Below are positions 1-64,000 of a DNA stretch of 64,000 nucleotides, piece by piece. The notes under the pieces are model-generated. The model worked only from the letters and a program-made list of their open reading frames with translations, ran no database searches and was not told the origin of the DNA. The DNA is from Balneolaceae bacterium (lineage in GTDB: Bacteria; Bacteroidota; Rhodothermia; Balneolales; Balneolaceae): assembly GCA_020832285.1 (NCBI GenBank), contig JAFIFB010000129.1:62001-126000 (forward strand), given 5' to 3'. Every line of letters begins with the position of its first letter. The first letter of the stretch is position 1. The position numbers and the translations under genes are program-made.

Positions 1-1305
1 CATTCTCACCGGGCTGAAATCGGTGTGAGGGGTTTGGGGATACTCATCGATGATCTGTCCATCTTCATTAATCATTAAGAAATGCTGATGCGGCCCGTGA
101 ATGGTTGTCAGAATGAAGTGGCGTTCAGAAGCAGCTCTGTCGAGATACCAGGCATACTCTTCATGGCTTCTGCCGATTTCTCGCACACCAACCCCCCACG
201 CTCCATCTCCGATATAAACAATTCCATTACTGCTGATCTGGTCATCTTTAATCGGAAAAGTTCGCTTATAGGAATGATCGTGTTTTTCAAAGACCACCCG
301 CACTCCGTATTCTTCAAATAGGGGTACCCAATGTTCGCGCACACGAACCGAAGATTCCCAGTCCGGATTCCTCACTGATGGATAGGCCGGAACATGAAAA
401 GTTGGAAATACATGAGGAACATTCTCTCGTTCACTGAGCACCTCTTCAAGCCATTCTGCCTGCTCTCCATCCATCGGGTTATTGTGATCGGTATCCAGGA
501 GAACGATACTCATGTACTCCCCGAAATCGAGCACTCCGTATCCCGGATGTCCCGGAAATGCGAATAATGCGTAATAATAAGGTGATATCAGCTCCTTGTG
601 TTCTTCCGATCCGTCAAAATCAGGGACCCCTTCTCTTCGATCATGGTCATCACGTTCGTAATATCCTCCTAAAACTTCATGATTTCCGAGGGATGCTATA
701 ACCGGAATCACACGTCCGTCATCTGTGAGCAGTGTACGCATTGTGGACTCCAGAAATTCGTACCACCTGTAAACCCTCTCTTCCATTCCATCTGCATAGG
801 CCAGATCGCCTCCCCAAAGCACAAAATCAGGACTGTACCGCGCTGCACGGCGGTTGGTTTGATCCATCCATTCAATCCTGTGGCGCACATCTCCGCCCAC
901 GGCTATACGTACTGGTCGCAACGCATCTGCCGGCATAGTTCGGAATTTTCTGATTCTTGTAAACTCACCAACTCTGAACTGGTATTCTGTGTCAGGTTCA
1001 AGTCCGGTAACCTCCACGCGATGAATCAGCCGTTCTGAAAAAGGGAAATCAAAACGTTCACCTGTTGCAACGATCCATTCATCCTCTTCTTCATCGAAGG
1101 GAATTGCTCTGTATTCTATGAAAGAGTTCTGATCATCTGCATGGGTGTACCAATCCAGAGTCATCGTTGTGGTCGGATCCTGTTGCCAGGTCAGCATCAT
1201 ACCGAGAGGATCGAGCTGAGCCTGAACAGGTTGACATAAAAAGAGTAATAACAGTGTTTGAAGCCAGATAAAGTGAATTTTATGGGTGATTTTTTTACCG
1301 TTCAT
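1..1305 (-). CDS. Secreted purple-acid-phosphatase-like metallophosphoesterase (3' part outside window)
   Basis: The frame is open for 435 codons from an ATG at 1305 to the window edge, so the C-terminus is missing. A hydrophobic N-terminal segment (FIWLQTLLLLFLC, residues 12-24) followed by QPVQAQ looks like a signal peptide, so the protein is probably periplasmic or surface-located. Residues ~35-125 resemble the fibronectin-like N-terminal domain of purple acid phosphatases. The metallophosphoesterase core follows: GGDV (~137), GGDLAYADG (~165), LGNHE (~205), FHVPAY (~303) and KHDHSYKR (~343), the usual order of metal ligands. It lies 146 bp behind the propeller protein on the same strand and may be the last gene of the susC operon. 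Its substrate (phosphoester or phosphorylated glycan) is unknown. Confidence 0.8.
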   Translation of the reverse strand, partial: MNGKKITHKIHFIWLQTLLLLFLCQPVQAQLDPLGMMLTWQQDPTTTMTLDWYTHADDQNSFIEYRAIPFDEEEDEWIVATGERFDFPFSERLIHRVEVTGLEPDTEYQFRVGEFTRIRKFRTMPADALRPVRIAVGGDVRHRIEWMDQTNRRAARYSPDFVLWGGDLAYADGMEERVYRWYEFLESTMRTLLTDDGRVIPVIASLGNHEVLGGYYERDDHDRREGVPDFDGSEEHKELISPYYYALFAFPGHPGYGVLDFGEYMSIVLLDTDHNNPMDGEQAEWLEEVLSERENVPHVFPTFHVPAYPSVRNPDWESSVRVREHWVPLFEEYGVRVVFEKHDHSYKRTFPIKDDQISSNGIVYIGDGAWGVGVREIGRSHEEYAWYLDRAASERHFILTTIHGPHQHFLMINEDGQIIDEYPQTPHTDFSPVRM

Positions 1306-1451
1306 ATTGCAGGATTAGTAGTTTGAATGATACGAAGGCCCCTTTATTTAATAGCAGGGTTTAAAAATTTTGAATAAAAGTTTAATCGTTTTTTGTCTCA
1401 ATTTCTTCAACTAATAATTTTTTCGCCTGGTGTGAATGGTTGTATACTGCA

Positions 1452-3635
1452 CTACTCCAAAGGTATAATTACACCAAGATACCGTCCCATCCAGTAGGGC
1501 AAAAGAAATTCGTCGCCGGCCAATTCCCGGAGGCCGCCTCGTCCTCCGTCAATACTAAATGGGTTAGCATTGTAGCGAATCGTTGGCCTTTCCAGGGGCG
1601 AAATAAGTTCTTTGGTTGTCTGTCCGCGGAAGTTGGGTTCCAGATAATCCAGATCCTTGCGGTGGGAGTTTTTCATATCCCAGCGGACCATGTCAAGCTG
1701 AAATTCTCTTAAGTGCCATTTCACCGATTCAAGGTCGATGTCACCACTGGTTCCGTAGGCGATCAGGCTCCATACTGAATTTCGTTCCGGCAATTCAATT
1801 TTCCAGTGATCGGTAATTACATCTGCATAAATTCGCTTGAAATCATCATTAAAAGCGTAGTGGTAGAGCACCCAATAGGTTAAAAAGTACATCTCATCAT
1901 CCGAGTGGTTCCATCCGCCATCCCCCATATCAAACTCAAACGGGTATGGATGATCCCCCTTGTAAATTACACCGGGAGTCGGGCCAATGTTTTCCATCGG
2001 AATCTGAATATTGTCCAGGTAGCCATGTTCCTCAAACATCCGGAATGCTTCATCTTTATAAATTTCCTTTCCGGTAAGCGCATAAGCGAGCTGAAGACCG
2101 GCCGTTAAATGCGTGCTGTTCAGCTTTCTGTCTGTTACAGTTTCAGGATACCAGTTTACAAATTCAGGATTCCATCGGCCCCACAGTGTCGGCTTCCCGT
2201 CAATATCAACAAAATAGTAGTCGTTTTCGATTATATGCGTCATAATCGAATCGATGAAATGGGTGATCCGCTGCTGTTCTTCTTCGTCCAGATCGAGCAA
2301 CTGATCCATCAAAGCGGCCACCCACAGGTAGGCAATATATTCGTCTGTGCTTGTATGCCCTTTCCATTCCATATGCTCCTCCGGGCTTTCCCGCCACCGA
2401 TCGGGATTGGCTACCTTAAAGCCTTTTCTGGCAAATGTTCTAGAGGGAAATCCATCCAGCGGATTTATCGACAGCAGGCGTTCGTAAGACATAAAAACCT
2501 CCATGGCATTTGCTCTGGCCTGTTTATTTCCTGTGGTGGCATATCTGAAAATCTCGCTGCTAATATAGAAGGAGGTCCACAATCCGTCATTATCAGTATC
2601 AATCATCTCAGCGGTTGTTATATCACCTGGTTCCTCCAATCGGACTTCACCAATCAATCCCAGCCGAAGATGGCGTTTGCGAACCTTGTCATGAAAATAG
2701 TCTGCCTTGTCTTTCAGTGTCATCGTTTTAAAGTGTACTTCTGAGATTCCCTCTTTTGTCAAAGCGTAGCCATTTCCTTTTGAATCCACGGCAACATCAA
2801 GTACTTGGTCACTGGAAAGCCATCTATTACTTGCCCAGTAGCGATAGTTTTCATGATTATCGGTCGAAAACATCCCCATTTCTGTGCCTGCCCAAAGAGT
2901 TCCGTTATAGAATGCAAGTGACGTCATCGGAACCACAGGAACCCTTTCTATAAGCGGGTGCTTCAGGCTCCAGTTGCTGTGAGCTACCGAGTAGTACCCT
3001 TCACTTGTGGCTACAAATAGCTCATTATTGCCGAAAACCCAGGATTGGATATCAGTATCCCGGACAATTTCCAGCAGTGAGTTGTTTTCAAGTATTGATA
3101 TGCCAGTGTCGGTTTCTATATAAAAATCATCCCCGCGCGCCTGGATGCTACGGATTTCACCTGACGAACGTCCCGTCTGTTCTAATCCTTCGGATCTCAG
3201 AGCGAAATTCCGGCTTCCTGCCAACAATACATCCCCGGACTGATTAACGGCTATATGAGAAAAAGCGCCAGGCTCAAACTCACCGAAAGGATGACCTGCA
3301 TAGGCATTTGACAAGTAGTGATCCTCATAAAGATAATACAACGCCCCCGCATCATACTGAACCGTTACATCCACAGGGTTTATATCAATCAGAGGGAGAA
3401 ACCGGCGGTCATGCACCAATCGTTCTTCAATAATTACATACAGCCCCTGATCCGTTAAGGCGTAAACATTATCATCCCGGTCTATCACCATTTTTTTCAT
3501 TTCCACAAGACCGGAGTCTTCATCTAAATAATACTTTTGAGATACCGGCTGAAGAAAAGGAGAATCAAGAAAGGATTGTGCATCGGATTGTTGTGTATTT
3601 ACAATCAACAAAATTAATAGTAATACATATTTCAT
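1452..3635 (-). CDS. Secreted beta-propeller plus alpha/alpha-toroid-like protein, function unknown
   Basis: I chose the internal ATG at 3635 because it places a clean signal peptide (MKYVLLLILLIVNTQQSDA) at the N-terminus; the longer frame reaches 3722 without a plausible leader. The mature protein is about 700 residues. Residues ~30-320 carry short propeller-like repeats of the two-component-regulator-propeller kind (for example LWAGTEMGMFS). The C-terminal half is helical with aromatic-rich motifs (DGLWTSFYISSEIFRYATTG, DEYIAYLWVAALMDQL, WGRWNPEFVNWYP, STHLTAGLQLAYALTG), reminiscent of alpha/alpha-barrel glycan-active proteins, but I do not recognise a catalytic family. It follows susD on the same strand after a hairpin, so it is probably co-expressed with the SusC/SusD uptake pair and may help bind or process the imported glycan. 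Confidence 0.8.
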   Translation of the reverse strand: MKYVLLLILLIVNTQQSDAQSFLDSPFLQPVSQKYYLDEDSGLVEMKKMVIDRDDNVYALTDQGLYVIIEERLVHDRRFLPLIDINPVDVTVQYDAGALYYLYEDHYLSNAYAGHPFGEFEPGAFSHIAVNQSGDVLLAGSRNFALRSEGLEQTGRSSGEIRSIQARGDDFYIETDTGISILENNSLLEIVRDTDIQSWVFGNNELFVATSEGYYSVAHSNWSLKHPLIERVPVVPMTSLAFYNGTLWAGTEMGMFSTDNHENYRYWASNRWLSSDQVLDVAVDSKGNGYALTKEGISEVHFKTMTLKDKADYFHDKVRKRHLRLGLIGEVRLEEPGDITTAEMIDTDNDGLWTSFYISSEIFRYATTGNKQARANAMEVFMSYERLLSINPLDGFPSRTFARKGFKVANPDRWRESPEEHMEWKGHTSTDEYIAYLWVAALMDQLLDLDEEEQQRITHFIDSIMTHIIENDYYFVDIDGKPTLWGRWNPEFVNWYPETVTDRKLNSTHLTAGLQLAYALTGKEIYKDEAFRMFEEHGYLDNIQIPMENIGPTPGVIYKGDHPYPFEFDMGDGGWNHSDDEMYFLTYWVLYHYAFNDDFKRIYADVITDHWKIELPERNSVWSLIAYGTSGDIDLESVKWHLREFQLDMVRWDMKNSHRKDLDYLEPNFRGQTTKELISPLERPTIRYNANPFSIDGGRGGLRELAGDEFLLPYWMGRYLGVIIPLE

Positions 3636-3739
3636 AGTACATTGAATTTTACCAGCATTTGTGCTCATCATTTTTGCGATGAGTTTTTTTGGGAATAGTT
3701 TTGATATGATTTTTGATGTCATCAGGTACAGGTAAAGAG

Positions 3740-3771
3740 AAGAGGCAGATCACATTTAGATACTGCCTCTT
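3740..3771 (-). terminator. Hairpin between susD and the propeller gene
   Basis: A perfect 9-bp inverted repeat (AAGAGGCAG ... CTGCCTCTT) with a 14-nt loop lies 38 bp past the susD stop. The sequence after it on the minus strand (CTCTTTACC) is only moderately T-rich, so it looks more like an attenuator or mRNA-stabilising hairpin than a strong terminator. Such a hairpin would let susC/susD accumulate above the downstream gene. Confidence 0.45.
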
Positions 3772-3808
3772 TCTACTTTAACCTATGCCAAAGTTTTTAT
3801 TTGAAACA

Positions 3809-5491
3809 TCATGGATTGTTAGTTCCCTGAACAAGCCACGGCCTATGCCACTGACTGTTACTCCCCTGGTTATCCGTGTAAGGTGGTAAAGGCTCAAGCC
3901 TCTGGATGGCATTTTGAACATTTTCTGTGTTAAAGTTCAATTCATCATTTCCATAACGGAATCGAAATGGCACAGCTGCTTCCAGGGCGCTTGGGCCGGG
4001 ACTAAGTTCAGGATACCCTGTACGTCTGTAATCAAACCATGCTTCGGTGGCAATCGCAAATGCAGCGATCCACTTCTGCTCAATGATCTGTTCCAGTGTA
4101 TTATTGAATGCCACTCCCGGATTCTGAATATATTCACTGTAGTGGTCACCCACACCCCAGATATTCAGCGCCTGCTGGACAGCATTGTTATAATGGTTTT
4201 CACCGTTGCCAACATCCATCCCTCTCCAGGCAGCTTCTGCGAGAACAAAACTGACTTCTGCAGCGGTTATAATCCGTGATTCCAAAAACTCACCTGAAGG
4301 CTGCCTGAACAGATCGGCCATCTGCGACACATGCTGATTCTGAAGCTGCTGTCCCGGAGTCGGATTGCCGTTGTGTCCGGACGGATCGAATAATTGTGGT
4401 GGAGTTCCTACATACTCACGTGTGTCGTAGGGTTCATCTACCAGGTCAGGATTAAAGTGCCGGGTATAGACATTTCCGGCGGCAATTCGTTCGAGGTATT
4501 CTGCATCCGAATAGGAGACAACATCCGTGAGCTCCCCGTTTTCCCTTATATATGGGTCAACTGGCACGTCCAGCGATCTGTCTTCGACCCACTGACAATG
4601 TACGGGCCGCACCCATACCTCTTTGCGCGGGTCGTTGTTGTCGTAGAGTTTGTTGAGCAACGTGTTACAGATTCTTCGTCTTCTGAAGTTTGTGGGGTCT
4701 GTTTCCACGGCTGCTGCCGGCCAAAAATCGGCATCATTATATGGTACACTTACATCCTCATCCGAACTCGTGAAATATATCCCAGAGTTGTAAACTTCTT
4801 CAATGTTCGACCTGGCCACATCCGGCATTTTCTCTGAGACTCTCATCGAATACTTCAGGATCAGTGAATTGGCAAACCGGTGCCAGGCGTTAATATCTCC
4901 TCCAAAATAGACATCATTACCGCCAAGGCTGCCGTCTGTATTACCAGCTTCAAAAATAGAAGCAGCCTCTTTCAGGTCTTCCAGAATTCCCTGGTAGATC
5001 ACGTCCTGACTGTCGTACGCAGGTGTCAGGACCGCATCATCGTCACTTGCTTTCAGGGCTTCCGTATAAGGTGCATCTCCCCACAGGTCTGTAATCTTCC
5101 CGAATATGAGACTTTTCATCGTCAGGGCCATACCTTCCAGAAAAGGCTGGTTGTTCTCTTGGGCTTTTTCATAGACGAACTTGTTGTTCCGGAGCATTCC
5201 ATAATAATTAGACCAGTTTTGATTATCCCACTGGTAATCATTATATGAATTTTTCCAGGCGTCTTCCTGCATGTGCTGCATTACACCCCCGATATTTCCG
5301 TAACCCAGACTTGTATATGACCGGGCCATATCCACCATAACTTTTGGCATGATCTGATTTGGGTTGGCTGTTTCCGGACTAACGGCATTAGGATTGATAT
5401 TCGCATTCGTCAGATCCTGTTCACATCCGCTCAAAACCAACAAGAGCAGTATTATACTACCGATTGAAATTTTTATACTTTTCATCTTCAT
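3809..5491 (-). CDS. SusD/RagB-family nutrient-binding outer-membrane lipoprotein
   Basis: This 560-residue protein begins with a lipoprotein signal (hydrophobic IGSIILLLLVLSGC, Cys at about residue 23), so it should be anchored to the outer membrane facing outward. The helical body with MARSYTSLGYGNIGGVMQHM, DLWGDAPYTEALK, FANSLILKYSMRVSEKM and a late GYPELSPGP segment matches the SusD-like family that pairs with SusC. It begins 8 bp after the susC stop, the standard susC-susD arrangement. It is expected to bind the glycan and hand it to the TonB-dependent channel. Given the surrounding sialidase, lyase and epimerase genes, a sialylated glycan or free sialic acid is the likely ligand (inference). 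The second ATG at 5485 is an equally possible start. Confidence 0.93.
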   Translation of the reverse strand: MKMKSIKISIGSIILLLLVLSGCEQDLTNANINPNAVSPETANPNQIMPKVMVDMARSYTSLGYGNIGGVMQHMQEDAWKNSYNDYQWDNQNWSNYYGMLRNNKFVYEKAQENNQPFLEGMALTMKSLIFGKITDLWGDAPYTEALKASDDDAVLTPAYDSQDVIYQGILEDLKEAASIFEAGNTDGSLGGNDVYFGGDINAWHRFANSLILKYSMRVSEKMPDVARSNIEEVYNSGIYFTSSDEDVSVPYNDADFWPAAAVETDPTNFRRRRICNTLLNKLYDNNDPRKEVWVRPVHCQWVEDRSLDVPVDPYIRENGELTDVVSYSDAEYLERIAAGNVYTRHFNPDLVDEPYDTREYVGTPPQLFDPSGHNGNPTPGQQLQNQHVSQMADLFRQPSGEFLESRIITAAEVSFVLAEAAWRGMDVGNGENHYNNAVQQALNIWGVGDHYSEYIQNPGVAFNNTLEQIIEQKWIAAFAIATEAWFDYRRTGYPELSPGPSALEAAVPFRFRYGNDELNFNTENVQNAIQRLEPLPPYTDNQGSNSQWHRPWLVQGTNNP

Positions 5492-5498
5492 AACTGGC

Positions 5499-8400
5499 TT
5501 AGAAGTTTAAATTGATATTAAAACCGAATGATGTTGAAAACGGCATGATATTCTGCCTTTCTGTCCCCATTCTGAAGAGCATGGCTGTATCACCCTGTGT
5601 GCTTCCCTGCGCCTGAAATGCCCGTTCAGGGTCAATCCCTATTCCAGCTTTCGTCCAGAGCAATAAATTTCTGGTAAACACTGACACTCTCAAATTGTTG
5701 ATACCCATAAATGCCGGCACATCGTACCCAAGTGCCAACTCCCTCAGCTTGATGAAATCAGCATCAAAAATCACCTGTTGGTTAAATCTCCAGGCAAACA
5801 TGTTTGAAGCCGGTCGAACGATAGTGCCTTCTCCTCCCAGGTGCTCAATATATTCACCGGTTTCGGGATCAACTCTTACGCCGGGTATAAATACACCGTC
5901 GTACCCGGTAACTCCTCCTTCATCAACATACATACCACCGGCTTCCTGGGTATAACCACCCACCCTGGGAAAATGTCCGTTTCGCGGAATGATGTATGCG
6001 TCCGGATCTGACTTCAGCAATTCGATCAGCTCTTCCTCTGAATAATGACCTCCGGGAATCAGATTTCTCATCTGGTTTGCATCTTTCCAGTTTGAACCGC
6101 CATACCGGTAGGTCGACGACATAAACTCCCCGCCAATTCTCCAATCGATACTTGCGCTCAGCGACCACCTCTTATATTGCAGCGTGGATTGCCCGCCAAC
6201 AAGAAGATCCGGGTTAAAGTTACCAACCTTAATCCAGTCTTCAGGATCGTCAAGCCGTATCCACTGTCCACCGCTGTCTACGATAGGCCAGCCATGGTAT
6301 TCGGAGTTCGGATCTTCCACACGGGCGTAGCCCCGGCTGTACATGTTGCCGACTTCCTCACCCACATGAGTGTAAGCACCAGCACCATTTTCACCCCAGA
6401 ATTCAATTCTGTCAAAATCGTCACTCAGCTCAATCAACCTGGTGCGGTTTCTCGTAAAGTTCATATTCACATCCCAGCTGAGATTGTTTGTCAAAACAGG
6501 TGTGCCGCCAATTGCAATTTCCCAGCCTTCACTTTCCAGCATACCGGCATTGATCAGTCTGCTGGAAGCTCCTGAAGAGGATGGGGTGCCCAGGCGCAGA
6601 ATCTGGTTTTTGTTTTCCACCTGGTAGTAAGTTGCCTCAAACCGGACCCTGTTTTCAAACATATTCAGGTCAATACCCCCTTCAAATGAAGTGGCAATCT
6701 CTGGTTTGAGCTGCGGATTCAGCATTTGTCCGGGAATAGTTGCAGTGGGAATTCCCATACCGGGAATGGTTCCAACAGAAAGTGTTTGCTGAAGCTGGTA
6801 TGGGTTGGTGTCGTTACCTACCTGTGCCCAGCCAAATCTGAACTTCAGCATGTTAATATCTGATGGCAGTGAAAAAGTCTCGTTTGCCAGCCAGCTTAGT
6901 GATACAGAAGGATAGAAATAGGACCGGTTATTGGCCGGAAGTGTGCTCGACCAGTCGTTTCGTCCGGATACATCCAGGTAGAGCTGGTACCTGAACCCAA
7001 TAGAAGCGGTTGCATAAAGACTGTAAATTTTCTTGAGGCTTGAAAAATTACGGGCGTCCAGTGAATTGATCGGAATATTGGAAACCGTATACAAGCCGGG
7101 TACGCTCAATCCGTCATTCCGGTTGGCATTATTCACTCCGTTATAGACATCACGGTACGAGTTTTCCATATAGTTACCACCGCCGGACAGACTGAAATCA
7201 AAATCATCGGTCTGATTTTGATAGGTAATCAGGAAGTCCGTGTTGATTTCATCATTGGCCAGCTCCTGCAGAAAATATCCGCCTCTTGCCATCCTCGAAT
7301 AACTCCAGGGAATTTTGGACTCCCGGTTTTCGCTGCTGCTGTTCAGTGATACACGTGCAAACATACTGAGGTTTGGCAGGATATCCCAGTCCGCCCTCAC
7401 ATTACCGAATACCCTGTTTCTAAGAAAGCTATTGTTAATTCCATATGCCAGAAACCAGGGGTTATCCTGCCCTGAAGCATAAGATCTTTGCTGAATCCCT
7501 TCTTGTCCCGGCTCCCAGTAATCACGAAGTTCCATAACATTCACATGCGGTGCAAAGTAGACTGCTTCCAGAGGGTTTGCCCTCCTGTCTTGTGTGGACG
7601 GCCGGTTATCTGAGTTGGATCTTGAGTAGTTAATATTCATGCTCACACTCAGGTTCTCCAGAATATCCCTTGTCAGTGCGGTTGAAACTGCATTCCGGTG
7701 AAGGTCTGAGTTGGGGATCATCCCGTTGTGGAACATGTTATTCGCTGAGAGCTTGTAAACCGTATTTTCGGTTGAACCCGTAATTGTGATATTATTATTG
7801 GATGTAACCCCGGTATTGAGAAAATTCTTCATGTTATCGGGATAAGACCTCAGTTCAGTCGGTACCCGATTTCCGTTATCATCGAGCGGACTGTTCCACT
7901 GAACAGCCGTATTACCAACATCCAGCTCCGGCCCTGCCCAATAGGAGGAACTCTCATCCAGAAATGCGTTTCGGTTTCCGCTTGCATACTGGTAGTGATA
8001 GTCTACGTATTCAAAAGGCCGTTCAAACACATTGCTTGTACTTACACTAACACGTACAGGGTCTCCTCTTTGGGCCTGCCTGGTTGTTATCAGAACCACA
8101 CCGTTTGCAGCCCGTGAACCATACAGAGCAGCGGCACTCGGACCTTTCAGAACTGTCATATCTTCTACATCACTTGGGTTCAGATCAGTAATTGCATTAC
8201 CGTAATCCACCTCATTCCCATCTCCGAATGTTGTCACATTGTTAAGGCCGCTTGTTACCGGTACGCCGTCAATCACATATAGCGGCTGATTATCTGATGT
8301 CAATGAGGTCATCCCCCTTATAATCAGACTGATAGAAGATCCCACACCGCTGGTTTGATTCACTTGCACACCTGCCATACGGCCGCCGAGACCACCGATA

Positions 8401-8822
8401 ATATTTTCCTGTGAAACTGTGGCGAGATCGTCTCCTGACACCTGTCCCACTGAATAGCCAAGCGATCTTCTTTCTCTTGAAATTCCCAAAGCGGTAACGA
8501 CCAATTCATCCATAAGTTCGGCAGACAACTCAAGGCTTACATCGATCGAAGAGCGGCCTTCGATCGCAATTCGTTGTGATTGATATCCGATGTAACTAAC
8601 TATCAATATTGCATTTTCATTAATGCCGCTGAGCGTGTATTCGCCATCAACATTCGTAGAAGTCCCTGTTGAAGTGCCCTCTACCATCACATTCACACCA
8701 ACCAGAAGCTCACCGGTAGATGAATCGGTAACCTGACCGCTGATCTCATGTGCCTGAGACCACCCTGTTGACACGGACGCCAACAAAAAGGCCATAATCA
8801 TTACTGTACATTTTCCTGACAT
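5499..8822 (-). CDS. SusC/RagA-family TonB-linked outer-membrane receptor
   Basis: About 1107 residues from the ATG at 8822, which gives a signal peptide (MIMAFLLASVSTGWSQA). Residues ~25-105 form the carboxypeptidase-regulatory-like domain (ISGQVTDSSTGELLVGVNV ... LIVSYIGYQSQ). The SusC junction MDELVVTALGISRERRSLGYSV follows, then the plug domain (IRGMTSLTSDNQPLYVIDGVPV; LKGPSAAALYGSRAANGVV) and a long beta-barrel ending in aromatic FGFNINLNF. It imports oligosaccharide through the outer membrane with energy from TonB-ExbBD. Two LacI-type operators lie in the 724-bp upstream gap, the nearer one about 90 bp before the start, so it is probably the main target of the adjacent LacI regulator. 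Confidence 0.96.
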   Translation of the reverse strand: MSGKCTVMIMAFLLASVSTGWSQAHEISGQVTDSSTGELLVGVNVMVEGTSTGTSTNVDGEYTLSGINENAILIVSYIGYQSQRIAIEGRSSIDVSLELSAELMDELVVTALGISRERRSLGYSVGQVSGDDLATVSQENIIGGLGGRMAGVQVNQTSGVGSSISLIIRGMTSLTSDNQPLYVIDGVPVTSGLNNVTTFGDGNEVDYGNAITDLNPSDVEDMTVLKGPSAAALYGSRAANGVVLITTRQAQRGDPVRVSVSTSNVFERPFEYVDYHYQYASGNRNAFLDESSSYWAGPELDVGNTAVQWNSPLDDNGNRVPTELRSYPDNMKNFLNTGVTSNNNITITGSTENTVYKLSANNMFHNGMIPNSDLHRNAVSTALTRDILENLSVSMNINYSRSNSDNRPSTQDRRANPLEAVYFAPHVNVMELRDYWEPGQEGIQQRSYASGQDNPWFLAYGINNSFLRNRVFGNVRADWDILPNLSMFARVSLNSSSENRESKIPWSYSRMARGGYFLQELANDEINTDFLITYQNQTDDFDFSLSGGGNYMENSYRDVYNGVNNANRNDGLSVPGLYTVSNIPINSLDARNFSSLKKIYSLYATASIGFRYQLYLDVSGRNDWSSTLPANNRSYFYPSVSLSWLANETFSLPSDINMLKFRFGWAQVGNDTNPYQLQQTLSVGTIPGMGIPTATIPGQMLNPQLKPEIATSFEGGIDLNMFENRVRFEATYYQVENKNQILRLGTPSSSGASSRLINAGMLESEGWEIAIGGTPVLTNNLSWDVNMNFTRNRTRLIELSDDFDRIEFWGENGAGAYTHVGEEVGNMYSRGYARVEDPNSEYHGWPIVDSGGQWIRLDDPEDWIKVGNFNPDLLVGGQSTLQYKRWSLSASIDWRIGGEFMSSTYRYGGSNWKDANQMRNLIPGGHYSEEELIELLKSDPDAYIIPRNGHFPRVGGYTQEAGGMYVDEGGVTGYDGVFIPGVRVDPETGEYIEHLGGEGTIVRPASNMFAWRFNQQVIFDADFIKLRELALGYDVPAFMGINNLRVSVFTRNLLLWTKAGIGIDPERAFQAQGSTQGDTAMLFRMGTERQNIMPFSTSFGFNINLNF

Positions 8823-8912
8823 ATTGAATACCAAATGGTTTTTAGATTTAAAGTTTGGCAGAAACTCTTGATCTTATGTTATCCCGATTATAGATCAAGG
8901 TTAATTTTACGT

Positions 8913-8940
8913 TAATAAATGTAATCGTTTACATTTATTA
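8913..8940. promoter_or_regulatory. LacI-type operator O1 upstream of susC
   Basis: A 28-bp inverted repeat, symmetric at every position except one central pair, with core ATGTAATCGTTTACAT. The central CG with flanking TGTAA/TTACA matches the usual LacI/GalR operator layout. It lies about 90 bp upstream of susC and 0.6 kb from the lacI stop. The long AT arms (TAATAA/TTATTA) make it the most extended of four such sites in the window. Confidence 0.75.
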
Positions 8941-9144
8941 GAAATTTACTTTCCCTCGGTGACCTTGTCAAGCTTTTTTAATTTTCTCGTAATTTGAGAT
9001 TAAATTTCGAAATCAAATAATCATTAATCATATATTTATATTGCACTTATAAACTATTAAAAAATTAATATTTTTTGTAAAATCTTTTTAAAATATTTGC
9101 GATAAATATAAATTTCATAATGATATTTGACCTTATACTTAAAT

Positions 9145-9162
9145 TATGTAATCGATTACATA
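9145..9162. promoter_or_regulatory. LacI-type operator O2 upstream of susC
   Basis: A perfect 18-bp palindrome, TATGTAATCGATTACATA, 232 bp from O1. Two operators in front of one promoter are compatible with repression by looping, which many LacI-family dimers-of-dimers use (inference). The surrounding 8941-9145 sequence is very AT-rich. Confidence 0.72.
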
Positions 9163-9546
9163 TAATAATTTAAAAAACCCTCTTTACTCAACCTTCCGTT
9201 AACCAACTTTTCCTTTCATCACTCAAAAAAAATTTGTTTCAAAACAAGACCTTCGGTATGGTGTTACGATAATCCGGGTGACCCAGATTGGAAATTATTA
9301 CTCAGCAAGACATTGTTGCGCTATGTGTTACATTAAACACTTCAAAGATCATCAACCCGAATTTCTAACTAAAATTTTTTTCTCTGCAAGGCCCTACTAC
9401 GCTTTCCAGTACGTTAAAATTTCGAGGATCAGGGTAACTTCGTAGAACAGGCGAAAAAAATTGCACACTTGCTCTCAGTATCTTTATGAGCAGCAAAGCG
9501 ATTTAAATGAAACGGTATGCTGGATAACTACCAAATAACTATATTT
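9163..9546. other. Non-coding stretch between operator O2 and the lacI stop
   Basis: I see no supported gene here. The segment is a mosaic of short AT-rich runs and a more balanced block (9240-9530) without long open frames or strong palindromes. It could hold a 5' leader of the susC transcript, or a remnant of repeat DNA. Confidence 0.4.
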
Positions 9547-10548
9547 TCATCTATTACCACAAGACTCCCTCACTATAAGCTCTGGATTTAAGACAATATT
9601 CAATTTACTTGAATTTTTATTATTCAGTCTTTTAATAAGAAGTTCAGCGGCATTCACCCCCAGTTCGTACCCCGGCTGTTTGATGGTTGTAAGTGGTGGA
9701 ATCATCGCTTCAGCCCAGGCCGAATCATCAAAACCGACCAGTGCCATCTCATCCGGAATGCGAATTTTTTGCATATAGAGCTCCTTCAGACATCCGAGTG
9801 TCATCAGGTTATTAGTGGAAAAAATAGCGGTTGGCGGTTCATCGAGTGCAATCAGTTTCTTCAGAGCCTCCCTTCCGCCACGTTCAACGTAGTTTCCGAA
9901 GACAACCAGTTCTTCATCAAATGGAATACCTGCCTGCTCCAGTGCTTTTTTGTACCCATTAAATCTCTCTTCTGTATTAGTCAGGCCTTTAATACCGCAG
10001 ATAATACCAATTCGCCGGTGCCCGTTTTTAATCAACTGTTCTGTCGCCTGGAATCCACCCGTTTCATTGTTAATTGAAACCGTATCCACATTCATAGATT
10101 TCACTTTACGGTCCACCATCACCATCGGGAAACCCTCCAGATTTATGCTTTTCAGGAAGGTTTCATTCCCGCTTGTTGGCACCATGATGATTCCCGAAAC
10201 TTTTTCCGAAAGCATCGAATTGAGAAAAAATTTCTCTTTCCCGGGATCTTCATTTGTGTTACAGATCATCAGCACATGCTTATTTTTATACGCAACATCT
10301 TCCACTCCTTTTGCCACATTTGCAAAAAACGAATTATCGATGTCAGTAATAATTAATCCGATCACCAGGGAATCTGACTGCTTCACTTTCATGCGCCGCG
10401 CAACATGGTCCATCCTGTAATTCAATTCATCAGCAACTTTCAGGACTTTTTCAGCAGTCTGATCTTTCACTTTATCCGAACCATTCAATACCCGCGAAAC
10501 TGTGGCGGTTGAAACACCTGCAAGCTTTGCAATTTTTTTAATCGACAT
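9547..10548 (-). CDS. LacI/GalR-family transcriptional regulator of the sialic-acid locus
   Basis: A full-length 333-residue LacI-type protein. The N-terminal helix-turn-helix IKKIAKLAGVSTATVSRVLNGSDKV (residues 3-27) is followed by the hinge region (ELNYRMDHVARRMKVKQSD) and a periplasmic-binding-protein-like sensor domain (IGLIITDIDNSFFANVAKGVED; GHRRIGIICG; GFDDSAWAEAMIPPLTTIKQP). It lies between susC and a divergent HAD gene. Palindromes of the TGTAAnCGnTTACA type occur on both sides of the gene and in front of a sialidase, which strongly suggests that they are its operators. The effector is probably a sialic-acid-pathway sugar or sugar phosphate (inference). The ATG start at 10548 is fixed by the HTH position. 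Confidence 0.93.
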   Translation of the reverse strand: MSIKKIAKLAGVSTATVSRVLNGSDKVKDQTAEKVLKVADELNYRMDHVARRMKVKQSDSLVIGLIITDIDNSFFANVAKGVEDVAYKNKHVLMICNTNEDPGKEKFFLNSMLSEKVSGIIMVPTSGNETFLKSINLEGFPMVMVDRKVKSMNVDTVSINNETGGFQATEQLIKNGHRRIGIICGIKGLTNTEERFNGYKKALEQAGIPFDEELVVFGNYVERGGREALKKLIALDEPPTAIFSTNNLMTLGCLKELYMQKIRIPDEMALVGFDDSAWAEAMIPPLTTIKQPGYELGVNAAELLIKRLNNKNSSKLNIVLNPELIVRESCGNR

Positions 10549-10679
10549 TATTCAATCTTTCATTCTTACTTCCGGATTCAAACATATCACAGCGAATGAA
10601 AACCGGCCATTTTAATGATATCACTCTTTTCCTTATCATCAGGAGGTTCATCTGACAGATAATCAGAAAACAAAAAGAA

Positions 10680-10693
10680 TGTAACCGATTACA
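10680..10693. promoter_or_regulatory. LacI-type operator O3 between lacI and the HAD gene
   Basis: TGTAACCGATTACA, one mismatch from a perfect palindrome, lies in the 277-bp divergent intergenic region, 132 bp before lacI and 133 bp before the HAD gene. It would allow autoregulation of lacI and control of the HAD gene. Confidence 0.65.
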
Positions 10694-10825
10694 CAGTTAC
10701 AAAAAAGAACAAAATAACCGATACACACTCAGTTACTTGTTAAATCAAAGATTGTCTATCAATCGAAATCTGTCAGATTCAGAATTTACATCACACATTT
10801 ACTTTTTAATCTAACATCATCAACG

Positions 10826-11521
10826 ATGAGTAATACACCTAAACATTTTGATGCCATTTTATTTGACATGGACGGCGTTATTATCGACAGTAAAGAACAG
10901 GTTGAGTCCTTTTGGTATGAAAAAATGGAAATTTATGGTATTGAAATCGACAAGAAATATCTTGAAACCAGTGTTCATGGGCGTCCGGCCCGAAATATTA
11001 TTGATGAACTATTTTCTGATTTGCCGATAAAAGAACGGGAAAAACTGGATAAGGAGTGCACCGAATACGATGCCTCACAGGACTCCTTCTCCATAGTACC
11101 GGGTGTTGAAGCTTTGATGGAACAACTTATCAAAAAGGATATCATCTTCGGTCTGGTAACCAGTGCACTTCCTCCCAAAGTTGAAAAAATGCTCGACAGT
11201 ATCTCACTAACTACACCTTTTCAGACTATTGTAACAGCCGACCTTGTAAAAAATGGAAAACCTGATCCAGAATGTTACTTGTTGGGTGCCGAACAACTCG
11301 ATGTTCCGGCAGAAAACGTGCTTGTCTTTGAGGATTCCGTCAGCGGCGTAAAATCGGCCAGTCGTGCAGGGGCAACCGTAATCGGCGTAAATGAGTCTCA
11401 CATCGCACCGATGCTGACAGAGGCCGGAGCACTTGATGTGATTGGCGATTTTACGGACACTTCTCTGACTGGAAAACGAATTCATATTAAAAATAACAGT
11501 CCGTTCGGAATCTTTAGCTGA
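10826..11521 (+). CDS. HAD-superfamily sugar-phosphate phosphatase / beta-phosphoglucomutase-like
   Basis: 231 residues with all HAD motifs: I, FDMDGVIIDS (residues 12-21, nucleophile Asp); II, VTSALPP (~112); III, Lys in KNGKPDPECYLLG (~143); IV, VFEDSVSGVKSA (~168). The cap between motif I and II is helical, as in beta-phosphoglucomutase and DOG-phosphatase relatives. It is cytoplasmic. It is divergent from lacI and shares operator O3, so it likely belongs to the sialic-acid regulon, perhaps dephosphorylating an amino-sugar phosphate or an inhibitory by-product. The exact substrate cannot be read from the sequence. Confidence 0.88.
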   Translation: MSNTPKHFDAILFDMDGVIIDSKEQVESFWYEKMEIYGIEIDKKYLETSVHGRPARNIIDELFSDLPIKEREKLDKECTEYDASQDSFSIVPGVEALMEQLIKKDIIFGLVTSALPPKVEKMLDSISLTTPFQTIVTADLVKNGKPDPECYLLGAEQLDVPAENVLVFEDSVSGVKSASRAGATVIGVNESHIAPMLTEAGALDVIGDFTDTSLTGKRIHIKNNSPFGIFS

Positions 11522-11551
11522 GAGCTTCCCGGTTACGATCGAACCGGAATT

Positions 11552-11568
11552 AATCAATATTTGAGTGG
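11552..11568 (+). repeat. 17-bp direct repeat, copy 1 (upstream of sialidase)
   Basis: AATCAATATTTGAGTGG occurs here and, identically, at 14944-14960. Here it lies 122 bp before the sialidase lipoprotein start. AATATTTG is one base away from the Bacteroidota -7 consensus TAnnTTTG, so a promoter or shared regulator site is possible. Confidence 0.5.
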
Positions 11569-11689
11569 TTCCTTACACGAATTTTTCACATCATTTCAGA
11601 AACCGGTTTGTTAATAAAACAAGCTGTTTTGACTTGAACCTCCCCGGCAGAATTTTATTCTTTTAACCTTTCAAAACACTTCAGATATT

Positions 11690-12859
11690 ATGAGATTTTT
11701 TAAAGTGATGATTTATTTATCCGCCCTGTTTTTGGTGATGATTCTCTCTTGTGATGATCAAACAAGCTCTGAAAATCATGAGGAGCCTTTTATGGAAATA
11801 AAAGAACTTTTTGATGATGAACGATTTCCCAATGTTGTGGTAGCCACAGACGGATCTGTACTTGCCACTTTTGGCGGAACAAGCCCTGCCAGTGAAGGTC
11901 ATTTAAAAATACGGAGAAGTGAAGACGGTGGTGAAACCTGGACACCGACCGATACGATTGCTACACCGATTCAGTGGCACGGCGGCGGCACCATCGTCGA
12001 TGAAAATAGCGGTGAAATTATGCTTTTTGCAGAGAGGCGTCCGTTTACTGACCGAAATCCATCGGGAGAATTGTTGTTCCTTCGAAGCCAGGATCATGGT
12101 AAAACCTGGGTGGAAGAAAAGGTCGTGATCCACCCCGATGAAAATGGGTATTATCCGGCCATGCACATCAACGAAAGGGGAATCACCCTTCAGCAAGGCC
12201 CTCATGCCGGCAGATTATTGAAAGCCACCCGTGTGATGCCCTTCGCAATCCCCGAAGGAAATGCTCCGGAAAACTGGGATCAACATTATACCAACGCTAT
12301 CTATAGTGATGACGGAGGAAAAACCTGGCACAGCAGTTCACCTTTTCCCGCTAAAGGGACCGGAGAAGCCGCCATCGAAGAATTATCCGACGGCACAATC
12401 TACTACAACTCTCGCCGCCACTATTCAACTGATGGAATGAACCCGAGAATGCGCCACATCGCATGGAGTTACGATGGAGGTGAAACCTGGGAAGATCTTT
12501 CTCTGAGTGATGAGTTACCTGACGGCCCGCAGGATACCGATTACGGTCTGATGGCCGGACTTGTTCGTTTGCCAATTGATGATCACAATATCCTTATTTA
12601 CAGCAATGTCGATTCTGAGCAGGGCCGGGTTCGAGGTACTGTTTGGGCCAGTTTCGACGGCGGCCAAACCTGGCCTGTAAAGCGCCTGGTTGATGAAGGG
12701 CAATTTGCCTACTCATCTCTCGCAGCAGGACGGCCCGGCACTCCAAGTGAGGGATTCATTTATCTGCTGTATGAAAGCCGTTCCGGGGCGAATATTGCAC
12801 GATTTAATCTGAGCTGGATTACTGAGGGAAGAGACTGGAAAGAGTTTCTTGAGGATTAG
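11690..12859 (+). CDS. Sialidase-family lipoprotein with five Asp boxes
   Basis: 389 residues with a lipoprotein signal (MIYLSALFLVMILSC, Cys ~21), so it is probably surface- or periplasm-anchored. Five Asp boxes (S-x-D-x-G-x-T-W) mark a six-bladed propeller: SEDGGETW, SQDHGKTW, SDDGGKTW, SYDGGETW, SFDGGQTW. The EELSDGTIYYNSR segment and the late YSSL ... LLYESR segment match conserved active-site blades of exo-alpha-sialidases (GH33). It should release terminal sialic acids from glycoconjugates for uptake and cleavage by the lyase in this locus. A 17-bp element shared with the AGE gene lies upstream. GH33-like activity is likely; the linkage preference is not readable. Confidence 0.85.
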   Translation: MRFFKVMIYLSALFLVMILSCDDQTSSENHEEPFMEIKELFDDERFPNVVVATDGSVLATFGGTSPASEGHLKIRRSEDGGETWTPTDTIATPIQWHGGGTIVDENSGEIMLFAERRPFTDRNPSGELLFLRSQDHGKTWVEEKVVIHPDENGYYPAMHINERGITLQQGPHAGRLLKATRVMPFAIPEGNAPENWDQHYTNAIYSDDGGKTWHSSSPFPAKGTGEAAIEELSDGTIYYNSRRHYSTDGMNPRMRHIAWSYDGGETWEDLSLSDELPDGPQDTDYGLMAGLVRLPIDDHNILIYSNVDSEQGRVRGTVWASFDGGQTWPVKRLVDEGQFAYSSLAAGRPGTPSEGFIYLLYESRSGANIARFNLSWITEGRDWKEFLED

Positions 12860-12974
12860 TGAAACAAGATGATTCATGTCAATTAAAAAATTATGACAAC
12901 TACCCGGCGCTTCCTATACCGTTAGAAAAAGCATACCAAGACTTTTGTTAAGTCAACTTTGATTTGTCGGGTAA

Positions 12975-13041
12975 AGACCTGACAGGTTTCAACAAAGTTT
13001 GTTAATTATGTATGAAATATCGAACAAAACCTGTCAGGTCT
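12975..13041. repeat. CCTGTCAGG-type inverted repeat, copy 1
   Basis: Perfect 15-bp arms AGACCTGACAGGTTT and AAACCTGTCAGGTCT are separated by 37 bp. Each arm is itself nearly palindromic. The spacer end TATGAAATATCG plus the second arm recurs at 34214-34240. It lies in a 511-bp gap (12860-13370) between convergent sialidase genes. The rest of that gap has no supported gene. The repeat could act as a bidirectional terminator or as a REP/MITE-like element. Confidence 0.7.
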
Positions 13042-13370
13042 CACACGATATTATATGCTTTACACGAAACAAGGTAGGAGAATATTTCATTTCTTTCAGA
13101 TTTCAACTGCTTTTCGATCTTAATATCTTTTTTCCAAAACACTTTTGCGTTTCTTTGCGGTTTCCCACCTCTGGATACTGGATGTGGGTTGCGAGGAGGC
13201 AGGGTTCAGAGCGCCCTCCCTCCGTCTCTCCTTTCCGGGTTCCATCACACAACCCTTCGAAACTGAGTATTGCTTTTCCAAAACTACTCGCCTCGGGATG
13301 ATTTTTTTTCATTTTATCCAGCGAAACGAAATTTGTTTATGGATAAGGCGGATTTGAAATTGTGAAAAAT

Positions 13371-14573
13371 TCAGGTTAAATCAACAATGGAAGCTGCTAT
13401 ATATCGGTAAGGTTTTGCATTTGGGTTGGCTGCATGATTCCAATAATAAATGATCACAAGTTTACCATCTTCACGCTGAATCATACGCGGATAACCGATA
13501 TCTGCGTTTGCCATGTCTCCGGTACGGATGGGTATTTCATGGCTCCAGGATTTTCCGTTATTATCACTGATTCTCAAACAAATTCTTGATCCGTATTGAC
13601 TGCGGTATGCGTAAGCCAGTGCCAGCCTGCCGTCATTCATTTGCAGCAGTGCCGGAGGGGAGCCGCCTGATCCGGTATCAAAAACAGGATCTGTCTCTTC
13701 ATTCCATGACTCGCCATTATCTACAGACCTGTAAGCTTTAATATAGTCTCTTCTTGGGTTCAAATCCCGGGCTCTCACTACTGATAATATTTCAGACGAA
13801 CTGAGCCTGATAGAGGAAGGCATAATTTCAAAGCCCTCAGGTTCTTCATTTCTAAACCAGGATACCAATTCCCAGGAAACTCCGCCATCTTTGGTACGAG
13901 AGTGAAGAATCCAGCCTTCCCTTTCGTTTTCTTTGGCTGCATTATGGAATGCACTTAATTGCTGCGGACCGTCCACAATATAATCGGTTCGGGTTCCGAT
14001 TCCGCGGGTATCCAGGTCCGGAAACTGGTATGGTCCGTGCCATTCATGACCACGATTACTCGAATAATAGAAAATAGATGGACCGTGATTGACATTATAT
14101 CTAAACCAGGTTATAAGAAAATCCGGATTTGAGAAATCTTCGGTAGGTTCATCCAGGATGGCAGGTTCTTCGGCCTTTTCTTCCGGCAGATTATTGTCAT
14201 ATGCCCATCCCGTTTGGCCGAGATCATAAGCCTCATTAATTTCCCAGGTTTCTCCTCCATCCAGGCTGCGGGCATATTTATTTCTTGCTGTTTCCCGGTT
14301 ATAGGTATGAAAACCTTCTGTTTCATAATGCTCGGCTTCAACGAATCCTACAAGAATTTCATCGCCCCAGCTCCAGATGCCGTTATTGGCAGGCCATCCG
14401 GCAAAACGACCTACCTGAGAGTACACTTTCAGGTGTTCGATTGCACTTATACTGGTATTCCTATCACTTTTTTGATCACTTGTCTCACTATTATGATTGC
14501 CAAATGCAAAACTAAAGAATACAACAATGAATATGATTGGGACCGAGAGGTATTTATTGGAAAAGTAGTTCAT
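13371..14573 (-). CDS. Secreted sialidase-family (BNR repeat) protein
   Basis: 400 residues with an N-terminal hydrophobic leader (VPIIFIVVFFSFAFG). Asp boxes SLDGGETW, SVDNGESW and SDNNGKSW identify a sialidase-type six-bladed propeller. An Arg near the start of the fold (GRFAGWPANNG), the SPPALLQMNDGRLALAY segment and YPRMIQREDGKLVIIYY are typical blade motifs. It lacks the canonical YRIP motif of the 18590 enzyme, so its specificity may differ. A LacI-type operator lies 31 bp before its start codon. The short distance suggests direct repression of this gene by the locus regulator. Confidence 0.82.
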   Translation of the reverse strand: MNYFSNKYLSVPIIFIVVFFSFAFGNHNSETSDQKSDRNTSISAIEHLKVYSQVGRFAGWPANNGIWSWGDEILVGFVEAEHYETEGFHTYNRETARNKYARSLDGGETWEINEAYDLGQTGWAYDNNLPEEKAEEPAILDEPTEDFSNPDFLITWFRYNVNHGPSIFYYSSNRGHEWHGPYQFPDLDTRGIGTRTDYIVDGPQQLSAFHNAAKENEREGWILHSRTKDGGVSWELVSWFRNEEPEGFEIMPSSIRLSSSEILSVVRARDLNPRRDYIKAYRSVDNGESWNEETDPVFDTGSGGSPPALLQMNDGRLALAYAYRSQYGSRICLRISDNNGKSWSHEIPIRTGDMANADIGYPRMIQREDGKLVIIYYWNHAANPNAKPYRYIAASIVDLT

Positions 14574-14603
14574 GAATGTTCATTCTGAATTATTAGCACA
14601 CTG

Positions 14604-14619
14604 ATGTAAACGATTACAT
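14604..14619. promoter_or_regulatory. LacI-type operator O4 upstream of the minus-strand sialidase
   Basis: ATGTAAACGATTACAT, a palindrome with one mismatch, matches O1-O3. Its location 31 bp from the start codon would overlap the promoter or the 5' end of the transcript. Confidence 0.68.
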
Positions 14620-14943
14620 ATCGATTCTAATAAATATAAATAGATCTTTAAAATCAACCTGTCAATGATTGAGAAATTTTCCCAATATTTAAAATAAAAT
14701 TATTTTAAGACTTCTTAACTCTTCAAAGCAGAAGTCATTTGGGTTATAAATAAGCAGAGGTGAATTGGAATTACCAATAGCCCTCATCCGGGTTCAAAAT
14801 CTGACAAATAATGAATTTTGGTATAAATAATGTTCCTTCTTAAATCTTCAACAAGATCGTTTACTATCAGTCTTTCCTTTATGCTGTGCCTATCTTGTAA
14901 AAATAAAAGGGACAGCAAATAGCTTTCATATCCTATTAGAATC

Positions 14944-14960
14944 AATCAATATTTGAGTGG
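14944..14960 (+). repeat. 17-bp direct repeat, copy 2 (upstream of AGE)
   Basis: Identical to 11552-11568 (AATCAATATTTGAGTGG), here 99 bp before the AGE start. The rest of the 14620-15058 gap is AT-rich, with no other gene seen; it contains a TATCTTG box at ~14891 that could also be promoter-like. Confidence 0.5.
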
Positions 14961-15058
14961 CCTGTACCGTAAATATTCAGGATTATTCATGTTGGTGAAT
15001 TATACAGCCGAAAAAAATCGGCTTGAACGCTTTTACTCAATTTCAAAACCGATTTAAA

Positions 15059-16231
15059 ATGCCCGATTCACAAGATATTCACTCCTTAAAAACCCTGTTT
15101 GAACAGGAACTCTTTGAAAACATTATCCCTTTTTGGGAAACACATAGCCCTGATCGTAAACATGGAGGCTATTACAATTGTCTTGACCGGGAAGGTCGTG
15201 TGTTTGATACTACCAAGCATGTATGGCTGCAGGGGCGTCAGGCCTGGATGTTCAGCAAGCTTTACAACCAACATCAGGCAAGGCCGGAATGGCTGGAGAT
15301 CGCCAGAAATGGTATCAATTTTCTTCGAAACCATGCCATCCGCCCCGACAAGCGCCTTTATTTCAGTCTGACTGAAAAAGGCCAACCGGTTTGGATTCAG
15401 CGAAAAATTTTTTCCGAGTGCTTTTATATCATCGCCCTTGCCGAGTTCAGCCGGGCTGCAGATGAGCCATATCTGATGGAGGAGGCTGAAGAGCAGTTCG
15501 AAATCGTATGGAACTGGTCGAAAGATCTTTCTCAACTTGGCAGGCCTGTGCTTGAAGGACAAATACCCTCACGGAGTTTGGCTATACCAATGATTTTATT
15601 GAATGTGATTGAAGAACTAACGAGTGGAACTCCTGCAAGATATGTACAGGAAATTGAAGAGTGCATCAGGCAGATTTTACTGCATGTTCATGCAGACAAA
15701 CAAACCGTATTTGAAACCGTGGGAAAGGATGGACAGTTTCTGGATACAATGGAAGGTAGGCTGCTGAATCCCGGCCACGCGATTGAGGCTGGCTGGTTTC
15801 TTCATCAATGGGCTGCAATTCTAAACGACGACGGGCTTCAGCAAACCGCCATTAGTATGATCCGCTGGTCACATGAACGCGGATGGGATCAGAAACACGG
15901 GGGACTCTTTTACTTTCTGGATTATAAAGGACACAGTCCCACGCAGCTTGAGTGGTTTATGAAGCTCTGGTGGCCCCACAACGAGGCGATGATCGCCCAT
16001 CTGATCAACTATTCGGTAACGGGTGAACAGATGGACTGGGATCTCTTCAAAAAGGTTCAGGAGTATTCATTTCGTCATTTTCCTGATAATGAAAACGGTG
16101 AATGGTTCGGTTATATGAATCGGGAAGGAGAAGTGACCCATTCCTTCAAGGGCGGACCGTATAAAGGATTTTTCCATGTCCCAAGGAGTTTGTGGACCTG
16201 TTTTAAACTTTTGGAAAAGCTAGAAAATTAA
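15059..16231 (+). CDS. N-acylglucosamine 2-epimerase (AGE / renin-binding-protein family)
   Basis: 390 residues from the ATG at 15059; an in-frame TTG at 15023 would only add 12 atypical residues. AGE motifs appear in order: GGYYNCLDREG (~30), KHVWLQGRQAWMFSKLY (~48), LNPGHAIEAGW (~232, catalytic His region), WWPHNEAM (~301), and HSFKGGPYKGFFHVPRSLW near the end (second catalytic His). The enzyme interconverts N-acetylmannosamine and N-acetylglucosamine in the cytoplasm. In Bacteroidota the sialic-acid route uses such an epimerase after the lyase, so here it links sialic acid to amino-sugar metabolism. No ManNAc kinase is visible, as expected for this route. Confidence 0.92.
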   Translation: MPDSQDIHSLKTLFEQELFENIIPFWETHSPDRKHGGYYNCLDREGRVFDTTKHVWLQGRQAWMFSKLYNQHQARPEWLEIARNGINFLRNHAIRPDKRLYFSLTEKGQPVWIQRKIFSECFYIIALAEFSRAADEPYLMEEAEEQFEIVWNWSKDLSQLGRPVLEGQIPSRSLAIPMILLNVIEELTSGTPARYVQEIEECIRQILLHVHADKQTVFETVGKDGQFLDTMEGRLLNPGHAIEAGWFLHQWAAILNDDGLQQTAISMIRWSHERGWDQKHGGLFYFLDYKGHSPTQLEWFMKLWWPHNEAMIAHLINYSVTGEQMDWDLFKKVQEYSFRHFPDNENGEWFGYMNREGEVTHSFKGGPYKGFFHVPRSLWTCFKLLEKLEN

Positions 16232-16235
16232 CAAT

Positions 16236-16268
16236 AACCCTCCAAGGGTTTGGAACCCTTGGAGGGTT
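16236..16268. repeat. REP palindrome, copy 1 (RAYT-associated)
   Basis: Perfect 15-bp arms AACCCTCCAAGGGTT and AACCCTTGGAGGGTT with a TGG loop, 5 bp after the AGE stop. Identical arms occur at 17088 and 17490. It may also serve as the AGE terminator. Confidence 0.85.
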
Positions 16269-16311
16269 TAATGAAATCAATATTTAAGCCATAGAAATTT
16301 CTCTCTCACAT

Positions 16312-16737
16312 TTGTTATCCGACATTCGCGCTGCTTGCCGGGCAGAATCCCAAAAAGAAAAGTCCGGACAAGAATCATTGGAAGATCATTTCAAGGATAT
16401 TGACCGCTGGGTTTCCGGAGATGCCAAACAAACTTTGAGCTATTTTACCGGTCTTGAGAAAGACGCTTTTCCACCATACAATCAACTCAGTGACGATGAG
16501 GTGAAAAAAGTATGCGATGCATTTACAGCTATGCTGAATAGCTGGAATGTTGGCCTGGACGTACCCGATGAGCTGCCGCTGGACAGACAATATGAACTGA
16601 TGGTGGGGTTGCTGGATCATGAATTTACCCCCTTCCATACCGGCATGTTTATATTTGATTTCTGCACCGGCTATGCCCCGGGTTGTGAATTGGAAGAATA
16701 TTGTCCATGCCTCGAAATTTGGGAAGAAGATTTCTGA
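16312..16737 (+). CDS. Small hypothetical protein between REP elements (TTG start, possibly truncated)
   Basis: 141 codons from a TTG at 16312; there is no usable ATG nearby. The first ~20 residues look atypical, but residues ~25-141 have a protein-like composition, including FKDIDRWVSGDAKQTLSYF, DDEVKKVCDAF, LMVGLLDHEFTPFHTGMF and a Cys/acid-rich tail (CTGYAPGCELEEYCPCLEIWEEDF). The four clustered Cys could bind a metal. It ends exactly where a CCTCCAAG palindrome begins and is bracketed by REP copies. I do not recognise the family. It may have lost its original 5' end when the REP/RAYT block arrived. Confidence 0.5.
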   Translation: MLSDIRAACRAESQKEKSGQESLEDHFKDIDRWVSGDAKQTLSYFTGLEKDAFPPYNQLSDDEVKKVCDAFTAMLNSWNVGLDVPDELPLDRQYELMVGLLDHEFTPFHTGMFIFDFCTGYAPGCELEEYCPCLEIWEEDF

Positions 16738-16762
16738 AAACCTCCAAGACCTTGGAGGTTTT
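16737..16762. repeat. REP-like palindrome variant
   Basis: Perfect 12-bp arms AAAACCTCCAAG and CTTGGAGGTTTT with a 2-nt loop. It shares the CCTCCAAG/CTTGGAGG core with the 33-bp REPs but is shorter. It starts at the stop codon of the small hypothetical gene and lies 71 bp before the transposase gene. Confidence 0.75.
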
Positions 16763-16833
16763 GGATGCAAGAAATGTTGTAAGGAATTCTGTATTTGGGG
16801 TTCATACTATAAAGTGGAACCAAATCAAAGAAA

Positions 16834-17475
16834 ATGGCACAACCTTCTGTCCCACTCGAACCGGGCCAAATGTATCACATCTGGACCCACGCCAACGGAA
16901 ATGAAAACCTTTTCCGTAAGGAAGAAAACTATCCCTATTTCCTTAACAAATACGCCTGCTACGTTACGCCGGTTGCTGATACGTTTGCATACTGCCTGAT
17001 GCCGAACCATTTGCATTTTATGGTACGGGTGAAGATGGAAGAGGTGGTGCTGGAGTTTTTGAGGAATAGGAAATCGAATCCAAAACCAACCCTCCAAGGG
17101 TTTCAAACCCTTGGAGGGTTTAGTAACGTCATCAGCCGTCAGTTTTCAAACCTTTTCAATTCCTACACCCAGGCATACAACAAAGTTTACAAACGAAAAG
17201 GCAGCCTTTTCACACCCAACTTTAAACGAAAGCTGATCGACTCTGACAACTACTTTGGCACTCTTATCGCCTACATCCACAACAACCCGGTGCATCACGG
17301 TTTTGTGGAGGCGGCGCATGAGTGGCCACACAGTTCCTGGAATACGTATTTGCAAGATAAGTCAACCAAGGTTAAAAAAGAGGTAGGATTAGAATGGCTT
17401 GGTAATCGCGAGCAGTTTTTTAGAATGCATAGGGAAATACGAATGGAAAAATTGACCTCATTATTTGAGGAATAA
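16834..17475 (+). CDS. REP-associated tyrosine transposase (RAYT, Y1/HUH type)
   Basis: 213 residues. The HUH motif is in YCLMPNHLHFMVRV (~54-67). The downstream catalytic region NLFNSYTQAYNKVYKRKGSLF (~108-128) and YIHNNPVHHGFVEAAHEWPHSSW (~149-171) match the TnpA-REP family, with the catalytic Tyr probably in SYTQAYN. RAYTs are single-copy, domesticated relatives of IS200/IS605 transposases that recognise REP palindromes. Four REP-type palindromes lie within 0.6 kb around it. Uniquely, one 33-bp REP lies inside the gene in frame and encodes about 11 residues (PTLQGFQTLGG region, ~86-96), between the HUH and Tyr parts. The frame stays open, so the protein may still be functional. Confidence 0.9.
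   Translation: MAQPSVPLEPGQMYHIWTHANGNENLFRKEENYPYFLNKYACYVTPVADTFAYCLMPNHLHFMVRVKMEEVVLEFLRNRKSNPKPTLQGFQTLGGFSNVISRQFSNLFNSYTQAYNKVYKRKGSLFTPNFKRKLIDSDNYFGTLIAYIHNNPVHHGFVEAAHEWPHSSWNTYLQDKSTKVKKEVGLEWLGNREQFFRMHREIRMEKLTSLFEE
17088..17120. repeat. REP palindrome inside the RAYT reading frame
   Basis: Arms AACCCTCCAAGGGTT and AACCCTTGGAGGGTT with a TCA loop, against TGG in the two flanking copies. At 33 bp it adds exactly 11 codons and leaves the frame open. Confidence 0.9.
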
Positions 17476-17489
17476 ACTCTATTTAACTA

Positions 17490-17522
17490 AACCCTCCAAG
17501 GGTTTGGAACCCTTGGAGGGTT
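17490..17522. repeat. REP palindrome, copy downstream of RAYT
   Basis: Same arms and TGG loop as the copy at 16236, 14 bp after the transposase stop. It may double as a terminator for the transposase and for the convergent lyase gene. Confidence 0.85.
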
Positions 17523-17610
17523 TCCAAGGCAACAAAACAACAATCGTTGTGTTAACCCCAATTTCAGCAATCTGGCAAAAACTGTTCTTTGTAAAAATCG
17601 GACTAACGGA

Positions 17611-18540
17611 TCAGCGACCCGTTGTACGCTCAGCCATCAGCGCATAATCAAAAAAGCCGCACTCTTCCAGGTCCTTTCTTAGATTTGAAATCTGTGAATC
17701 TTTGAGCGTTTGAAAAGGCAGCCTGCTGGCTCCGCAGTCCACGCCGATCATCTTCATCGCTGCCTTGGATGCCGCATTGTAATTGTACTTATCAAGAACT
17801 TTTACGAACTGAATCGCTTTTACCTGAAGCTCTCTGGCACGATCCATCCGGTTGTTTTCAAACGCCTCCCGGATTTCCTGATATAACCCGGGAAACAGGT
17901 TATAGGTGCTGCCAATAAAACCTTTTGCCCCGGTGGCCAGTCCGGCAAGATACATCTCATCATTGCCGTAAAGCATATCATACTTTCCGTTTTGGAACAC
18001 ACGGCACAAATTATATTCAGAAAGATCGCTGGCAGTAAATTTCAGTCCTGCAAGTGTCGGAATTTTTTCACTTGCGTGTTTCATAAAATCAACCATCGAA
18101 AAATCAATACCAGTTAAAACCGGAATGTGGTAATAATAAAAGGGAATATCAGAGACCTGAGCGGCTACCTGCGCACAAATTTCCACCAAAATTTCCACAG
18201 TTGAGGATTTCTGGTAAAATGGACCGATTGTAGAAATTCCATCCACACCGTTTTTACCGGCGTGGGCTGCAAACTCTTTCGCCTCATTTAGACTGTTACT
18301 GCCGATATGCACAATCAGTTTGAAATCAGTATCCACTACTCTGCTCCATTCTTCACAAAGCTCAAGGCGTTCTTTGTATGTAAGTGAAAGGCCCTCTCCG
18401 GTACTGCCGTTTAAAAACACACCTTTGATCCCATTCTGCCTGTAATATTTATACAGTGGCTTTACCATTTCCAGGTTGATACTCCCATCCTCTTGCATCG
18501 GAGTGAATGCTGCCACTACAAGTCCATCAATTTTGTTCAT
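17611..18540 (-). CDS. nanA: N-acetylneuraminate lyase
   Basis: About 309 residues from the ATG at 18540, preceded by AAAGAAG; the upstream ATG at 18573 adds 11 charged residues and is less likely. DHDPS/NAL fold motifs: GSTGEG (~46), FYYYHIPVLTG (Tyr ~137) and AGLKFTASD (Schiff-base Lys ~165), then YGNDEMYLAGLATGAKGFIGSTYN. These match the sialic-acid lyase branch. The enzyme splits N-acetylneuraminate into pyruvate and N-acetylmannosamine in the cytoplasm. It is the last gene of the minus-strand symporter-sialidase-lyase operon, and the AGE epimerase upstream of it takes the product onward. Confidence 0.93.
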   Translation of the reverse strand: MNKIDGLVVAAFTPMQEDGSINLEMVKPLYKYYRQNGIKGVFLNGSTGEGLSLTYKERLELCEEWSRVVDTDFKLIVHIGSNSLNEAKEFAAHAGKNGVDGISTIGPFYQKSSTVEILVEICAQVAAQVSDIPFYYYHIPVLTGIDFSMVDFMKHASEKIPTLAGLKFTASDLSEYNLCRVFQNGKYDMLYGNDEMYLAGLATGAKGFIGSTYNLFPGLYQEIREAFENNRMDRARELQVKAIQFVKVLDKYNYNAASKAAMKMIGVDCGASRLPFQTLKDSQISNLRKDLEECGFFDYALMAERTTGR

Positions 18541-18589
18541 TTGCTTCTTTTGTTGTCCGTTTCGGTTTATCATACGTTTTCAAAGTCCT

Positions 18590-20149
18590 TTATCGACCTA
18601 AAAGTTCATCAAGTTTTATTTTCTGAAAGTAGAGATCGCGTACCCCTTCGTACAAAATGCCAACCGTTTCCTCATCAACCATCGTCAGGCTTGAATATCC
18701 AAATCCACGGTTTTCATCCAGTAACAACTGATGCGCAACAGGCCATGTTCTGCCCTGGTCTTTACTCAATTTCAAAGTCATGTTCACGCGGGCGGCCGTA
18801 CTGTTCGGGTTTGAAAATAAGAGATAATTATGATCATATCCGCTTGTCTCGGGATTTGACTGTATCAGGCTGGCCATCGAAACAGGCTCCTGTAATGCTA
18901 AACGCGAACTGGAGTGTTCATGCCAGGTTTCTCCCATATCGCTGGTGGTATACACCGATCGTGCTCCGCCGCGGTTGTCCCGCATGTTAATCATCAGTCT
19001 GCCTTCATCCAGCTCAACTACCTGAGCTTCAGTTGTGTTCGATCGCACGGGTGAACCGATCTCCCAGGTCTCGCCCTGGTCTTTGCTGTAGACGATGGTT
19101 GACCACGGCATCTCGTTTTCATCTTTATACTGCGCGGCAAATACAAGGGTACCGTCCTTCATGGTGATTCCGTTTCCGGGGCCCATCAACAAAAGGTGCC
19201 ATTCAGGCTGTTTGATCTGATTGGTAATGTTGATGGGATCAGACCAGGTCTGGCCGTCATCTTCACTTTTCACGAGCATAAATTGTCCGGTCTCCTCCGG
19301 GTTCATCCCCTGCTGTGATGAAAACCATGCGTGCGTGCCGGGATAGCCGTGAATCCAGAGTGCAGACACCCAGATGGTTCCGTTGTTCCGATCCACAAGA
19401 ATCGCGGGATCCCCTATTCCGTTTTCACTGACTGGACGCCCGCCCCACTCGCCCATATCAATAATAATTTCCATTGGCTCCCAGGTCTCCCCGCCGTCGG
19501 TGCTTCTGCTGAGTCCAACATCTATATCTCCCTGCAAATCGCTGGAATCGTCATACCTCACGTCATATACAGCCAGCAGCGTACCTTCGTTTGAGGTTAC
19601 CATTCCCGGAATCCGGTAGGTATGCACCCCATCCTCATTGGCTTTTCGGATCTTTTTTGCGGGTCTCAGAGCAGTGTTCGGGCGATCACTTTCTGCCCGG
19701 TATTCGCTGCCGTTTAGCTGAATGGATTTGGAATCAATCTCAAGCAGATCGGTGAGTGATATCATATCATTCAGTTCAACCGATACCCAAAAGTAATTTC
19801 GACCTTTATGAAGTGGCTTCTGTAACGGGATCGACATCGTTTCATTAATTACTGTTGATGAGCCGATCTGTTCCTCGGCAGAAAACTCATTTTCGCTGCC
19901 GGTGTAAAATATCTGTACTTGTTCGATGTAGTCTGAGGTTGAACGGCCCAATTCCAGGGTAATACCATCGGCCACCACATCGGTACGGGTGGTTAAAACT
20001 TCGATTTTCAAAACGGGATTGTGAGTCTCTCCTTTAAATATTGGCTGCAACGGTTTGTGGACCGAAACAGAAGCAGTACTCTGGGCGAAAGTCGAGGAAG
20101 CAAACAGCATTAATGCCGGGAACAGAATAATTAGTAAAATAGATCTCAT
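18590..20149 (-). CDS. Exo-alpha-sialidase (GH33) with N-terminal beta domain
   Basis: 519 residues with a signal peptide (LIILFPALMLFASSTFAQ). Residues ~25-160 form a beta-sandwich-like N-terminal domain. The GH33 propeller follows: YRIPGMVTS (~180, first active-site Arg), the acidic YDVRYDDSSDLQGDIDVGLS loop, then Asp boxes STDGGETW, SEDDGQTW, SKDQGETW, TSDMGETW and SKDQGRTW. VVELDEGRLMINMRDNRGGAR supplies the second Arg region and GYSSLTMVDEETVGILYEG the nucleophile-Tyr region. All hallmarks of a working sialidase are present. It releases terminal sialic acids outside or in the periplasm, for import by the symporter encoded just upstream. Confidence 0.94.
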   Translation of the reverse strand: MRSILLIILFPALMLFASSTFAQSTASVSVHKPLQPIFKGETHNPVLKIEVLTTRTDVVADGITLELGRSTSDYIEQVQIFYTGSENEFSAEEQIGSSTVINETMSIPLQKPLHKGRNYFWVSVELNDMISLTDLLEIDSKSIQLNGSEYRAESDRPNTALRPAKKIRKANEDGVHTYRIPGMVTSNEGTLLAVYDVRYDDSSDLQGDIDVGLSRSTDGGETWEPMEIIIDMGEWGGRPVSENGIGDPAILVDRNNGTIWVSALWIHGYPGTHAWFSSQQGMNPEETGQFMLVKSEDDGQTWSDPINITNQIKQPEWHLLLMGPGNGITMKDGTLVFAAQYKDENEMPWSTIVYSKDQGETWEIGSPVRSNTTEAQVVELDEGRLMINMRDNRGGARSVYTTSDMGETWHEHSSSRLALQEPVSMASLIQSNPETSGYDHNYLLFSNPNSTAARVNMTLKLSKDQGRTWPVAHQLLLDENRGFGYSSLTMVDEETVGILYEGVRDLYFQKIKLDELLGR

Positions 20150-20292
20150 AATGGATGGTTCACGTGTTTGAAATAGAAAAAAATCTCAGGTCATTTGACA
20201 GATAAGTGCTTCCCTGTTTTTAATGGCAGTAATAAATTTTTAAATTTTAAAAATTAATGTTCGTTTCAGTTTTGAATGTTTGGGAAAAAAGA

Positions 20293-23004
20293 TCATAGCT
20301 TCCTGTACGTAAGCCCGGTAAGGTTTTTTTCATCGGATGGTAGAAATATGCTGAAGAGATACCCCACGATTATACAGACAGGCATTCCAATGAGCGGGTA
20401 GACATAAAAATGAATGCCGGTTTGAAATTTCACAAATGCCATCACAATCAGGCTGGTAACGGCGCCGAGAATCACTCCTTTTGATGAAGCTCTTTCGGTA
20501 AAAATTCCCAGTATGAAAATTCCGGCCAGTGCACTGCTCAGCAGCCCCACAATTTCCTGGAACAGAAAATAGAGTGACTGAATCGGAAACATCGCCAGCA
20601 CACACGCCATTGCCGTTCCGAAAACTCCCACAATCGCAACCACTATCTTTGCAAGCCGGAGACGATATTTCTCTTCTGAATCTGGATTAAACCGCTTGTA
20701 AAAGTCCACCGTCCAGGCTGTTGAAATACTGTGCATACTGCTGTCCAGGCTCGACATCGATGCAGCAAATATCCCTGCAATCACCAGCCCGGACAACCCA
20801 ACAGGAAGCTGCTGACCAATAAATAGAGGAAAAATCTGATCATTCTGCATTCCGAGATGAATCAGATCCGGGCTTAGTTTATAAAAAACATAGAGACAAA
20901 CACCAAGTGCAAAAAAGAGGAATCCCGTTGGAACTGAAATAATCCCGTTTGTCCAGATACTTTTGGCTGCTTCTTTTTCATCTTTGGTAGTAAGATAGCG
21001 CTGGATGACGGCCTGATCGGTCGTGTAAGGGCCAAACTGAAGTGCAAATGTGCCCAGAAAAATCGACCAGGTGACCAAATTGGTGAAACTGAAACTCCAG
21101 TCGAACATCAATAGTTTGCTGTCGGTCATCGCGACATCGTAAATGACTCCCACACCGCCTACGTGAGTAATAATAAATCCAAGACTATATATGATACCAA
21201 ACACCAGCACCACAACCTGAATCACATCGGTCCAAACCACCGCCTCCATTCCGCCCATCACGGTATAAACAATGGAAAAAATACCCATCAGAATAATCGC
21301 AACATAAATATCCATCCCGATGATGGCGGTAATCACAAGGGCAGGTAAAAAAACCATCACACTCATCCTTCCGAGCTGAAAAATGATAAAAGAGAGACTG
21401 CCAAAGAGCCGGACAGTCAGGCTGAATCTTTGTTCAAGATACTCATACGCTGTGGTGATGTTGAGCCTCCTGAAAAAAGGCAGGTAAAACATCACCACAA
21501 TCGGAACCATTAAAAAAATTGTGATATAGCCGGGATAAACAAGCCAGTTTGTTGAAAAAGCGACAGCAGGTATTGCAATAAAAGTAATGGCACTGAGCTG
21601 AGTTGCGTATATACTCATCCCCGCCGCCCACCAGGGAATGCGCTGTCCGGCCAGGAAAAACTCATCCGTAAGATTTTCACGCCTCGAAAAATAGTATCCC
21701 ATCCCGATCAGCAACAGTATGTAAATACCCAGAATAGTGTAATTGATAATGCCGAAATCCACACTTTCCCGCGCAATAGTGCCCGCCCAAACCTTGTTTG
21801 TGCGAACACCCGGGCTGATCTCTCCTGACGCCAAAATTATATTACCATTCCACCACACGGCATTTGTGGTGACCGGACGGGGCTGCTGCATTTGCCCGGC
21901 AATTGACCATGTATCTGTAATGGTATGATAAGCCAGTACATCACTGCTGAAAACGGACTCTTCTTCCAGAACCCATACCAGCTCCGCTTGAAGAGATTCC
22001 CGTTCTGATTCAAGGTCGGTTCTTTCATCCGATGCCTCTGCCGCTTCGATCAGGATGGAGAGCGAATTGATACGGGAGGCGATTTCGAGGCGGTGATTCA
22101 GCATGACTCCATCATCACCACCGAAAAAGAGGATGTGACTATCGCCAAAGGCAAGGGCTGTGGAGGCCATCTTCGAAGGTACTTCACCGGCAGATTCAAC
22201 TTCATCCCACCGTCCCGAACCGGGATTGTATGAAAATCCGTCCCGAAGCACCTCCATCGAGCCATCAGCGGCAACATCGCGTCCGCCAAAAAGATATAAT
22301 CTCTGATTTAAACCATCACTTTGAACGGCTGTGGTGGCCAGTACCCGGTCTTTACCCGGCCAGGCAGGCAATGTTTCCCAACTAAGGTCGGTCGAATTCA
22401 AATGATTCAAATCCAGTGAAAAAAAGTGGTTCGTGGCTTGTGGCTGATCCTTACTTTCTTGTCCGCCCGCCACAAACAGGCGATCCCTAAGCACTGCCCC
22501 CGCCGAAAAAACAAGCGGAACCGGAAGTGATGGCAGTTCCTCAAACTCCACACTCCGGGAATTTCTATCATATCGAAGAAGATAAACATCGCTGAAGACA
22601 TCCGTTCCGTCCGTACCGCCCGCTATTATCAGTCCACGGTTGGTTTGTGCCGTCACTCCATAACCCAGAGGCCGGGGCAATTTCAGGTCATCATCGGTGT
22701 ACCACTCATATTCATCACCGATATTTTCCAGAATATAAATCCGGTCGTGATACACTTTTTCACCTCCCACCCATGGAGGACCGAATGGAAAATTGGCACC
22801 GCCTGAAACAATCAGAACATCATTATGAACGCCTGTAAAAGCACCCGCAACTCCCAGAGAATCGGGCAGCTCAGGCAAAGCCTGCCACTGAGTCATGGAT
22901 GAAACCGTACCGTTATCATCTGTCAGGATCTGCGTCCACCCATCCGGAATCCAAAACAGGAGGGCCAAAACAGATAACAGCAAAACTTTTTTTGATCGGT
23001 TCAT
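20293..23004 (-). CDS. Kelch (NanM-like) mutarotase fused to a sodium:solute symporter
   Basis: 903 residues. A signal peptide (residues 1-24) precedes a Kelch propeller of ~370 residues with repeated GG motifs (IVSGGANFPFG, IIAGGTDGTD, FVAGGQESK, YLFGGRDVA, FFGGDDGV), like the sialic-acid mutarotase NanM. A charged helical insert (EASDERTDLESERESLQAELVW, ~325-345) interrupts the blades. From residue ~412 a complete SSS-family transporter follows (FFLAGQRIPWWAAGMSIYATQLSAITF; ASMSSLDSSMHSISTAWTVDFYKRF). The propeller should face the periplasm and convert alpha- to beta-sialic acid next to the permease. It heads the operon with the sialidase (143-bp gap) and the lyase. Confidence 0.92.
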   Translation of the reverse strand: MNRSKKVLLLSVLALLFWIPDGWTQILTDDNGTVSSMTQWQALPELPDSLGVAGAFTGVHNDVLIVSGGANFPFGPPWVGGEKVYHDRIYILENIGDEYEWYTDDDLKLPRPLGYGVTAQTNRGLIIAGGTDGTDVFSDVYLLRYDRNSRSVEFEELPSLPVPLVFSAGAVLRDRLFVAGGQESKDQPQATNHFFSLDLNHLNSTDLSWETLPAWPGKDRVLATTAVQSDGLNQRLYLFGGRDVAADGSMEVLRDGFSYNPGSGRWDEVESAGEVPSKMASTALAFGDSHILFFGGDDGVMLNHRLEIASRINSLSILIEAAEASDERTDLESERESLQAELVWVLEEESVFSSDVLAYHTITDTWSIAGQMQQPRPVTTNAVWWNGNIILASGEISPGVRTNKVWAGTIARESVDFGIINYTILGIYILLLIGMGYYFSRRENLTDEFFLAGQRIPWWAAGMSIYATQLSAITFIAIPAVAFSTNWLVYPGYITIFLMVPIVVMFYLPFFRRLNITTAYEYLEQRFSLTVRLFGSLSFIIFQLGRMSVMVFLPALVITAIIGMDIYVAIILMGIFSIVYTVMGGMEAVVWTDVIQVVVLVFGIIYSLGFIITHVGGVGVIYDVAMTDSKLLMFDWSFSFTNLVTWSIFLGTFALQFGPYTTDQAVIQRYLTTKDEKEAAKSIWTNGIISVPTGFLFFALGVCLYVFYKLSPDLIHLGMQNDQIFPLFIGQQLPVGLSGLVIAGIFAASMSSLDSSMHSISTAWTVDFYKRFNPDSEEKYRLRLAKIVVAIVGVFGTAMACVLAMFPIQSLYFLFQEIVGLLSSALAGIFILGIFTERASSKGVILGAVTSLIVMAFVKFQTGIHFYVYPLIGMPVCIIVGYLFSIFLPSDEKNLTGLTYRKL

Positions 23005-23150
23005 AAAACTATGTTTGTTAACGGGCCGAATGTTCGGTTTTTCATTTTACTATTATTTTTGACAGATGCCCCGAAAGCAAGTTCTTCGATCTGTTTTTTG
23101 TAACTCCCTTATTCAACATAATCAGATAGAACCGGTGTAACTTGTCAAAT

Positions 23151-23232
23151 ATTGACTTTTTATTGTCCATAATTGACCATTTATTGAAATAATTGAGCAT
23201 TCTTATATATTGGATGAAAAAATATTGACCAT
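23151..23232 (+). promoter_or_regulatory. Phased ATTG-type repeats between the symporter and AraC genes
   Basis: ATTG occurs at 23151, 23162, 23172, 23183 and 23192 (steps of 11, 10, 11, 9 bp) and again at 23224 (32 bp, about three turns). Several extend to ATTGACCAT or ATTGTCCAT. Direct repeats on one face of the helix are typical for AraC-family binding sites. They lie 150-230 bp upstream of the symporter operon and 44 bp before the araC-type gene. Confidence 0.65.
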
Positions 23233-23275
23233 TTTCTAATCTTTCGTTAGAACTCGAGCAAATATCGTGGAAATT

Positions 23276-24142
23276 ATGGAACCGCTTTTTAAAAAACCCA
23301 CCGGATCTTTTGCATCTTATACGCTAAAAAATACGGTTGGCCAATCGTTCGACGGCCTTTGGCACACCCACGAAGAGTATGAACTGATCTATATCTGTGA
23401 AGGAAAGGGTGAGAAAGTGATTGGTGATAATATTTCTCCTCTTTGCAAAGGAGATCTTCTTTTTCTCGGGCCAAATCTGCCGCACCTGTTTCGCTGTGAT
23501 CAGGATTACCCGCGCAAACATCGTTCCGGTTCCCTGGTAATCCACATCAATAACAGATACCTGGGAGAGAGTTTTTTTTCCTGCCCGGAATTTGAACCGA
23601 TTCTGAAACTGTTCAAACGGTCCAGATCGGGCATTCAGTTCAGGGGAGATACGAAGCCCATCGCGCGTAGGATCAGGAATCTTTTTGAAAAAGAAAAATC
23701 GGAGTCACTAATCGAGATACTCTTTATTTTGCATGATCTCGCCAGGGATTATGATCATACCTTACTGGCCAGTCCCGGATTTACACCAAGTTTTGGAGAG
23801 AAAGATTACCATCGAATTAACATCGCCAATAAATATGTGATGGAAAATTTTAAAAATGATATCAGCCTGAGTGATATAGCCGGAAAAGTTGGATTGACCA
23901 AAGCCGCTTTTTGCCGCCATTTTAAAAAAGTAACGGGTAAAACCTTTTTTACATTCTTGAAGGAATATCGGATCGGGCACGCATGCAAACTTCTGATGCA
24001 AACCGATATGAACGTTTCGGAGATCAGCTATGAATGTGGGTTTAACACCATCTCCAACTTCAATAAACAGTTTAAATCGGTAACTGGCACCAATCCGATG
24101 GATTATCAGAATCAATTTATTCTTTCTGAAGGACAGTTATAA
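23276..24142 (+). CDS. AraC-family transcriptional regulator
   Basis: About 288 residues from the ATG at 23276; an in-frame GTG lies 9 bp upstream. The N-terminal cupin has HTHEEYELIYICEGKG (~29-44) and the PHLFRC segment, typical of sugar-sensing AraC regulators. The C-terminal pair of helix-turn-helices is clear: DISLSDIAGKVGLTKAAFCRHFKKVTGKTFF and MNVSEISYECGFNTISNFNKQFKSVTGTNPMDY. It is divergent from the symporter-sialidase-lyase operon across a 270-bp gap with phased direct repeats, so it probably activates that operon in response to sialic acid or a derivative. Two regulators (LacI and AraC) would then share the sialic-acid locus. Confidence 0.92.
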   Translation: MEPLFKKPTGSFASYTLKNTVGQSFDGLWHTHEEYELIYICEGKGEKVIGDNISPLCKGDLLFLGPNLPHLFRCDQDYPRKHRSGSLVIHINNRYLGESFFSCPEFEPILKLFKRSRSGIQFRGDTKPIARRIRNLFEKEKSESLIEILFILHDLARDYDHTLLASPGFTPSFGEKDYHRINIANKYVMENFKNDISLSDIAGKVGLTKAAFCRHFKKVTGKTFFTFLKEYRIGHACKLLMQTDMNVSEISYECGFNTISNFNKQFKSVTGTNPMDYQNQFILSEGQL

Positions 24143-24235
24143 ACTTATTATTAAAAAAAGCTATCTGGTTTTATTTCTAAGTCTATTAATAATAACCATC
24201 AAGAAAAGATTAAAACCGATAGAAACCAATACAAA

Positions 24236-24289
24236 AAACCGGAACCAGCTTGCTACTCCTTCCTGAAGGACGCTTTTTGATTCCGGTTT
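24236..24289. terminator. Weak inverted repeat between convergent genes
   Basis: 9-bp arms AAACCGGAA and TTCCGGTTT are separated by 36 bp between the AraC-type gene and the convergent YceI gene. The long loop makes an intrinsic terminator uncertain. Confidence 0.3.
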
Positions 24290-24315
24290 AATTTGTATCA
24301 ATTTATCAAATAGCG

Positions 24316-24915
24316 TTAGTTGTTATCAGCAACGATATCAAAATTAATGATAACCTCATCACCTGTTACGAGAGCGCCGAACATTGCGGTTGGCGGACTG
24401 ATCTCGTATTCGGTCATATTCAAAGCATACGATCCTGTAAACTGATAATTGCCATTACTGAGTCTGGTCCCTTCAAGTGGAACTTCAATGGTACGAGTAA
24501 CCCCTGCCAGTGTTAAGTCACCGCTTGTGATAACATTAAAGCTGTCACCATTTCCATCGGTTTCTACACCGGTCAGATTAAATTCGATGTCATTATGTTC
24601 ACGAGCTTTCAGTGCATCTCTCATCAGCCGGTCCATAATGCTGCTGCGGCCGCCTGACATCTCCTGTGCTTTCACAACCAAACTGGCCTGAATAATGTCG
24701 GGTGCTTCTCCCTCGTTTTCATTTATTGTAACATAGCCTTCAAACTGCTCGGCAGTAACCGTCCAGTCATCACGGTTCGATGTTCCGTCAATTGTAATGG
24801 TTGTACTTTCAGGGTTGAAAGAAAGTGTTTTCTCTCCATCCTGTGCTAAAATCAGTGACGGCTGAAAAGTGTATGCCAGCAGAGCTAGCGTCAGAATACC
24901 CAAAAATTTTTTCAT
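24316..24915 (-). CDS. YceI-like secreted protein
   Basis: About 199 residues from the ATG at 24915 (MKKFLGILTLALLAYTFQ ... LILAQ signal peptide). The body has the YceI-type lipocalin-like fold pattern: IDGTSNRDDWTV near the N-terminus, IEFNLTGVETDGNGDSFNVITSGDLTLAGVTRTIEVPLEG in the middle, and ITGSYALNMTEYEISPPTAMFGALVTGDEVIINFDI-like end strands. YceI proteins bind amphiphilic or isoprenoid ligands in the periplasm; the role here is unknown. A segment (EMSGGRSSIMDRLMRDALKAREH) is an insertion common in Bacteroidota homologues. It is a single gene. Confidence 0.85.
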   Translation of the reverse strand: MKKFLGILTLALLAYTFQPSLILAQDGEKTLSFNPESTTITIDGTSNRDDWTVTAEQFEGYVTINENEGEAPDIIQASLVVKAQEMSGGRSSIMDRLMRDALKAREHNDIEFNLTGVETDGNGDSFNVITSGDLTLAGVTRTIEVPLEGTRLSNGNYQFTGSYALNMTEYEISPPTAMFGALVTGDEVIINFDIVADNN

Positions 24916-25426
24916 AGTTTGAACCATTTTGTAAGTTTTTTTTCTATTGTATGAGATTTTCTTGTCTTAAATACAAATTACTAGTGAGACTCATCTCAGT
25001 CAAGTTTGTTGCAGGTATTCTGAATAAATCATTTTCAGTATGAAAGTTTCTCTTATTCAATCAGAAAATTGCAATAAACCGACTACCAAAACTCATCTGA
25101 TATTTAAAATATTGTATGATTTATGCTCAGCAGAGAGAGACTTGTTAAAGATTTTTACAAGTATCGGGCTGTCTGCAATCCATAATCTTTCCGGTGAAAT
25201 GAGAGCGCTTTCAAAAAAAAGAACTGATTCCTTATTCAAAAACAATTTTTTTAACCAAATAGCAGTTATATCTTAATAAAGCCTACATGCCTTAATAGAA
25301 ACTAAAAGTAAAAATTCTCATTTTTTTATTTTTATTCTATTTTAATATTATGGAACAATGGTTTGGTTACCCAAAATGGTAATTTAACTTTCAGAAAAAA
25401 CACCCTTTCAAATAACAGCTGATTTT
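24916..25426. other. AT-rich intergenic region
   Basis: The gap between the divergent YceI and Gfo/Idh genes. It contains one short frame (25040-25276, 78 codons, plus strand) with no recognisable motif and AT-driven codon use; I do not count it as a gene. T-rich and A-rich tracts at 25310-25350 could belong to the promoter of the Gfo/Idh operon. Confidence 0.4.
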
Positions 25427-26782
25427 ATGAGCAAAAATAACGAAACCAAAAAAGAATCGAATTTCTCACGAAGAAATTTCCTCAAGAAAAGTGGCATGGC
25501 CGCTGCTGCCATTGCGGCAACACCATCCTTTTTATCATCATCTTCTGCTTACGGAAAAGCACCTGCGCCCGGCAGTGTATTAGGAGCTAACGACCGGCTT
25601 GTTGCAGGCTTTATTGGTGTAGGTGGACAGGGATACAATGCACACCTCAGAAGAGGTGTAGTTGCACAATCTGAAGAGCAAAATGTAGTTGGAGCTGCCG
25701 TTTGCGATGTATGGGAAAAAAGAGTTGACCGTGCGCAGGAAGCACTAAATATCACCGACTCAGCTTGCTACTCCGATTACCGAAGACTACTCGACCGCGA
25801 CGATATAGACGTAGTGTTTATCGGGAGTGTGGATCACTGGCATGCCAAGCAGGCCATTGATGCAATGGATGCAGGCAAACATGTCTACCTGGAAAAGCCA
25901 ATGACACGTTATCTCGATGAAGCATTTGAAGTTTATGACGCAGCCAAGCGAACCGGCAAAGTCGTACAGATTGGATCACAGTATTGTACTGAAGGAAAAT
26001 GGCATCTGGCCGCTGACATGATTCGTGCAGGAAAAATCGGACCTCTTGTACTTGCGCAAGATTCATATATGCGTAACAATCCCGATGGAGAATGGAATTA
26101 CGCGATTGATTCAGATTTCACTGAAGATAGTGCTAACTGGGATGCATGGCTCGGACCTGTATCATCACGTCCGTTCAGTGCAGATGAATATTTCCGCTGG
26201 AGAAAATACTATCCATACTGCTCAGGTATTAAAGGTGACCTTCTTGCACACCGTATTCACCCACTGATGATTTCTACAGGCGATCCTGAATTTCCTACAA
26301 GAGTTGCAGCACTCGGTACACGTAAAATTACGACCGACCGTGATGTACCGGACAATACCCAGATCATGGCTGAATTCCCAAGCGGCCTGACTATGATTAT
26401 TACCGGAAGTACTGTAAACGAGCAGGGACTCGGACAGGTGATTCGCGGCCACGAAGCTACTCTCTATTTTGCAGGTAATCGTGTTGAGCTGCGACCCGAG
26501 CGTCCGTTTGCTGATCTTGTTGACAGAGAAGAACACGAAAATGTACAGCCCGGAGTTGATGTTCAGGCTCACATTGCTAACTTCTTTGATGCTGTTCGGG
26601 ACGGAATTACACCTAATGGAAATATCGATTTGGGTATTCGTGTTCAAACCGTACTTTCACTGGCAGAAATGTCTGAGCGCCTCGGAGAAATGCTTTACTT
26701 TGATCCCAATACCAGAACAATTTCCAATGGTAGCGGAACAGAGTTCGACCCGATTTCATACGGAACACTCGAACTTTCCTGA
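25427..26782 (+). CDS. Tat-exported Gfo/Idh/MocA-family oxidoreductase
   Basis: 451 residues with a Tat signal (SRRNFLKKSGMAAAAIAA, residues ~14-31), so the folded, cofactor-loaded enzyme is probably exported. The Rossmann motif GFIGVGGQGYNAH (~63) binds NAD(P); the EKPMTR motif (~160) is the family hallmark. A long WNYAIDSDFTEDSANWDAWLGP insertion and GDLLAHRIHPLM follow. Relatives include exported sugar dehydrogenases and the NAD-dependent glycosidases of family GH109. It is the first gene of an operon with ApbE (3-bp gap) and a second Gfo/Idh gene. The substrate, presumably a sugar, is not determined. Confidence 0.9.
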   Translation: MSKNNETKKESNFSRRNFLKKSGMAAAAIAATPSFLSSSSAYGKAPAPGSVLGANDRLVAGFIGVGGQGYNAHLRRGVVAQSEEQNVVGAAVCDVWEKRVDRAQEALNITDSACYSDYRRLLDRDDIDVVFIGSVDHWHAKQAIDAMDAGKHVYLEKPMTRYLDEAFEVYDAAKRTGKVVQIGSQYCTEGKWHLAADMIRAGKIGPLVLAQDSYMRNNPDGEWNYAIDSDFTEDSANWDAWLGPVSSRPFSADEYFRWRKYYPYCSGIKGDLLAHRIHPLMISTGDPEFPTRVAALGTRKITTDRDVPDNTQIMAEFPSGLTMIITGSTVNEQGLGQVIRGHEATLYFAGNRVELRPERPFADLVDREEHENVQPGVDVQAHIANFFDAVRDGITPNGNIDLGIRVQTVLSLAEMSERLGEMLYFDPNTRTISNGSGTEFDPISYGTLELS

Positions 26783-26785
26783 TCA

Positions 26786-27709
26786 TTGAATCGAGTTCAA
26801 CTCGCCTGCAACGCAATGGCCACACGGTTTGAATTTGTTCTGTGTGGTGATAATGAAGTTCATTTGCGGGCAGCAGGTGAGGAGGCTATTCGTGAGATAA
26901 AACGAATTGAGAACAAGCTCAGTTTTTATCAGCGAAACAGCGTTATATCACAAATTAATGCAAGGGCCGGTTACGAGCCGGTTCGAATTGATTCAGAGAC
27001 ATTTTCCTTTTTGGAAAATGTCTCTTTTTTATTTCAGGAAACTGATGGTGCTTTTGACCCCACTATCGCCCCGCTGATGAAAGCCTGGGGTTTTGTAAAA
27101 AAATCCGGTTCAGTTCCGGATCAATCCGCAATTGATGAGGCACTGGAACACACCGGAATGAACCGTGTTCGTCTTGACAAAGCCAGGCATACGGTTCAGT
27201 TTGAAAAACCTGGAGTAATGTTCGATCCCGGCGGAATCGGGAAAGGTTACGCACTGGATCAGGCAGCCATGATTCTGAAAGAAACAGGAATTGAGAATGC
27301 TCTCATCCACGGCGGCACAAGCAGTGTTATTGCCTGGGGAAAACCACCTGATGAATTGGTCTGGAAAATTGCTATAAAACACCCCGATCCATCATTTCAT
27401 GAGCAAGATGAGATTCTGAAAGTGTATGAACTGAACAATTCAGCACTCTCCGTTTCAGCAGTTTGGGGAAAAGCCTTTGAAGCCGACGGGAAACTGCTCG
27501 GCCATATTATTGACCCAAGAACAGGATACCCAGTAGACGGAGCACAACTCACAGCCTGTGTTGCAAAAAATGCCACACTCGCTGATGTCTATTCAACAGC
27601 TATGCTTGTTTCGGGCACAGAAAACCAAATGATTCACCCAAAAATTGACAAAATTTTCAGCTATTTTATATTGTTGAAGGATGGTAATACCATCTCACAC
27701 AGTCAATAG
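26786..27709 (+). CDS. apbE: ApbE-like FAD:protein FMN transferase
   Basis: 307 residues starting at a TTG only 3 bp after the preceding stop; the first ATG (26816) falls inside the conserved N-terminal NAMATRFEF motif, so TTG is preferred. Motifs: DGAFDPTIAPLMKAWGF (~80), PGGIGKGYALDQAA (~150), IHGGTSSVIAWG (~172), HIIDPRTGYPV (~238) and NATLADVYSTAM (~262, metal-binding Asp and Thr). ApbE transfers FMN to a Thr of a target protein. Most ApbE proteins are lipoproteins; this one shows no signal peptide. Its place between two Gfo/Idh genes is unusual and suggests either accidental clustering or a flavinylated partner elsewhere. Confidence 0.88.
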   Translation: MNRVQLACNAMATRFEFVLCGDNEVHLRAAGEEAIREIKRIENKLSFYQRNSVISQINARAGYEPVRIDSETFSFLENVSFLFQETDGAFDPTIAPLMKAWGFVKKSGSVPDQSAIDEALEHTGMNRVRLDKARHTVQFEKPGVMFDPGGIGKGYALDQAAMILKETGIENALIHGGTSSVIAWGKPPDELVWKIAIKHPDPSFHEQDEILKVYELNNSALSVSAVWGKAFEADGKLLGHIIDPRTGYPVDGAQLTACVAKNATLADVYSTAMLVSGTENQMIHPKIDKIFSYFILLKDGNTISHSQ

Positions 27710-27840
27710 ACAACGATTATACTTTTTAAAAGTATAATTACGTTTTTCTTTAACATATGAACTACCTGTTGTAATTTATATAATGTGTACAAGTCTACGG
27801 AGTTCTACTACATTACAACCTTAAGCGAAAGCTACTATCT

Positions 27841-29142
27841 ATGTCTAAAAAAAATAAGAATGACAAAGGCGGACTGAACCGCAAAGATTTTTTGAAAACA
27901 TTTTCACTTGCTTCTCTTGCTCCATTAATGGCCGGAGAAAAAATACAAGGCAAAGCACTGAAAGAAGCTGAAGCCGTACGATACACTAATAACAATACTG
28001 ATGATGTGGTTCCGATAGGTATCGTTGGTTACGGGGAGTGGGGTCGCCAGATTGCTTCTACCCTTGAGCGCAACCCAAAAGTAAAAATTGCCGGAATTAG
28101 CGACACTTTTTCGATCATGCTAACCAGGGCTGAGCGTTCCTACACCGATGTAAAAACCTTCGAAAATTATCGTGAGATGCTCGAAGACCCTGAAATCCCT
28201 GCTATAATTGTTGCCACTCCCACCCATAAACACCGTGAAGTTGTGGTGGATGCCCTCGAAGCAGGAAAACATGTTTACTGCGAATTCCCAATGGCATCAT
28301 CGATTGAAGATGCCAAAGCGATTGCCGATGCTGCAAAAGAAGCCCCTCGCCAGATTTTCCAAGTGGGACTTCAATACAGAATAAACCCACAACACCGTGA
28401 TGTCTTTCAGTTTATCCGAAGCGGTGCTACCGGGCGGCCAACCTATATTCGCTCTCAGTGGCACAACAAAACAAGCTGGCGCCGCACATCAGCAACCCAG
28501 GAGCGTGCTGATGAACTAAACTGGAGGCTCGACGGAGATGTCTCTCTTGGTCTAATCGGTGAAATTGGTGCCCATAACATCGATATGGCCTCTTGGTATC
28601 TCAATGAAATGCCTTCTTCCATACAAGGGTTTGGCCAGGTACGTTACTGGAGAGATGGTCGTGATGTGCCTGACAACGTTCAGGTTGTTGTTGAGTTTCC
28701 AAGTGGAGTACATATGGTTTGCGTATGCAGCCTTACCACATCATTCGACGGTCGTTATGATATGTTTTACGGTAGTGACAGTACCATCCTTCTGCGTGAC
28801 AAACATGCATGGATGTTTAAGGAAGTGGACGCCCCGATGCTTGGCTGGGAAGTGTATGCCCGCAGAGACCGTTTCCATGGTGAAGTTGGAATTGCACTTG
28901 TAGCGGATGCAACCCAACTCGATGCTCAGGATGTGGATCCGTTTGAGGACGATCCGAATGTTGAAACACCGCTCTACTACTCACTCGATTCTTTCATAGA
29001 TAATAATATCTATGGCCCATACCCGGCAATGGTGGGCTACCAGCAGGGCTATAATGCAACCCTCGTTGCAGTAAAAGCCAAAGAGGCCATTCAAAACAAA
29101 TCGATCGAAACACTTGATGAAGATCTCTTTGCACTGGATTAA
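27841..29142 (+). CDS. Gfo/Idh/MocA-family oxidoreductase with Tat-like leader
   Basis: 433 residues. NRKDFLKTFSLASLAPLMA (~14-32) resembles a Tat or Tat-like leader but lacks the second Arg (NRK in place of RR), so export is uncertain. GIVGYGEWGRQIA (~60) is the nucleotide-binding loop; YCEFPMASS replaces the usual EKP motif, so the key Lys is missing. GEIGAHNIDMASWYL (~240) carries the active-site His region. It follows apbE by 131 bp and may be co-transcribed. With EFP instead of EKP it might be catalytically altered. Confidence 0.85.
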   Translation: MSKKNKNDKGGLNRKDFLKTFSLASLAPLMAGEKIQGKALKEAEAVRYTNNNTDDVVPIGIVGYGEWGRQIASTLERNPKVKIAGISDTFSIMLTRAERSYTDVKTFENYREMLEDPEIPAIIVATPTHKHREVVVDALEAGKHVYCEFPMASSIEDAKAIADAAKEAPRQIFQVGLQYRINPQHRDVFQFIRSGATGRPTYIRSQWHNKTSWRRTSATQERADELNWRLDGDVSLGLIGEIGAHNIDMASWYLNEMPSSIQGFGQVRYWRDGRDVPDNVQVVVEFPSGVHMVCVCSLTTSFDGRYDMFYGSDSTILLRDKHAWMFKEVDAPMLGWEVYARRDRFHGEVGIALVADATQLDAQDVDPFEDDPNVETPLYYSLDSFIDNNIYGPYPAMVGYQQGYNATLVAVKAKEAIQNKSIETLDEDLFALD

Positions 29143-29180
29143 TCATCATACTGATCAAAATCAGTATTTTTATTTTCAGT

Positions 29181-29211
29181 CCCGGTTCAGATATGAGCCG
29201 GGATTTTTTTT
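29181..29211. terminator. Bidirectional-position intrinsic terminator
   Basis: A 9-bp stem CCCGGTTCA / TGAGCCGGG (one wobble) with a GATA loop, followed by ATTTTTTTT. It lies 38 bp after the Gfo/Idh stop and serves the plus strand, immediately before the convergent mutarotase gene. Confidence 0.85.
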
Positions 29212-29219
29212 ATTCTGAA

Positions 29220-29594
29220 TTAATTCACTTCCTCAGGCCGATCAGAAAGGGTGTAAATCATTTTCATAAGGCGCCATTTTTCTCCCGGTGCTGAACCCGG
29301 CAATGACTGCTGATATCTACTCATCAGCTCTTCCCATCTCTGTACGACTTGATTTTCTTCATCCAATTTGGCCTTATTTTGAAAACAGAACGATTCGTCT
29401 GTTTCCATTATCATGAAAAGCCTGTTTTCAATACGGTAAATATCCATGTGTACCACACCAGCATCCCGGATGCTCTTTTCAATTTCAGGCCACACTTTTT
29501 TATGATACTCTTCATATTCTCTGATCAGCTCCGGGTCATCAACCAGGTCAAGCGCCAAACAGTATCGTTTCAGTTCAGAATCTTCCATCATCAA
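29220..29594 (-). CDS. L-rhamnose/L-fucose mutarotase family protein
   Basis: 124 residues with the RhaM-type pattern: RYCLALDLVDDPELIREYEEYHKKVWPEI near the N-terminus, VHMDIYRIENRLFMIMETD in the middle, and a C-terminal WRLMKMIYTLSD. These small ferredoxin-like proteins interconvert sugar anomers. Placed 3 bp after fucP in a fucose-oxidation operon, it most likely supplies the anomer needed by L-fucose dehydrogenase. It is cytoplasmic and is the last gene of the operon. Confidence 0.88.
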   Translation of the reverse strand: MMMEDSELKRYCLALDLVDDPELIREYEEYHKKVWPEIEKSIRDAGVVHMDIYRIENRLFMIMETDESFCFQNKAKLDEENQVVQRWEELMSRYQQSLPGSAPGEKWRLMKMIYTLSDRPEEVN

Positions 29595-29597
29595 AAA

Positions 29598-30884
29598 TCA
29601 GATTACTGCACGGTTATAATTTCTGCTGATCCATCCGTAAATAGCGATGATCACAAAACAGATCAGCGGTACCCAGAATGAAATCCCAATGCTTCCGGTC
29701 ATATCGGAAACCAGTCCCTGGAGCGGAGGCAAAACCGCGCCACCGCCGATCGCCATAATCAGGCCAGAACTTCCGATTTTTGTATCCTGCCCAAGCCCTT
29801 TCGAAGCAAGCCCAAAAATTGTAGGGAACATAAGCGACATAAACGCGGAGATCGCCACAAGTGCATAAACCCCGGCCAGGCCGCCGCCGGTAATCACCAG
29901 GAATGTTGATAACACACCCAAAAGCGCTGAGAATATCAGCAGACTTTCCGGCCTGAAATATTTCATCAGAAATGTATTGATGAAACGGAAAATAGTAAAT
30001 ACCACCAAGGCAGCAATATAGTAGTTCGATGCGGCCGCCTCGCGAAGGTCCAGCTCCACCATAACATATCGGATGGTAAAAGACCACACACAAATCTGGG
30101 CACCTACATAGAAGAACTGAGCCACCACTCCCATCACATAATTTTTGTTTCTGAATAACCTGCGCAGTGTCGGACCGAGATTTATGGAGGGAGTCTCATC
30201 CGAAGCTTTTGGCATCTTTGTACGTGCAATGAAAATCCACAAAATCAGAAGCAGAAACCCGATAGTAACGTAGGGGCCCATCACCGCATTAAGCTCCAAT
30301 TGTTGTATGGTAGTCAGTTCTTCCGGTGTCATGAGGGCCCTCTCATCCGCATCTGCTATGTCGAGGTGAGAAAGGATAAAAAATTTACTGATGATCACTC
30401 CCGAAATTGATCCGATCGGGTTAAACGATTGTGCCAGGTTCAGCCGCCTGGTTGCCGTTTTAGGATCTCCCATTGCGATGATATAGGGATTGCAGGCTGT
30501 TTCCAATACAGAGAGGCCGCCTGCAAGAATAAACAGAGCCATCAGAAAAAATCCGTATTGCATTGCAATACTTGCGGGGAAAAAGAGAAGCGCACCCGCT
30601 ACGTACATCCCAAGGCCTAAAAGCACACCAGATTTGTAGGTAAACCGCTTAATGAACATCGCCGCAGGCAGGGCCAGTAAAAAATAGGCTCCATAAAATG
30701 CGAACTGAATCCAGGCAGTTTCAAAATCGGACATACTCATGATCCGCCTGAATGCCGACAGCAGGGTATCGGTGAGGTTGTTGGCCAAACCCCACATAAA
30801 AAAGAGGCTCGTTATCAGGATAAAAGGCAGAAGCGGGGCACGAAGTCCACTCTTCTCCGATGGTGAATTTCCGGAATCAGTCAT
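29598..30884 (-). CDS. fucP: L-fucose:H+ symporter (FucP family, MFS)
   Basis: 428 residues, about 12 membrane segments. FFMWGLANNLTDTLLSAFRRIMSMSDFETAWIQFAFYGAYFLLALPA is the FucP N-terminal signature, with the buried acidic Asp of the NLTDTL motif. GLSVLETACNPYIIAMGD and the second-half RFINTFLMKYFRPE agree with the family. It imports L-fucose across the inner membrane, coupled to protons. It lies between the fucose dehydrogenase gene (45-bp gap) and the mutarotase gene. Confidence 0.93.
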   Translation of the reverse strand: MTDSGNSPSEKSGLRAPLLPFILITSLFFMWGLANNLTDTLLSAFRRIMSMSDFETAWIQFAFYGAYFLLALPAAMFIKRFTYKSGVLLGLGMYVAGALLFFPASIAMQYGFFLMALFILAGGLSVLETACNPYIIAMGDPKTATRRLNLAQSFNPIGSISGVIISKFFILSHLDIADADERALMTPEELTTIQQLELNAVMGPYVTIGFLLLILWIFIARTKMPKASDETPSINLGPTLRRLFRNKNYVMGVVAQFFYVGAQICVWSFTIRYVMVELDLREAAASNYYIAALVVFTIFRFINTFLMKYFRPESLLIFSALLGVLSTFLVITGGGLAGVYALVAISAFMSLMFPTIFGLASKGLGQDTKIGSSGLIMAIGGGAVLPPLQGLVSDMTGSIGISFWVPLICFVIIAIYGWISRNYNRAVI

Positions 30885-30929
30885 AGTAGAGATCAGTTAG
30901 TTAGCAAATACAATGTATGCGAAATAAAA

Positions 30930-31718
30930 TCATCCATCCAAAGCCCGGTCCAAATGCACATAACCTCCATCCACATATATGTGCTGACCAGTTATATGAC
31001 TGGCCCTGCCGGATGCAAGAAAAACAGCCATATCGGCAATTTCATGCGGAGTGGTGAAGCGCTTGCCCAAAGGCACCCGGCCTTCGATAGTTTTTCTGGT
31101 TTTTTCAGGATCTTTAAAATTTTTGGCGAGCCAGCTCTCATACTGCGGTGTGATAACTTCAGCCGGGATAATCGCATTTACGCGGATACCATACTTCAGC
31201 AGTTCAACTGCCCATTCGCGCGTGAGTGCCAGTTGTGCGCCTTTCGATGCAGCGTAGCCCGATGTGCCCCCCTGCCCGGTGACGGCCGTTTTGCTGCTTA
31301 TGTTCAGGATTACGCCTTTGGATTTTTTCAACTCCGGCAGACACGCCTGTGTCATAAAAAAATAATGGTGAATATTGTTACTCAGAGAGTCCCGAAACTG
31401 ATCGGCTGTTCCTTTTTCAAGGCTCACAGAATCATTAATACCTGCATTGTTGAACAGCCCGTCAACCCTCCCGAAATGGTCTGCAACTTCCTGTACCGTT
31501 TTTTTGCAACTCTCTTCCGACTCCAGCTTTCGTGCCGCCAGGTAAGCGCGGCTCCCACTCTTCTCAAGTTCTTCCAAAAGCCGAAGTCCAGTTGACTCAT
31601 CCATGTCTGCAATCACCGGAATCGCTCCCTCCTCTGCAAGTACCCGGCATATCGCTTCCCCGATACCACTTGCGCCGCCGGTTACAATCATTACTTTGTC
31701 CTGTATGTTAAGATCCAT
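30930..31718 (-). CDS. L-fucose dehydrogenase (SDR family)
   Basis: 262 residues: TGGASGIG cofactor loop (~13-20), NNAG (~90), catalytic Ser-Tyr-Lys in [21 protein letters not shown] (~140-160), and the ending [10 protein letters not shown]. The pattern [27 protein letters not shown] with [14 protein letters not shown] is what I recall from the Burkholderia multivorans SDR L-fucose dehydrogenase, so I prefer this to a 2-keto-3-deoxy-fuconate dehydrogenase. It oxidises L-fucose to L-fuconolactone with NAD(P)+. It lies in the fucose operon between fuconolactonase and FucP. Confidence 0.85.
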   Translation of the reverse strand: [262 protein letters not shown]

Positions 31719-31851
31719 TAGAAGAGGATTTCAGATATGTTTCGATGTTATCTTTAAAGCATGAAAAATTCAACCCGCCAGTTACATCTTTTTATAAAAG
31801 GCTATACAGGATTTCCTTCAGAACAAAAAGAAGATCCCTTATCAAAAAATC

Positions 31852-32694
31852 TCAGAGGTTCTCTTTATTGGTGATTCCATAAAAACGGATGGCATTCTCC
31901 CCCATCACATCCTTCTTTTCACCGTTCGGAAGATCGCTCAGGTAGTCTGTTACCACAGAATAAACTTCTTTGTAAGAACCGGCCAGCAGACACACCGGCC
32001 AGTCCGAACCGTACAGAATGCGCCGGGTACCGAACACCTCAAAAACAGTATCGAGATAAGGTTTCAGGTCCGATGGTTTCCAGCGATTCCAGTCGGCTTC
32101 TGTGACCAGGCCCGAAACTTTACAAAAGACATTTTCCGATTTTGCAAGATGTCCCATTTTCTCTGCCCACGGTTCAAAAATCTGGTTCTTAATATCCGGC
32201 TTGGCGAGGTGATCAACAACAAATTTCTGGCCCGGACATCTCCTGACCAGTTCGATGGCAGCATCCAGATGTTTCGGATAGATTAGAATATCGTAGGTAT
32301 AACCGTTTTTTTGCAATGTTTTCATTCCCCGGAGAAATGCCGGTTCAAGCATTTTTTCCGGTTCTTCGGCCTGAAGAATATGCCTGAATCCCGCCATCTT
32401 CGGCCTTCCCGAAAACTTTTCCAGCCGTTCCTCAAGCTTTTCATCCCACAAATCAATCCAGCCAACTACCGCTTTGATGAACGGGTACCGGTCGGCGAGG
32501 TTCAGTAAAAAATCCGTCTCTTCTTCGGTTTGATCGGCCTGAACAGCCACACATCCGTCGACCGAAAGGTCATCAAATAATGGCTCCAGGTCATCTGGCA
32601 TAATATCCCGCCTGATTACCTTCATTCTATCATCAATCCATGCGTGGGTTTCGGGATCGTATTTCCAGAAGTGTTGATGTGAATCAATAACCAT
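31852..32694 (-). CDS. L-fuconolactone hydrolase (amidohydrolase family)
   Basis: 280 residues of the COG3618 amidohydrolase type: IDSHQHFWKYDPETHAWI at the N-terminus (metal-binding HxH), RHILQAEE (~105), VVDHLAKPDIK (~160), FCKVSGL (~190), and ILYGSDWPVC (~235, catalytic Asp). The enzyme opens L-fucono-1,5-lactone to L-fuconate. Its start overlaps the end of the fuconate dehydratase gene by 11 bp, indicating tight translational coupling. Confidence 0.9.
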   Translation of the reverse strand: MVIDSHQHFWKYDPETHAWIDDRMKVIRRDIMPDDLEPLFDDLSVDGCVAVQADQTEEETDFLLNLADRYPFIKAVVGWIDLWDEKLEERLEKFSGRPKMAGFRHILQAEEPEKMLEPAFLRGMKTLQKNGYTYDILIYPKHLDAAIELVRRCPGQKFVVDHLAKPDIKNQIFEPWAEKMGHLAKSENVFCKVSGLVTEADWNRWKPSDLKPYLDTVFEVFGTRRILYGSDWPVCLLAGSYKEVYSVVTDYLSDLPNGEKKDVMGENAIRFYGITNKENL

Positions 32695-34000
32695 GTTTCT
32701 CCAAATTTACATTCCAGGCATCGCCACCGGGAAAAGAGTACTCAGCCAGCGACTGTGGTTTCATTTCGATACTGTACCCCGGCTCCGCTGGTGGCATGTA
32801 ACATCCGTTCCGGATGGTAACCGGTGTTATAAAATGTTCATGCAGATGGTCCACATACTCGATCACACGCCCGTTCATCGTGCCGGAAACAGCTACAAAA
32901 TCGAACATCGACAGGTGCTGGACGTATTCGCAAAGTCCTACTCCGCCCGCATGCGGACAGACCGGTACTTTAAACTTCGCTGCCATAAGCAGAATAGCGA
33001 GCAGTTCATTCACCCCGCCCACACGGCAACTGTCGATCTGGCAATAATCCATCGCCCCCGCCTGCAAAAACTGTTTGAACATCACCCGGTTGTGGCAATG
33101 TTCACCAGTGGCCACTTTTACCGGAGTAATCGCTTTTGCAATGCGGGCGTGCCCTAAAATATCATCGGGACTGGTAGGCTCTTCAATCCAGAGCGGACTA
33201 AACCGTTTCAGCTCCTTCATATTCTGAATCGCCTCTTCCACCCCCCATTTTTGATTGGCATCCATCATTAGAAATCGCTCTTCCCCGATCTCATTCCGAA
33301 TGATTTCTGCCCTCCGGAGATCATCTTCCAGATTGGAACCCACTTTCATCTTCACATGAGTAAACCCATTTTCCACAGCTTCCCGGCAGAGCCGTTTGAT
33401 TTTTTCGTCGGAATACCCAAGCCAACCGGCTGATGTAGTGTACGCCGGGTAACCATCGTTAAGGAGCTTCTCAATCCGTTCAGATTTTCGGACTGTCTGA
33501 ATCTCCAGCATTTCCAGGGCTTCTTCCGACTTGATGGCATCTTTGATGTAGCTGAAATCGATACATCTTACGATCTCGTCCGGTGTCATCTCACTTAATA
33601 GTCGCCATAGCGGTTTACCTTGCTGTTTCGAGTAGAGGTCCCAAACAGCGTTCACCACTGCACCGGTAGCCAGGTGGATCACTCCTTTCTCCGGCCCAAG
33701 CCATCTCAGCTGGCTGTCGCCGGTAATTTCCGACCAGAATGCCCCCAAATCGGAAGTAATTTCATCAAGAGACCGTCCGATCAATTTTTCGGCCAGCAGT
33801 TTAACTGCGGCACAGCAAAGTTCATTTCCCCGGCCGATTGTGAATGTAAGTCCATGCCCTTCGAGGCCGGATTTACTGGTTTTTAAGATAAGATAGGCCG
33901 CTGAGTAATCGGGGTCTGGATTCATCGCATCCGAACCATCGAGTGTACGGCTGGTTGGAAAACGGATGTCTTTTACTTCAAAATCTATAATGTCTGCCAA
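32684..34000 (-). CDS. L-fuconate dehydratase (enolase superfamily)
   Basis: 438 residues matching the length and order of known fuconate dehydratases. The N-terminal capping domain (DVRFPTSR-like DIRFPTSRTLDGSDAMNPDPDYS) is followed by the barrel: HVKMKVG (catalytic Lys pair ~219), MMDANQKW (metal Asp ~247), IEEPT (Glu ~273), GEHCHN (Glu ~300), and HAGGVGL (catalytic His ~350). It dehydrates L-fuconate to 2-keto-3-deoxy-L-fuconate. It is the first gene of the fucose operon, whose promoter lies in the repeat-rich 34.0-34.7 kb gap. The downstream pathway enzymes are not in this window. Confidence 0.94.
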   Translation of the reverse strand: MADIIDFEVKDIRFPTSRTLDGSDAMNPDPDYSAAYLILKTSKSGLEGHGLTFTIGRGNELCCAAVKLLAEKLIGRSLDEITSDLGAFWSEITGDSQLRWLGPEKGVIHLATGAVVNAVWDLYSKQQGKPLWRLLSEMTPDEIVRCIDFSYIKDAIKSEEALEMLEIQTVRKSERIEKLLNDGYPAYTTSAGWLGYSDEKIKRLCREAVENGFTHVKMKVGSNLEDDLRRAEIIRNEIGEERFLMMDANQKWGVEEAIQNMKELKRFSPLWIEEPTSPDDILGHARIAKAITPVKVATGEHCHNRVMFKQFLQAGAMDYCQIDSCRVGGVNELLAILLMAAKFKVPVCPHAGGVGLCEYVQHLSMFDFVAVSGTMNGRVIEYVDHLHEHFITPVTIRNGCYMPPAEPGYSIEMKPQSLAEYSFPGGDAWNVNLEKHGY

Positions 34001-34058
34001 GAATAATTACTTTTTTTGATTTATTTCTTCAAAGTTTGTCTGGATTTCCGCTTGAGAA

Positions 34059-34212
34059 ACTAGTGTCGTGTCAACTGTAAAGGTGTGAGAGAGTCATCAG
34101 ACGAGTCGTTCCGGGATCATCCCAATCATCTACATTGGTATATTTTTTGAAAAACTCGTCAGATGACTTAACCCGACGTTTTATCTTTGACATAACACTA
34201 GTGTCGTGTCAA
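34059..34212. repeat. Segment bounded by 16-bp direct repeats
   Basis: ACTAGTGTCGTGTCAA occurs at 34059-34074 and 34197-34212. Between them, GTCATCAGACGAGT (34093-34106) and ACTCGTCAGATGAC (34154-34167) form an inverted repeat with one mismatch, and GGGATCATCCC is a small palindrome. The layout resembles a mini mobile element with target duplication, or a strong secondary-structure region upstream of the fucose operon. Confidence 0.6.
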
Positions 34213-34213
34213 A

Positions 34214-34251
34214 TATGAAATATCGTTCAAAACCTGTCAGCGACCGCGGCG
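34214..34251. repeat. CCTGTCAGG-type repeat, copy 2 (interrupted)
   Basis: TATGAAATATCG followed by TTCAAAACCTGTCAG matches copy 1 at 13011-13037. A GC-rich insert (about CGACCGCGGCGGGAAT) follows and then a second TGTCAGGTTT. The insert seems to have split the arm, duplicating TGTCAG. Confidence 0.55.
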
Positions 34252-34424
34252 GGAATACTGTCAGGTTTAACTCGTCATTTTAAGCTTGACTCGACACCTG
34301 GTACGGATTAATCATTTTAATATTATGAAAGGATCAACCGTAATAATGGTACACTTTTACAATTTATTGAATGCAATTCGTTTCTTCAAAAAAACAAGAA
34401 CATATTTGGCCATCATTACTCACT

Positions 34425-34692
34425 CAGAAATTTAGTTGTGACCAATCCCTACTGTGGTCGGGAGAATTGACGGCTGATTGACGTTGAACAAACCATTTCC
34501 GAGACAACACAACCCACAGGTAATTTCACTACGAGGGAATCACTTACGCCTGGAGCGAAGCATCTGAAGGAGATTTTTTACACTATCGCAAAAATTTAGG
34601 TTAAGGTATTAATAATCAAACCGATAGATTTATTCATTTTTTCTCTTTGATCACCGAATGAAGCGATTCCCGTGAAGCGAAATGCGGGTTAG
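34425..34692. repeat. Dispersed ~270-bp intergenic repeat, copy 1
   Basis: Similar to 41069-41334 along most of its length. Shared blocks include AGAAATTT-GTTGTG, GGTCGGGAGAA, CAAACCATTT--GAGACAACACA, CATCTGA, ATTAATAATCAAA--GATAG, and a 3' end with GAAGCGATTCCCGTGAA-CGAAATGCGGG. This copy ends 19 bp before the stop of the minus-strand patatin gene. I see no intact gene in it. Confidence 0.75.
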
Positions 34693-34710
34693 CCTTCAAA
34701 TTTTCTTTTA

Positions 34711-35487
34711 TTATTTTTCCAGTACTGATAACGTTGCTATATAACCTTCTTCAATCAGGTTTTCGGCTGTTCCGGTATCAGCCATGTTATATGCGCTGAG
34801 TTCAGGCTGTATCCACATCACTCCGTCAGCATCCCGATGTTCATTGAGCATTTTATGTTGAACCATACCAAGAGTATTCACGAGAACATCGGCTATATTT
34901 TCCGGGCGTTTGTACTTTCGGTTGGCGATCAGGTCAACTGCTATAATTCGTTCAGCGCCCATTTCCCGAAGCGGGCTTATGGGAACATTTTCGCTGAGTC
35001 CGCCATCAACCAACAGCCTCTCTTCCCACTCTACGGGTACAAAAATTCCTGGCAGGCAAGTGCTGGCCATCACAGCTTTGTAAAGGGGTCCTTTCTTCAA
35101 CACCACTTTCTCACCAGTTGAAATATCGGTTGCGATCATTGCCAATGGAATATTGGCATCCTCTATATTAACTTGCCCTAGATCCTCAAGAATCCGTTTG
35201 CCCAGACGTTGATTACTGAGCATTCCCATTTTTGATAGTTTAAATGCAGTAACATCCAGCCAGTCGAGTTCCAGTGCGATCTCTTCCAGTTTGTCAACAG
35301 AGGTTCCGAAAGCTACATAAGAAGCTACAAATGCCCCGATACTTGTTCCTGTTATACAGTCTGGTTTCAGATTTTTTTCACGAAATGCTTTTAAAACGCC
35401 AATATGTGCAGCACCCAGTGCAGCTCCCCCGCCCAGGGCCAACCCTGTCTTTTTTTTTGTGCTATTAAAGAAACGGATTAAGTTCAT
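34711..35487 (-). CDS. Patatin-like phospholipase
   Basis: 258 residues: oxyanion loop LALGGGAALGAAHIG (~16-30), nucleophile GTSIGAF (~43, GxSxG) and dyad Asp in DGGLSENVP (~161). This is the RssA/RssB-neighbour-type bacterial patatin family of acyl hydrolases. No signal peptide is evident, so it is probably cytoplasmic. It is a single gene, and its 3' side carries the dispersed repeat, which could supply the terminator. Confidence 0.9.
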   Translation of the reverse strand: MNLIRFFNSTKKKTGLALGGGAALGAAHIGVLKAFREKNLKPDCITGTSIGAFVASYVAFGTSVDKLEEIALELDWLDVTAFKLSKMGMLSNQRLGKRILEDLGQVNIEDANIPLAMIATDISTGEKVVLKKGPLYKAVMASTCLPGIFVPVEWEERLLVDGGLSENVPISPLREMGAERIIAVDLIANRKYKRPENIADVLVNTLGMVQHKMLNEHRDADGVMWIQPELSAYNMADTGTAENLIEEGYIATLSVLEK

Positions 35488-35671
35488 GATTTTTCTATGC
35501 TATAAATGGACTTTAAGAATTCAAAATGTATATTATATGAGGGTAACCATCAACATTTATTGCACCTGTTTATTCTTAAGATTGATCCTGATCAGGGTTT
35601 TCACTATACCAAATATCTTGTTTTTTACAGAGATTACTTGCGTAGTCAATTAAACAAATAAGTGAAACTTG

Positions 35672-35696
35672 CCAGGTTTGAACAAAATCTGCCTGG
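35672..35696. repeat. CCTGTCAGG-type repeat, degenerate copy 3
   Basis: CCAGGTTTGAACAAAATCTG followed by CCTGG, then TCTCA, aligns with the arms of copy 1 (CAGGTTTCAACAAA and CAGGTCTCA) with a much shorter spacer. It lies in the 418-bp gap between patatin and PEP carboxykinase; a TCTCCT/AGGAGA hairpin at about 35810-35829 also lies there, and I see no gene in the gap. Confidence 0.45.
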
Positions 35697-35905
35697 TCTC
35701 AAACAACATACAACCAATTTATAAGACCGCTACTAAGATTGTTCTGTCAAAATAATCATAACCTGGCAAAGCGGGGGACGTTCAGGGGATATCATTAAAT
35801 CTCTTACTCTCCTCATGCCTCAGGAGAATGTTTAATCTTTTATAACTTATAAAAGGGACAGACAGAGAGTTATAAAAAATCATCAATAACATAAACAAGA
35901 AAAAA

Positions 35906-37750
35906 ATGACGAACTCAGCACCCACAAAAAATAAAGAATTGCTAAAATGGGTACAGGAAACTGCAGAACTCACTAAACCTGAAAATATCGTATGGTGTGA
36001 TGGTTCACAAGAAGAGTATGACCGTCTGTGCCAGGAAATGGTTGATGCAGGAACCTTTATCCGCCTGAATCCTGAAAAACGACCTAACAGCTTCGCAGCG
36101 TTTTCCGACCCTTCGGATGTTGCCCGTGTTGAAGACCGTACCTATATCAACAGCCTTCGCAAGAGTGATGCAGGCCCAACCAATAACTGGGAAGATCCAA
36201 GAGAGATGAAAAAGAAGCTGCGAAAGCTTTTTGACGGTGCTATGAAAGGCCGCACAATGTATGTAATTCCTTTCAGTATGGGGCCTCTCGGATCACCTAT
36301 TTCCAAAGTTGGTGTGGAGATTACAGATTCACCCTATGTAGTTGTGAATATGAGAATCATGACCCGAATGGGACAATCTGTACTGGATGTATTGGGGAAT
36401 GGCGATTTTGTGAAATGCCTGCACTCCATTGGCGCTCCGCTTGAGCCGGGTGAGGAAGATGTGCCCTGGCCCTGCAACCCCGATACAAAATATATCTGCC
36501 ACTTCCCCGAAGAAAGATCCATTATCTCCTACGGTTCCGGCTACGGCGGAAATGCACTGCTTGGTAAAAAATGTCTTGCCCTGCGGATCGCCTCCACGAT
36601 GGCCCGTGATGAGGGCTGGCTGGCCGAGCATATGCTAATTTTAGGTGTGGAATCGCCGCAAAAAGAGAAAACCTACGTGGCCGCTGCATTTCCAAGCGCC
36701 TGTGGTAAAACCAATTTTGCAATGATGATTCCACCCAAAGGGATCGATGGCTGGAAGATTACCACCGTGGGTGATGATATTGCCTGGATCAAAAAAGATG
36801 AGAAAGGTCAGCTGAATGCGATCAACCCCGAATCCGGATATTTTGGTGTGGCACCGGGAACCAATTATGATACCAACCCGAATGCGATGGAAAGCATCGA
36901 GACCGACTCCATCTTTACCAACGTGGGTGTAACACCCGACGGGGATGTTTGGTGGGAAGATATTGGCCATGAGTGCCCCCCGGGAACCATCAACTGGAAA
37001 CGAAAGGAGCATGATCCCGAATCGGGAGAAAATGTGGCTCACCCGAATGCACGGTTTACAGCACCGGCAGCAAACTGCCCGTCTATTGATGAAAATTGGG
37101 AAGATCCCGCCGGTGTGCCGATCAGTGCATTTATTTTCGGCGGACGTCGAAGTACCACTGTACCCCTGGTTTATCAGAGCTTTAATTGGAACTTCGGTGT
37201 GTATGCCGCTGCCACAATGGGCTCGGAAATGACCGCTGCGGCTTTTGGTGACATTGGGGCTGTACGGCGAGATCCGTTTGCCATGCTGCCCTTCTCGGGT
37301 TATCACATGGCTGATTACTTCAACCACTGGCTACAGTTAGGGAGAACTCTGCCGAATGCACCGCGAATTTTCTCAGTTAACTGGTTCAGAAAAAATGAAG
37401 AGGGCAAATTTATCTGGCCCGGGTTTGGTCAAAACATGCGGGTTCTGCAGTGGATTGTAGGGCGAGTGCGTGGAAAAGCTTTCGCCGTGGAAAGCCCGCT
37501 TGGATGGATGCCCCGTTATGAAGACATCAACTGGAAAGGAATGGAGAATTTTACAAGGGAAGATTTCCAGAAGCTAATGTCAGTTGACCGCGAAGCGTGG
37601 AAAAAAGAGGTACTGAGTCATGAAGAACTCTTCAGCAAACTCTATGACAAACTTCCGAAAGAATTCCTCTTTATGAGAGAGTTGCTGCACTCCAGCCTCT
37701 GGAGATCTCCGGAGCACTGGGAACTGGCCCCTGAACGGCCTGTTTTATAA
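35906..37750 (+). CDS. pckG: Phosphoenolpyruvate carboxykinase (GTP)
   Basis: 614 residues, the normal length. [13 protein letters not shown] (~260-272) is the GTP-PEPCK nucleotide loop with the catalytic Cys. Other family segments are [29 protein letters not shown] (substrate side), [30 protein letters not shown] and [23 protein letters not shown]. It converts oxaloacetate and GTP to PEP and is the entry to gluconeogenesis, or works in the anaplerotic direction. It is followed by a strong terminator, so it is transcribed alone. Confidence 0.97.
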
Positions 37751-37773
37751 TCAAACATTAACCTGAATAGCTG

Positions 37774-37813
37774 AAAGCCCCGGTTTGAGAGTACAAGCCG
37801 GGGCTTTCTTTTT
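37774..37813 (+). terminator. Rho-independent terminator of pckG
   Basis: A perfect 10-bp stem AAAGCCCCGG / CCGGGGCTTT with a 14-nt loop, followed by CTTTTT, starting 24 bp past the pckG stop. Confidence 0.93.
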
Positions 37814-38581
37814 GTCTTGATGCGAAAAAAGGCATGTCCCAAAATTAACTCAAGTTCCGCAAAAGCACTACACCCGGGGCTATTTGATGGCCGCCCGCTT
37901 TGGGGCTAATTCAGAGATAAGTACCAAACCATATGCAATGTGTTGGATCTTGCCATAAAATCGAAAAACGTTAAATCGTTATCCGGAGATCTCAAATTGA
38001 AAAATAAATGGGAGGTCATTGACCCAGGCGACCTGCCCCTACTAAAGGGTCGCTGTGAGACAAAAGTGCCCTTGGGCTTTTCAAAGATTCCTGGCAACCG
38101 CGACGCACTGCTCTGAAATGCCTTAAAGCCTACCAATCCCTCAATCCACAACTCTCTTCAGAAATTTCATTACTTAAATTGTTTTCATCCACCTCTATGA
38201 TATCCGATTTTTGAGATCTAACGACGTAACGATATTCAATCTGATGGGCATTAAAATCGCTACGTCGAATATCGAATTTCTCATACAACGTTCAATCATA
38301 ACGAAATCTTGGCTCCACAAGAAAATACAATTTTAGGATTTGCCGGAAACTGTGCGGGTAAATTGATAGGATTGTTAATTCAGCTACCTGCCCTCAGGGA
38401 TCTAAAAGAGATTCCGCAGACGGGTTGGAATGGAGGGCAGAACAGGAAGCTTATCCAGTAGTTTAAATAATGGATGCAGCACTAAAAAGCGTTGCCTAAA
38501 GATAATTAAGGTCGATTATCAAGATATTGCATTAGCAGAGTTAACGAATCGTATTTAGTTTAACATTAAACTATAAATTTG
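37814..38581. other. Gene-poor intergenic stretch
   Basis: Almost 0.8 kb without a supported gene. A minus-strand frame of 81 codons (37906-38151) has an atypical, motif-free sequence. The 38330-38480 part has small GC-richer blocks that look like decayed coding or repeat DNA. I found no transposase, tRNA or obvious palindrome array. Confidence 0.4.
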
Positions 38582-38589
38582 TATCTTTG
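38582..38589 (+). promoter_or_regulatory. Bacteroidota-type -7 box for the dioxygenase gene
   Basis: TATCTTTG is an exact match to TAnnTTTG, 87 bp before the start codon. The expected -33 TTTG is not clear; TTTAG occurs about 24 bp upstream. Confidence 0.5.
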
Positions 38590-38676
38590 TATCGGTGAGT
38601 TTGTAAAAACCTGGTAAATAATATATTTCTGCCTGGAAATCAAATCGATTCATAATCATCAAACAAACAGGATACA

Positions 38677-39606
38677 ATGGCAACCCAAATCAACGGATTA
38701 CATCACATCACAGCCGTTTCCGGCCCACCGGAGCTGAACTACGATTTTTACACACGGAAACTGGGACTGCGGTTTGTAAAAAAGACCATCAATTTTGATG
38801 ATCCATTCACTTACCATCTCTATTATGGCAACTACGAAGCCACGCCGGGAAGTGCTATCACTTTTTTCCCATGGCAAGGTGTACCCCAGGGAAGTCCGAG
38901 TACCGGTGAGGCGACCGTTACATCTTACGCCGTCCCCAAAGGTTCATTCGATTTCTGGAGAGACCGCTTTAAAAGACATAAGATGGATTTGATCAGCGAA
39001 GAATCCAGGTTTGGAGAGCATCTGATTCTTTTCAAAGATGTGGAAGGAATGAAAAACGAACTCGTGGAAACAGTGGTTTCTGATTCTGTCCGCCCCCACA
39101 ACACCGAAGACATCCCTGAGAATGCAGCCATCCGGGGATTTTACGGAACCACCCTCTCCCTGGCAGACACAGGCAGAACGGCAGAACTGCTGCGCGAATT
39201 CGGCTGGAAAGAAAAAGCAGCCGAAGGTGATGTAGTCCGTTACACTTCTGAACCGGAGAATCAGCTTGGAACAACCGTTGATCTGAAATATGAGCCGGGA
39301 ATGCGGGGCCGTTTCGGGCGCGGATCGATTCATCACATCGCTTTTCGTGTACCCGATGACAAGGCGCAGGAAGAGTGGCGGAAAAAGCTAACTGAAATGG
39401 GATTTGGGCCCACTGAGGTCAGGGACCGGCAATATTTCAGGTCGATCTATTTCCGCGAGCCCGGTGGTGTTCTGTTTGAAATTGCTACAGACACCCCGGG
39501 TTTTACAAAAGATGAACCCCTTGAAAGTTTAGGACAGGAACTGAAACTTCCGCCCTGGTTCGAAAAAAACCGGACAGAGATTGAAAAGCGACTTCCGGAG
39601 CTTTGA
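38677..39606 (+). CDS. VOC-family ring-cleaving dioxygenase-like protein (MhqO-type)
   Basis: 309 residues with two glyoxalase-fold modules. Module 1 begins LHHITAVSGPPELNYDFYTRKLGLRFVKKTINFDDPFTYHLYYG; module 2 holds SIHHIAFRVPDD (~213) and GGVLFEIATDTPGF (~268). The two His and one Glu fit the metal triad of the vicinal-oxygen-chelate superfamily. Relatives are annotated as hydroquinone-specific dioxygenases involved in quinone tolerance. It is cytoplasmic and probably monocistronic, with a TATCTTTG promoter box upstream. Confidence 0.88.
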   Translation: MATQINGLHHITAVSGPPELNYDFYTRKLGLRFVKKTINFDDPFTYHLYYGNYEATPGSAITFFPWQGVPQGSPSTGEATVTSYAVPKGSFDFWRDRFKRHKMDLISEESRFGEHLILFKDVEGMKNELVETVVSDSVRPHNTEDIPENAAIRGFYGTTLSLADTGRTAELLREFGWKEKAAEGDVVRYTSEPENQLGTTVDLKYEPGMRGRFGRGSIHHIAFRVPDDKAQEEWRKKLTEMGFGPTEVRDRQYFRSIYFREPGGVLFEIATDTPGFTKDEPLESLGQELKLPPWFEKNRTEIEKRLPEL

Positions 39607-39729
39607 AATAAATGTCATTCATTCTGGCAAGGTTTTGTGAATTACTTTTAATTTTCAATTATCGAATCAACCAATCTGCTATTCAGCACTTCAATTATTT
39701 TTTTGTAAAAAAACCCATATTTTAACTGC

Positions 39730-40947
39730 ATGCCAGATTATAGAACCATTCGCAATCATTGCCAGCAGATACAGCAACTGACTTCAACCGTCATTGATGA
39801 TTTCCTGATCTATTTCGCGGCTCAACAGGATAAGCTGAACCGGCAGGCCGAAAAACAACTGGCCAGGTACAGGCATATATCCAAACATTTACCGGAGTCG
39901 TGGAAAAACATGAGCATTAGCCAGTATATTGCTCACAAAATGTTTAAGCAGGGAGGGCTGATCAACAAATATATCAATCATTCCGGCCTGAGCCATCTTT
40001 CGAAGGAGGAGAGGACTTTTCTTGAATTTCAAAAACAACATCCCTGGAGATTCAGTTTTGCTAAAATCACCGGAGAGCCGGAAACGGATTTTTTTAACAT
40101 GCACGATGTTTTTACCGGTGATTCCTACCTGCTCTATTCTCCCGGCATGACGGATATCCGGATTGCACAAAATCCCAGGTTTTGGTTCAATCTCATTTCC
40201 TTTAACGGGCAATGCTGGCAAACATTCGGACCAATCGGGGCATACTCGGGCTTTGAGTCGCAGGACATTCTGTTCTATGCAACAGAACTGAATCAGGGAC
40301 AATGGTTTGAAAGCGGCCGGGAACTGATGGCAAATGTTGAAAAGAACCCGGTTCCTTATTTTTACCTGATTTCGGGTGCAAATCTGCCGCAATCGTTTCA
40401 TAAAGAGGATCAGATTGTGCACATTGTGGCTGAATACCTGGACGACGCCTTTGATGCGGCTGCTTTCGGAGACAAATTTAAGGTAGAGTATAGCCGGGAA
40501 GTGTATAAATTGTCGCTGATGGGTTGGGACCAGTTTCCTCATTTCACATCGGCCTATTATGATGAAAAGGAGGAACTTTTAGTCCTCTACTCGATGACCG
40601 ACCGGGGTTTTCGGGAATTGGTTAACCGGCTGAATGAATGCGGCTACCAACTTTCGTATGAACCTGACATTCGGGTAAATATCATAATGATTGAAACGAT
40701 AAAAAACATTCTCAAAAAAGAGATTAAACTGAACCGGTACGATCATCTGTTCTACACCGAAAGCCCGAATAAGGAATCCGGAGAATTGAAAAAGATCAAT
40801 GCGATGATCACCTCAATGCTTCCGTACATCAATTCCGGAAATAAACCAGACCTGGATGCACTGGCCAAACAACACGGTGTGGATTCCGAAATGGCAAAAG
40901 ATTTATATGAACAGGTAATGGGGCAAGTGGAGGAAAGCAGGAAGTAA
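39730..40947 (+). CDS. Uncharacterised protein with helical and mixed domains
   Basis: 405 residues, no signal peptide or membrane segment. It has a helical N-terminus (residues 1-100, with YIAHKMFKQGGLINKYINHSGL), a central alpha/beta region with aromatic segments (DSYLLYSPGMTDIRIAQNPRFWFNLISFNGQCWQTFGPIGAYSGFESQDILFYA), and a charged C-terminus. I do not recognise a family. It precedes, in the opposite orientation, three further unknown cytoplasmic proteins, and these may form a functional group. Confidence 0.75.
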   Translation: MPDYRTIRNHCQQIQQLTSTVIDDFLIYFAAQQDKLNRQAEKQLARYRHISKHLPESWKNMSISQYIAHKMFKQGGLINKYINHSGLSHLSKEERTFLEFQKQHPWRFSFAKITGEPETDFFNMHDVFTGDSYLLYSPGMTDIRIAQNPRFWFNLISFNGQCWQTFGPIGAYSGFESQDILFYATELNQGQWFESGRELMANVEKNPVPYFYLISGANLPQSFHKEDQIVHIVAEYLDDAFDAAAFGDKFKVEYSREVYKLSLMGWDQFPHFTSAYYDEKEELLVLYSMTDRGFRELVNRLNECGYQLSYEPDIRVNIIMIETIKNILKKEIKLNRYDHLFYTESPNKESGELKKINAMITSMLPYINSGNKPDLDALAKQHGVDSEMAKDLYEQVMGQVEESRK

Positions 40948-41068
40948 CAGGCATATAAAGATAGCATGACATCTTTTGATCCGTCTTTAAAGTTGCCATT
41001 ATTCAACAAACAAATACCTCCTCCTCTCCCACACTTTTATAGTAACACAACACTATCCCGCATTTCTT

Positions 41069-41334
41069 GCCAAGAAATTTGGTTGTGGGTAATCCCGACG
41101 GCGGTCGGGAGAAAATAGTGGCGGAAACAGTCCGACCGCTGTCGGACGATGAGCAAACCATTTTTGAGACAACACATCCGCCTGAGGCGGAAAATTTCGC
41201 AGCATCTGACAGGGTGTTTTTGGGGCAATCACCGAAATTGCAGGCTAAGACATTAATAATCAAATTGATAGATTTATTCATAATTTTTTCTGTGAGCACC
41301 GAGCGAAGCGATTCCCGTGAAACGAAATGCGGGC
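41069..41334. repeat. Dispersed ~270-bp intergenic repeat, copy 2, carrying small GC palindromes
   Basis: Matches copy 1 at 34425-34692. It contains three perfect short hairpins: TCCCGACGGCGGTCGGGA (41093-41110), GTCCGACCGCTGTCGGAC (41130-41147) and TCCGCCTGAGGCGGA (41177-41191). The last two have no counterpart in copy 1, and the first is only half present there. Its 3' end touches the stop codon of the minus-strand TPR-like gene. Frames on both strands are motif-free, so I do not call a gene. Confidence 0.75.
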
Positions 41335-42236
41335 TATCCGTTCTCTAAAAGAGAAAAATATTCATCGTATAATGTCGGAGCTTTGGCTTTCAACTGTTTA
41401 CGATACTCTATGCAGGAATCCAGATTGCGTTTCTGCAGAGCCTTGTCGGCCGCCCATAACAACCGGTAGCAATCCACTGCGTGACTGTGCCTGTTACTGC
41501 AACTTTCCACATCATTCCGCAGATACACCAATGGAAGGATGCCTCTGACCCAGCCAAAAGCCGGAGCCATTTCGGGACCTTCGGCATCTATAAGTTCGGA
41601 GAGTTTTTTGTATACCAATCGTTCGTAAGGCAGCCTGCAGGGATCGTACAGAAGCCCCCGCGCATAATTCTTCTTTGCTTCTCCCCGTTTGTTGTTTTTC
41701 CATTGAATTTCCGCAAGACAATAGAAGAGGTGGTTGTCCGCCGGATCCCGTTCCATCTGAAGCATCACCACCTCTTCAGCTTTTTTATGACGGCCAAGCT
41801 CCATTAATAAGTCGGCTGAGGTTTTGTTCTCCTTATCAATATAGAAATGACCGGTTTCAAGCATCCGGTTCGTAATGGCCCGGAGCAGAGCATTTTGAAA
41901 CTGCCGGATGCCCGATACATTTGCAAAATCGTAATCACTGAACTTTTTGTAAATCTCACCGCTGTGAACCGAGAAAGAAGGTTTTCCGTGATTATTCTGC
42001 AAAACCAGCGGCTGCCAGTCTTCACATGTTTCGAGTGCGCGGCGTGCCTCTTCGTGTTCCGCTGAATCCGTGTCAGGTCCCTTCCGATCCAGTACATCAT
42101 TAAAGTATTGCTCAGCTTCCCTGATTTTGAAAGCAGCAAGGCAACGGTAGCCTTCAGCCAGGATCATGGCTTCACGGTTAAAAAGCGGAAGCTGGTTAGG
42201 ATCTTTTATTGCATCGGTGGAATCGGGATTGTTCAT
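41334..42236 (-). CDS. TPR-like uncharacterised protein
   Basis: 300 residues, cytoplasmic. Helical-hairpin repeats are seen in ILAEGYRCLAAFKIREAEQYFNDVL (~24-48) and ADLLMELGRHKKAEEVVMLQMERDPADNHLFYCLAEIQWKNNKRGEAKKNYARGLLYDP (~140-198), with the small-large residue spacing of tetratricopeptide repeats. The C-terminal part (ALQKRNLDSCIEYRKQLKAKAPTLYDEYF) is also helical. No enzymatic motif is seen. It lies 228 bp after the next minus-strand unknown gene and could be co-expressed with it. Confidence 0.78.
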   Translation of the reverse strand: MNNPDSTDAIKDPNQLPLFNREAMILAEGYRCLAAFKIREAEQYFNDVLDRKGPDTDSAEHEEARRALETCEDWQPLVLQNNHGKPSFSVHSGEIYKKFSDYDFANVSGIRQFQNALLRAITNRMLETGHFYIDKENKTSADLLMELGRHKKAEEVVMLQMERDPADNHLFYCLAEIQWKNNKRGEAKKNYARGLLYDPCRLPYERLVYKKLSELIDAEGPEMAPAFGWVRGILPLVYLRNDVESCSNRHSHAVDCYRLLWAADKALQKRNLDSCIEYRKQLKAKAPTLYDEYFSLLENG

Positions 42237-42464
42237 GCAAGTGAATGTATTTATTTACTGATACTCAATCTTCTTTTTGGCATGAATTCAGTACTCCTGC
42301 ATTTTGATTCGGACTTAAATCAAATAATGAAAATACTGATTCCAGTTCAAATCTAATTCTGCTTTTTAAGGGGATGTTAGTACCTGCCTGAGAAGTTTCT
42401 GCTTTGCATTTTTATGATTTGCTGATTAGTTGAGTTACTATCAATCATTCACCAAAACAAAATT

Positions 42465-43862
42465 TTATTGCTTTATAAAACCCGCTTTTTTCAGCTCATC
42501 TCTTAATGCCGGAAGCCTTGGCTGCCAGTCGTACAGCTGGCTCACCAAATCACGAACCGGACCGTTCATACCTTTGATCTTTTTTGCAATACGAAGCCAT
42601 TCTACCATTATCTGATAAACATTTCTGCCCCTTTCGGTTTCAACGGTATTCAGCACCTTACGTTTCAAAAGCGCAAAGCTCTCCTCCGGATAGGGTTCAA
42701 GTAGCTTAGAAATAATTTGATTGAATTTATAGGAATCAAAATGTTGCCGGATAAACTGAAGGATGTCAGAATACCGCCCCTCAGCTTCGAGCATACCGGT
42801 GTAAAACAGATGATCACCTTTATGGTGCAGGATAAAATCATTTTTCTCATCCGGCTGCATCAAATCCCGAAGCAGATTATAATAAGAGATCCTTCTGAAT
42901 GTGGATGTAAGCCACAGGAGTACATTTTTATAAAACTCAGGATGATTTTCATGCCGGATATTCTGAAAGATAAATTCACCCAACTCTCTTTGAAACAGAC
43001 CTGCATTCCATAATTTTTTTGAAATGCGTATATATTCATCATATTCATGTCCGGCATAATAAACGAGAAGGTTTCGGGCAACAGCCACGTCCTTATCACA
43101 AAGTTCCTCGGCCTGTTCGGTCCATTTAGCTGTATTGCCGCATACCCGGAACAGTTCAGTAGCCGTTTGTGGCATGAAGTGCCGGGGAATATTCAGTTCG
43201 TTTATCAGTTTTTCAACATATTCTGCTGTTTCTTGTTCTGTTATCAGGCTGAGCATCAGCGGTTCAAAAAACCGGAGAAATTCATCGTTATCGTTGTAAC
43301 CGGATTGAAAATGTTCAAAAAACCCGTAAAAGAAACAACGGACCTGCCGCCCCGGAAGAACCATTTTTTCAATTTCCTTGATTACATCAGTTTGCAGCAC
43401 ACGTAAACCTTCCAAAAGATATTCGTGATGGTCATAAAGCGTATCGTATTCATCCGGAATTTCGGCTTTTATGCAAGCATCATAGATGGCAGGAAGTGAA
43501 AGAAGGGCAAGGTCAGATTTTGCACGAGAAATCTCTCCTATAATACTCAAGTTAAAGATCTCAAATTCTTCTGCAATCATATCTTCGGCCATGTGCTCCA
43601 TGGCCTCATAATCAGGTATGTAGCCGCTGTGACGTGGTGTGTACATCTCCCAGTCCGGCTTACTGAAATCCAGATTCTCCAGGTCCTCAATATAGCTGAG
43701 AGCCGCTTCAGAAATATATTCCCCACTATCAAAACGGCATGGGTTTCCTTCCGAATCATCGGATTCACTCATAAATTGCTCAAACTGTTTTTGAAGATCC
43801 GGATTCTTCGAGAGCAATTTATCGAAGAATTCCAGTTTCTTTTCGGTTACGTTCACAGTCAT
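42465..43862 (-). CDS. Uncharacterised helical-repeat protein with SWIM-protein-like C-terminus
   Basis: 465 residues, acidic near the N-terminus, then a long run of helices with no membrane segment. The C-terminal ~60 residues (VYQIMVEWLRIAKKI ... LVSQLYDWQPRLPALRDELKKAGF) resemble the helical tail of SWIM zinc-finger proteins, but the CxCx(n)CxH zinc motif itself is absent. Together with its neighbours it looks like part of an undescribed cytoplasmic set. Function unknown. Confidence 0.75.
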   Translation of the reverse strand: MTVNVTEKKLEFFDKLLSKNPDLQKQFEQFMSESDDSEGNPCRFDSGEYISEAALSYIEDLENLDFSKPDWEMYTPRHSGYIPDYEAMEHMAEDMIAEEFEIFNLSIIGEISRAKSDLALLSLPAIYDACIKAEIPDEYDTLYDHHEYLLEGLRVLQTDVIKEIEKMVLPGRQVRCFFYGFFEHFQSGYNDNDEFLRFFEPLMLSLITEQETAEYVEKLINELNIPRHFMPQTATELFRVCGNTAKWTEQAEELCDKDVAVARNLLVYYAGHEYDEYIRISKKLWNAGLFQRELGEFIFQNIRHENHPEFYKNVLLWLTSTFRRISYYNLLRDLMQPDEKNDFILHHKGDHLFYTGMLEAEGRYSDILQFIRQHFDSYKFNQIISKLLEPYPEESFALLKRKVLNTVETERGRNVYQIMVEWLRIAKKIKGMNGPVRDLVSQLYDWQPRLPALRDELKKAGFIKQ

Positions 43863-43945
43863 GTCTATTTCTTTTTTGAAAATGTCTCAGGTTTTTCCAC
43901 ACAGGGCTTTACCATATGAAAAACATGTCAGATCTGCATAAAAGG

Positions 43946-44953
43946 TTACCCCATAAAATTCCTCAGGCTAACCAGGGCTTCTTCAAGAGCCGGCAGATTC
44001 CGCTGACTTTTGAGATGAACAGAGGTACCGGCAAATGATTTATTTAGAACAGGCTGCAGACGCTTTGATCTAATCTGTATTTCCTGAGGATGAATTTTCT
44101 GATTGATCAGTGCTTCAAGCAGTTTCCTGCCACTACCGGCAAACATTTCGTCAACGTTGGGATGTGGTGTCAGCAATTCAAAATGGACGATGTATCCGGA
44201 CTCTTTTTCAACCAATAAAAGAATAAATGGAAAATACGACGGATCTCTGTCCATAACCGGATTTGGCATCAGGGCAAGATCCACTTCAAGTACAACCTTC
44301 TCTTTCGGAATTCGGTTCAGTTGTGCTGCCATTCTGTTTGAGGCTGGTATGGAAGCCGGCTTGAAGGTGTTCAGCATCTCCTTATATTGATCACGCCATT
44401 GGCCGTCTTCCGAAATCCGGAAAAGTCCGCTAACTCCTTCTTGAGTTCTTTCAATGAATGCAAATTCTTCATCCCGGGTGCGCCGGACGACATTCAGGGT
44501 TTGTTCCAGTACCGGAATTAAATCCCTTAGCCTGGACAACTCAGGGAACATATGCGGATGGCCGGGAATCACCTGTTGAAAAACCGGCCACTGTTTTCTC
44601 TCATTCATAGCATAGTCCAGATCTTTGATTCGCTGGCTTTCATCCGGTTGTAAAAGCTGCCGATTATCAAACGATACCATCAAATGAGGAATCAGGAGGA
44701 TATCATCCGGCATAACTTCTTCTTGATATCCCTGGATCCACAAAATTTGTTCTGCCGCATGTACGCCTTCATAGATGGAAACGGCATTAAATTGCCCGGC
44801 CGAACCCATGATACTCACAAAATAAGGAGTGTCTGAATCCGGGAGCTGCACACCAAATAATTCCGTTTCAAACATCCACTGCCAGGGTGCCAGGTCTTGA
44901 AGTTCCAGAGCGAGCGGGTAAAGTTTATTTAAAATTTGAAGTTCTTTATTCAA
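43946..44953 (-). CDS. DUF7309/DUF6930-like uncharacterised protein
   Basis: 335 residues. The start LYPLALELQDLAPWQWMFETELFGVQLPD ... SIMGSAGQFNAVSIYEG fits the DUF7309-type pattern I recall (APWxWMxxxxxFGV ... IMG). The C-terminal half (VVLEVDLALMPNPVMDRDPSYFPFILLLVEKESGYIVHFELLTP) fits a DUF6930-type fold. No catalytic residues are known for either. It is the most upstream of the three minus-strand unknown genes (83 bp before the helical-repeat gene), so an operon is likely. The family names come from memory and need a profile search. Confidence 0.75.
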   Translation of the reverse strand: MNKELQILNKLYPLALELQDLAPWQWMFETELFGVQLPDSDTPYFVSIMGSAGQFNAVSIYEGVHAAEQILWIQGYQEEVMPDDILLIPHLMVSFDNRQLLQPDESQRIKDLDYAMNERKQWPVFQQVIPGHPHMFPELSRLRDLIPVLEQTLNVVRRTRDEEFAFIERTQEGVSGLFRISEDGQWRDQYKEMLNTFKPASIPASNRMAAQLNRIPKEKVVLEVDLALMPNPVMDRDPSYFPFILLLVEKESGYIVHFELLTPHPNVDEMFAGSGRKLLEALINQKIHPQEIQIRSKRLQPVLNKSFAGTSVHLKSQRNLPALEEALVSLRNFMG

Positions 44954-45351
44954 GTTTTTGAGTGATGATGGTTAAAAATAAGATGGAAGTGATCTCGTAT
45001 AAATTATGAAGATAGAAGGATTGGCTGGCAGATGACAGATTTTTCTTCCATTTAAAAGGATTTTGTCCTGAAAAAATCTATCTGTACATCAAAAAAGTAT
45101 ACAGACAATTGGACTGGTGGATACGACGACCCGGTAAATTCAGATTCTGTATTTCAGTTTACGGGACATGAGCCCTGTCTGTCTTGCCTGGTCAGAGGCC
45201 ATCGATTCTTTCTACCTTTTTGCAGGCATTCAGCTATTTTGTTATCATATTCACGATAAAGAGGATCTTGTATTTTTAATGGAACGAAAATTATCCAACA
45301 GGTTGAATTTCAGACTGATTGTATTGATTTAATGGGAGTTATGGTATTAAT
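44954..45351. other. Intergenic region, nothing recognised
   Basis: 398 bp between divergent genes. I see no gene, strong palindrome or repeat shared with other parts of the window; both promoters must lie here. Confidence 0.4.
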
Positions 45352-46545
45352 ATGTTAAAAATCGGATTAATCGGTTGCGGAATGATCGCTGAGCAGGGAC
45401 ATTTACCCGCGATCAAACAGGTACCAGAGCTTCAAATCTACGCACTTTATGATCGCAACTTCGATCGTGCTGTAGAGTTGCAGCAGCACTTTTCAGTGCC
45501 GCATGCATATAAAACAGAAGAGGAGTTTTACTCCTCCGATATCGATGCTGTTGTTATTTGCACCCCGGCACCGGTTCACCACAAAAACGTGCTGGATGCT
45601 GCCAAAGCACAAAAGCACGTTTTATGCGAAAAACCACTGGCTATGACCGAAAAAGATATGCTTGAGATGGAGAAGGTCATGAACAATGCAGGGCTGAAGT
45701 TTTTTATCGGTTTTAATTATCGCTTCTCCCAAAGTTCCATCGACATCCACAGGCTCATCCGGGAACGGGCAATCGGTGAGGTACGGTTGCTGCGTCTCAT
45801 CTATAACTGGCACCTGCACGGTAAATGGGAAATTAATGAGGACGGTGAGCAGGTGGATACTGCCTTAAGAAAGGGACGTATGGATGAGGGCGGACCGCTT
45901 GTGGATTGTGGCGTTCACCAGATAGATCTGGCTCGATGGTGGCTCGAATCTGAAGTGGAGTGGCAGCATGGCATCGGGGTCTGGCTGGACACCTACGAAG
46001 CCCCGGATCATGTATATCTGCATATGGGACACGTCTGCGGAGCACATACAAAGGTTGAAGTGAGTTTCTCCTACAATTCTACCTCCCGGGATCCGCGGAC
46101 ACATTTCCAGTATGAATTGATTGGTACGGATGGCGTAATACGGTATAATCGAGAAGAGCATTCATTCGAGTTGCGAAACTCACACGGCACACAGTACCTT
46201 CCCTGGCATCCAGAGAAAAGTTTTGCCGGTATGTACAGAGAGTTTGCCAAAGCTTTGGCAAGCGGAAAACCCGGTGATATGCCCAGCGCAAATGATGGCA
46301 TCCTTGCCAGCCGCATAGCTCGCACAGCTACCGAAGAAGCCATTCACAATCGCGATAATCCCAGCCGCAATAACCCCTCCTCAAAAATGACCGCCGCCGA
46401 TGTCCATGTCCACGCTGACCCGGAGGAAATTCCCATCGACTTTTTAGACCTGCCGATGAAACCTGCAAAAGCACGTAGATTACACCCCGGCCGTTCATTG
46501 CCGCCGAACCTGGTAAAAGAAAAACCCGGTGGCAGTAAGGATTGA
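45352..46545 (+). CDS. Gfo/Idh/MocA-family oxidoreductase (cytoplasmic)
   Basis: 397 residues without an export signal. KIGLIGCGMIAEQGHLPAI (residues 3-21) is the nucleotide-binding loop, CEKPLAM (~92) holds the family Lys, and GGPLVDCGVHQIDLARWWL (~180) the catalytic His region. A proline- and lysine-rich tail of ~60 residues (NPSRNNPSSKM ... GRSLPPNLVKEKPGG) extends beyond the usual fold. The substrate is probably a sugar or sugar acid. It is a single gene. Confidence 0.88.
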   Translation: MLKIGLIGCGMIAEQGHLPAIKQVPELQIYALYDRNFDRAVELQQHFSVPHAYKTEEEFYSSDIDAVVICTPAPVHHKNVLDAAKAQKHVLCEKPLAMTEKDMLEMEKVMNNAGLKFFIGFNYRFSQSSIDIHRLIRERAIGEVRLLRLIYNWHLHGKWEINEDGEQVDTALRKGRMDEGGPLVDCGVHQIDLARWWLESEVEWQHGIGVWLDTYEAPDHVYLHMGHVCGAHTKVEVSFSYNSTSRDPRTHFQYELIGTDGVIRYNREEHSFELRNSHGTQYLPWHPEKSFAGMYREFAKALASGKPGDMPSANDGILASRIARTATEEAIHNRDNPSRNNPSSKMTAADVHVHADPEEIPIDFLDLPMKPAKARRLHPGRSLPPNLVKEKPGGSKD

Positions 46546-46723
46546 GAAAATATGGCTATGTTGAATCATGTGTTTATCAGGTAACTGCTATTCAAATTCT
46601 TGCCTTACCTCACGATATCAATGCAGGTGAATTATAATATCCAGAGTACGTAGTAAAACGAGACCTCAGATCAATACCTGAAACTTCAAAGCTAACGTGT
46701 AGTATGTCAGTTTTATCAATTTA

Positions 46724-46814
46724 TGTGCAGCAGAGCTGCATAGACAGGAAGTTACACAGCGGAGCAGTGTAACGAGAACAAACAGAGTGTTTCACAGCAG
46801 AGCAGTGAAACGAG
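46724..46814. repeat. Three tandem hairpins with different stems and a shared loop
   Basis: Hairpin B (46751-46776) is GTTACAC-AGCGGAGCA-GTGTAAC-GAG. Hairpin C (46789-46814) is GTTTCAC-AGCAGAGCA-GTGAAAC-GAG. Hairpin A (46724-46741) has a shorter stem around AGCAGAGCT. B and C differ in their stem with a compensating change on the other arm (A-T swapped to T-A), while the loop and the GAG tail are kept. They lie in the gap between two convergent genes (46546-46852), which otherwise shows no gene. Confidence 0.7.
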
Positions 46815-46852
46815 TATGGAGCAGAATGATAATTGTGAAATACCCGTTTTTG

Positions 46853-48208
46853 TCACTCCAATAGAAGCCCCAAAATTTCCTGGGTGTAATCGGTGTAGGT
46901 GCGGTATTCGCCATGAAGCCAGGCAAGGAAGGTTTGGTTTTCATCCAGTTGCACGGCTACGGGACGCAGGTTATCGGCGGTGGAGTTTTGGGTGATGGGT
47001 TTCCATTCCCAGGTCTGGCCGCCGTCATTAGTTTCTCCGCGGAACATTTCATACTGACGGTTTCCGGTTGTTTCGCTGATGAGCGGTTCATTGGTTACGG
47101 GGTCGACATCAGCGGAGATGTACACTACATCGGGATTGCGGGGGTCGATGGCAGCCAGGCCGGTGTACTCATACTCGCCGGGATAGAGGCTGGAACCGGC
47201 ATAGGCGATTTCGTGAACATGCCACTGCTCCCCGTCCCAGCGTCCGTAGTGGTAACGCTGGTCATTTCCGTCTTCCACCTGTCCTAATTCCGTGTCATTT
47301 CGTTTGGTGGAAAAGACCATTCGCGGATGATCCTCATTATCGAGAACCAAATCTGTCGTCCAGTGAACGCTGTCTGCCGAACCCTCATAAACCAGTGTTC
47401 CCTCTTCCGGCATCTCAAGGCCTTCTTCAAGGGATGCAATTTCAGTGCCATCGCTCTGGTGCAGAATTCCATCACGGTAATAGATGTGGTAAATGCTGTT
47501 GTTGTAATTACGCGGATGCCCCTCTGTATAGGACATGTGGATCGTGTCACGCCCATTGTCGGTATAGATCACGTAGGGACGGTGACGTTCTTCGGTCGGC
47601 ACCTCGATAAATATATTTCCTGTCTGCCAGTTCTCACCCAGATCGTCGGAATAGACAAATGAAGGTTTCCAGGAATTATCCAGTCCCCTGAAAAAGTTGT
47701 AGATGCGGCCATCTTCCTCTTCCATCATGTAGAGATTGGAGTAGGTGATGCGAGTCTCTTCACTTGGTATGTATTGCCTCTCCTCACCCCATTGCGACGG
47801 ATCACCCGGTTCACTGATGCGGTAGTGCAGAAAATTATCGTTTCCGTGCCGGGTGTATACCGAAAGCCATCTCCCGTCGGGCCTCAATAAAAACCCGGGG
47901 GTTGCGTGATCATTGGTCTGAAGGTTTTCCGACAGGGTTGATGTGAAGGTTTCACCGCTTTCGGGGTGATAAACAACAGCATCCACATTGCCCCGGCGTT
48001 CGTCACCTTCATCACCGATAGCCACCGACCCGATCAGCACATAATCGCCGTCAGTAACGATACGCGGCCCCTGAAACCAACACCAGCCGCCGTTGTCGCT
48101 CAGCAGTACAGGTTCACTAAAAGAGAAGTCCGTTGAAGGCAGGTCGTCACTACAGGCTGTCAGGCAAATAAACAATACTGTTACAAGTGCCGGCTTAAGT
48201 CGGTTCAT
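46853..48208 (-). CDS. BNR-repeat surface lipoprotein (possible polysaccharide lyase-like or sialidase-like)
   Basis: About 451 residues from the ATG at 48208, which gives a lipoprotein leader (LVTVLFICLTACSDD). A longer GTG frame would read through the CCTCCGGG palindrome and is rejected. Propeller motifs: WFQGPRIV (~36), DHATPGFLLRPDGRWLSVYTRHGND (~97), SDDLGENW (~170) and TNDGGQTW (~410). The pattern is that of BNR-4-type proteins, some of which are polysaccharide lyases; sialidase catalytic motifs are not evident. It follows a Gfo/Idh gene by 62 bp and may process a glycan together with it. Confidence 0.8.
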   Translation of the reverse strand: MNRLKPALVTVLFICLTACSDDLPSTDFSFSEPVLLSDNGGWCWFQGPRIVTDGDYVLIGSVAIGDEGDERRGNVDAVVYHPESGETFTSTLSENLQTNDHATPGFLLRPDGRWLSVYTRHGNDNFLHYRISEPGDPSQWGEERQYIPSEETRITYSNLYMMEEEDGRIYNFFRGLDNSWKPSFVYSDDLGENWQTGNIFIEVPTEERHRPYVIYTDNGRDTIHMSYTEGHPRNYNNSIYHIYYRDGILHQSDGTEIASLEEGLEMPEEGTLVYEGSADSVHWTTDLVLDNEDHPRMVFSTKRNDTELGQVEDGNDQRYHYGRWDGEQWHVHEIAYAGSSLYPGEYEYTGLAAIDPRNPDVVYISADVDPVTNEPLISETTGNRQYEMFRGETNDGGQTWEWKPITQNSTADNLRPVAVQLDENQTFLAWLHGEYRTYTDYTQEILGLLLE

Positions 48209-48230
48209 TTTTTCAGAGAAATTTGAAAAT

Positions 48231-48257
48231 CCTCCGGGAGTTTGAAACACCCGGAGG
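48231..48257. repeat. REP-like hairpin between Gfo/Idh and the BNR gene
   Basis: CCTCCGGG and CCCGGAGG arms enclose a nested GTTT-G-AAAC, giving a long near-perfect hairpin. Its layout (CCTCC..., TTTGAA..., GGAGG) recalls the RAYT-associated REPs at 16-17.5 kb but has different inner bases. It could also act as an intercistronic hairpin. Confidence 0.6.
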
Positions 48258-48270
48258 TTACATTTTGGAT

Positions 48271-49353
48271 TTAATCCAGCTCAACCGTTTTACCGGTTTT
48301 CACAGATTCATCACTGGCAAGTACAATTTTCAGAGTGTGAACCACTTCGCTCAAATGGTCACTCAAGTCAAGGTCTTCTTTAATAGACTTCAGGAAAAAT
48401 TCCTGCTCAAGATAGCAGAGTTCATCATGACCCGGCTCATCTGCTGCTTCGATCATTTCATCATCTTTTGTAAGCTTCCCGTTTTTATCCCTGTCAGAAT
48501 GGTGAAGATGAAGTTTTCGAACGGAAGTGTGCTCTCCGATATCGGCAGAGGAACCACGCGGCAGATCGAAGGTGTTCTTACTGATACTGACGCTTCCTTT
48601 TGGCCCCATCACATCTTTAATAAAAAAGGCCTGCTCACTGATCATAGGCCCCCACCCCGATTCATACCAGCCCACCGAACCATCATCAAACCGAACCTGA
48701 AGCTGTCCGTAGTTATACTGATCGGGATCAATTTCATCGGAAAGCCTCGCACCGATAGCAGATACACTAATTGGCTTCGCTTTAGTCATTTGGCACATCA
48801 CATCTACATAGTGAACACCACAATCTACAATTGGCGACATGGCTTCCATAATACTTTTATGAACCTTCCACTCTTTTTCTGAACTCTGCTGATTAAGGTT
48901 CATCCTCATAACAAGCGGCTTACCCAGCTGCCCTGCTACATCAATAAACTTCTTCCATCCGGGATGATGCCTGAGAATGTAACCCACAACCACTTTTTTA
49001 CCGGCTTTTTCAGCTGCAGATACAATTGCTTCAGCATCTTCTATGGTTTCAGCAATTGGTTTTTCAACAAATACATGAGCACCTTTTTCAAGTGCTTTTA
49101 TAGTTAGTTCAGCATGAGTTTTAGGGTATGTGGCAATACAGACTGCATCGGGGTTGGTTTTGGCAAGTGCTTCGTCAAAATCGTTAAACGTCGCATAGTC
49201 ACCCATTTCATTCGTTAATCGATCCAGGTTGTCGTTATTCCTGTCAACGAGACCAACAATGTTAAAATCTTCCAGTTTGTGATATGCACGGGCATGAGAT
49301 GTTCCCATGTTTCCACAGCCTACAACAATAATATTAATTTTTTCTTTTGACAT
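48271..49353 (-). CDS. Gfo/Idh/MocA-family oxidoreductase (cytoplasmic)
   Basis: 360 residues, no export signal. NIIVVGCGNMGTSHARAYHKL (~7-27) binds the nucleotide; VEKPIAETIEDAEAIV (~96) carries the family Lys; SPIVDCGVHYVDVMCQMT (~173) holds the His region. The sequence is typical of inositol/sugar dehydrogenase-like enzymes. It is upstream of, and probably co-transcribed with, the BNR lipoprotein gene. Confidence 0.88.
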   Translation of the reverse strand: MSKEKINIIVVGCGNMGTSHARAYHKLEDFNIVGLVDRNNDNLDRLTNEMGDYATFNDFDEALAKTNPDAVCIATYPKTHAELTIKALEKGAHVFVEKPIAETIEDAEAIVSAAEKAGKKVVVGYILRHHPGWKKFIDVAGQLGKPLVMRMNLNQQSSEKEWKVHKSIMEAMSPIVDCGVHYVDVMCQMTKAKPISVSAIGARLSDEIDPDQYNYGQLQVRFDDGSVGWYESGWGPMISEQAFFIKDVMGPKGSVSISKNTFDLPRGSSADIGEHTSVRKLHLHHSDRDKNGKLTKDDEMIEAADEPGHDELCYLEQEFFLKSIKEDLDLSDHLSEVVHTLKIVLASDESVKTGKTVELD

Positions 49354-49939
49354 AAGTTTTTAAAATCGATTCAGATTAAAATTTTTCAAATAATAGGGGG
49401 ATGTTGAGAAAGGTGCAAAAATAATAAGGAATATATGTGTGGCCTTTATTCCAATGACAAACATTTAACATTTAAATTCATATGCAGGTCAGACACTTGC
49501 CTGGTACTGAAAAATAATAAAACTAAAGAGTATTTCGGACAATCATCCATTCACATAAATCAATTGAATTTCTATCTAACCTTCCAATTAAACCAGTAAC
49601 AATAACCGCAGTGAGAGTGGCGAGCCGCCGATATCCGATTTAACACTACTCTTCAATTAGCATACCTCATTTTTAACAAGCCGTACGCATCAATAAACAC
49701 TGTAAACACCATTCATTTTATCACACATTTAGACCAAAGTTCTAATTGTTCTAATGAACAGGTACCATCATATCATAAAAAAGGTATGACCACGGCACTG
49801 TTTTTTCAGGTAAAGTCTAAAATAAATATATTTGGCAGGAACTGATTCTCTGAAACCATCTCAATCCGGCCCATAACTGATGATTTTTCATCTCAGTTCA
49901 ACTGGCTTTACTTATACCAACGATTTTCAACTATTTTAT
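49354..49939. other. Intergenic region, nothing recognised
   Basis: 586 bp between divergent genes (Gfo/Idh minus, GT-like plus). AT-rich with no supported gene. A small GC-richer patch at 49610-49640 (GAGAGTGGCGAGCCGCCG) stands out but has no recognised function. Confidence 0.4.
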
Positions 49940-50581
49940 ATGACCATCACTCTTGTATTGCATCAGCCCGCTGCCGGGGGATGGCAAAAAACCATAGCAA
50001 GCTTCCCTGATGATTTTTCCTGCGAAATAATATGGCAAAAAAAGGACATTCATGAAACCGTCACGGATGAGCGAGTGAAACTATCTACACCTCTGCCCTA
50101 CTCCGATACAGAAAGCAACATTCGGTTTAATTATGCCATGGCAATGCTCTATTCTTCAGACGGGCTGATTGTTGAAAACCCTTCACTCCTTTCATTCAAT
50201 TTTTCTCACTATCTGGATGAGGTAAAAAAGGCTCTATCTACAGAACGATATATCATCTCACTCGGATCAGATCTTTATTTTAAAGATACCGGCAACATCG
50301 AGCTGATCGATCTCCCGGTTTATCAATTATCCGAAACAAGAGCGTTGTTTTTTGATCCCGTGACCAAAACCGAACTGGCCACATGGATTCTGCAGGGAAT
50401 GACACTGCCTGAAAAAGGGTACAAAGACGCAATCAAATCTTACTGCAATGAATTTGATATTCCGCTATTTGTTCTGAATTATTCTCTGGTTCAGAACTTA
50501 CCCGATCAAAAACCTGACCCGGCAAATCACGACCTTTACATGAACTTTATAGATGATTTTAAAGATGTTTTGTCAATGTAG
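49940..50581 (+). CDS. GT-A-like protein, paralogue 1 (DxD-type motif lost)
   Basis: 213 residues from the ATG at 49940, chosen because MTITLVLHQ aligns with the MTITIYTYD start of the next gene; the longer frame from 49880 adds 20 unrelated residues. It shares CEIIWQKKDIHETVTDERVK, NYAMAMLYSSDGLI and the NYSLVQ tail with its neighbour. Where the neighbour has IIFEDDVIV, this copy has LIVENPSLL, so the metal-binding acidic motif expected of a GT-A transferase is missing. It may be inactive or have a binding or partner role. No membrane or signal segment. Confidence 0.72.
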   Translation: MTITLVLHQPAAGGWQKTIASFPDDFSCEIIWQKKDIHETVTDERVKLSTPLPYSDTESNIRFNYAMAMLYSSDGLIVENPSLLSFNFSHYLDEVKKALSTERYIISLGSDLYFKDTGNIELIDLPVYQLSETRALFFDPVTKTELATWILQGMTLPEKGYKDAIKSYCNEFDIPLFVLNYSLVQNLPDQKPDPANHDLYMNFIDDFKDVLSM

Positions 50582-50677
50582 CAAAGCAAGTTCTTTTCAT
50601 TTTCATGAGAATAAAAATCATCATTTTTTTCAGGGCTTTACTTTAATATCGGATTATCTGTAAAACAACCTTTTTCA

Positions 50678-51313
50678 ATGACCATTACAATTTATACATA
50701 CGACCGCGAACCATCCTATCTGGAGCAAACGATCAGATCCATTCCCGTTGGCTGTTCGGTTGAAATCGTCTGGCAAAAGGAGGATGTACATCAGCCTGTA
50801 ACAGACAATCGCATCAAGATTATGACACCTCAGCCGTTCAAAACGATGCAGCACAATACCAAGCTAAACTATGCTATGGCTCTACTTTACAGTACAGAAG
50901 GAATTATTTTTGAAGATGACGTTATAGTCTCTAAAAACTTTCCCGAACATCTTGAGAAGGTCAAAAGCCTGATTCAAACGGAGCGGTACATTATTGCTCT
51001 TTATGCTTACAGGAACTGGAAACCCAAAGGGTATTTTGAACTTGTAAACTATCCATTTCGATCCTTTTTTGGCCTTCAGGCCATGATGTATGATGAATTC
51101 ACAAAAAAAGACCTTGCCAGATGGCTTCTTGATGGATTGGTTCTGGAAGATGAACCTCACGACTTTGCAGTAAGGACTTACGCCAAAGAATATGATTTAC
51201 CTTTACTGGCCCTGAATTATTCTCTGGTCCAGCATATGGGATATACGAGCTCGGGGCTTGCAGGCATCGATTTCCATCACCAGTCGCCAAATTTTGTAGA
51301 TGACATGCTTTAA
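50678..51313 (+). CDS. GT-A-like glycosyltransferase, paralogue 2
   Basis: 211 residues, cytoplasmic. CSVEIVWQKEDVHQPVTDNRI and NYAMALLYSTEGIIFEDDVIVSKNFPEHL (~65-95) resemble the nucleotide-sugar site of GT-A folds, with EDD in the DxD position. The C-terminal half (RSFFGLQAMMYDEFTKKDLARWLLDGL ... NYSLVQHMGYTS) could be the acceptor side. It follows its paralogue by 96 bp on the same strand. Donor and acceptor are unknown, and the GT assignment is tentative. Confidence 0.7.
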   Translation: MTITIYTYDREPSYLEQTIRSIPVGCSVEIVWQKEDVHQPVTDNRIKIMTPQPFKTMQHNTKLNYAMALLYSTEGIIFEDDVIVSKNFPEHLEKVKSLIQTERYIIALYAYRNWKPKGYFELVNYPFRSFFGLQAMMYDEFTKKDLARWLLDGLVLEDEPHDFAVRTYAKEYDLPLLALNYSLVQHMGYTSSGLAGIDFHHQSPNFVDDML

Positions 51314-51325
51314 AAACGCCTGTTA

Positions 51326-51363
51326 AAAAATGGAGTTATCCTGCCGGCAAGTACTCCATTTTT
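51326..51363. terminator. Bidirectional intrinsic terminator
   Basis: A perfect 11-bp inverted repeat AAAAATGGAGT / ACTCCATTTTT with a 16-nt loop, between the GT-like gene (plus) and the convergent sugar porter (minus). The A/T ends supply a T-run on both strands. Confidence 0.88.
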
Positions 51364-51388
51364 CAGAACATCTTTTCAGCTCAATCGA

Positions 51389-52813
51389 TTACTGTTTCAC
51401 ATCCCGCGACATATCTTCGAGAGTCCGGCCTTTGGTTTCCTTCACAAACTTCCTCACAAAAAAGTAGGCGATAACTCCAAATGAGGCGTAGATACCGTAG
51501 GAGAATCCAAGACCAATGCTCCCAAGCAAAATCGGGAAGGTCATGGTAATCATGAAATTCGCCCCCCACTGTACGAGTCCGCAGATGGCGAGTGCTGCAC
51601 CACGGAACTGATTCGGAAACATCTCACCAAGCATGACCCACATAACCGGTCCCCAAGAGAAAGCAAAGAATGCGATGTAAGCATTGGCTGAAAGCAGGGC
51701 ATACAGACCGGCATTGCCTTCCAGTATCAGATCCCCACCATCTGCAACGGCAGCAGTTCCGAAAATGAGTGCAAGAACTCCCAGCATCACAGCCTGCCCC
51801 AAGGCGCCGATTAGCAGCAGCGGTTTACGGCCCACCTTGTCTACAAGTGCGATGGCTACAAATGTAAAGAGTATATTCACCGAACCACTGATTACATTCT
51901 GCAATAAGGCATCTGCCTCTGTAAATCCGGCTGCCTGCCAGAGTGTGGCCCCGTAATAAAACACCACGTTAATTCCTGTAAACTGCTGAAGTGCTGCCAG
52001 GCCCACACCTGCCCAAACAATCGGATGAATGTTACCCGTGTATTTATTGATCACATCTCGCAGGCCGGGCTTGCTGTCTTTTCGGAGTGTAGATTTGATA
52101 TCTGTCACCTTTGCATCGGCATCCACTGCATCCGATAAACTGGTGAGAACTTCTCTGGCTTCATCCTCTTTCCCGGCGGCTACAAGGTATCTCGGCGATT
52201 CGGGAATAAAAAAGAGGCAGCATAAAAAGACAGAAGCGGGGAAAATTTCCATCCAAAACATCCACTGCCATGCTTCGTAACCCAGCCAGTGAGCCTCCGA
52301 AGCTCCACCTGCGAGGCCAGCCAGCCAGTAGTTGCTGAGAAATGCCATAAAAAGTCCAATTACAATCATAAGCTGCTGTAGTGTAGCCAGGCTTCCCCGG
52401 ATTCGTGCCGGTGCAATCTCACTTATGTATGCAGGCGCCAGAATACTGGCTGCACCCACGGCCAATCCACCCAGAATCCGAGCGGCCACAAACTGACCAG
52501 AGCTGCCTGCAATCCCCGAACCCCATGCACTGAAAATAAATGCGACTGCTGTGATAATCATCACCGGTTTTCGCCCAAACTTGTCAGCCAGGTTTCCGGC
52601 AAAGAATGCACCCACAGCGCAGCCAAGAAGCATCGACGCCACATTAAATCCGGTGCCCACCGCATCTGAATCAAACGCATTCTGAAGTGCATCGACTGTT
52701 CCGTTAATTACACCGCTGTCAAATCCAAACAGAAAGCCTCCTAAAGCTGCTGCCAGTGATAAAAATAAAACTCTGCCAATATTATCCGCTGCTACTGCTG
52801 GTTTCTTCTCCAT
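51389..52813 (-). CDS. Sugar porter, MFS superfamily
   Basis: 474 residues, about 12 membrane segments. Family signatures: ALGGFLFGFDSGVINGT (~18), GNLADKFGRKPVM (~73), RILGGLAVGAASILAPAYISEIAPARIRG (~112), PESPRYL (~208), LQQFTGINVVFYY (~279) and DKVGRKPLLLIGA (~325). It is of the XylE/GLUT type and imports a monosaccharide across the inner membrane, most often with protons. The substrate is not readable and no catabolic genes are adjacent. Confidence 0.93.
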   Translation of the reverse strand: MEKKPAVAADNIGRVLFLSLAAALGGFLFGFDSGVINGTVDALQNAFDSDAVGTGFNVASMLLGCAVGAFFAGNLADKFGRKPVMIITAVAFIFSAWGSGIAGSSGQFVAARILGGLAVGAASILAPAYISEIAPARIRGSLATLQQLMIVIGLFMAFLSNYWLAGLAGGASEAHWLGYEAWQWMFWMEIFPASVFLCCLFFIPESPRYLVAAGKEDEAREVLTSLSDAVDADAKVTDIKSTLRKDSKPGLRDVINKYTGNIHPIVWAGVGLAALQQFTGINVVFYYGATLWQAAGFTEADALLQNVISGSVNILFTFVAIALVDKVGRKPLLLIGALGQAVMLGVLALIFGTAAVADGGDLILEGNAGLYALLSANAYIAFFAFSWGPVMWVMLGEMFPNQFRGAALAICGLVQWGANFMITMTFPILLGSIGLGFSYGIYASFGVIAYFFVRKFVKETKGRTLEDMSRDVKQ

Positions 52814-53022
52814 ATTGTCTATTCGATTTTTATTTCATTTAAATGATTGCAAGATGTATATCAAAAATTTATGATAACCTTATATATTGACTCACAAAAT
52901 GTGTCAGTAAGCAGGTTTTTATACGGGGTCATACGTTAAAGAAACAGGTTCCGGCAGTGGGCTAATTTCGTAAATTTTAATGCAGCGTGAAACCTGATTT
53001 TTCCCTTTTTCATTCTGTCCCA

Positions 53023-53583
53023 TCAGGTTCGGTCGCGGTAGATTCCCCGGGACTTTTTTTCTGAAAATTTTTTCCGGTTATACTCATCGGTTTTTCCTTT
53101 CGGGATCGTGAGGCTTTGCCACTCGTCACCCGCAAACACTTTACAGATGTAGACAATCTGGCCGGTATGGTAGGCAACATGCGCGAGCTGGCGTTCAACC
53201 GCTTCCTGAATCGTATGGCCTTCATTACGGATATAGATGATATCAGATATCTCATCCTCACGGATGGTTTGAATCGCATTAAACAAACAGTTCCAACCTT
53301 TTTCCCAGTAGTCCATTAATTCTTTTACAGATTTAAAATCATCTTCGAACTCACCGTCACGGTTGCGCCAGGGTTTTTCGCCGTCTTCGGTTCGGAAGTT
53401 AGTCCACCTCGAAAGAAAATTTCCGGCAAGATGCTTCATCAAAACAGAAACCGAATTCAGCCCCGGCTGCTGAGGTGTACGAAGCTGCTCTCCGGTTATC
53501 CGGGTTATGGCTTTCTCCGTCATCATTTTGTAATATTCCAAAAGGCGGGAAGCACCATAGAGCGGATGTGTTTCTTTCAGCAT
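53023..53583 (-). CDS. DinB-like / DUF1572 family protein
   Basis: 186 residues, four-helix-bundle pattern. MKHLAGNFLSRW (~49, His) and HVAYHTGQIVYI (~134, two His) supply the three metal-binding His of the DinB/YfiT superfamily; WRNRDGEFED and the MDYWEKGWNCLF helix match DUF1572 members. Members are thought to be metal-dependent thiol-type transferases or stress proteins. It is a single gene; its function is otherwise unknown. Confidence 0.85.
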   Translation of the reverse strand: MLKETHPLYGASRLLEYYKMMTEKAITRITGEQLRTPQQPGLNSVSVLMKHLAGNFLSRWTNFRTEDGEKPWRNRDGEFEDDFKSVKELMDYWEKGWNCLFNAIQTIREDEISDIIYIRNEGHTIQEAVERQLAHVAYHTGQIVYICKVFAGDEWQSLTIPKGKTDEYNRKKFSEKKSRGIYRDRT

Positions 53584-53714
53584 AAAAAATTGTAATTTTA
53601 GTTTCGTTTATCATACCAAAAAAAAGATGGAATTAACAGAAAAAAAGAGTTTCTTTTGATTCAATTGCATCAAACCTCCAAAGGTGATATTTCACATTTC
53701 AGACATATGCTTCG

Positions 53715-53975
53715 ATGATTACTCTCTATCGGAAAAAAACCCAGCCTGTGGCCGATGAAATCATCCAAAAACTGGATGAACTGGTACTGGCCTACCGGGT
53801 AAAAGAGCTGCCGGAAGAATCGGAATGGGGCTTTTACATCCGCGACGGGCAACACAAAATTATAGAATCCGAAATAGAAAACTGGTTCCTCAAACTTGAA
53901 AAAGAGCTCTCCTGGCAGCGTTCCTTGAGTGGTGACGGCTGTTATATTGACCCCGAATCGGGTGAGATTTGCTAA
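53715..53975 (+). CDS. Small thioredoxin/GST-fold-like protein
   Basis: 86 residues. The start MITLYRKKTQPVADEIIQKLDEL has the strand-helix pattern of glutaredoxin or GST N-domains, but TQPV replaces the redox CxxC. The end GDGCYIDPESGEIC has two Cys. The gene has good codon structure and a clear ATG. Role unknown; a GST-related binding protein is one possibility. Confidence 0.6.
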   Translation: MITLYRKKTQPVADEIIQKLDELVLAYRVKELPEESEWGFYIRDGQHKIIESEIENWFLKLEKELSWQRSLSGDGCYIDPESGEIC

Positions 53976-54179
53976 ATACTCCCTTCAAACCGTTTTTTTA
54001 AAGAATTATACCAATAAATTTATGCCAGAAATAGCTATTGATAATCAGAACCAGTAACTTAGAGCTTTCATTATAACAACACCCTTGGCAAAGCCCTTCT
54101 CAGGAATGATGCGTTAACCCAATTCTACTCTTTGAAACTTTTCTCGGGTGCATTAACAATACCAATACTTAGTAATACA

Positions 54180-54398
54180 ATGACACAACAAGGAAACGTA
54201 AAGTGGTTTGACACCGAAAAAGGATTTGGATTCATCAAGCCAGCTGACGGAAGCAAAGACATTTTTGTACACAGAAATAATGTGGAGAATTTAGGCCGCA
54301 ACCAGGGCCTGGAAGAGAATGAAGAAGTTGAATATGAAGTTGAAGAAACACCGAAAGGCCTGAGTGCTGTAAACGTTCGCAGCCTTACATACGAATAA
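54180..54398 (+). CDS. Cold-shock domain protein (CspA family)
   Basis: 72 residues from the ATG at 54180; the longer open frame upstream does not fit the family. GNVKWFDTEKGFGFIKPADGSKDIFVHRNNV carries both RNA-binding motifs (KGFGFI and DIFVHR). It binds single-stranded RNA/DNA as a chaperone or antiterminator. The ~150-bp leader is long, as often seen in cold-shock mRNAs, and a strong terminator follows the gene. Confidence 0.95.
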   Translation: MTQQGNVKWFDTEKGFGFIKPADGSKDIFVHRNNVENLGRNQGLEENEEVEYEVEETPKGLSAVNVRSLTYE

Positions 54399-54423
54399 GC
54401 AAAAAAAGCTTTTTTAAAAAATG

Positions 54424-54454
54424 AAAGCCCGTCTTGCCGAGACGGGCTTTTTTT
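54424..54454 (+). terminator. Rho-independent terminator of the csp gene
   Basis: A perfect 11-bp stem AAAGCCCGTCT / AGACGGGCTTT with a 5-nt loop and a T-run, 26 bp past the stop. Confidence 0.94.
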
Positions 54455-54532
54455 ATATCCGGAACCCCCGACCGGATTATAATTCAATCAATAATTCTCT
54501 CTATTTAATTAAACATCTCTCTGTCAAAATAT

Positions 54533-54967
54533 TCAGGCTATCACCGCTTTTTTGTCCAGTCCGCTGTTTTTGGCAGCAATACTGTAGCGGGTGTGTGGTG
54601 CGAACTCAAGTCGTCCCTTCTCGATGGGTTTACCCGTTGCCCGGCAAATACCATAGGTTCCGTTTTTAATTCTCTCCAGTGCACGGTCCAGCTCCTTGAT
54701 AAATTTGATATTTCTCTGGATCAGGCGGTTAGTCAAATCAAGACTCTCTTCGATACTGCCCATGTCGCCCATGTGGTGATCAACAGATGAAACGTCGTCA
54801 TCGTCGGATGAACGGATATCCTCCAGTGAACCCAGCAGATACTTCAGTTCTTTCTGTGTATCCTCTTTTTTATTAATAATCAGTGCCTCGAAATAAGCCA
54901 GTTCAGCTTCGTTCAGGATTGTTGTATACCTTTTCTCTTCGCTCTTTAATGTTCTAAGGGTTTCCAT
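54533..54967 (-). CDS. DksA/TraR-like protein lacking the zinc-finger cysteines
   Basis: 144 residues from the ATG at 54967; an upstream TTG (55015) would add 16 unusual residues. The coiled-coil hairpin region with acidic tip (EDIRSSDDDDVSSVDHHMGD, ~60-80) and the C-terminal GTYGICRATGKPIEKGRLEFAPHTRYSIAAKN fit the DksA/TraR family, but only one of the four zinc-ligand Cys remains (GIC). Such forms are common in Bacteroidota. It probably binds the RNA polymerase secondary channel and modulates stringent control. Confidence 0.87.
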   Translation of the reverse strand: METLRTLKSEEKRYTTILNEAELAYFEALIINKKEDTQKELKYLLGSLEDIRSSDDDDVSSVDHHMGDMGSIEESLDLTNRLIQRNIKFIKELDRALERIKNGTYGICRATGKPIEKGRLEFAPHTRYSIAAKNSGLDKKAVIA

Positions 54968-55141
54968 AATTTCGGGGTTTAGTAGTTGGTGTTTTGTTTT
55001 GCTTAACAATACCAATTACTGAATCCCGCTAAAATCAGGGAAACCCTTAATTTGAGTTGAGCAGATATCCTACCTTTTGGCGAAGACTTAGGGGAAACTA
55101 CTACTTATGATGTGCTTTTTTATAAGTTCGGACAAATTATT

Positions 55142-55993
55142 TTATTCTCCATACAACCTCTCCCGGTACCCTTCCTGTATTTGCCTCACAACTGGCCCGG
55201 GTTTTCCGGTTCCGATATTTTTTCCGTCAAGAACGGTTACCGGCTGGATATCTGTAGTGGTGCCGGAAAAGAAAAGCTCATCCAGTTCGAACAATTCCTG
55301 CTCACTTACAGGGGTGTAATGTACAGGTATTCCCCTCTCTTCGGCAATCTCAAGCACCGTCCGGCGGGTGATACCGTTCAGGATATAGTTGGTAGCCGGA
55401 TACGTGTACAACGCTCCGTCCTTCACACCAAAAATATTAGCATTCGGGCTTTCGGTCACCATACCATCGCGAATCATCACAGCACTGTTTACTCCCGCGT
55501 CTTCAGCCTGCTGCTTCGCAAGTGTGTTAGGCAACAGGTTAACGGTTTTGAGGTAGCACCGGGCCCATCGAACATCCGAAATGGTGATAGCATCCACACC
55601 GGTTTCATGCAGTTTGGTATGCGGTGTAAAGGGGCTGGTTGCAAGATAAAGTGTTGGGGGCACCTCCGGATCAGGAAACGTGTGTGTGCGCGGCCAGGCA
55701 GATCCGCGGGTTATCTGAAGGTATACAGCCGCCTCACCTTCGGTATGTCCGTTTCGTTTGAGAAGTTCCCGGCTGATTTCGGGAATCTGTTTTTTCCGGG
55801 TTTCATCAAGATTGATTTTCAACCCTGCCAACCCCTCTTCAAGCCGCTCAAGGTGTTCTTTTTCTTTAAAAAAACGTCCGTTTACTACACGGGTTACTTC
55901 ATAAATTCCATCACCGAAAACAAAGCCGCGATCACTAACAGAAACTGCGGCTTCTTTATGATCTAAATACGAGCCGTTTAAATATACCTGCAT
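55142..55993 (-). CDS. dat: D-amino-acid (D-alanine) transaminase, PLP class IV
   Basis: 283 residues. SVSDRGFVFGDGIYEVTRV (~18-36) is the class IV N-domain; the PLP Lys is in RCYLKTVNLLPNTLAKQ (~145); ESPNANIFGVKDG (~178) and NGITRRTVLEIAEERGI (~203) complete the fold. The RC-x-x-K-x-x-NLLPN pattern marks D-amino-acid transaminases rather than branched-chain ones. It makes D-glutamate or D-alanine for peptidoglycan. It appears monocistronic. Confidence 0.9.
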   Translation of the reverse strand: MQVYLNGSYLDHKEAAVSVSDRGFVFGDGIYEVTRVVNGRFFKEKEHLERLEEGLAGLKINLDETRKKQIPEISRELLKRNGHTEGEAAVYLQITRGSAWPRTHTFPDPEVPPTLYLATSPFTPHTKLHETGVDAITISDVRWARCYLKTVNLLPNTLAKQQAEDAGVNSAVMIRDGMVTESPNANIFGVKDGALYTYPATNYILNGITRRTVLEIAEERGIPVHYTPVSEQELFELDELFFSGTTTDIQPVTVLDGKNIGTGKPGPVVRQIQEGYRERLYGE

Positions 55994-56120
55994 TTCAATT
56001 TTTTTTATCAGTCATTTTTAATTCACGGAATGATATATCTTTTCAGAATGAATTGGAATGTTTTTTTAAAAAAATCGGACAACTCCGGTATACATTTATC
56101 TATATTGCATTCTGCCGCCG

Positions 56121-56513
56121 ATGGAAAATATTCAGGAATCATCAAGCGTTTTACAAATACAATCTAAAATATCAGGTGAGATGGATACAAAAGAAAAAAA
56201 GAAACCCGTTTTTTCCGAAATCATCAGGGGAGAAACCCCGGTGCTTGTAGACTTTTATGCCGACTGGTGTGCTCCCTGCAAAATGATGAATCCCGTTCTC
56301 AAGAAACTGAAAAAAAGAATGGGTTCCAGTCTCAACATCATCAAAATTGATGTAGATAAAAACCCAAAGGCTGCAGCAAGGTACAATGTTCGTGGTGTAC
56401 CCACGCTGATTCTGTTTCGAAAAGGAAAGATTCTCTGGCAACAGGCTGGTGCTGTTTCGGAAACGCAACTTTTTTCTGTCATCAGCCAAAAACTGAATAC
56501 TCATTTCTCTTAA
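56121..56513 (+). CDS. Thioredoxin-family protein
   Basis: 130 residues, or ~110 if the second ATG at 56181 is used. The redox site WCAPC (~48-52) lies in VLVDFYADWCAPCKMM, and the cis-Pro motif is GVPTLILFRKGK (~92). No signal peptide, so it should be cytoplasmic. It reduces disulphides of target proteins. Either start leaves the fold intact; the first 30 residues are not conserved thioredoxin sequence. Confidence 0.92.
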   Translation: MENIQESSSVLQIQSKISGEMDTKEKKKPVFSEIIRGETPVLVDFYADWCAPCKMMNPVLKKLKKRMGSSLNIIKIDVDKNPKAAARYNVRGVPTLILFRKGKILWQQAGAVSETQLFSVISQKLNTHFS

Positions 56514-56589
56514 TTCAACCGTTAGGAGAGGAAATTAAGAGTAAGGTTCCCTTTCAGAATTTTGACCTGATGAGCTGAACCACAACTGA

Positions 56590-57078
56590 TCAATTCAGCT
56601 CTTTGAACTGCACTTTCCGGTTATTGGTGTCGAAAAGTGCAGCCATAGCATCCCCGTCAAAACCGTTCACACTTCCGGGATTGATAGAGATGGTATTGCT
56701 GATTGTATCGAGGCGAGGTTCATGAGTGTGACCGGAAACAACCACGTCATACTTTCCGCAAAGTTCCAGACTCTCTGTGATTTCGGGATAGGTTCCGTGG
56801 TAAACGGCAAATTTTACAGCATCCAGTTCAAAAGCGTAAAAATCGCCATGGAGAGTAGCACCGATCGATTCAAACTTTTTCATAAGCACGTATTTATCCC
56901 CATCATTATTCCCAAAAATACCATGCAAAGGGAGCCCATCAAACAACGGAATGGTAAACGGGCTGCAGTAATCGCCGGCGTGAATCACTTTCACCACCTC
57001 TCTTTCCCTAAAATAGGCAACTGCTTTTTTTATATGTTCTACGTGATCGTGTGAATCTGAGCAAAGTCCAATTAACAT
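56590..57078 (-). CDS. YfcE/MJ0936-type metallophosphodiesterase
   Basis: 162 residues: GLCSDSHDHVEHI (~4-16), HAGDYCSPF (~38), GNNDGD (~59), YHGTYPE (~101) and SGHTHEP (~122) give the full dinuclear metal site of the small phosphodiesterase family. It is cytoplasmic. Relatives cleave cyclic or artificial phosphodiesters in vitro; the physiological substrate is unknown. It is convergent with the thioredoxin gene. Confidence 0.92.
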   Translation of the reverse strand: MLIGLCSDSHDHVEHIKKAVAYFREREVVKVIHAGDYCSPFTIPLFDGLPLHGIFGNNDGDKYVLMKKFESIGATLHGDFYAFELDAVKFAVYHGTYPEITESLELCGKYDVVVSGHTHEPRLDTISNTISINPGSVNGFDGDAMAALFDTNNRKVQFKELN

Positions 57079-57215
57079 AAAATCCTTTTTTTTTCTGCTT
57101 GCTAGTTGATCTTTAGAATTGTGTTTTCTGATCCGGCCTCACTCTGAAATTCCGGGCCTGTAAGTTAACGTCTTTTTGAGTAAAAGTGCACAAGCGACAA
57201 GCGAGACGCTTATGC

Positions 57216-57223
57216 TATCTTTG
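57216..57223 (+). promoter_or_regulatory. Bacteroidota-type -7 box upstream of gatC
   Basis: TATCTTTG, an exact TAnnTTTG match, in the 330-bp gap between the phosphodiesterase and gatC. This would give a leader of roughly 180 nt. No clear -33 TTTG at the expected spacing. The rest of the gap shows no gene. Confidence 0.5.
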
Positions 57224-57408
57224 TAATAAAAAGACTCGGTTATGTATTTCTTTTTATATAAAATGGATTAACTACAACACCATGTTGCCTTATGGTTTTG
57301 CAAAATGTTTGTTAAATTAAAGGTTTCCTGAAGAAATGAAATTTTTTAGGGAAAAAAGCATTCCCATAAACTTAAATAACGATTTTTAAAAGATTTAATA
57401 TAAGAAAC

Positions 57409-57699
57409 ATGTCAGTAACTAAAGAAGATGTCCACTACGTTGCGAACCTGGCACGCTTGCAGCTCAGCGATAAAGAGGCAGAAAGCCTGAAAAAAGATAT
57501 GAACAAAATCCTTGGCTACATCGATACCCTGAACGAAGTTGATACCACAGGTGTGGAGCCGCTTGAGCATGTAACGGAAGTCACAGCATCTTCTTTCCGA
57601 AAAGATGACGCCAGAGAACCGGTCAGTCACGAAGACGCCCTGAAAAATGCCCCGGATGCCGATTCTGATTATTTCCGCGTTCCAAGAGTCATTGAATAA
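57409..57699 (+). CDS. gatC: Aspartyl/glutamyl-tRNA amidotransferase subunit C
   Basis: 96 residues, the typical size. VTKEDVHYVANLARLQLSDKEAESLKKDMNKILGYIDTLNEVDT (residues 3-46) is the helical GatC signature and RVPRVIE the conserved end. It stabilises the GatA-GatB amidotransferase that makes Gln-tRNA(Gln) or Asn-tRNA(Asn). gatA and gatB are not adjacent. Confidence 0.96.
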   Translation: MSVTKEDVHYVANLARLQLSDKEAESLKKDMNKILGYIDTLNEVDTTGVEPLEHVTEVTASSFRKDDAREPVSHEDALKNAPDADSDYFRVPRVIE

Positions 57700-57804
57700 C
57701 AAATCCCTAATACGGAAAACTGAATGATGAACAGATTTTCAATATTCGTTATTCCAGTGTTCGAAATTCAGCATTCATCCATATTCATCTGCTAAACTTA
57801 TTCA

Positions 57805-60312
57805 ATGGCCGCCAAACGGAACAAAAAAAAACGGAAACAATCGCTCCCTCCACCTGACTTTTGGGAATCTCTCCCCGCCCGTAAGCAGCATATCTTTGCA
57901 CTGCTTTTTTTGTTTATTCTTCCGCTCTTCCTTTATCACGCATCCATCATCGGCGGACAGCAGTACATGGGTCATGATGTCATTCAGTGGCGGGCGGGAG
58001 CCGAATCGCTCATCCAGCACCAGCAGGAGCACGACGAAACCGCTCACTGGGTAGCAAATATGTTTTCAGGAATGCCTGCCACTACCGTTTCGCATCCGCC
58101 CCAAATCAGCAATCTCGACAACACACTGCTTCGCTTTTTTCGATTTATCTATCCCGCTGCTGAAATGTGGATTTTGCTTGGTGGTGCCTATCTGATGTTT
58201 CTGCTTATGGGAGCACGGCCGCTATCAGCTGTGTTCGGAGCTATTATCATCGGTTTTACCACTTACATTCCCATTATCATAGGGGCGGGACATAACGCCA
58301 AATTCCTGGCTTATATTTACATTCCATGGCTCTACAACGGCTATTTTCTTCTCACGCGCACTCAACTGAACCGGTGGCTCGCCTTCTTTATATTCGGACT
58401 GGCTCTCACTCTGCATTTGCGTGCATACCATCCACAGGTTACCTACTTTTTCCTCTTTCCGCTCGGTACACTCTTTATTTATGACCTGGTGAAGGCGATC
58501 CGTTCTGGCGACTCCAAACCCTTCCTGGTGCATACCGGGTGGCTGATTGGAGCCGCTGTACTCGCAGTGCTGATCACCGTACAGCTCTACTGGAGTACGA
58601 TGGAATATTCGCCTTTCAGCATGAGGGGCGGGTCGGAACTGGCCGGCACCGAAGGCCTTTCCCGTGATTATGCCTTCGCCTGGTCACAGGGATGGGGTGA
58701 ACTGCTCACCCTGCTGATACCGGGAGCGTACGGGGGATCAGAACTCTATTGGGGCCCAAAAACCTTCACCAGCGGTCCGCACTACTTTGGGGCTCTGGCT
58801 TTCCTCTTTTTTGTGATTGGTGTGATGAAATCGAAACACACTCTGAAATGGGTGTTCCTCGGCCCCGGAATTGCCACTCTCTTTTTCTCTTTGGGCGAAC
58901 ACTTCGGTGCGCTGAACAACCTGATGTTCGACTATTTTCCGCTGTTCGATAAATTCCGCGTACCTGAGATGTGGCTGATGATTACCCTCTTCTGTTTTAC
59001 CATTCCTGCTGTTTTGGGCCTGGACTGGATGACCGACCAAATCAAATCTGTCAAAGCCAAAAAAGAGTGGCACAAACCTCTGTTGGTTGCAGCCGCATTT
59101 GCGTTGATGGCCGTATTTGCGGGGTATCAGCTGCTCTCGTTTGAAAAACCGGGTGAACGCCAGCAACTCGCCCAGCAGATCGCCCAGCAAAACAATGTTT
59201 CGGTTGACGATCCCCGCGTCTCTCAAACTGTTTCAAGGATTATTCATGGTGAACTGATTCCCGACCGCGAGGAACTCGCGTATGGAGATACCTTTCGTTT
59301 CGCAGCACTATTTCTGATTGGCATCGGGATTTTATGGGGCATGGGCATTCGAAAAATCCCGTTATCAGCTGGTGTGATTGCCTTCTGTATTATCCTCGCT
59401 TATGATCTGATCAGTGTAGACTCACGCTACCTGAGCGAACGATCGCTGGTGGATCAAAACCTGACAAGAGAGGATGTAATTGAACAGGAAAAACGTCCGA
59501 TCGACCAGTTCATACAGGATAATATCCGGAATGAAGAGGGCTGGCCTTACCGTGTGTTACCCTTCCTCGATAATCCGTTCAACAATGCGATACCGTCCTA
59601 CTTTTATCCGACTGCCGGCGGATACTCCGGGGCCAAACTGGGTTACTACCAGGATCTGATTGACGAGGCGTTTGTTTCACCCGCTGCCGGTCTGAACAGC
59701 GGGCTTATGAATATGCTTAATGTGAAATTCATCACCGCCATCCAGCCGATCGGCATGGCCGGTTATGAAGTGGTTTATGAAGGCAGCGAGGGGTTTGTGC
59801 TCGAAAACGAAGAGGTATTGCCGAAAGCCTTTTTTGTTGATGAAGTTGAAATTCTGGATACCCAACCTGATGTATTAAGCCGAATTTCCGAAAATTTTGA
59901 TCCGTCCGAAACAGCCTTTATTGCTGAAGAAAGAGCACTGCAGGTTCAGCCCGATACGGCAGCCACAGTGCATGTGACTGAATATAACGCCAACCGAATC
60001 TCGCTAGATATCACACGCAGCGAACCCGGTTTTCTGGTGCTCAGTGAAATCTGGTATCCGCCAGGATGGACGGCCACTCTGAACGGTGAAGAGATCGATA
60101 TCATCCGAACTAACTATGTACTGCGCGGTTTCCAAATCCCGGCTGGTGATCACACTCTTGAAATGGTGCTCGATCCGGTCTGGTATTCAACCGGAAACCG
60201 ACTCGCTTTCATCGGAACCATTCTTTTGTTTGGATCTGGAATTTTTGGCGGCTTCATCACCTGGAAACGGCGGAAAGAAAACGATGCTGAAGTACCGGAA
60301 AACGAAAGCTAA
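57805..60312 (+). CDS. YfhO-like multi-pass membrane protein
   Basis: 835 residues with a Lys/Arg-rich start (KRNKKKRKQS), about 12-14 membrane segments in the first ~550 residues, and one more near the C-terminus (LAFIGTILLFGSGIFGGF). Features such as VIQWRAGAESLIQHQQEHDETAHWVANMFSGMPA and a soluble C-terminal domain (VVYEGSEGFVLENEEVLPKAFFVDE; FLVLSEIWYPPGWTATLNGEEIDIIRTNYVLRGFQIPAGDHTLEMV) match the YfhO family, which is thought to glycosylate cell-surface polymers in Gram-positives. It overlaps the next gene at TAATG, so they are coupled. Confidence 0.9.
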   Translation: MAAKRNKKKRKQSLPPPDFWESLPARKQHIFALLFLFILPLFLYHASIIGGQQYMGHDVIQWRAGAESLIQHQQEHDETAHWVANMFSGMPATTVSHPPQISNLDNTLLRFFRFIYPAAEMWILLGGAYLMFLLMGARPLSAVFGAIIIGFTTYIPIIIGAGHNAKFLAYIYIPWLYNGYFLLTRTQLNRWLAFFIFGLALTLHLRAYHPQVTYFFLFPLGTLFIYDLVKAIRSGDSKPFLVHTGWLIGAAVLAVLITVQLYWSTMEYSPFSMRGGSELAGTEGLSRDYAFAWSQGWGELLTLLIPGAYGGSELYWGPKTFTSGPHYFGALAFLFFVIGVMKSKHTLKWVFLGPGIATLFFSLGEHFGALNNLMFDYFPLFDKFRVPEMWLMITLFCFTIPAVLGLDWMTDQIKSVKAKKEWHKPLLVAAAFALMAVFAGYQLLSFEKPGERQQLAQQIAQQNNVSVDDPRVSQTVSRIIHGELIPDREELAYGDTFRFAALFLIGIGILWGMGIRKIPLSAGVIAFCIILAYDLISVDSRYLSERSLVDQNLTREDVIEQEKRPIDQFIQDNIRNEEGWPYRVLPFLDNPFNNAIPSYFYPTAGGYSGAKLGYYQDLIDEAFVSPAAGLNSGLMNMLNVKFITAIQPIGMAGYEVVYEGSEGFVLENEEVLPKAFFVDEVEILDTQPDVLSRISENFDPSETAFIAEERALQVQPDTAATVHVTEYNANRISLDITRSEPGFLVLSEIWYPPGWTATLNGEEIDIIRTNYVLRGFQIPAGDHTLEMVLDPVWYSTGNRLAFIGTILLFGSGIFGGFITWKRRKENDAEVPENES

Positions 60313-61169
60313 TGCTGCAGAAGATTCTCCATAAACTGTTTTGGGGAGTATTCAGGCATCTGCTGACGGAGCGTCTGTACATCCAGGTGCGATACAGGCT
60401 CGAAAATGGATTCTTCCCGGATCTCGAAAACCCGGAACGCTTGTCCGAGAAAATCCAGTATCTCAAACTGCACGAACGTACTGACCTCAGGCGACGGGTG
60501 GCCGACCGGTTCAAAGTACGTAGCTACGTGAAAAAAAAGGCAGGTGCAAACTACCTGATCCCTCTCCTGGGCTGTTACGACCGGCTCACTTTAAAAGAGT
60601 GGGATCTCCTTCCGAAATCTTTTGTACTGAAAGCGACTCACGGTTCAGCGATGGTAAAGCTGGTACATGACAAATCGGACGAGTCCTTCGAAACGGTTCA
60701 GGCATTGACCGAAAAGTGGCTGAGTACCGATTATTCAAAAATTGGTAAAGAGTGGGTTTATGAAGGTATCCAACCTCAAATCATCGCTGAAAAACTCTTG
60801 TCCGATACCGTTGAATACAAATTCTTCTGTTTTCATGGTAAAGTGAAAGTCTTTTACCAATTTCTATATTCACCCGGCAAAACGGTGAGAAACTTTTTTG
60901 ATGAAAACCTTAAGCAGCTCGACCTCTCATTCCGGATTCCGGAATATCAGAAAAAAAAACCGGCTGAAGTAAACCTGCCATCTCATATTGGTGATGCGAT
61001 AACGGTTGCAGAAAAACTTTCGGCTGATTTCAATTTCATCCGCGTGGATCTCTACCTCACATCAGACCGCATCTATTTTGGTGAACTGACAAACTTTCCC
61101 GGTAATGGTTTCAACCGATTTGTACCGGATGAGGTGGATAAGAGGTATGGGGAGTTGTTGAGGCTTTAA
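60312..61169 (+). CDS. TupA-type ATP-grasp protein of surface-polysaccharide synthesis
   Basis: 285 residues. NPERLSEKIQYLKLHERTDLRRRVADRFKVRSYVKKKAG (~37-75), LPKSFVLKATHGSAMVKLVHDKS (~104) and FNFIRVDLYLTSDRIYFGELTNFPGNGFNRF (~235-265) fit the TupA-like ATP-grasp family, which is often found in capsule and teichuronopeptide loci. ATP-dependent ligation of an amino acid or similar group to a glycan is the general expectation. Its ATG overlaps the YfhO stop. Confidence 0.88.
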   Translation: MLQKILHKLFWGVFRHLLTERLYIQVRYRLENGFFPDLENPERLSEKIQYLKLHERTDLRRRVADRFKVRSYVKKKAGANYLIPLLGCYDRLTLKEWDLLPKSFVLKATHGSAMVKLVHDKSDESFETVQALTEKWLSTDYSKIGKEWVYEGIQPQIIAEKLLSDTVEYKFFCFHGKVKVFYQFLYSPGKTVRNFFDENLKQLDLSFRIPEYQKKKPAEVNLPSHIGDAITVAEKLSADFNFIRVDLYLTSDRIYFGELTNFPGNGFNRFVPDEVDKRYGELLRL

Positions 61170-61193
61170 AGCATTTCCCTGCCTTCAAAAAAA

Positions 61194-62021
61194 TCAAATA
61201 AATAGCTTCCTTGTGATCTCTTTGACCATCAGGTGGGACGGCACCGAACGGAACATCTCAAGCCACGAAACCGGTTCACCTGCGGACAGTTTGATCCGAT
61301 ATTTTTGATAGGTTCTTTGCTCTTGACTCATCCTGTGTTTATGCTTTTCAAAACATACCCGGTATCCTTCCACTTTTTTACCTGATGTGGTAATGCTCTC
61401 TCGTTCCTCACTCATATTAACCACCTGAAGTGTGTGAGGAGCCGTTTTAACCGGACCAAAATCGTGAGCAAGGCGTATCCACAGATCATAATCCTGTGCT
61501 GATGGAAGTAACTCATCATATCCGCCAACTTCCCGGATATATTTTTTTTTCGTGAGAATCTGGTTACCTACCTGGTTGTAGTAAAGCAGGTCCTGAAGCG
61601 TAATCACCGGTTTCTTTTTCCAGACAATCTCCTTTTCTCCGAATACCATCCGGTCATTCGAACAAACCCCACAGTATCCTTTATCAAACTCCTCCATCAG
61701 CCTCTCGATCCGTTTCGGCCGCCAGTAATCATCATCATCCAGCCCTGCAACAAATTCTCCTTTTGCGTGTTCAATTGCAATGTTCCGGCTTGCTGCTGCA
61801 CCTTTTGGATCTTCATTTCGGATGATTTTGAAAGGATGCTCTTTCGCCAGGGCGGACAAAAGTTTCGGGGTTTCATCTTCCGAGGCATCATCCACAACCA
61901 CAATTTCAAGATTTCCCCAGGTCTGTTCCAGAATGGAGCGTATGGCACGTTCAAGAGTTCCGGTCCCTGCCCGGTTTCGCGTTGGGATGTAGGCCGATAC
62001 AAGTGGCTGCTGATTTGTCAA
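61194..62021 (-). CDS. Family 2 glycosyltransferase
   Basis: 275 residues from a TTG start. VSAYIPTRNRAGTGTLERAIRSILEQT (~8-34), IVVVDDASEDETP (~40), ASRNIAIEHAKGEFVAGLDDDDYW (~80-103, DxD) and the later DYDLWIRLAHDFG (~168) give the standard GT2 layout. It transfers a sugar from a nucleotide donor in the cytoplasm, presumably for the surface polysaccharide. It is on the opposite strand to its neighbours. Confidence 0.93.
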   Translation of the reverse strand: MTNQQPLVSAYIPTRNRAGTGTLERAIRSILEQTWGNLEIVVVDDASEDETPKLLSALAKEHPFKIIRNEDPKGAAASRNIAIEHAKGEFVAGLDDDDYWRPKRIERLMEEFDKGYCGVCSNDRMVFGEKEIVWKKKPVITLQDLLYYNQVGNQILTKKKYIREVGGYDELLPSAQDYDLWIRLAHDFGPVKTAPHTLQVVNMSEERESITTSGKKVEGYRVCFEKHKHRMSQEQRTYQKYRIKLSAGEPVSWLEMFRSVPSHLMVKEITRKLFI

Positions 62022-62157
62022 AATTCTTGTTTTAGCTATTGTTTATATTGCTGCGCGGATTGAATGCTTCCGTAGTAAAAACTGAAGCCACCCAGATTAT
62101 CTGATATTTATCAACTCAAAATCATATTAAAAATGATTATCCTGTGATTCAAAATTT

Positions 62158-63093
62158 ATGCAAAGCAAACCACGAATAACAATCGCAATCTGTACCTATA
62201 ACAGGGCAGGTTATTTGAAAGATACCCTCGATGATCTTGCTGCCCAGACGGCGTCTCCCGGAGAGTTCGAAATTCTCGTGGTTAACAATAATAGCCGTGA
62301 CGGAACCGACACGGTTTGCGAAATTTTCTCCCGCACAAATCCGGAATTCAGCTTTCGCTGGGTGGATGAAAAAAATCAGGGACTATCCTATGCCAGAAAC
62401 CGGGCGGCAAGGGAAGCACTCTCTTCGGTCATTATTTACATTGATGATGATGTTCACCTGCCGGAAACCTTTGTCCAAACTGCACTGGAATATATAGAAA
62501 AACGTTCCTCTACAATGTGTGCGGGCGGGCGTATTTTTGTTTCCTTTGATGATAAAGAAGCTCACCCCGACTGGATTCCCGCAGAATTGATGCCGATGTT
62601 CGGGCTGCACGATCTTGGGAAAAATGATCAGATCTATCTGCCAAATAATTTCCCAAGAGGCGGCAATATGATGATCCGAAAGACCGTATTCGATGCCTTC
62701 GGGTACTTCGACACACAGCTGGGCCGTACAGGGGAAAAACTGCTTGGAAGTGAAGAAAAAGCTTTCTTTGAAAGAATCCGGAAAAACGGTGTTGAGCTGC
62801 ACTATTGGGCCGGCCTGGAACTCACACACAGGATTGGCAGCTCCCGCCTCGAAGATGAATATCTGCGAAAACAATCGGTGGGTATCGGACAAAGTGAACG
62901 GCTTCGCGTGGAATCGTCATACAAACAAAAAACCAAAAAATTTGGCAGTGAATTAATCAAACTGGCCGGAAGTCTCTTTCTTTCAATCGGTTACCTGGCG
63001 CGAGGTAAAACCAAAGCCGCAGGTTTTATCATACGTTTTCGTTTCTGGGTACTCAGGGGTTTTTTACTGGGTGCCTCAAAAAATAATGACTAA
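62158..63093 (+). CDS. Family 2 glycosyltransferase
   Basis: 311 residues. ITIAICTYNRAGYLKDTLDDLAAQT (~7-31), ILVVNNNSRDGT (~39), LSYARNRAAREALSSVIIYIDDDVHLPE (~80-107, DDD motif) and GGNMMIRKTVFDAFGYFD (~172) identify a GT-A family 2 enzyme. The C-terminal SLFLSIGYLARGKTKAAGFII is hydrophobic and could associate with the membrane. It is the second GT2 of the polysaccharide locus, ahead of the flippase. Confidence 0.93.
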   Translation: MQSKPRITIAICTYNRAGYLKDTLDDLAAQTASPGEFEILVVNNNSRDGTDTVCEIFSRTNPEFSFRWVDEKNQGLSYARNRAAREALSSVIIYIDDDVHLPETFVQTALEYIEKRSSTMCAGGRIFVSFDDKEAHPDWIPAELMPMFGLHDLGKNDQIYLPNNFPRGGNMMIRKTVFDAFGYFDTQLGRTGEKLLGSEEKAFFERIRKNGVELHYWAGLELTHRIGSSRLEDEYLRKQSVGIGQSERLRVESSYKQKTKKFGSELIKLAGSLFLSIGYLARGKTKAAGFIIRFRFWVLRGFLLGASKNND

Positions 63094-63451
63094 AAATAAA
63101 ACAGAGTTTCCGGATTCTCAGAAGGACCGGGGCATACTATTCGGCAAAATAGCTCCCGCACTGCGCACAAACTGATGCTGTATAAATAATCATAACAATC
63201 TGCAATTGAATATCTCAAGAGAAGTCACCCCGAAATTTTAGATAAATACCAAATAAGATAAGTGAAAATCTTTTGAAATATATTATACCCGGCCTTGAAT
63301 CAGTTGGCGGGAACAGGGTATTTTCAGCGACGCTTTGGCAGCATTTTATACCGGCCGGATCTTTGATTACTATCAATAAACTTGATGGACCATTAAAATG
63401 GTGCCGCGTCGATGAAAAGCCCGCCGACAAGTGATTCACAGCCTTTTTTTG

Positions 63452-63477
63452 GTTCTTTTGCATCAAGGCAAAAGAAC
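63452..63477. repeat. Hairpin in the gap before the flippase gene
   Basis: Perfect 10-bp arms GTTCTTTTGC and GCAAAAGAAC with an ATCAAG loop, preceded by CTTTTTTTG. It lies in the 513-bp gap 63094-63606, in which I see no gene. It may be a repeat element or a terminator of the preceding GT2 gene read with the T-run. Confidence 0.55.
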
Positions 63478-63606
63478 AAACAAACTCGAAAAGGACATGT
63501 TTAAAACATGGGGAAACTTATGAATATCTTCACAGCGGTTGCATTCCCTCCCCGAAACCACCTACATTAACCCAATCAACAGAAATCAAACAACCAGGTC
63601 TCGGAA

Positions 63607-64000
63607 TTGGGTATCATTGTCCGCCAAAGCGTTTCTAACACCATTATTTCCTACATCGGAATAAGCCTGGGGTTTGTACTTACCATTTTACTCTATCCGC
63701 ATATTCTCACTCCAGGAGAGTATGGACTCACACGTGTTTTAATTTCCGCTTCCTACATCTGCTCCTTTTTTGCCCATCTTGGCTTCCACAATGTGATTAT
63801 CCGCTACTTTCCCTTTTTTAAAAAGGCCGCACCCGACAATCACGGGTTTCTGTTTTGGACGCTCGTGATTCCCGCTATTGGTTTCCTCCTATTTATAGTT
63901 CTGTTTTTTATAGGCAGAGATTCCCTGATTGCTTTCTATTCTGAACGATCACCACTTTTTACGCACTACTATCTATGGGTGATACCGATCACACTTTTCC
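63607..64000 (+). CDS. Oligosaccharide flippase / polysaccharide biosynthesis protein (5' part only)
   Basis: 131 codons are visible from a TTG at 63607 to the window edge; the upstream in-frame stop is at 63568-63570. The N-terminus GIIVRQSVSNTIISYIGISLGF, then LYPHILTPGEYGLTRVL and HLGFHNVIIRYFPFFKK, has the pattern of Wzx/MATE-type flippases in Bacteroidota, with four hydrophobic segments visible. It would export lipid-linked repeat units made by the neighbouring transferases. Confidence 0.85.
   Translation, partial: MGIIVRQSVSNTIISYIGISLGFVLTILLYPHILTPGEYGLTRVLISASYICSFFAHLGFHNVIIRYFPFFKKAAPDNHGFLFWTLVIPAIGFLLFIVLFFIGRDSLIAFYSERSPLFTHYYLWVIPITLF

Follow-up and report, generated by a model that had tools for sequence, protein, structure and literature searches.

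In-frame REP palindromes, usually of the gene's own repeat type, within RAYT genes of Bacteroidota-type genomes

According to the main text of Quentin et al. (2018; PMC6006769), insertion of REPs inside tnpA_REP genes is a unique feature of subclass 2.4 (Bertels group 4): the insertions preserve the frame, fall in the interval between the HuH and Tyr motifs and vary in length and sequence, and the insert is assigned to a peripheral loop away from the DNA-binding and catalytic sites, probably with little effect. In-frame REPs are known in unrelated genes as well (PMC3733652), and these, like the Rickettsia palindromic elements (RPE), are in-frame palindromic repeats in protein genes; unlike the repeats described here, both kinds are spread across many unrelated genes, with no reported link to the gene of the presumed moving enzyme. 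A REP inside a RAYT gene is already known in kind (PMC6006769). What is new here is that the in-gene REP usually matches the gene's own repeat and that the palindrome is intact even as the last copy in a genome; in our literature search of open-licence papers, the main text of PMC6006769 was found to report no evidence on cognate type, orphan copies, reading phase or breakpoints.

The RAYT gene and its in-frame REP

The window, that is, the whole analyzed stretch of 64,000 nucleotides from a Balneolaceae bacterium, contains the following features.

16834..17475, + strand: RAYT (REP-associated tyrosine transposase, TnpA_REP) gene; ORF with ATG start, 213 aa
17088..17120, + strand: in-frame REP palindrome; 33 bp, perfect, 16 nt + 1 + 16 nt
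16236..16268, no strand assigned: upstream flanking REP with the same arms, directly after the preceding epimerase-like ORF
17489..17523, no strand assigned: downstream flanking REP with the same arms
16737..16762, no strand assigned: variant palindrome of smaller size, AAAACCTCCAAG-ac-CTTGGAGGTTTT, in the interval that separates the RAYT gene from the upstream ORF

The encoded protein contains the HuH motif in the form NHLH (residues 58-61) and a catalytic Tyr (Y147) within YIHNNP, that is, the combination of HuH with a single Tyr in Y-I-x-x-N-P that characterizes class 2 TnpA_Y1; N58, H59, H61, Y147 and N151 show no variation across 63 aligned proteins. The profile scores are below the family cut-offs, at 65 bits for NCBIfam REP_Tyr_transpos (cut-off 80 bits) and 19.5 bits for Pfam Y1_Tnp (cut-off 23), and a Pfam search at the default E-value yields no match. 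The AlphaFold2 (AF2) model (pLDDT 93.5) shares the fold of E. coli TnpA_REP (PDB 4er8; Z 16.9, 159 residues, rmsd 2.5) and aligns with the IS608 and ISDra2 transposases at Z 7.5-8.7; 4er8 is also the sole chain found in a sequence-profile search of the PDB. By the sub-cut-off NCBIfam score together with the AF2 match to 4er8, the window gene is a RAYT, and it is flanked by dispersed genomic REPs, as expected of such genes. With the translations judged by eye, its neighbors (window positions 15023-20149) read like an N-acylglucosamine 2-epimerase, an N-acetylneuraminate lyase and a sialidase, i.e. a sialic acid cluster. A second RAYT gene of the host genome (L019, G000:C125:42719-43327) has an in-frame TAG and lacks an internal REP.

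The earlier note on this DNA described a REP with the arms of the flanking copies inside the RAYT frame, and the palindrome is indeed perfect, the central 3 nt and the outer bases being the sole differences from the flanking REPs. The addition of exactly 11 codons between the HuH and Tyr regions, with the frame kept open, is likewise borne out: the 33 nt encode TLQGFQTLGGF (approximately residues 86-96), which lies in the loop that connects the HuH strand to the long helix alphaC. In the AF2 model, this helix spans residues 88-118 and starts inside the REP peptide, the confidence being poor at residues 81-90 (mean 65), which include the first half of the peptide. As that note also suggested, the gene holds what looks like its own DNA substrate, given that this REP type flanks the gene and is the dominant one in the host genome (5.33 Mb, 99% complete), where 16 exact copies of the core were found, or about 18 with mismatches allowed, almost all outside long reading frames. 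The REP copy in a 166-aa frame at L248 is extragenic after all and lies between two sulfatase-like genes.

A chance palindrome is ruled out by the 16-18 genomic copies, by the scores in the homologue survey described below and by synonymous recodings of the same loop, for which the arm score is 5.2 +/- 1.3 compared to 16 for the in-gene REP. An in-gene transcription terminator was set aside because no T-run follows the hairpin. The folding energies of the in-gene REP region, -44.3 kcal/mol (z -4.4) as RNA and -22.1 (z -3.4) as single-stranded DNA, mean only that the hairpin can form.

With subclass 2.4, as characterized in the main text of PMC6006769, the window gene shares the in-frame REP in the beta3-alphaC interval between HuH and Tyr, the HuH-Tyr distance (88 aa), YIxNNP and the occurrence in Bacteroidetes. 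The key motif set of that subclass (NH[IFV]H, WQ, YIxNNP) is nevertheless incomplete, with NHLH in the window protein (NHFH in many relatives) and the key W replaced by F126, F being invariant in 63 proteins. A possible further difference from subclass 2.4, which is said to lack them, is that the window gene encodes an SS motif (residues 167-168) and C-terminal helices (residues 182-211), as seen in the alignment and the AF2 model; these resemble the proximal SS domain of other subclasses. The window REPs also differ from those of subclass 2.4 in lacking the GT[AG]G foot: no common GTAG or GTGG is found beside 17 aligned genome copies, so that recognition by the known RAYT rule is not to be assumed. 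A GTAG-type tetranucleotide at the REP foot is typical but not universal, the structures of subclass 2.6 being atypical (PMC6006769). Subclass 2.6 (Bertels group 5), as described in that main text, is similar to the window gene in its Bacteroidetes distribution, NH[LIV]H, YIH[QN]NP, SS motif and atypical flanking secondary structures; however, it has the WQ motif, and its 21-aa insertion is in the alphaC-beta4 interval, whereas the window family varies in length before alphaC. E. coli TnpA_REP (4er8, a 165-residue chain) has the same fold with a much shorter loop at the site of the REP insert, and E. coli REPs contain a bulge and GTAG (PMC8266576), unlike the window REPs.

In-gene REPs in homologous RAYT genes

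We surveyed 134 distinct homologues. Almost all stem from Bacteroidota-type genomes, and the sample is skewed towards relatives of the window gene. Palindrome scores in the loop between HuH and alphaC are bimodal, with at least 10 (mostly 13-18) in 46 of the 134 genes and at most 9 in the remainder; elsewhere in the same genes, the best score is 10 for the N part and 9 for the C part. Because 88 of the 134 homologues have no strong palindrome in the loop, RAYT function in general does not depend on an in-gene REP. The REPs found in the loop represent at least 15 types, e.g. CCTCCAAGG, CCTGACAGG, CCTTCAAGG, CTTTTCCAAAG, GATCCGCAAAG and CTCATCAAGG, and related genes have different types at the same position; several REPs within one gene are present in L086, L111 and L194. 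At the L194 locus (G094:C165), the RAYT gene is duplicated in tandem; each of the copies encodes several REP-like loop peptides, and identical REPs lie in between. At L175, a stretch similar to the coding sequence that comes after the in-gene REP (SGLLLKQF) also follows the upstream REP (5779-5811, minus strand coordinates); here, a REP may have moved together with adjacent coding DNA, or the stretch may be a gene remnant.

In 39 genes, the REP has more than one open phase; 34 of these genes use the same phase, and odd phases are found in L182, L184, L117, L068, L080 and L081. About 19 changes are needed on the tree to account for the presence and absence of the REP. These repeated changes of presence and type, together with the odd phases, rule out a single old insertion, inherited unchanged, as the sole account. 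Across 39 in-gene REPs, which were chosen as palindromic, 98.5% of the cells are paired, with 132 double changes compared to 36 in the shuffled set. Where the loop has no palindrome, the peptide is mostly absent or visibly altered, as in TLQGIKDLTGF (L162) or KFETLEKL (L082), and no intact peptide was found to be encoded by unrelated, non-palindromic DNA in the REP-free homologues, so that the earlier note's derivation of the peptide from REP DNA stands for intact peptides. Its expectation of an 11-residue gap in homologues did not hold, since the loop is variable in length anyway and the REP-free homologues show no clean gap.

In most cases where flanking or genomic REPs exist, the in-gene copy matches them in type. 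The similarity of in-gene REPs to their own flanks (+-6 kb) is 0.60, compared to 0.42 for the flanks of other genes (permutation p = 5e-5, with relatedness ignored). Own flanks rank first for 18 of the 46 in-gene REPs and, when set against the flanks of the nearest relative, win in 28 cases, lose in 15 and tie in 3, many of the losses being genes without a nearby REP; for about 20 of the 46, there is no matching REP within 6 kb. Genome G106 encodes two RAYTs, one with CTCATCAAGG inside and in the flanks, and the other with CCTGACAGG inside and in a flank. The match extends to sub-types, with AAACCTCCAAGGTTT inside and outside L054 and AACCCTCCAAGGGTT inside and outside the window gene. An exception is G046, where the only CCTGACAGG copy sits inside the RAYT gene and 31 copies of CCTCCAAGG are located elsewhere in the genome; replacement of the REP type is possibly in progress in this case.

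Retention of the palindrome

In the clade of the window gene, retention extends to the palindrome itself and is not limited to the peptide. A tree from which the loop was left out places the window gene in a group of 21 genes (SH-aLRT 93, not starred). The palindrome is preserved in 19 of these (15 of 17 if five close relatives are counted as one), which between them have five REP types. In G062 and G044, which represent one genus, the palindrome is starting to lose pairs. Among same-type pairs, a shared residue is encoded by the same codon in 88% of the cases in the REP arms versus 55% elsewhere, a contrast that is biased upwards because the pairs were picked by arm similarity.

The palindrome can survive in genomes that yielded no further copy. 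In G064, G076, G079, G075, G054, G048, G051 and G081, the exact in-gene type is present in a single copy, the in-gene one. With 3 mismatches allowed, the in-gene copy is still the only one in G076, G079, G054, G051 and G081; G064 and G075 have one further degenerate copy each, and the G048 type was searched in exact form only. In each of the orphan pairs G064/G076 and G051/G081 (draft genomes, 97-98% complete), 8 of 8 arm codons for shared residues are identical, whereas the fractions outside the arms are 0.49 and 0.50; simple multiplication gives 0.003 and 0.004 for genes that were preselected for having the palindrome. Recent loss of donor copies in the orphan genomes is possible.

The REP is not confined to the RAYT gene: in the same genome, one other gene, a hydantoinase/5-oxoprolinase-like gene (L012, 197-3016, minus strand; G000:C76:17184-17212), was seen to contain an in-frame copy, which encodes NPPRVENPWRV, in a phase different from that in the RAYT gene. 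The idea that the in-frame REP is special to RAYT holds only in part, given this second gene and the published RAYT cases (PMC6006769). Among the related hydantoinase genes with an enlarged loop, a strong palindrome is found in 2 of 11, being decayed or absent in the others; the difference from the 19 of 21 in the RAYT clade is significant by Fisher's test (p = 9e-5), for a control gene chosen after the fact. The L012 linker also reads NLQGF...NLGGF, as if derived from older split REPs, and the relatives G005 and G016 carry different versions of the REP in this loop.

Explanations for the in-gene REP

The best explanation, to which we would assign slightly less than an even chance, is that the encoded RAYT recognizes the in-frame cognate REP, located in a surface loop before the DNA-binding helix, and that this hairpin serves for self-limitation or as a seed. 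The RAYT would recognize this hairpin of its own gene in the form of either folded single-stranded DNA or mRNA. RAYT dosage would thereby be tied to the RAYT's own substrate, and one matching REP would remain physically linked to the gene and act as a seed upon its movement. REP turnover, via conversion from flanking copies or fresh insertion, would change the in-gene type, and the loop would accommodate the resulting peptide, with a single reading phase in nearly all cases. In favor of this explanation are the restriction of strong palindromes to the loop in 46 of the 134 homologues, the match to own flanks, the two RAYTs of G106, the retention in the clade of the window gene and in the orphan genomes, the contrast with the hydantoinase and the four broken genes described below. 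Against it stand the published placement of the loop away from the DNA-binding and catalytic sites (PMC6006769), the 88 homologues with no strong palindrome, the about 20 in-gene REPs with no match within 6 kb, the G046 exception, the loss of pairs in G062 and G044 and the missing GTAG foot. Of the three readings offered in the earlier note (self-limitation, a tolerated insertion and a coding role for REPs), self-limitation probably fits best, and a self-recognized regulatory or seed hairpin would be the function that fits the data best. Less likely is the further-reaching reading in which the in-gene REP is a selected built-in substrate, such that no other genomic REP would be needed, RAYT activity would be self-limiting, a new REP family would be seeded upon transfer and the gene would sometimes be destroyed by REP-REP rearrangement. 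The fragmentary RAYTs that we examined are mostly frameshifted or edge-cut, and four are broken at a REP: L187 (G068) consists of the N-terminal half and stops directly behind an intact REP, the N-half in L251 (G016) stops at a damaged REP, the C-terminal half in L185 (G085) starts with the right arm of a REP, and in L249 (G021), the middle of the gene is missing from a point next to a REP arm. These four breakpoints fit REP-REP deletion or cutting at the REP; ordinary repeat recombination would look alike.

The published reading (PMC6006769), under which a flexible, permissive loop near a source of REPs collects functionless copies, seems rather unlikely to us, and for the clade of the window gene, a tolerated passenger is unlikely to be the whole story. 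The in-frame REPs in unrelated genes (PMC3733652) and, in another phase, in the hydantoinase loop are in its favor, as are the probable several independent origins in RAYTs, implied by the approximately 19 presence/absence changes and the odd phases, and the low AF2 confidence for the first half of the peptide. However, a tolerated insertion is predicted to decay at the synonymous rate, whereas 19 of the 21 genes in the clade of the window gene still have the palindrome at synonymous saturation, including those in donor-free genomes; this retention without donor copies, along with the hydantoinase control, weakens the notion of mere tolerance in this clade. Overwriting of the in-gene copy by dispersed or flanking REPs through gene conversion would produce both the match and the intact palindrome with no function involved, in accord with the sub-type matches of L054 and the window gene to their own flanks and with the in-place type switches that keep the frame. 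Conversion requires donors, however, and eight near-complete genomes have no other exact copy of the in-gene type; recent donor loss could rescue this account, which we regard as improbable. Least probable, to the point of being a marginal candidate, is a function of the peptide itself, whereby its hydrophobic residue at every third position (LxGFxNLxGL) would extend alphaC and tune DNA recognition, the palindrome simply following from the coding. The shared phase in 34 of 39 genes and the AF2 helix that reaches back to residue 88, inside the peptide, are compatible with such a role, but the phase may be mere inheritance, many homologues lack the peptide, and the synonymous identity and base pairing are left unexplained.

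The orphan in-gene REPs argue against the view, expressed in the main text of PMC6006769, that these inserts are unimportant. For the question of how RAYTs and REPs are jointly maintained over long times, the genomes whose last REP of a given type is inside the RAYT gene represent a minimal, testable RAYT-REP pair.
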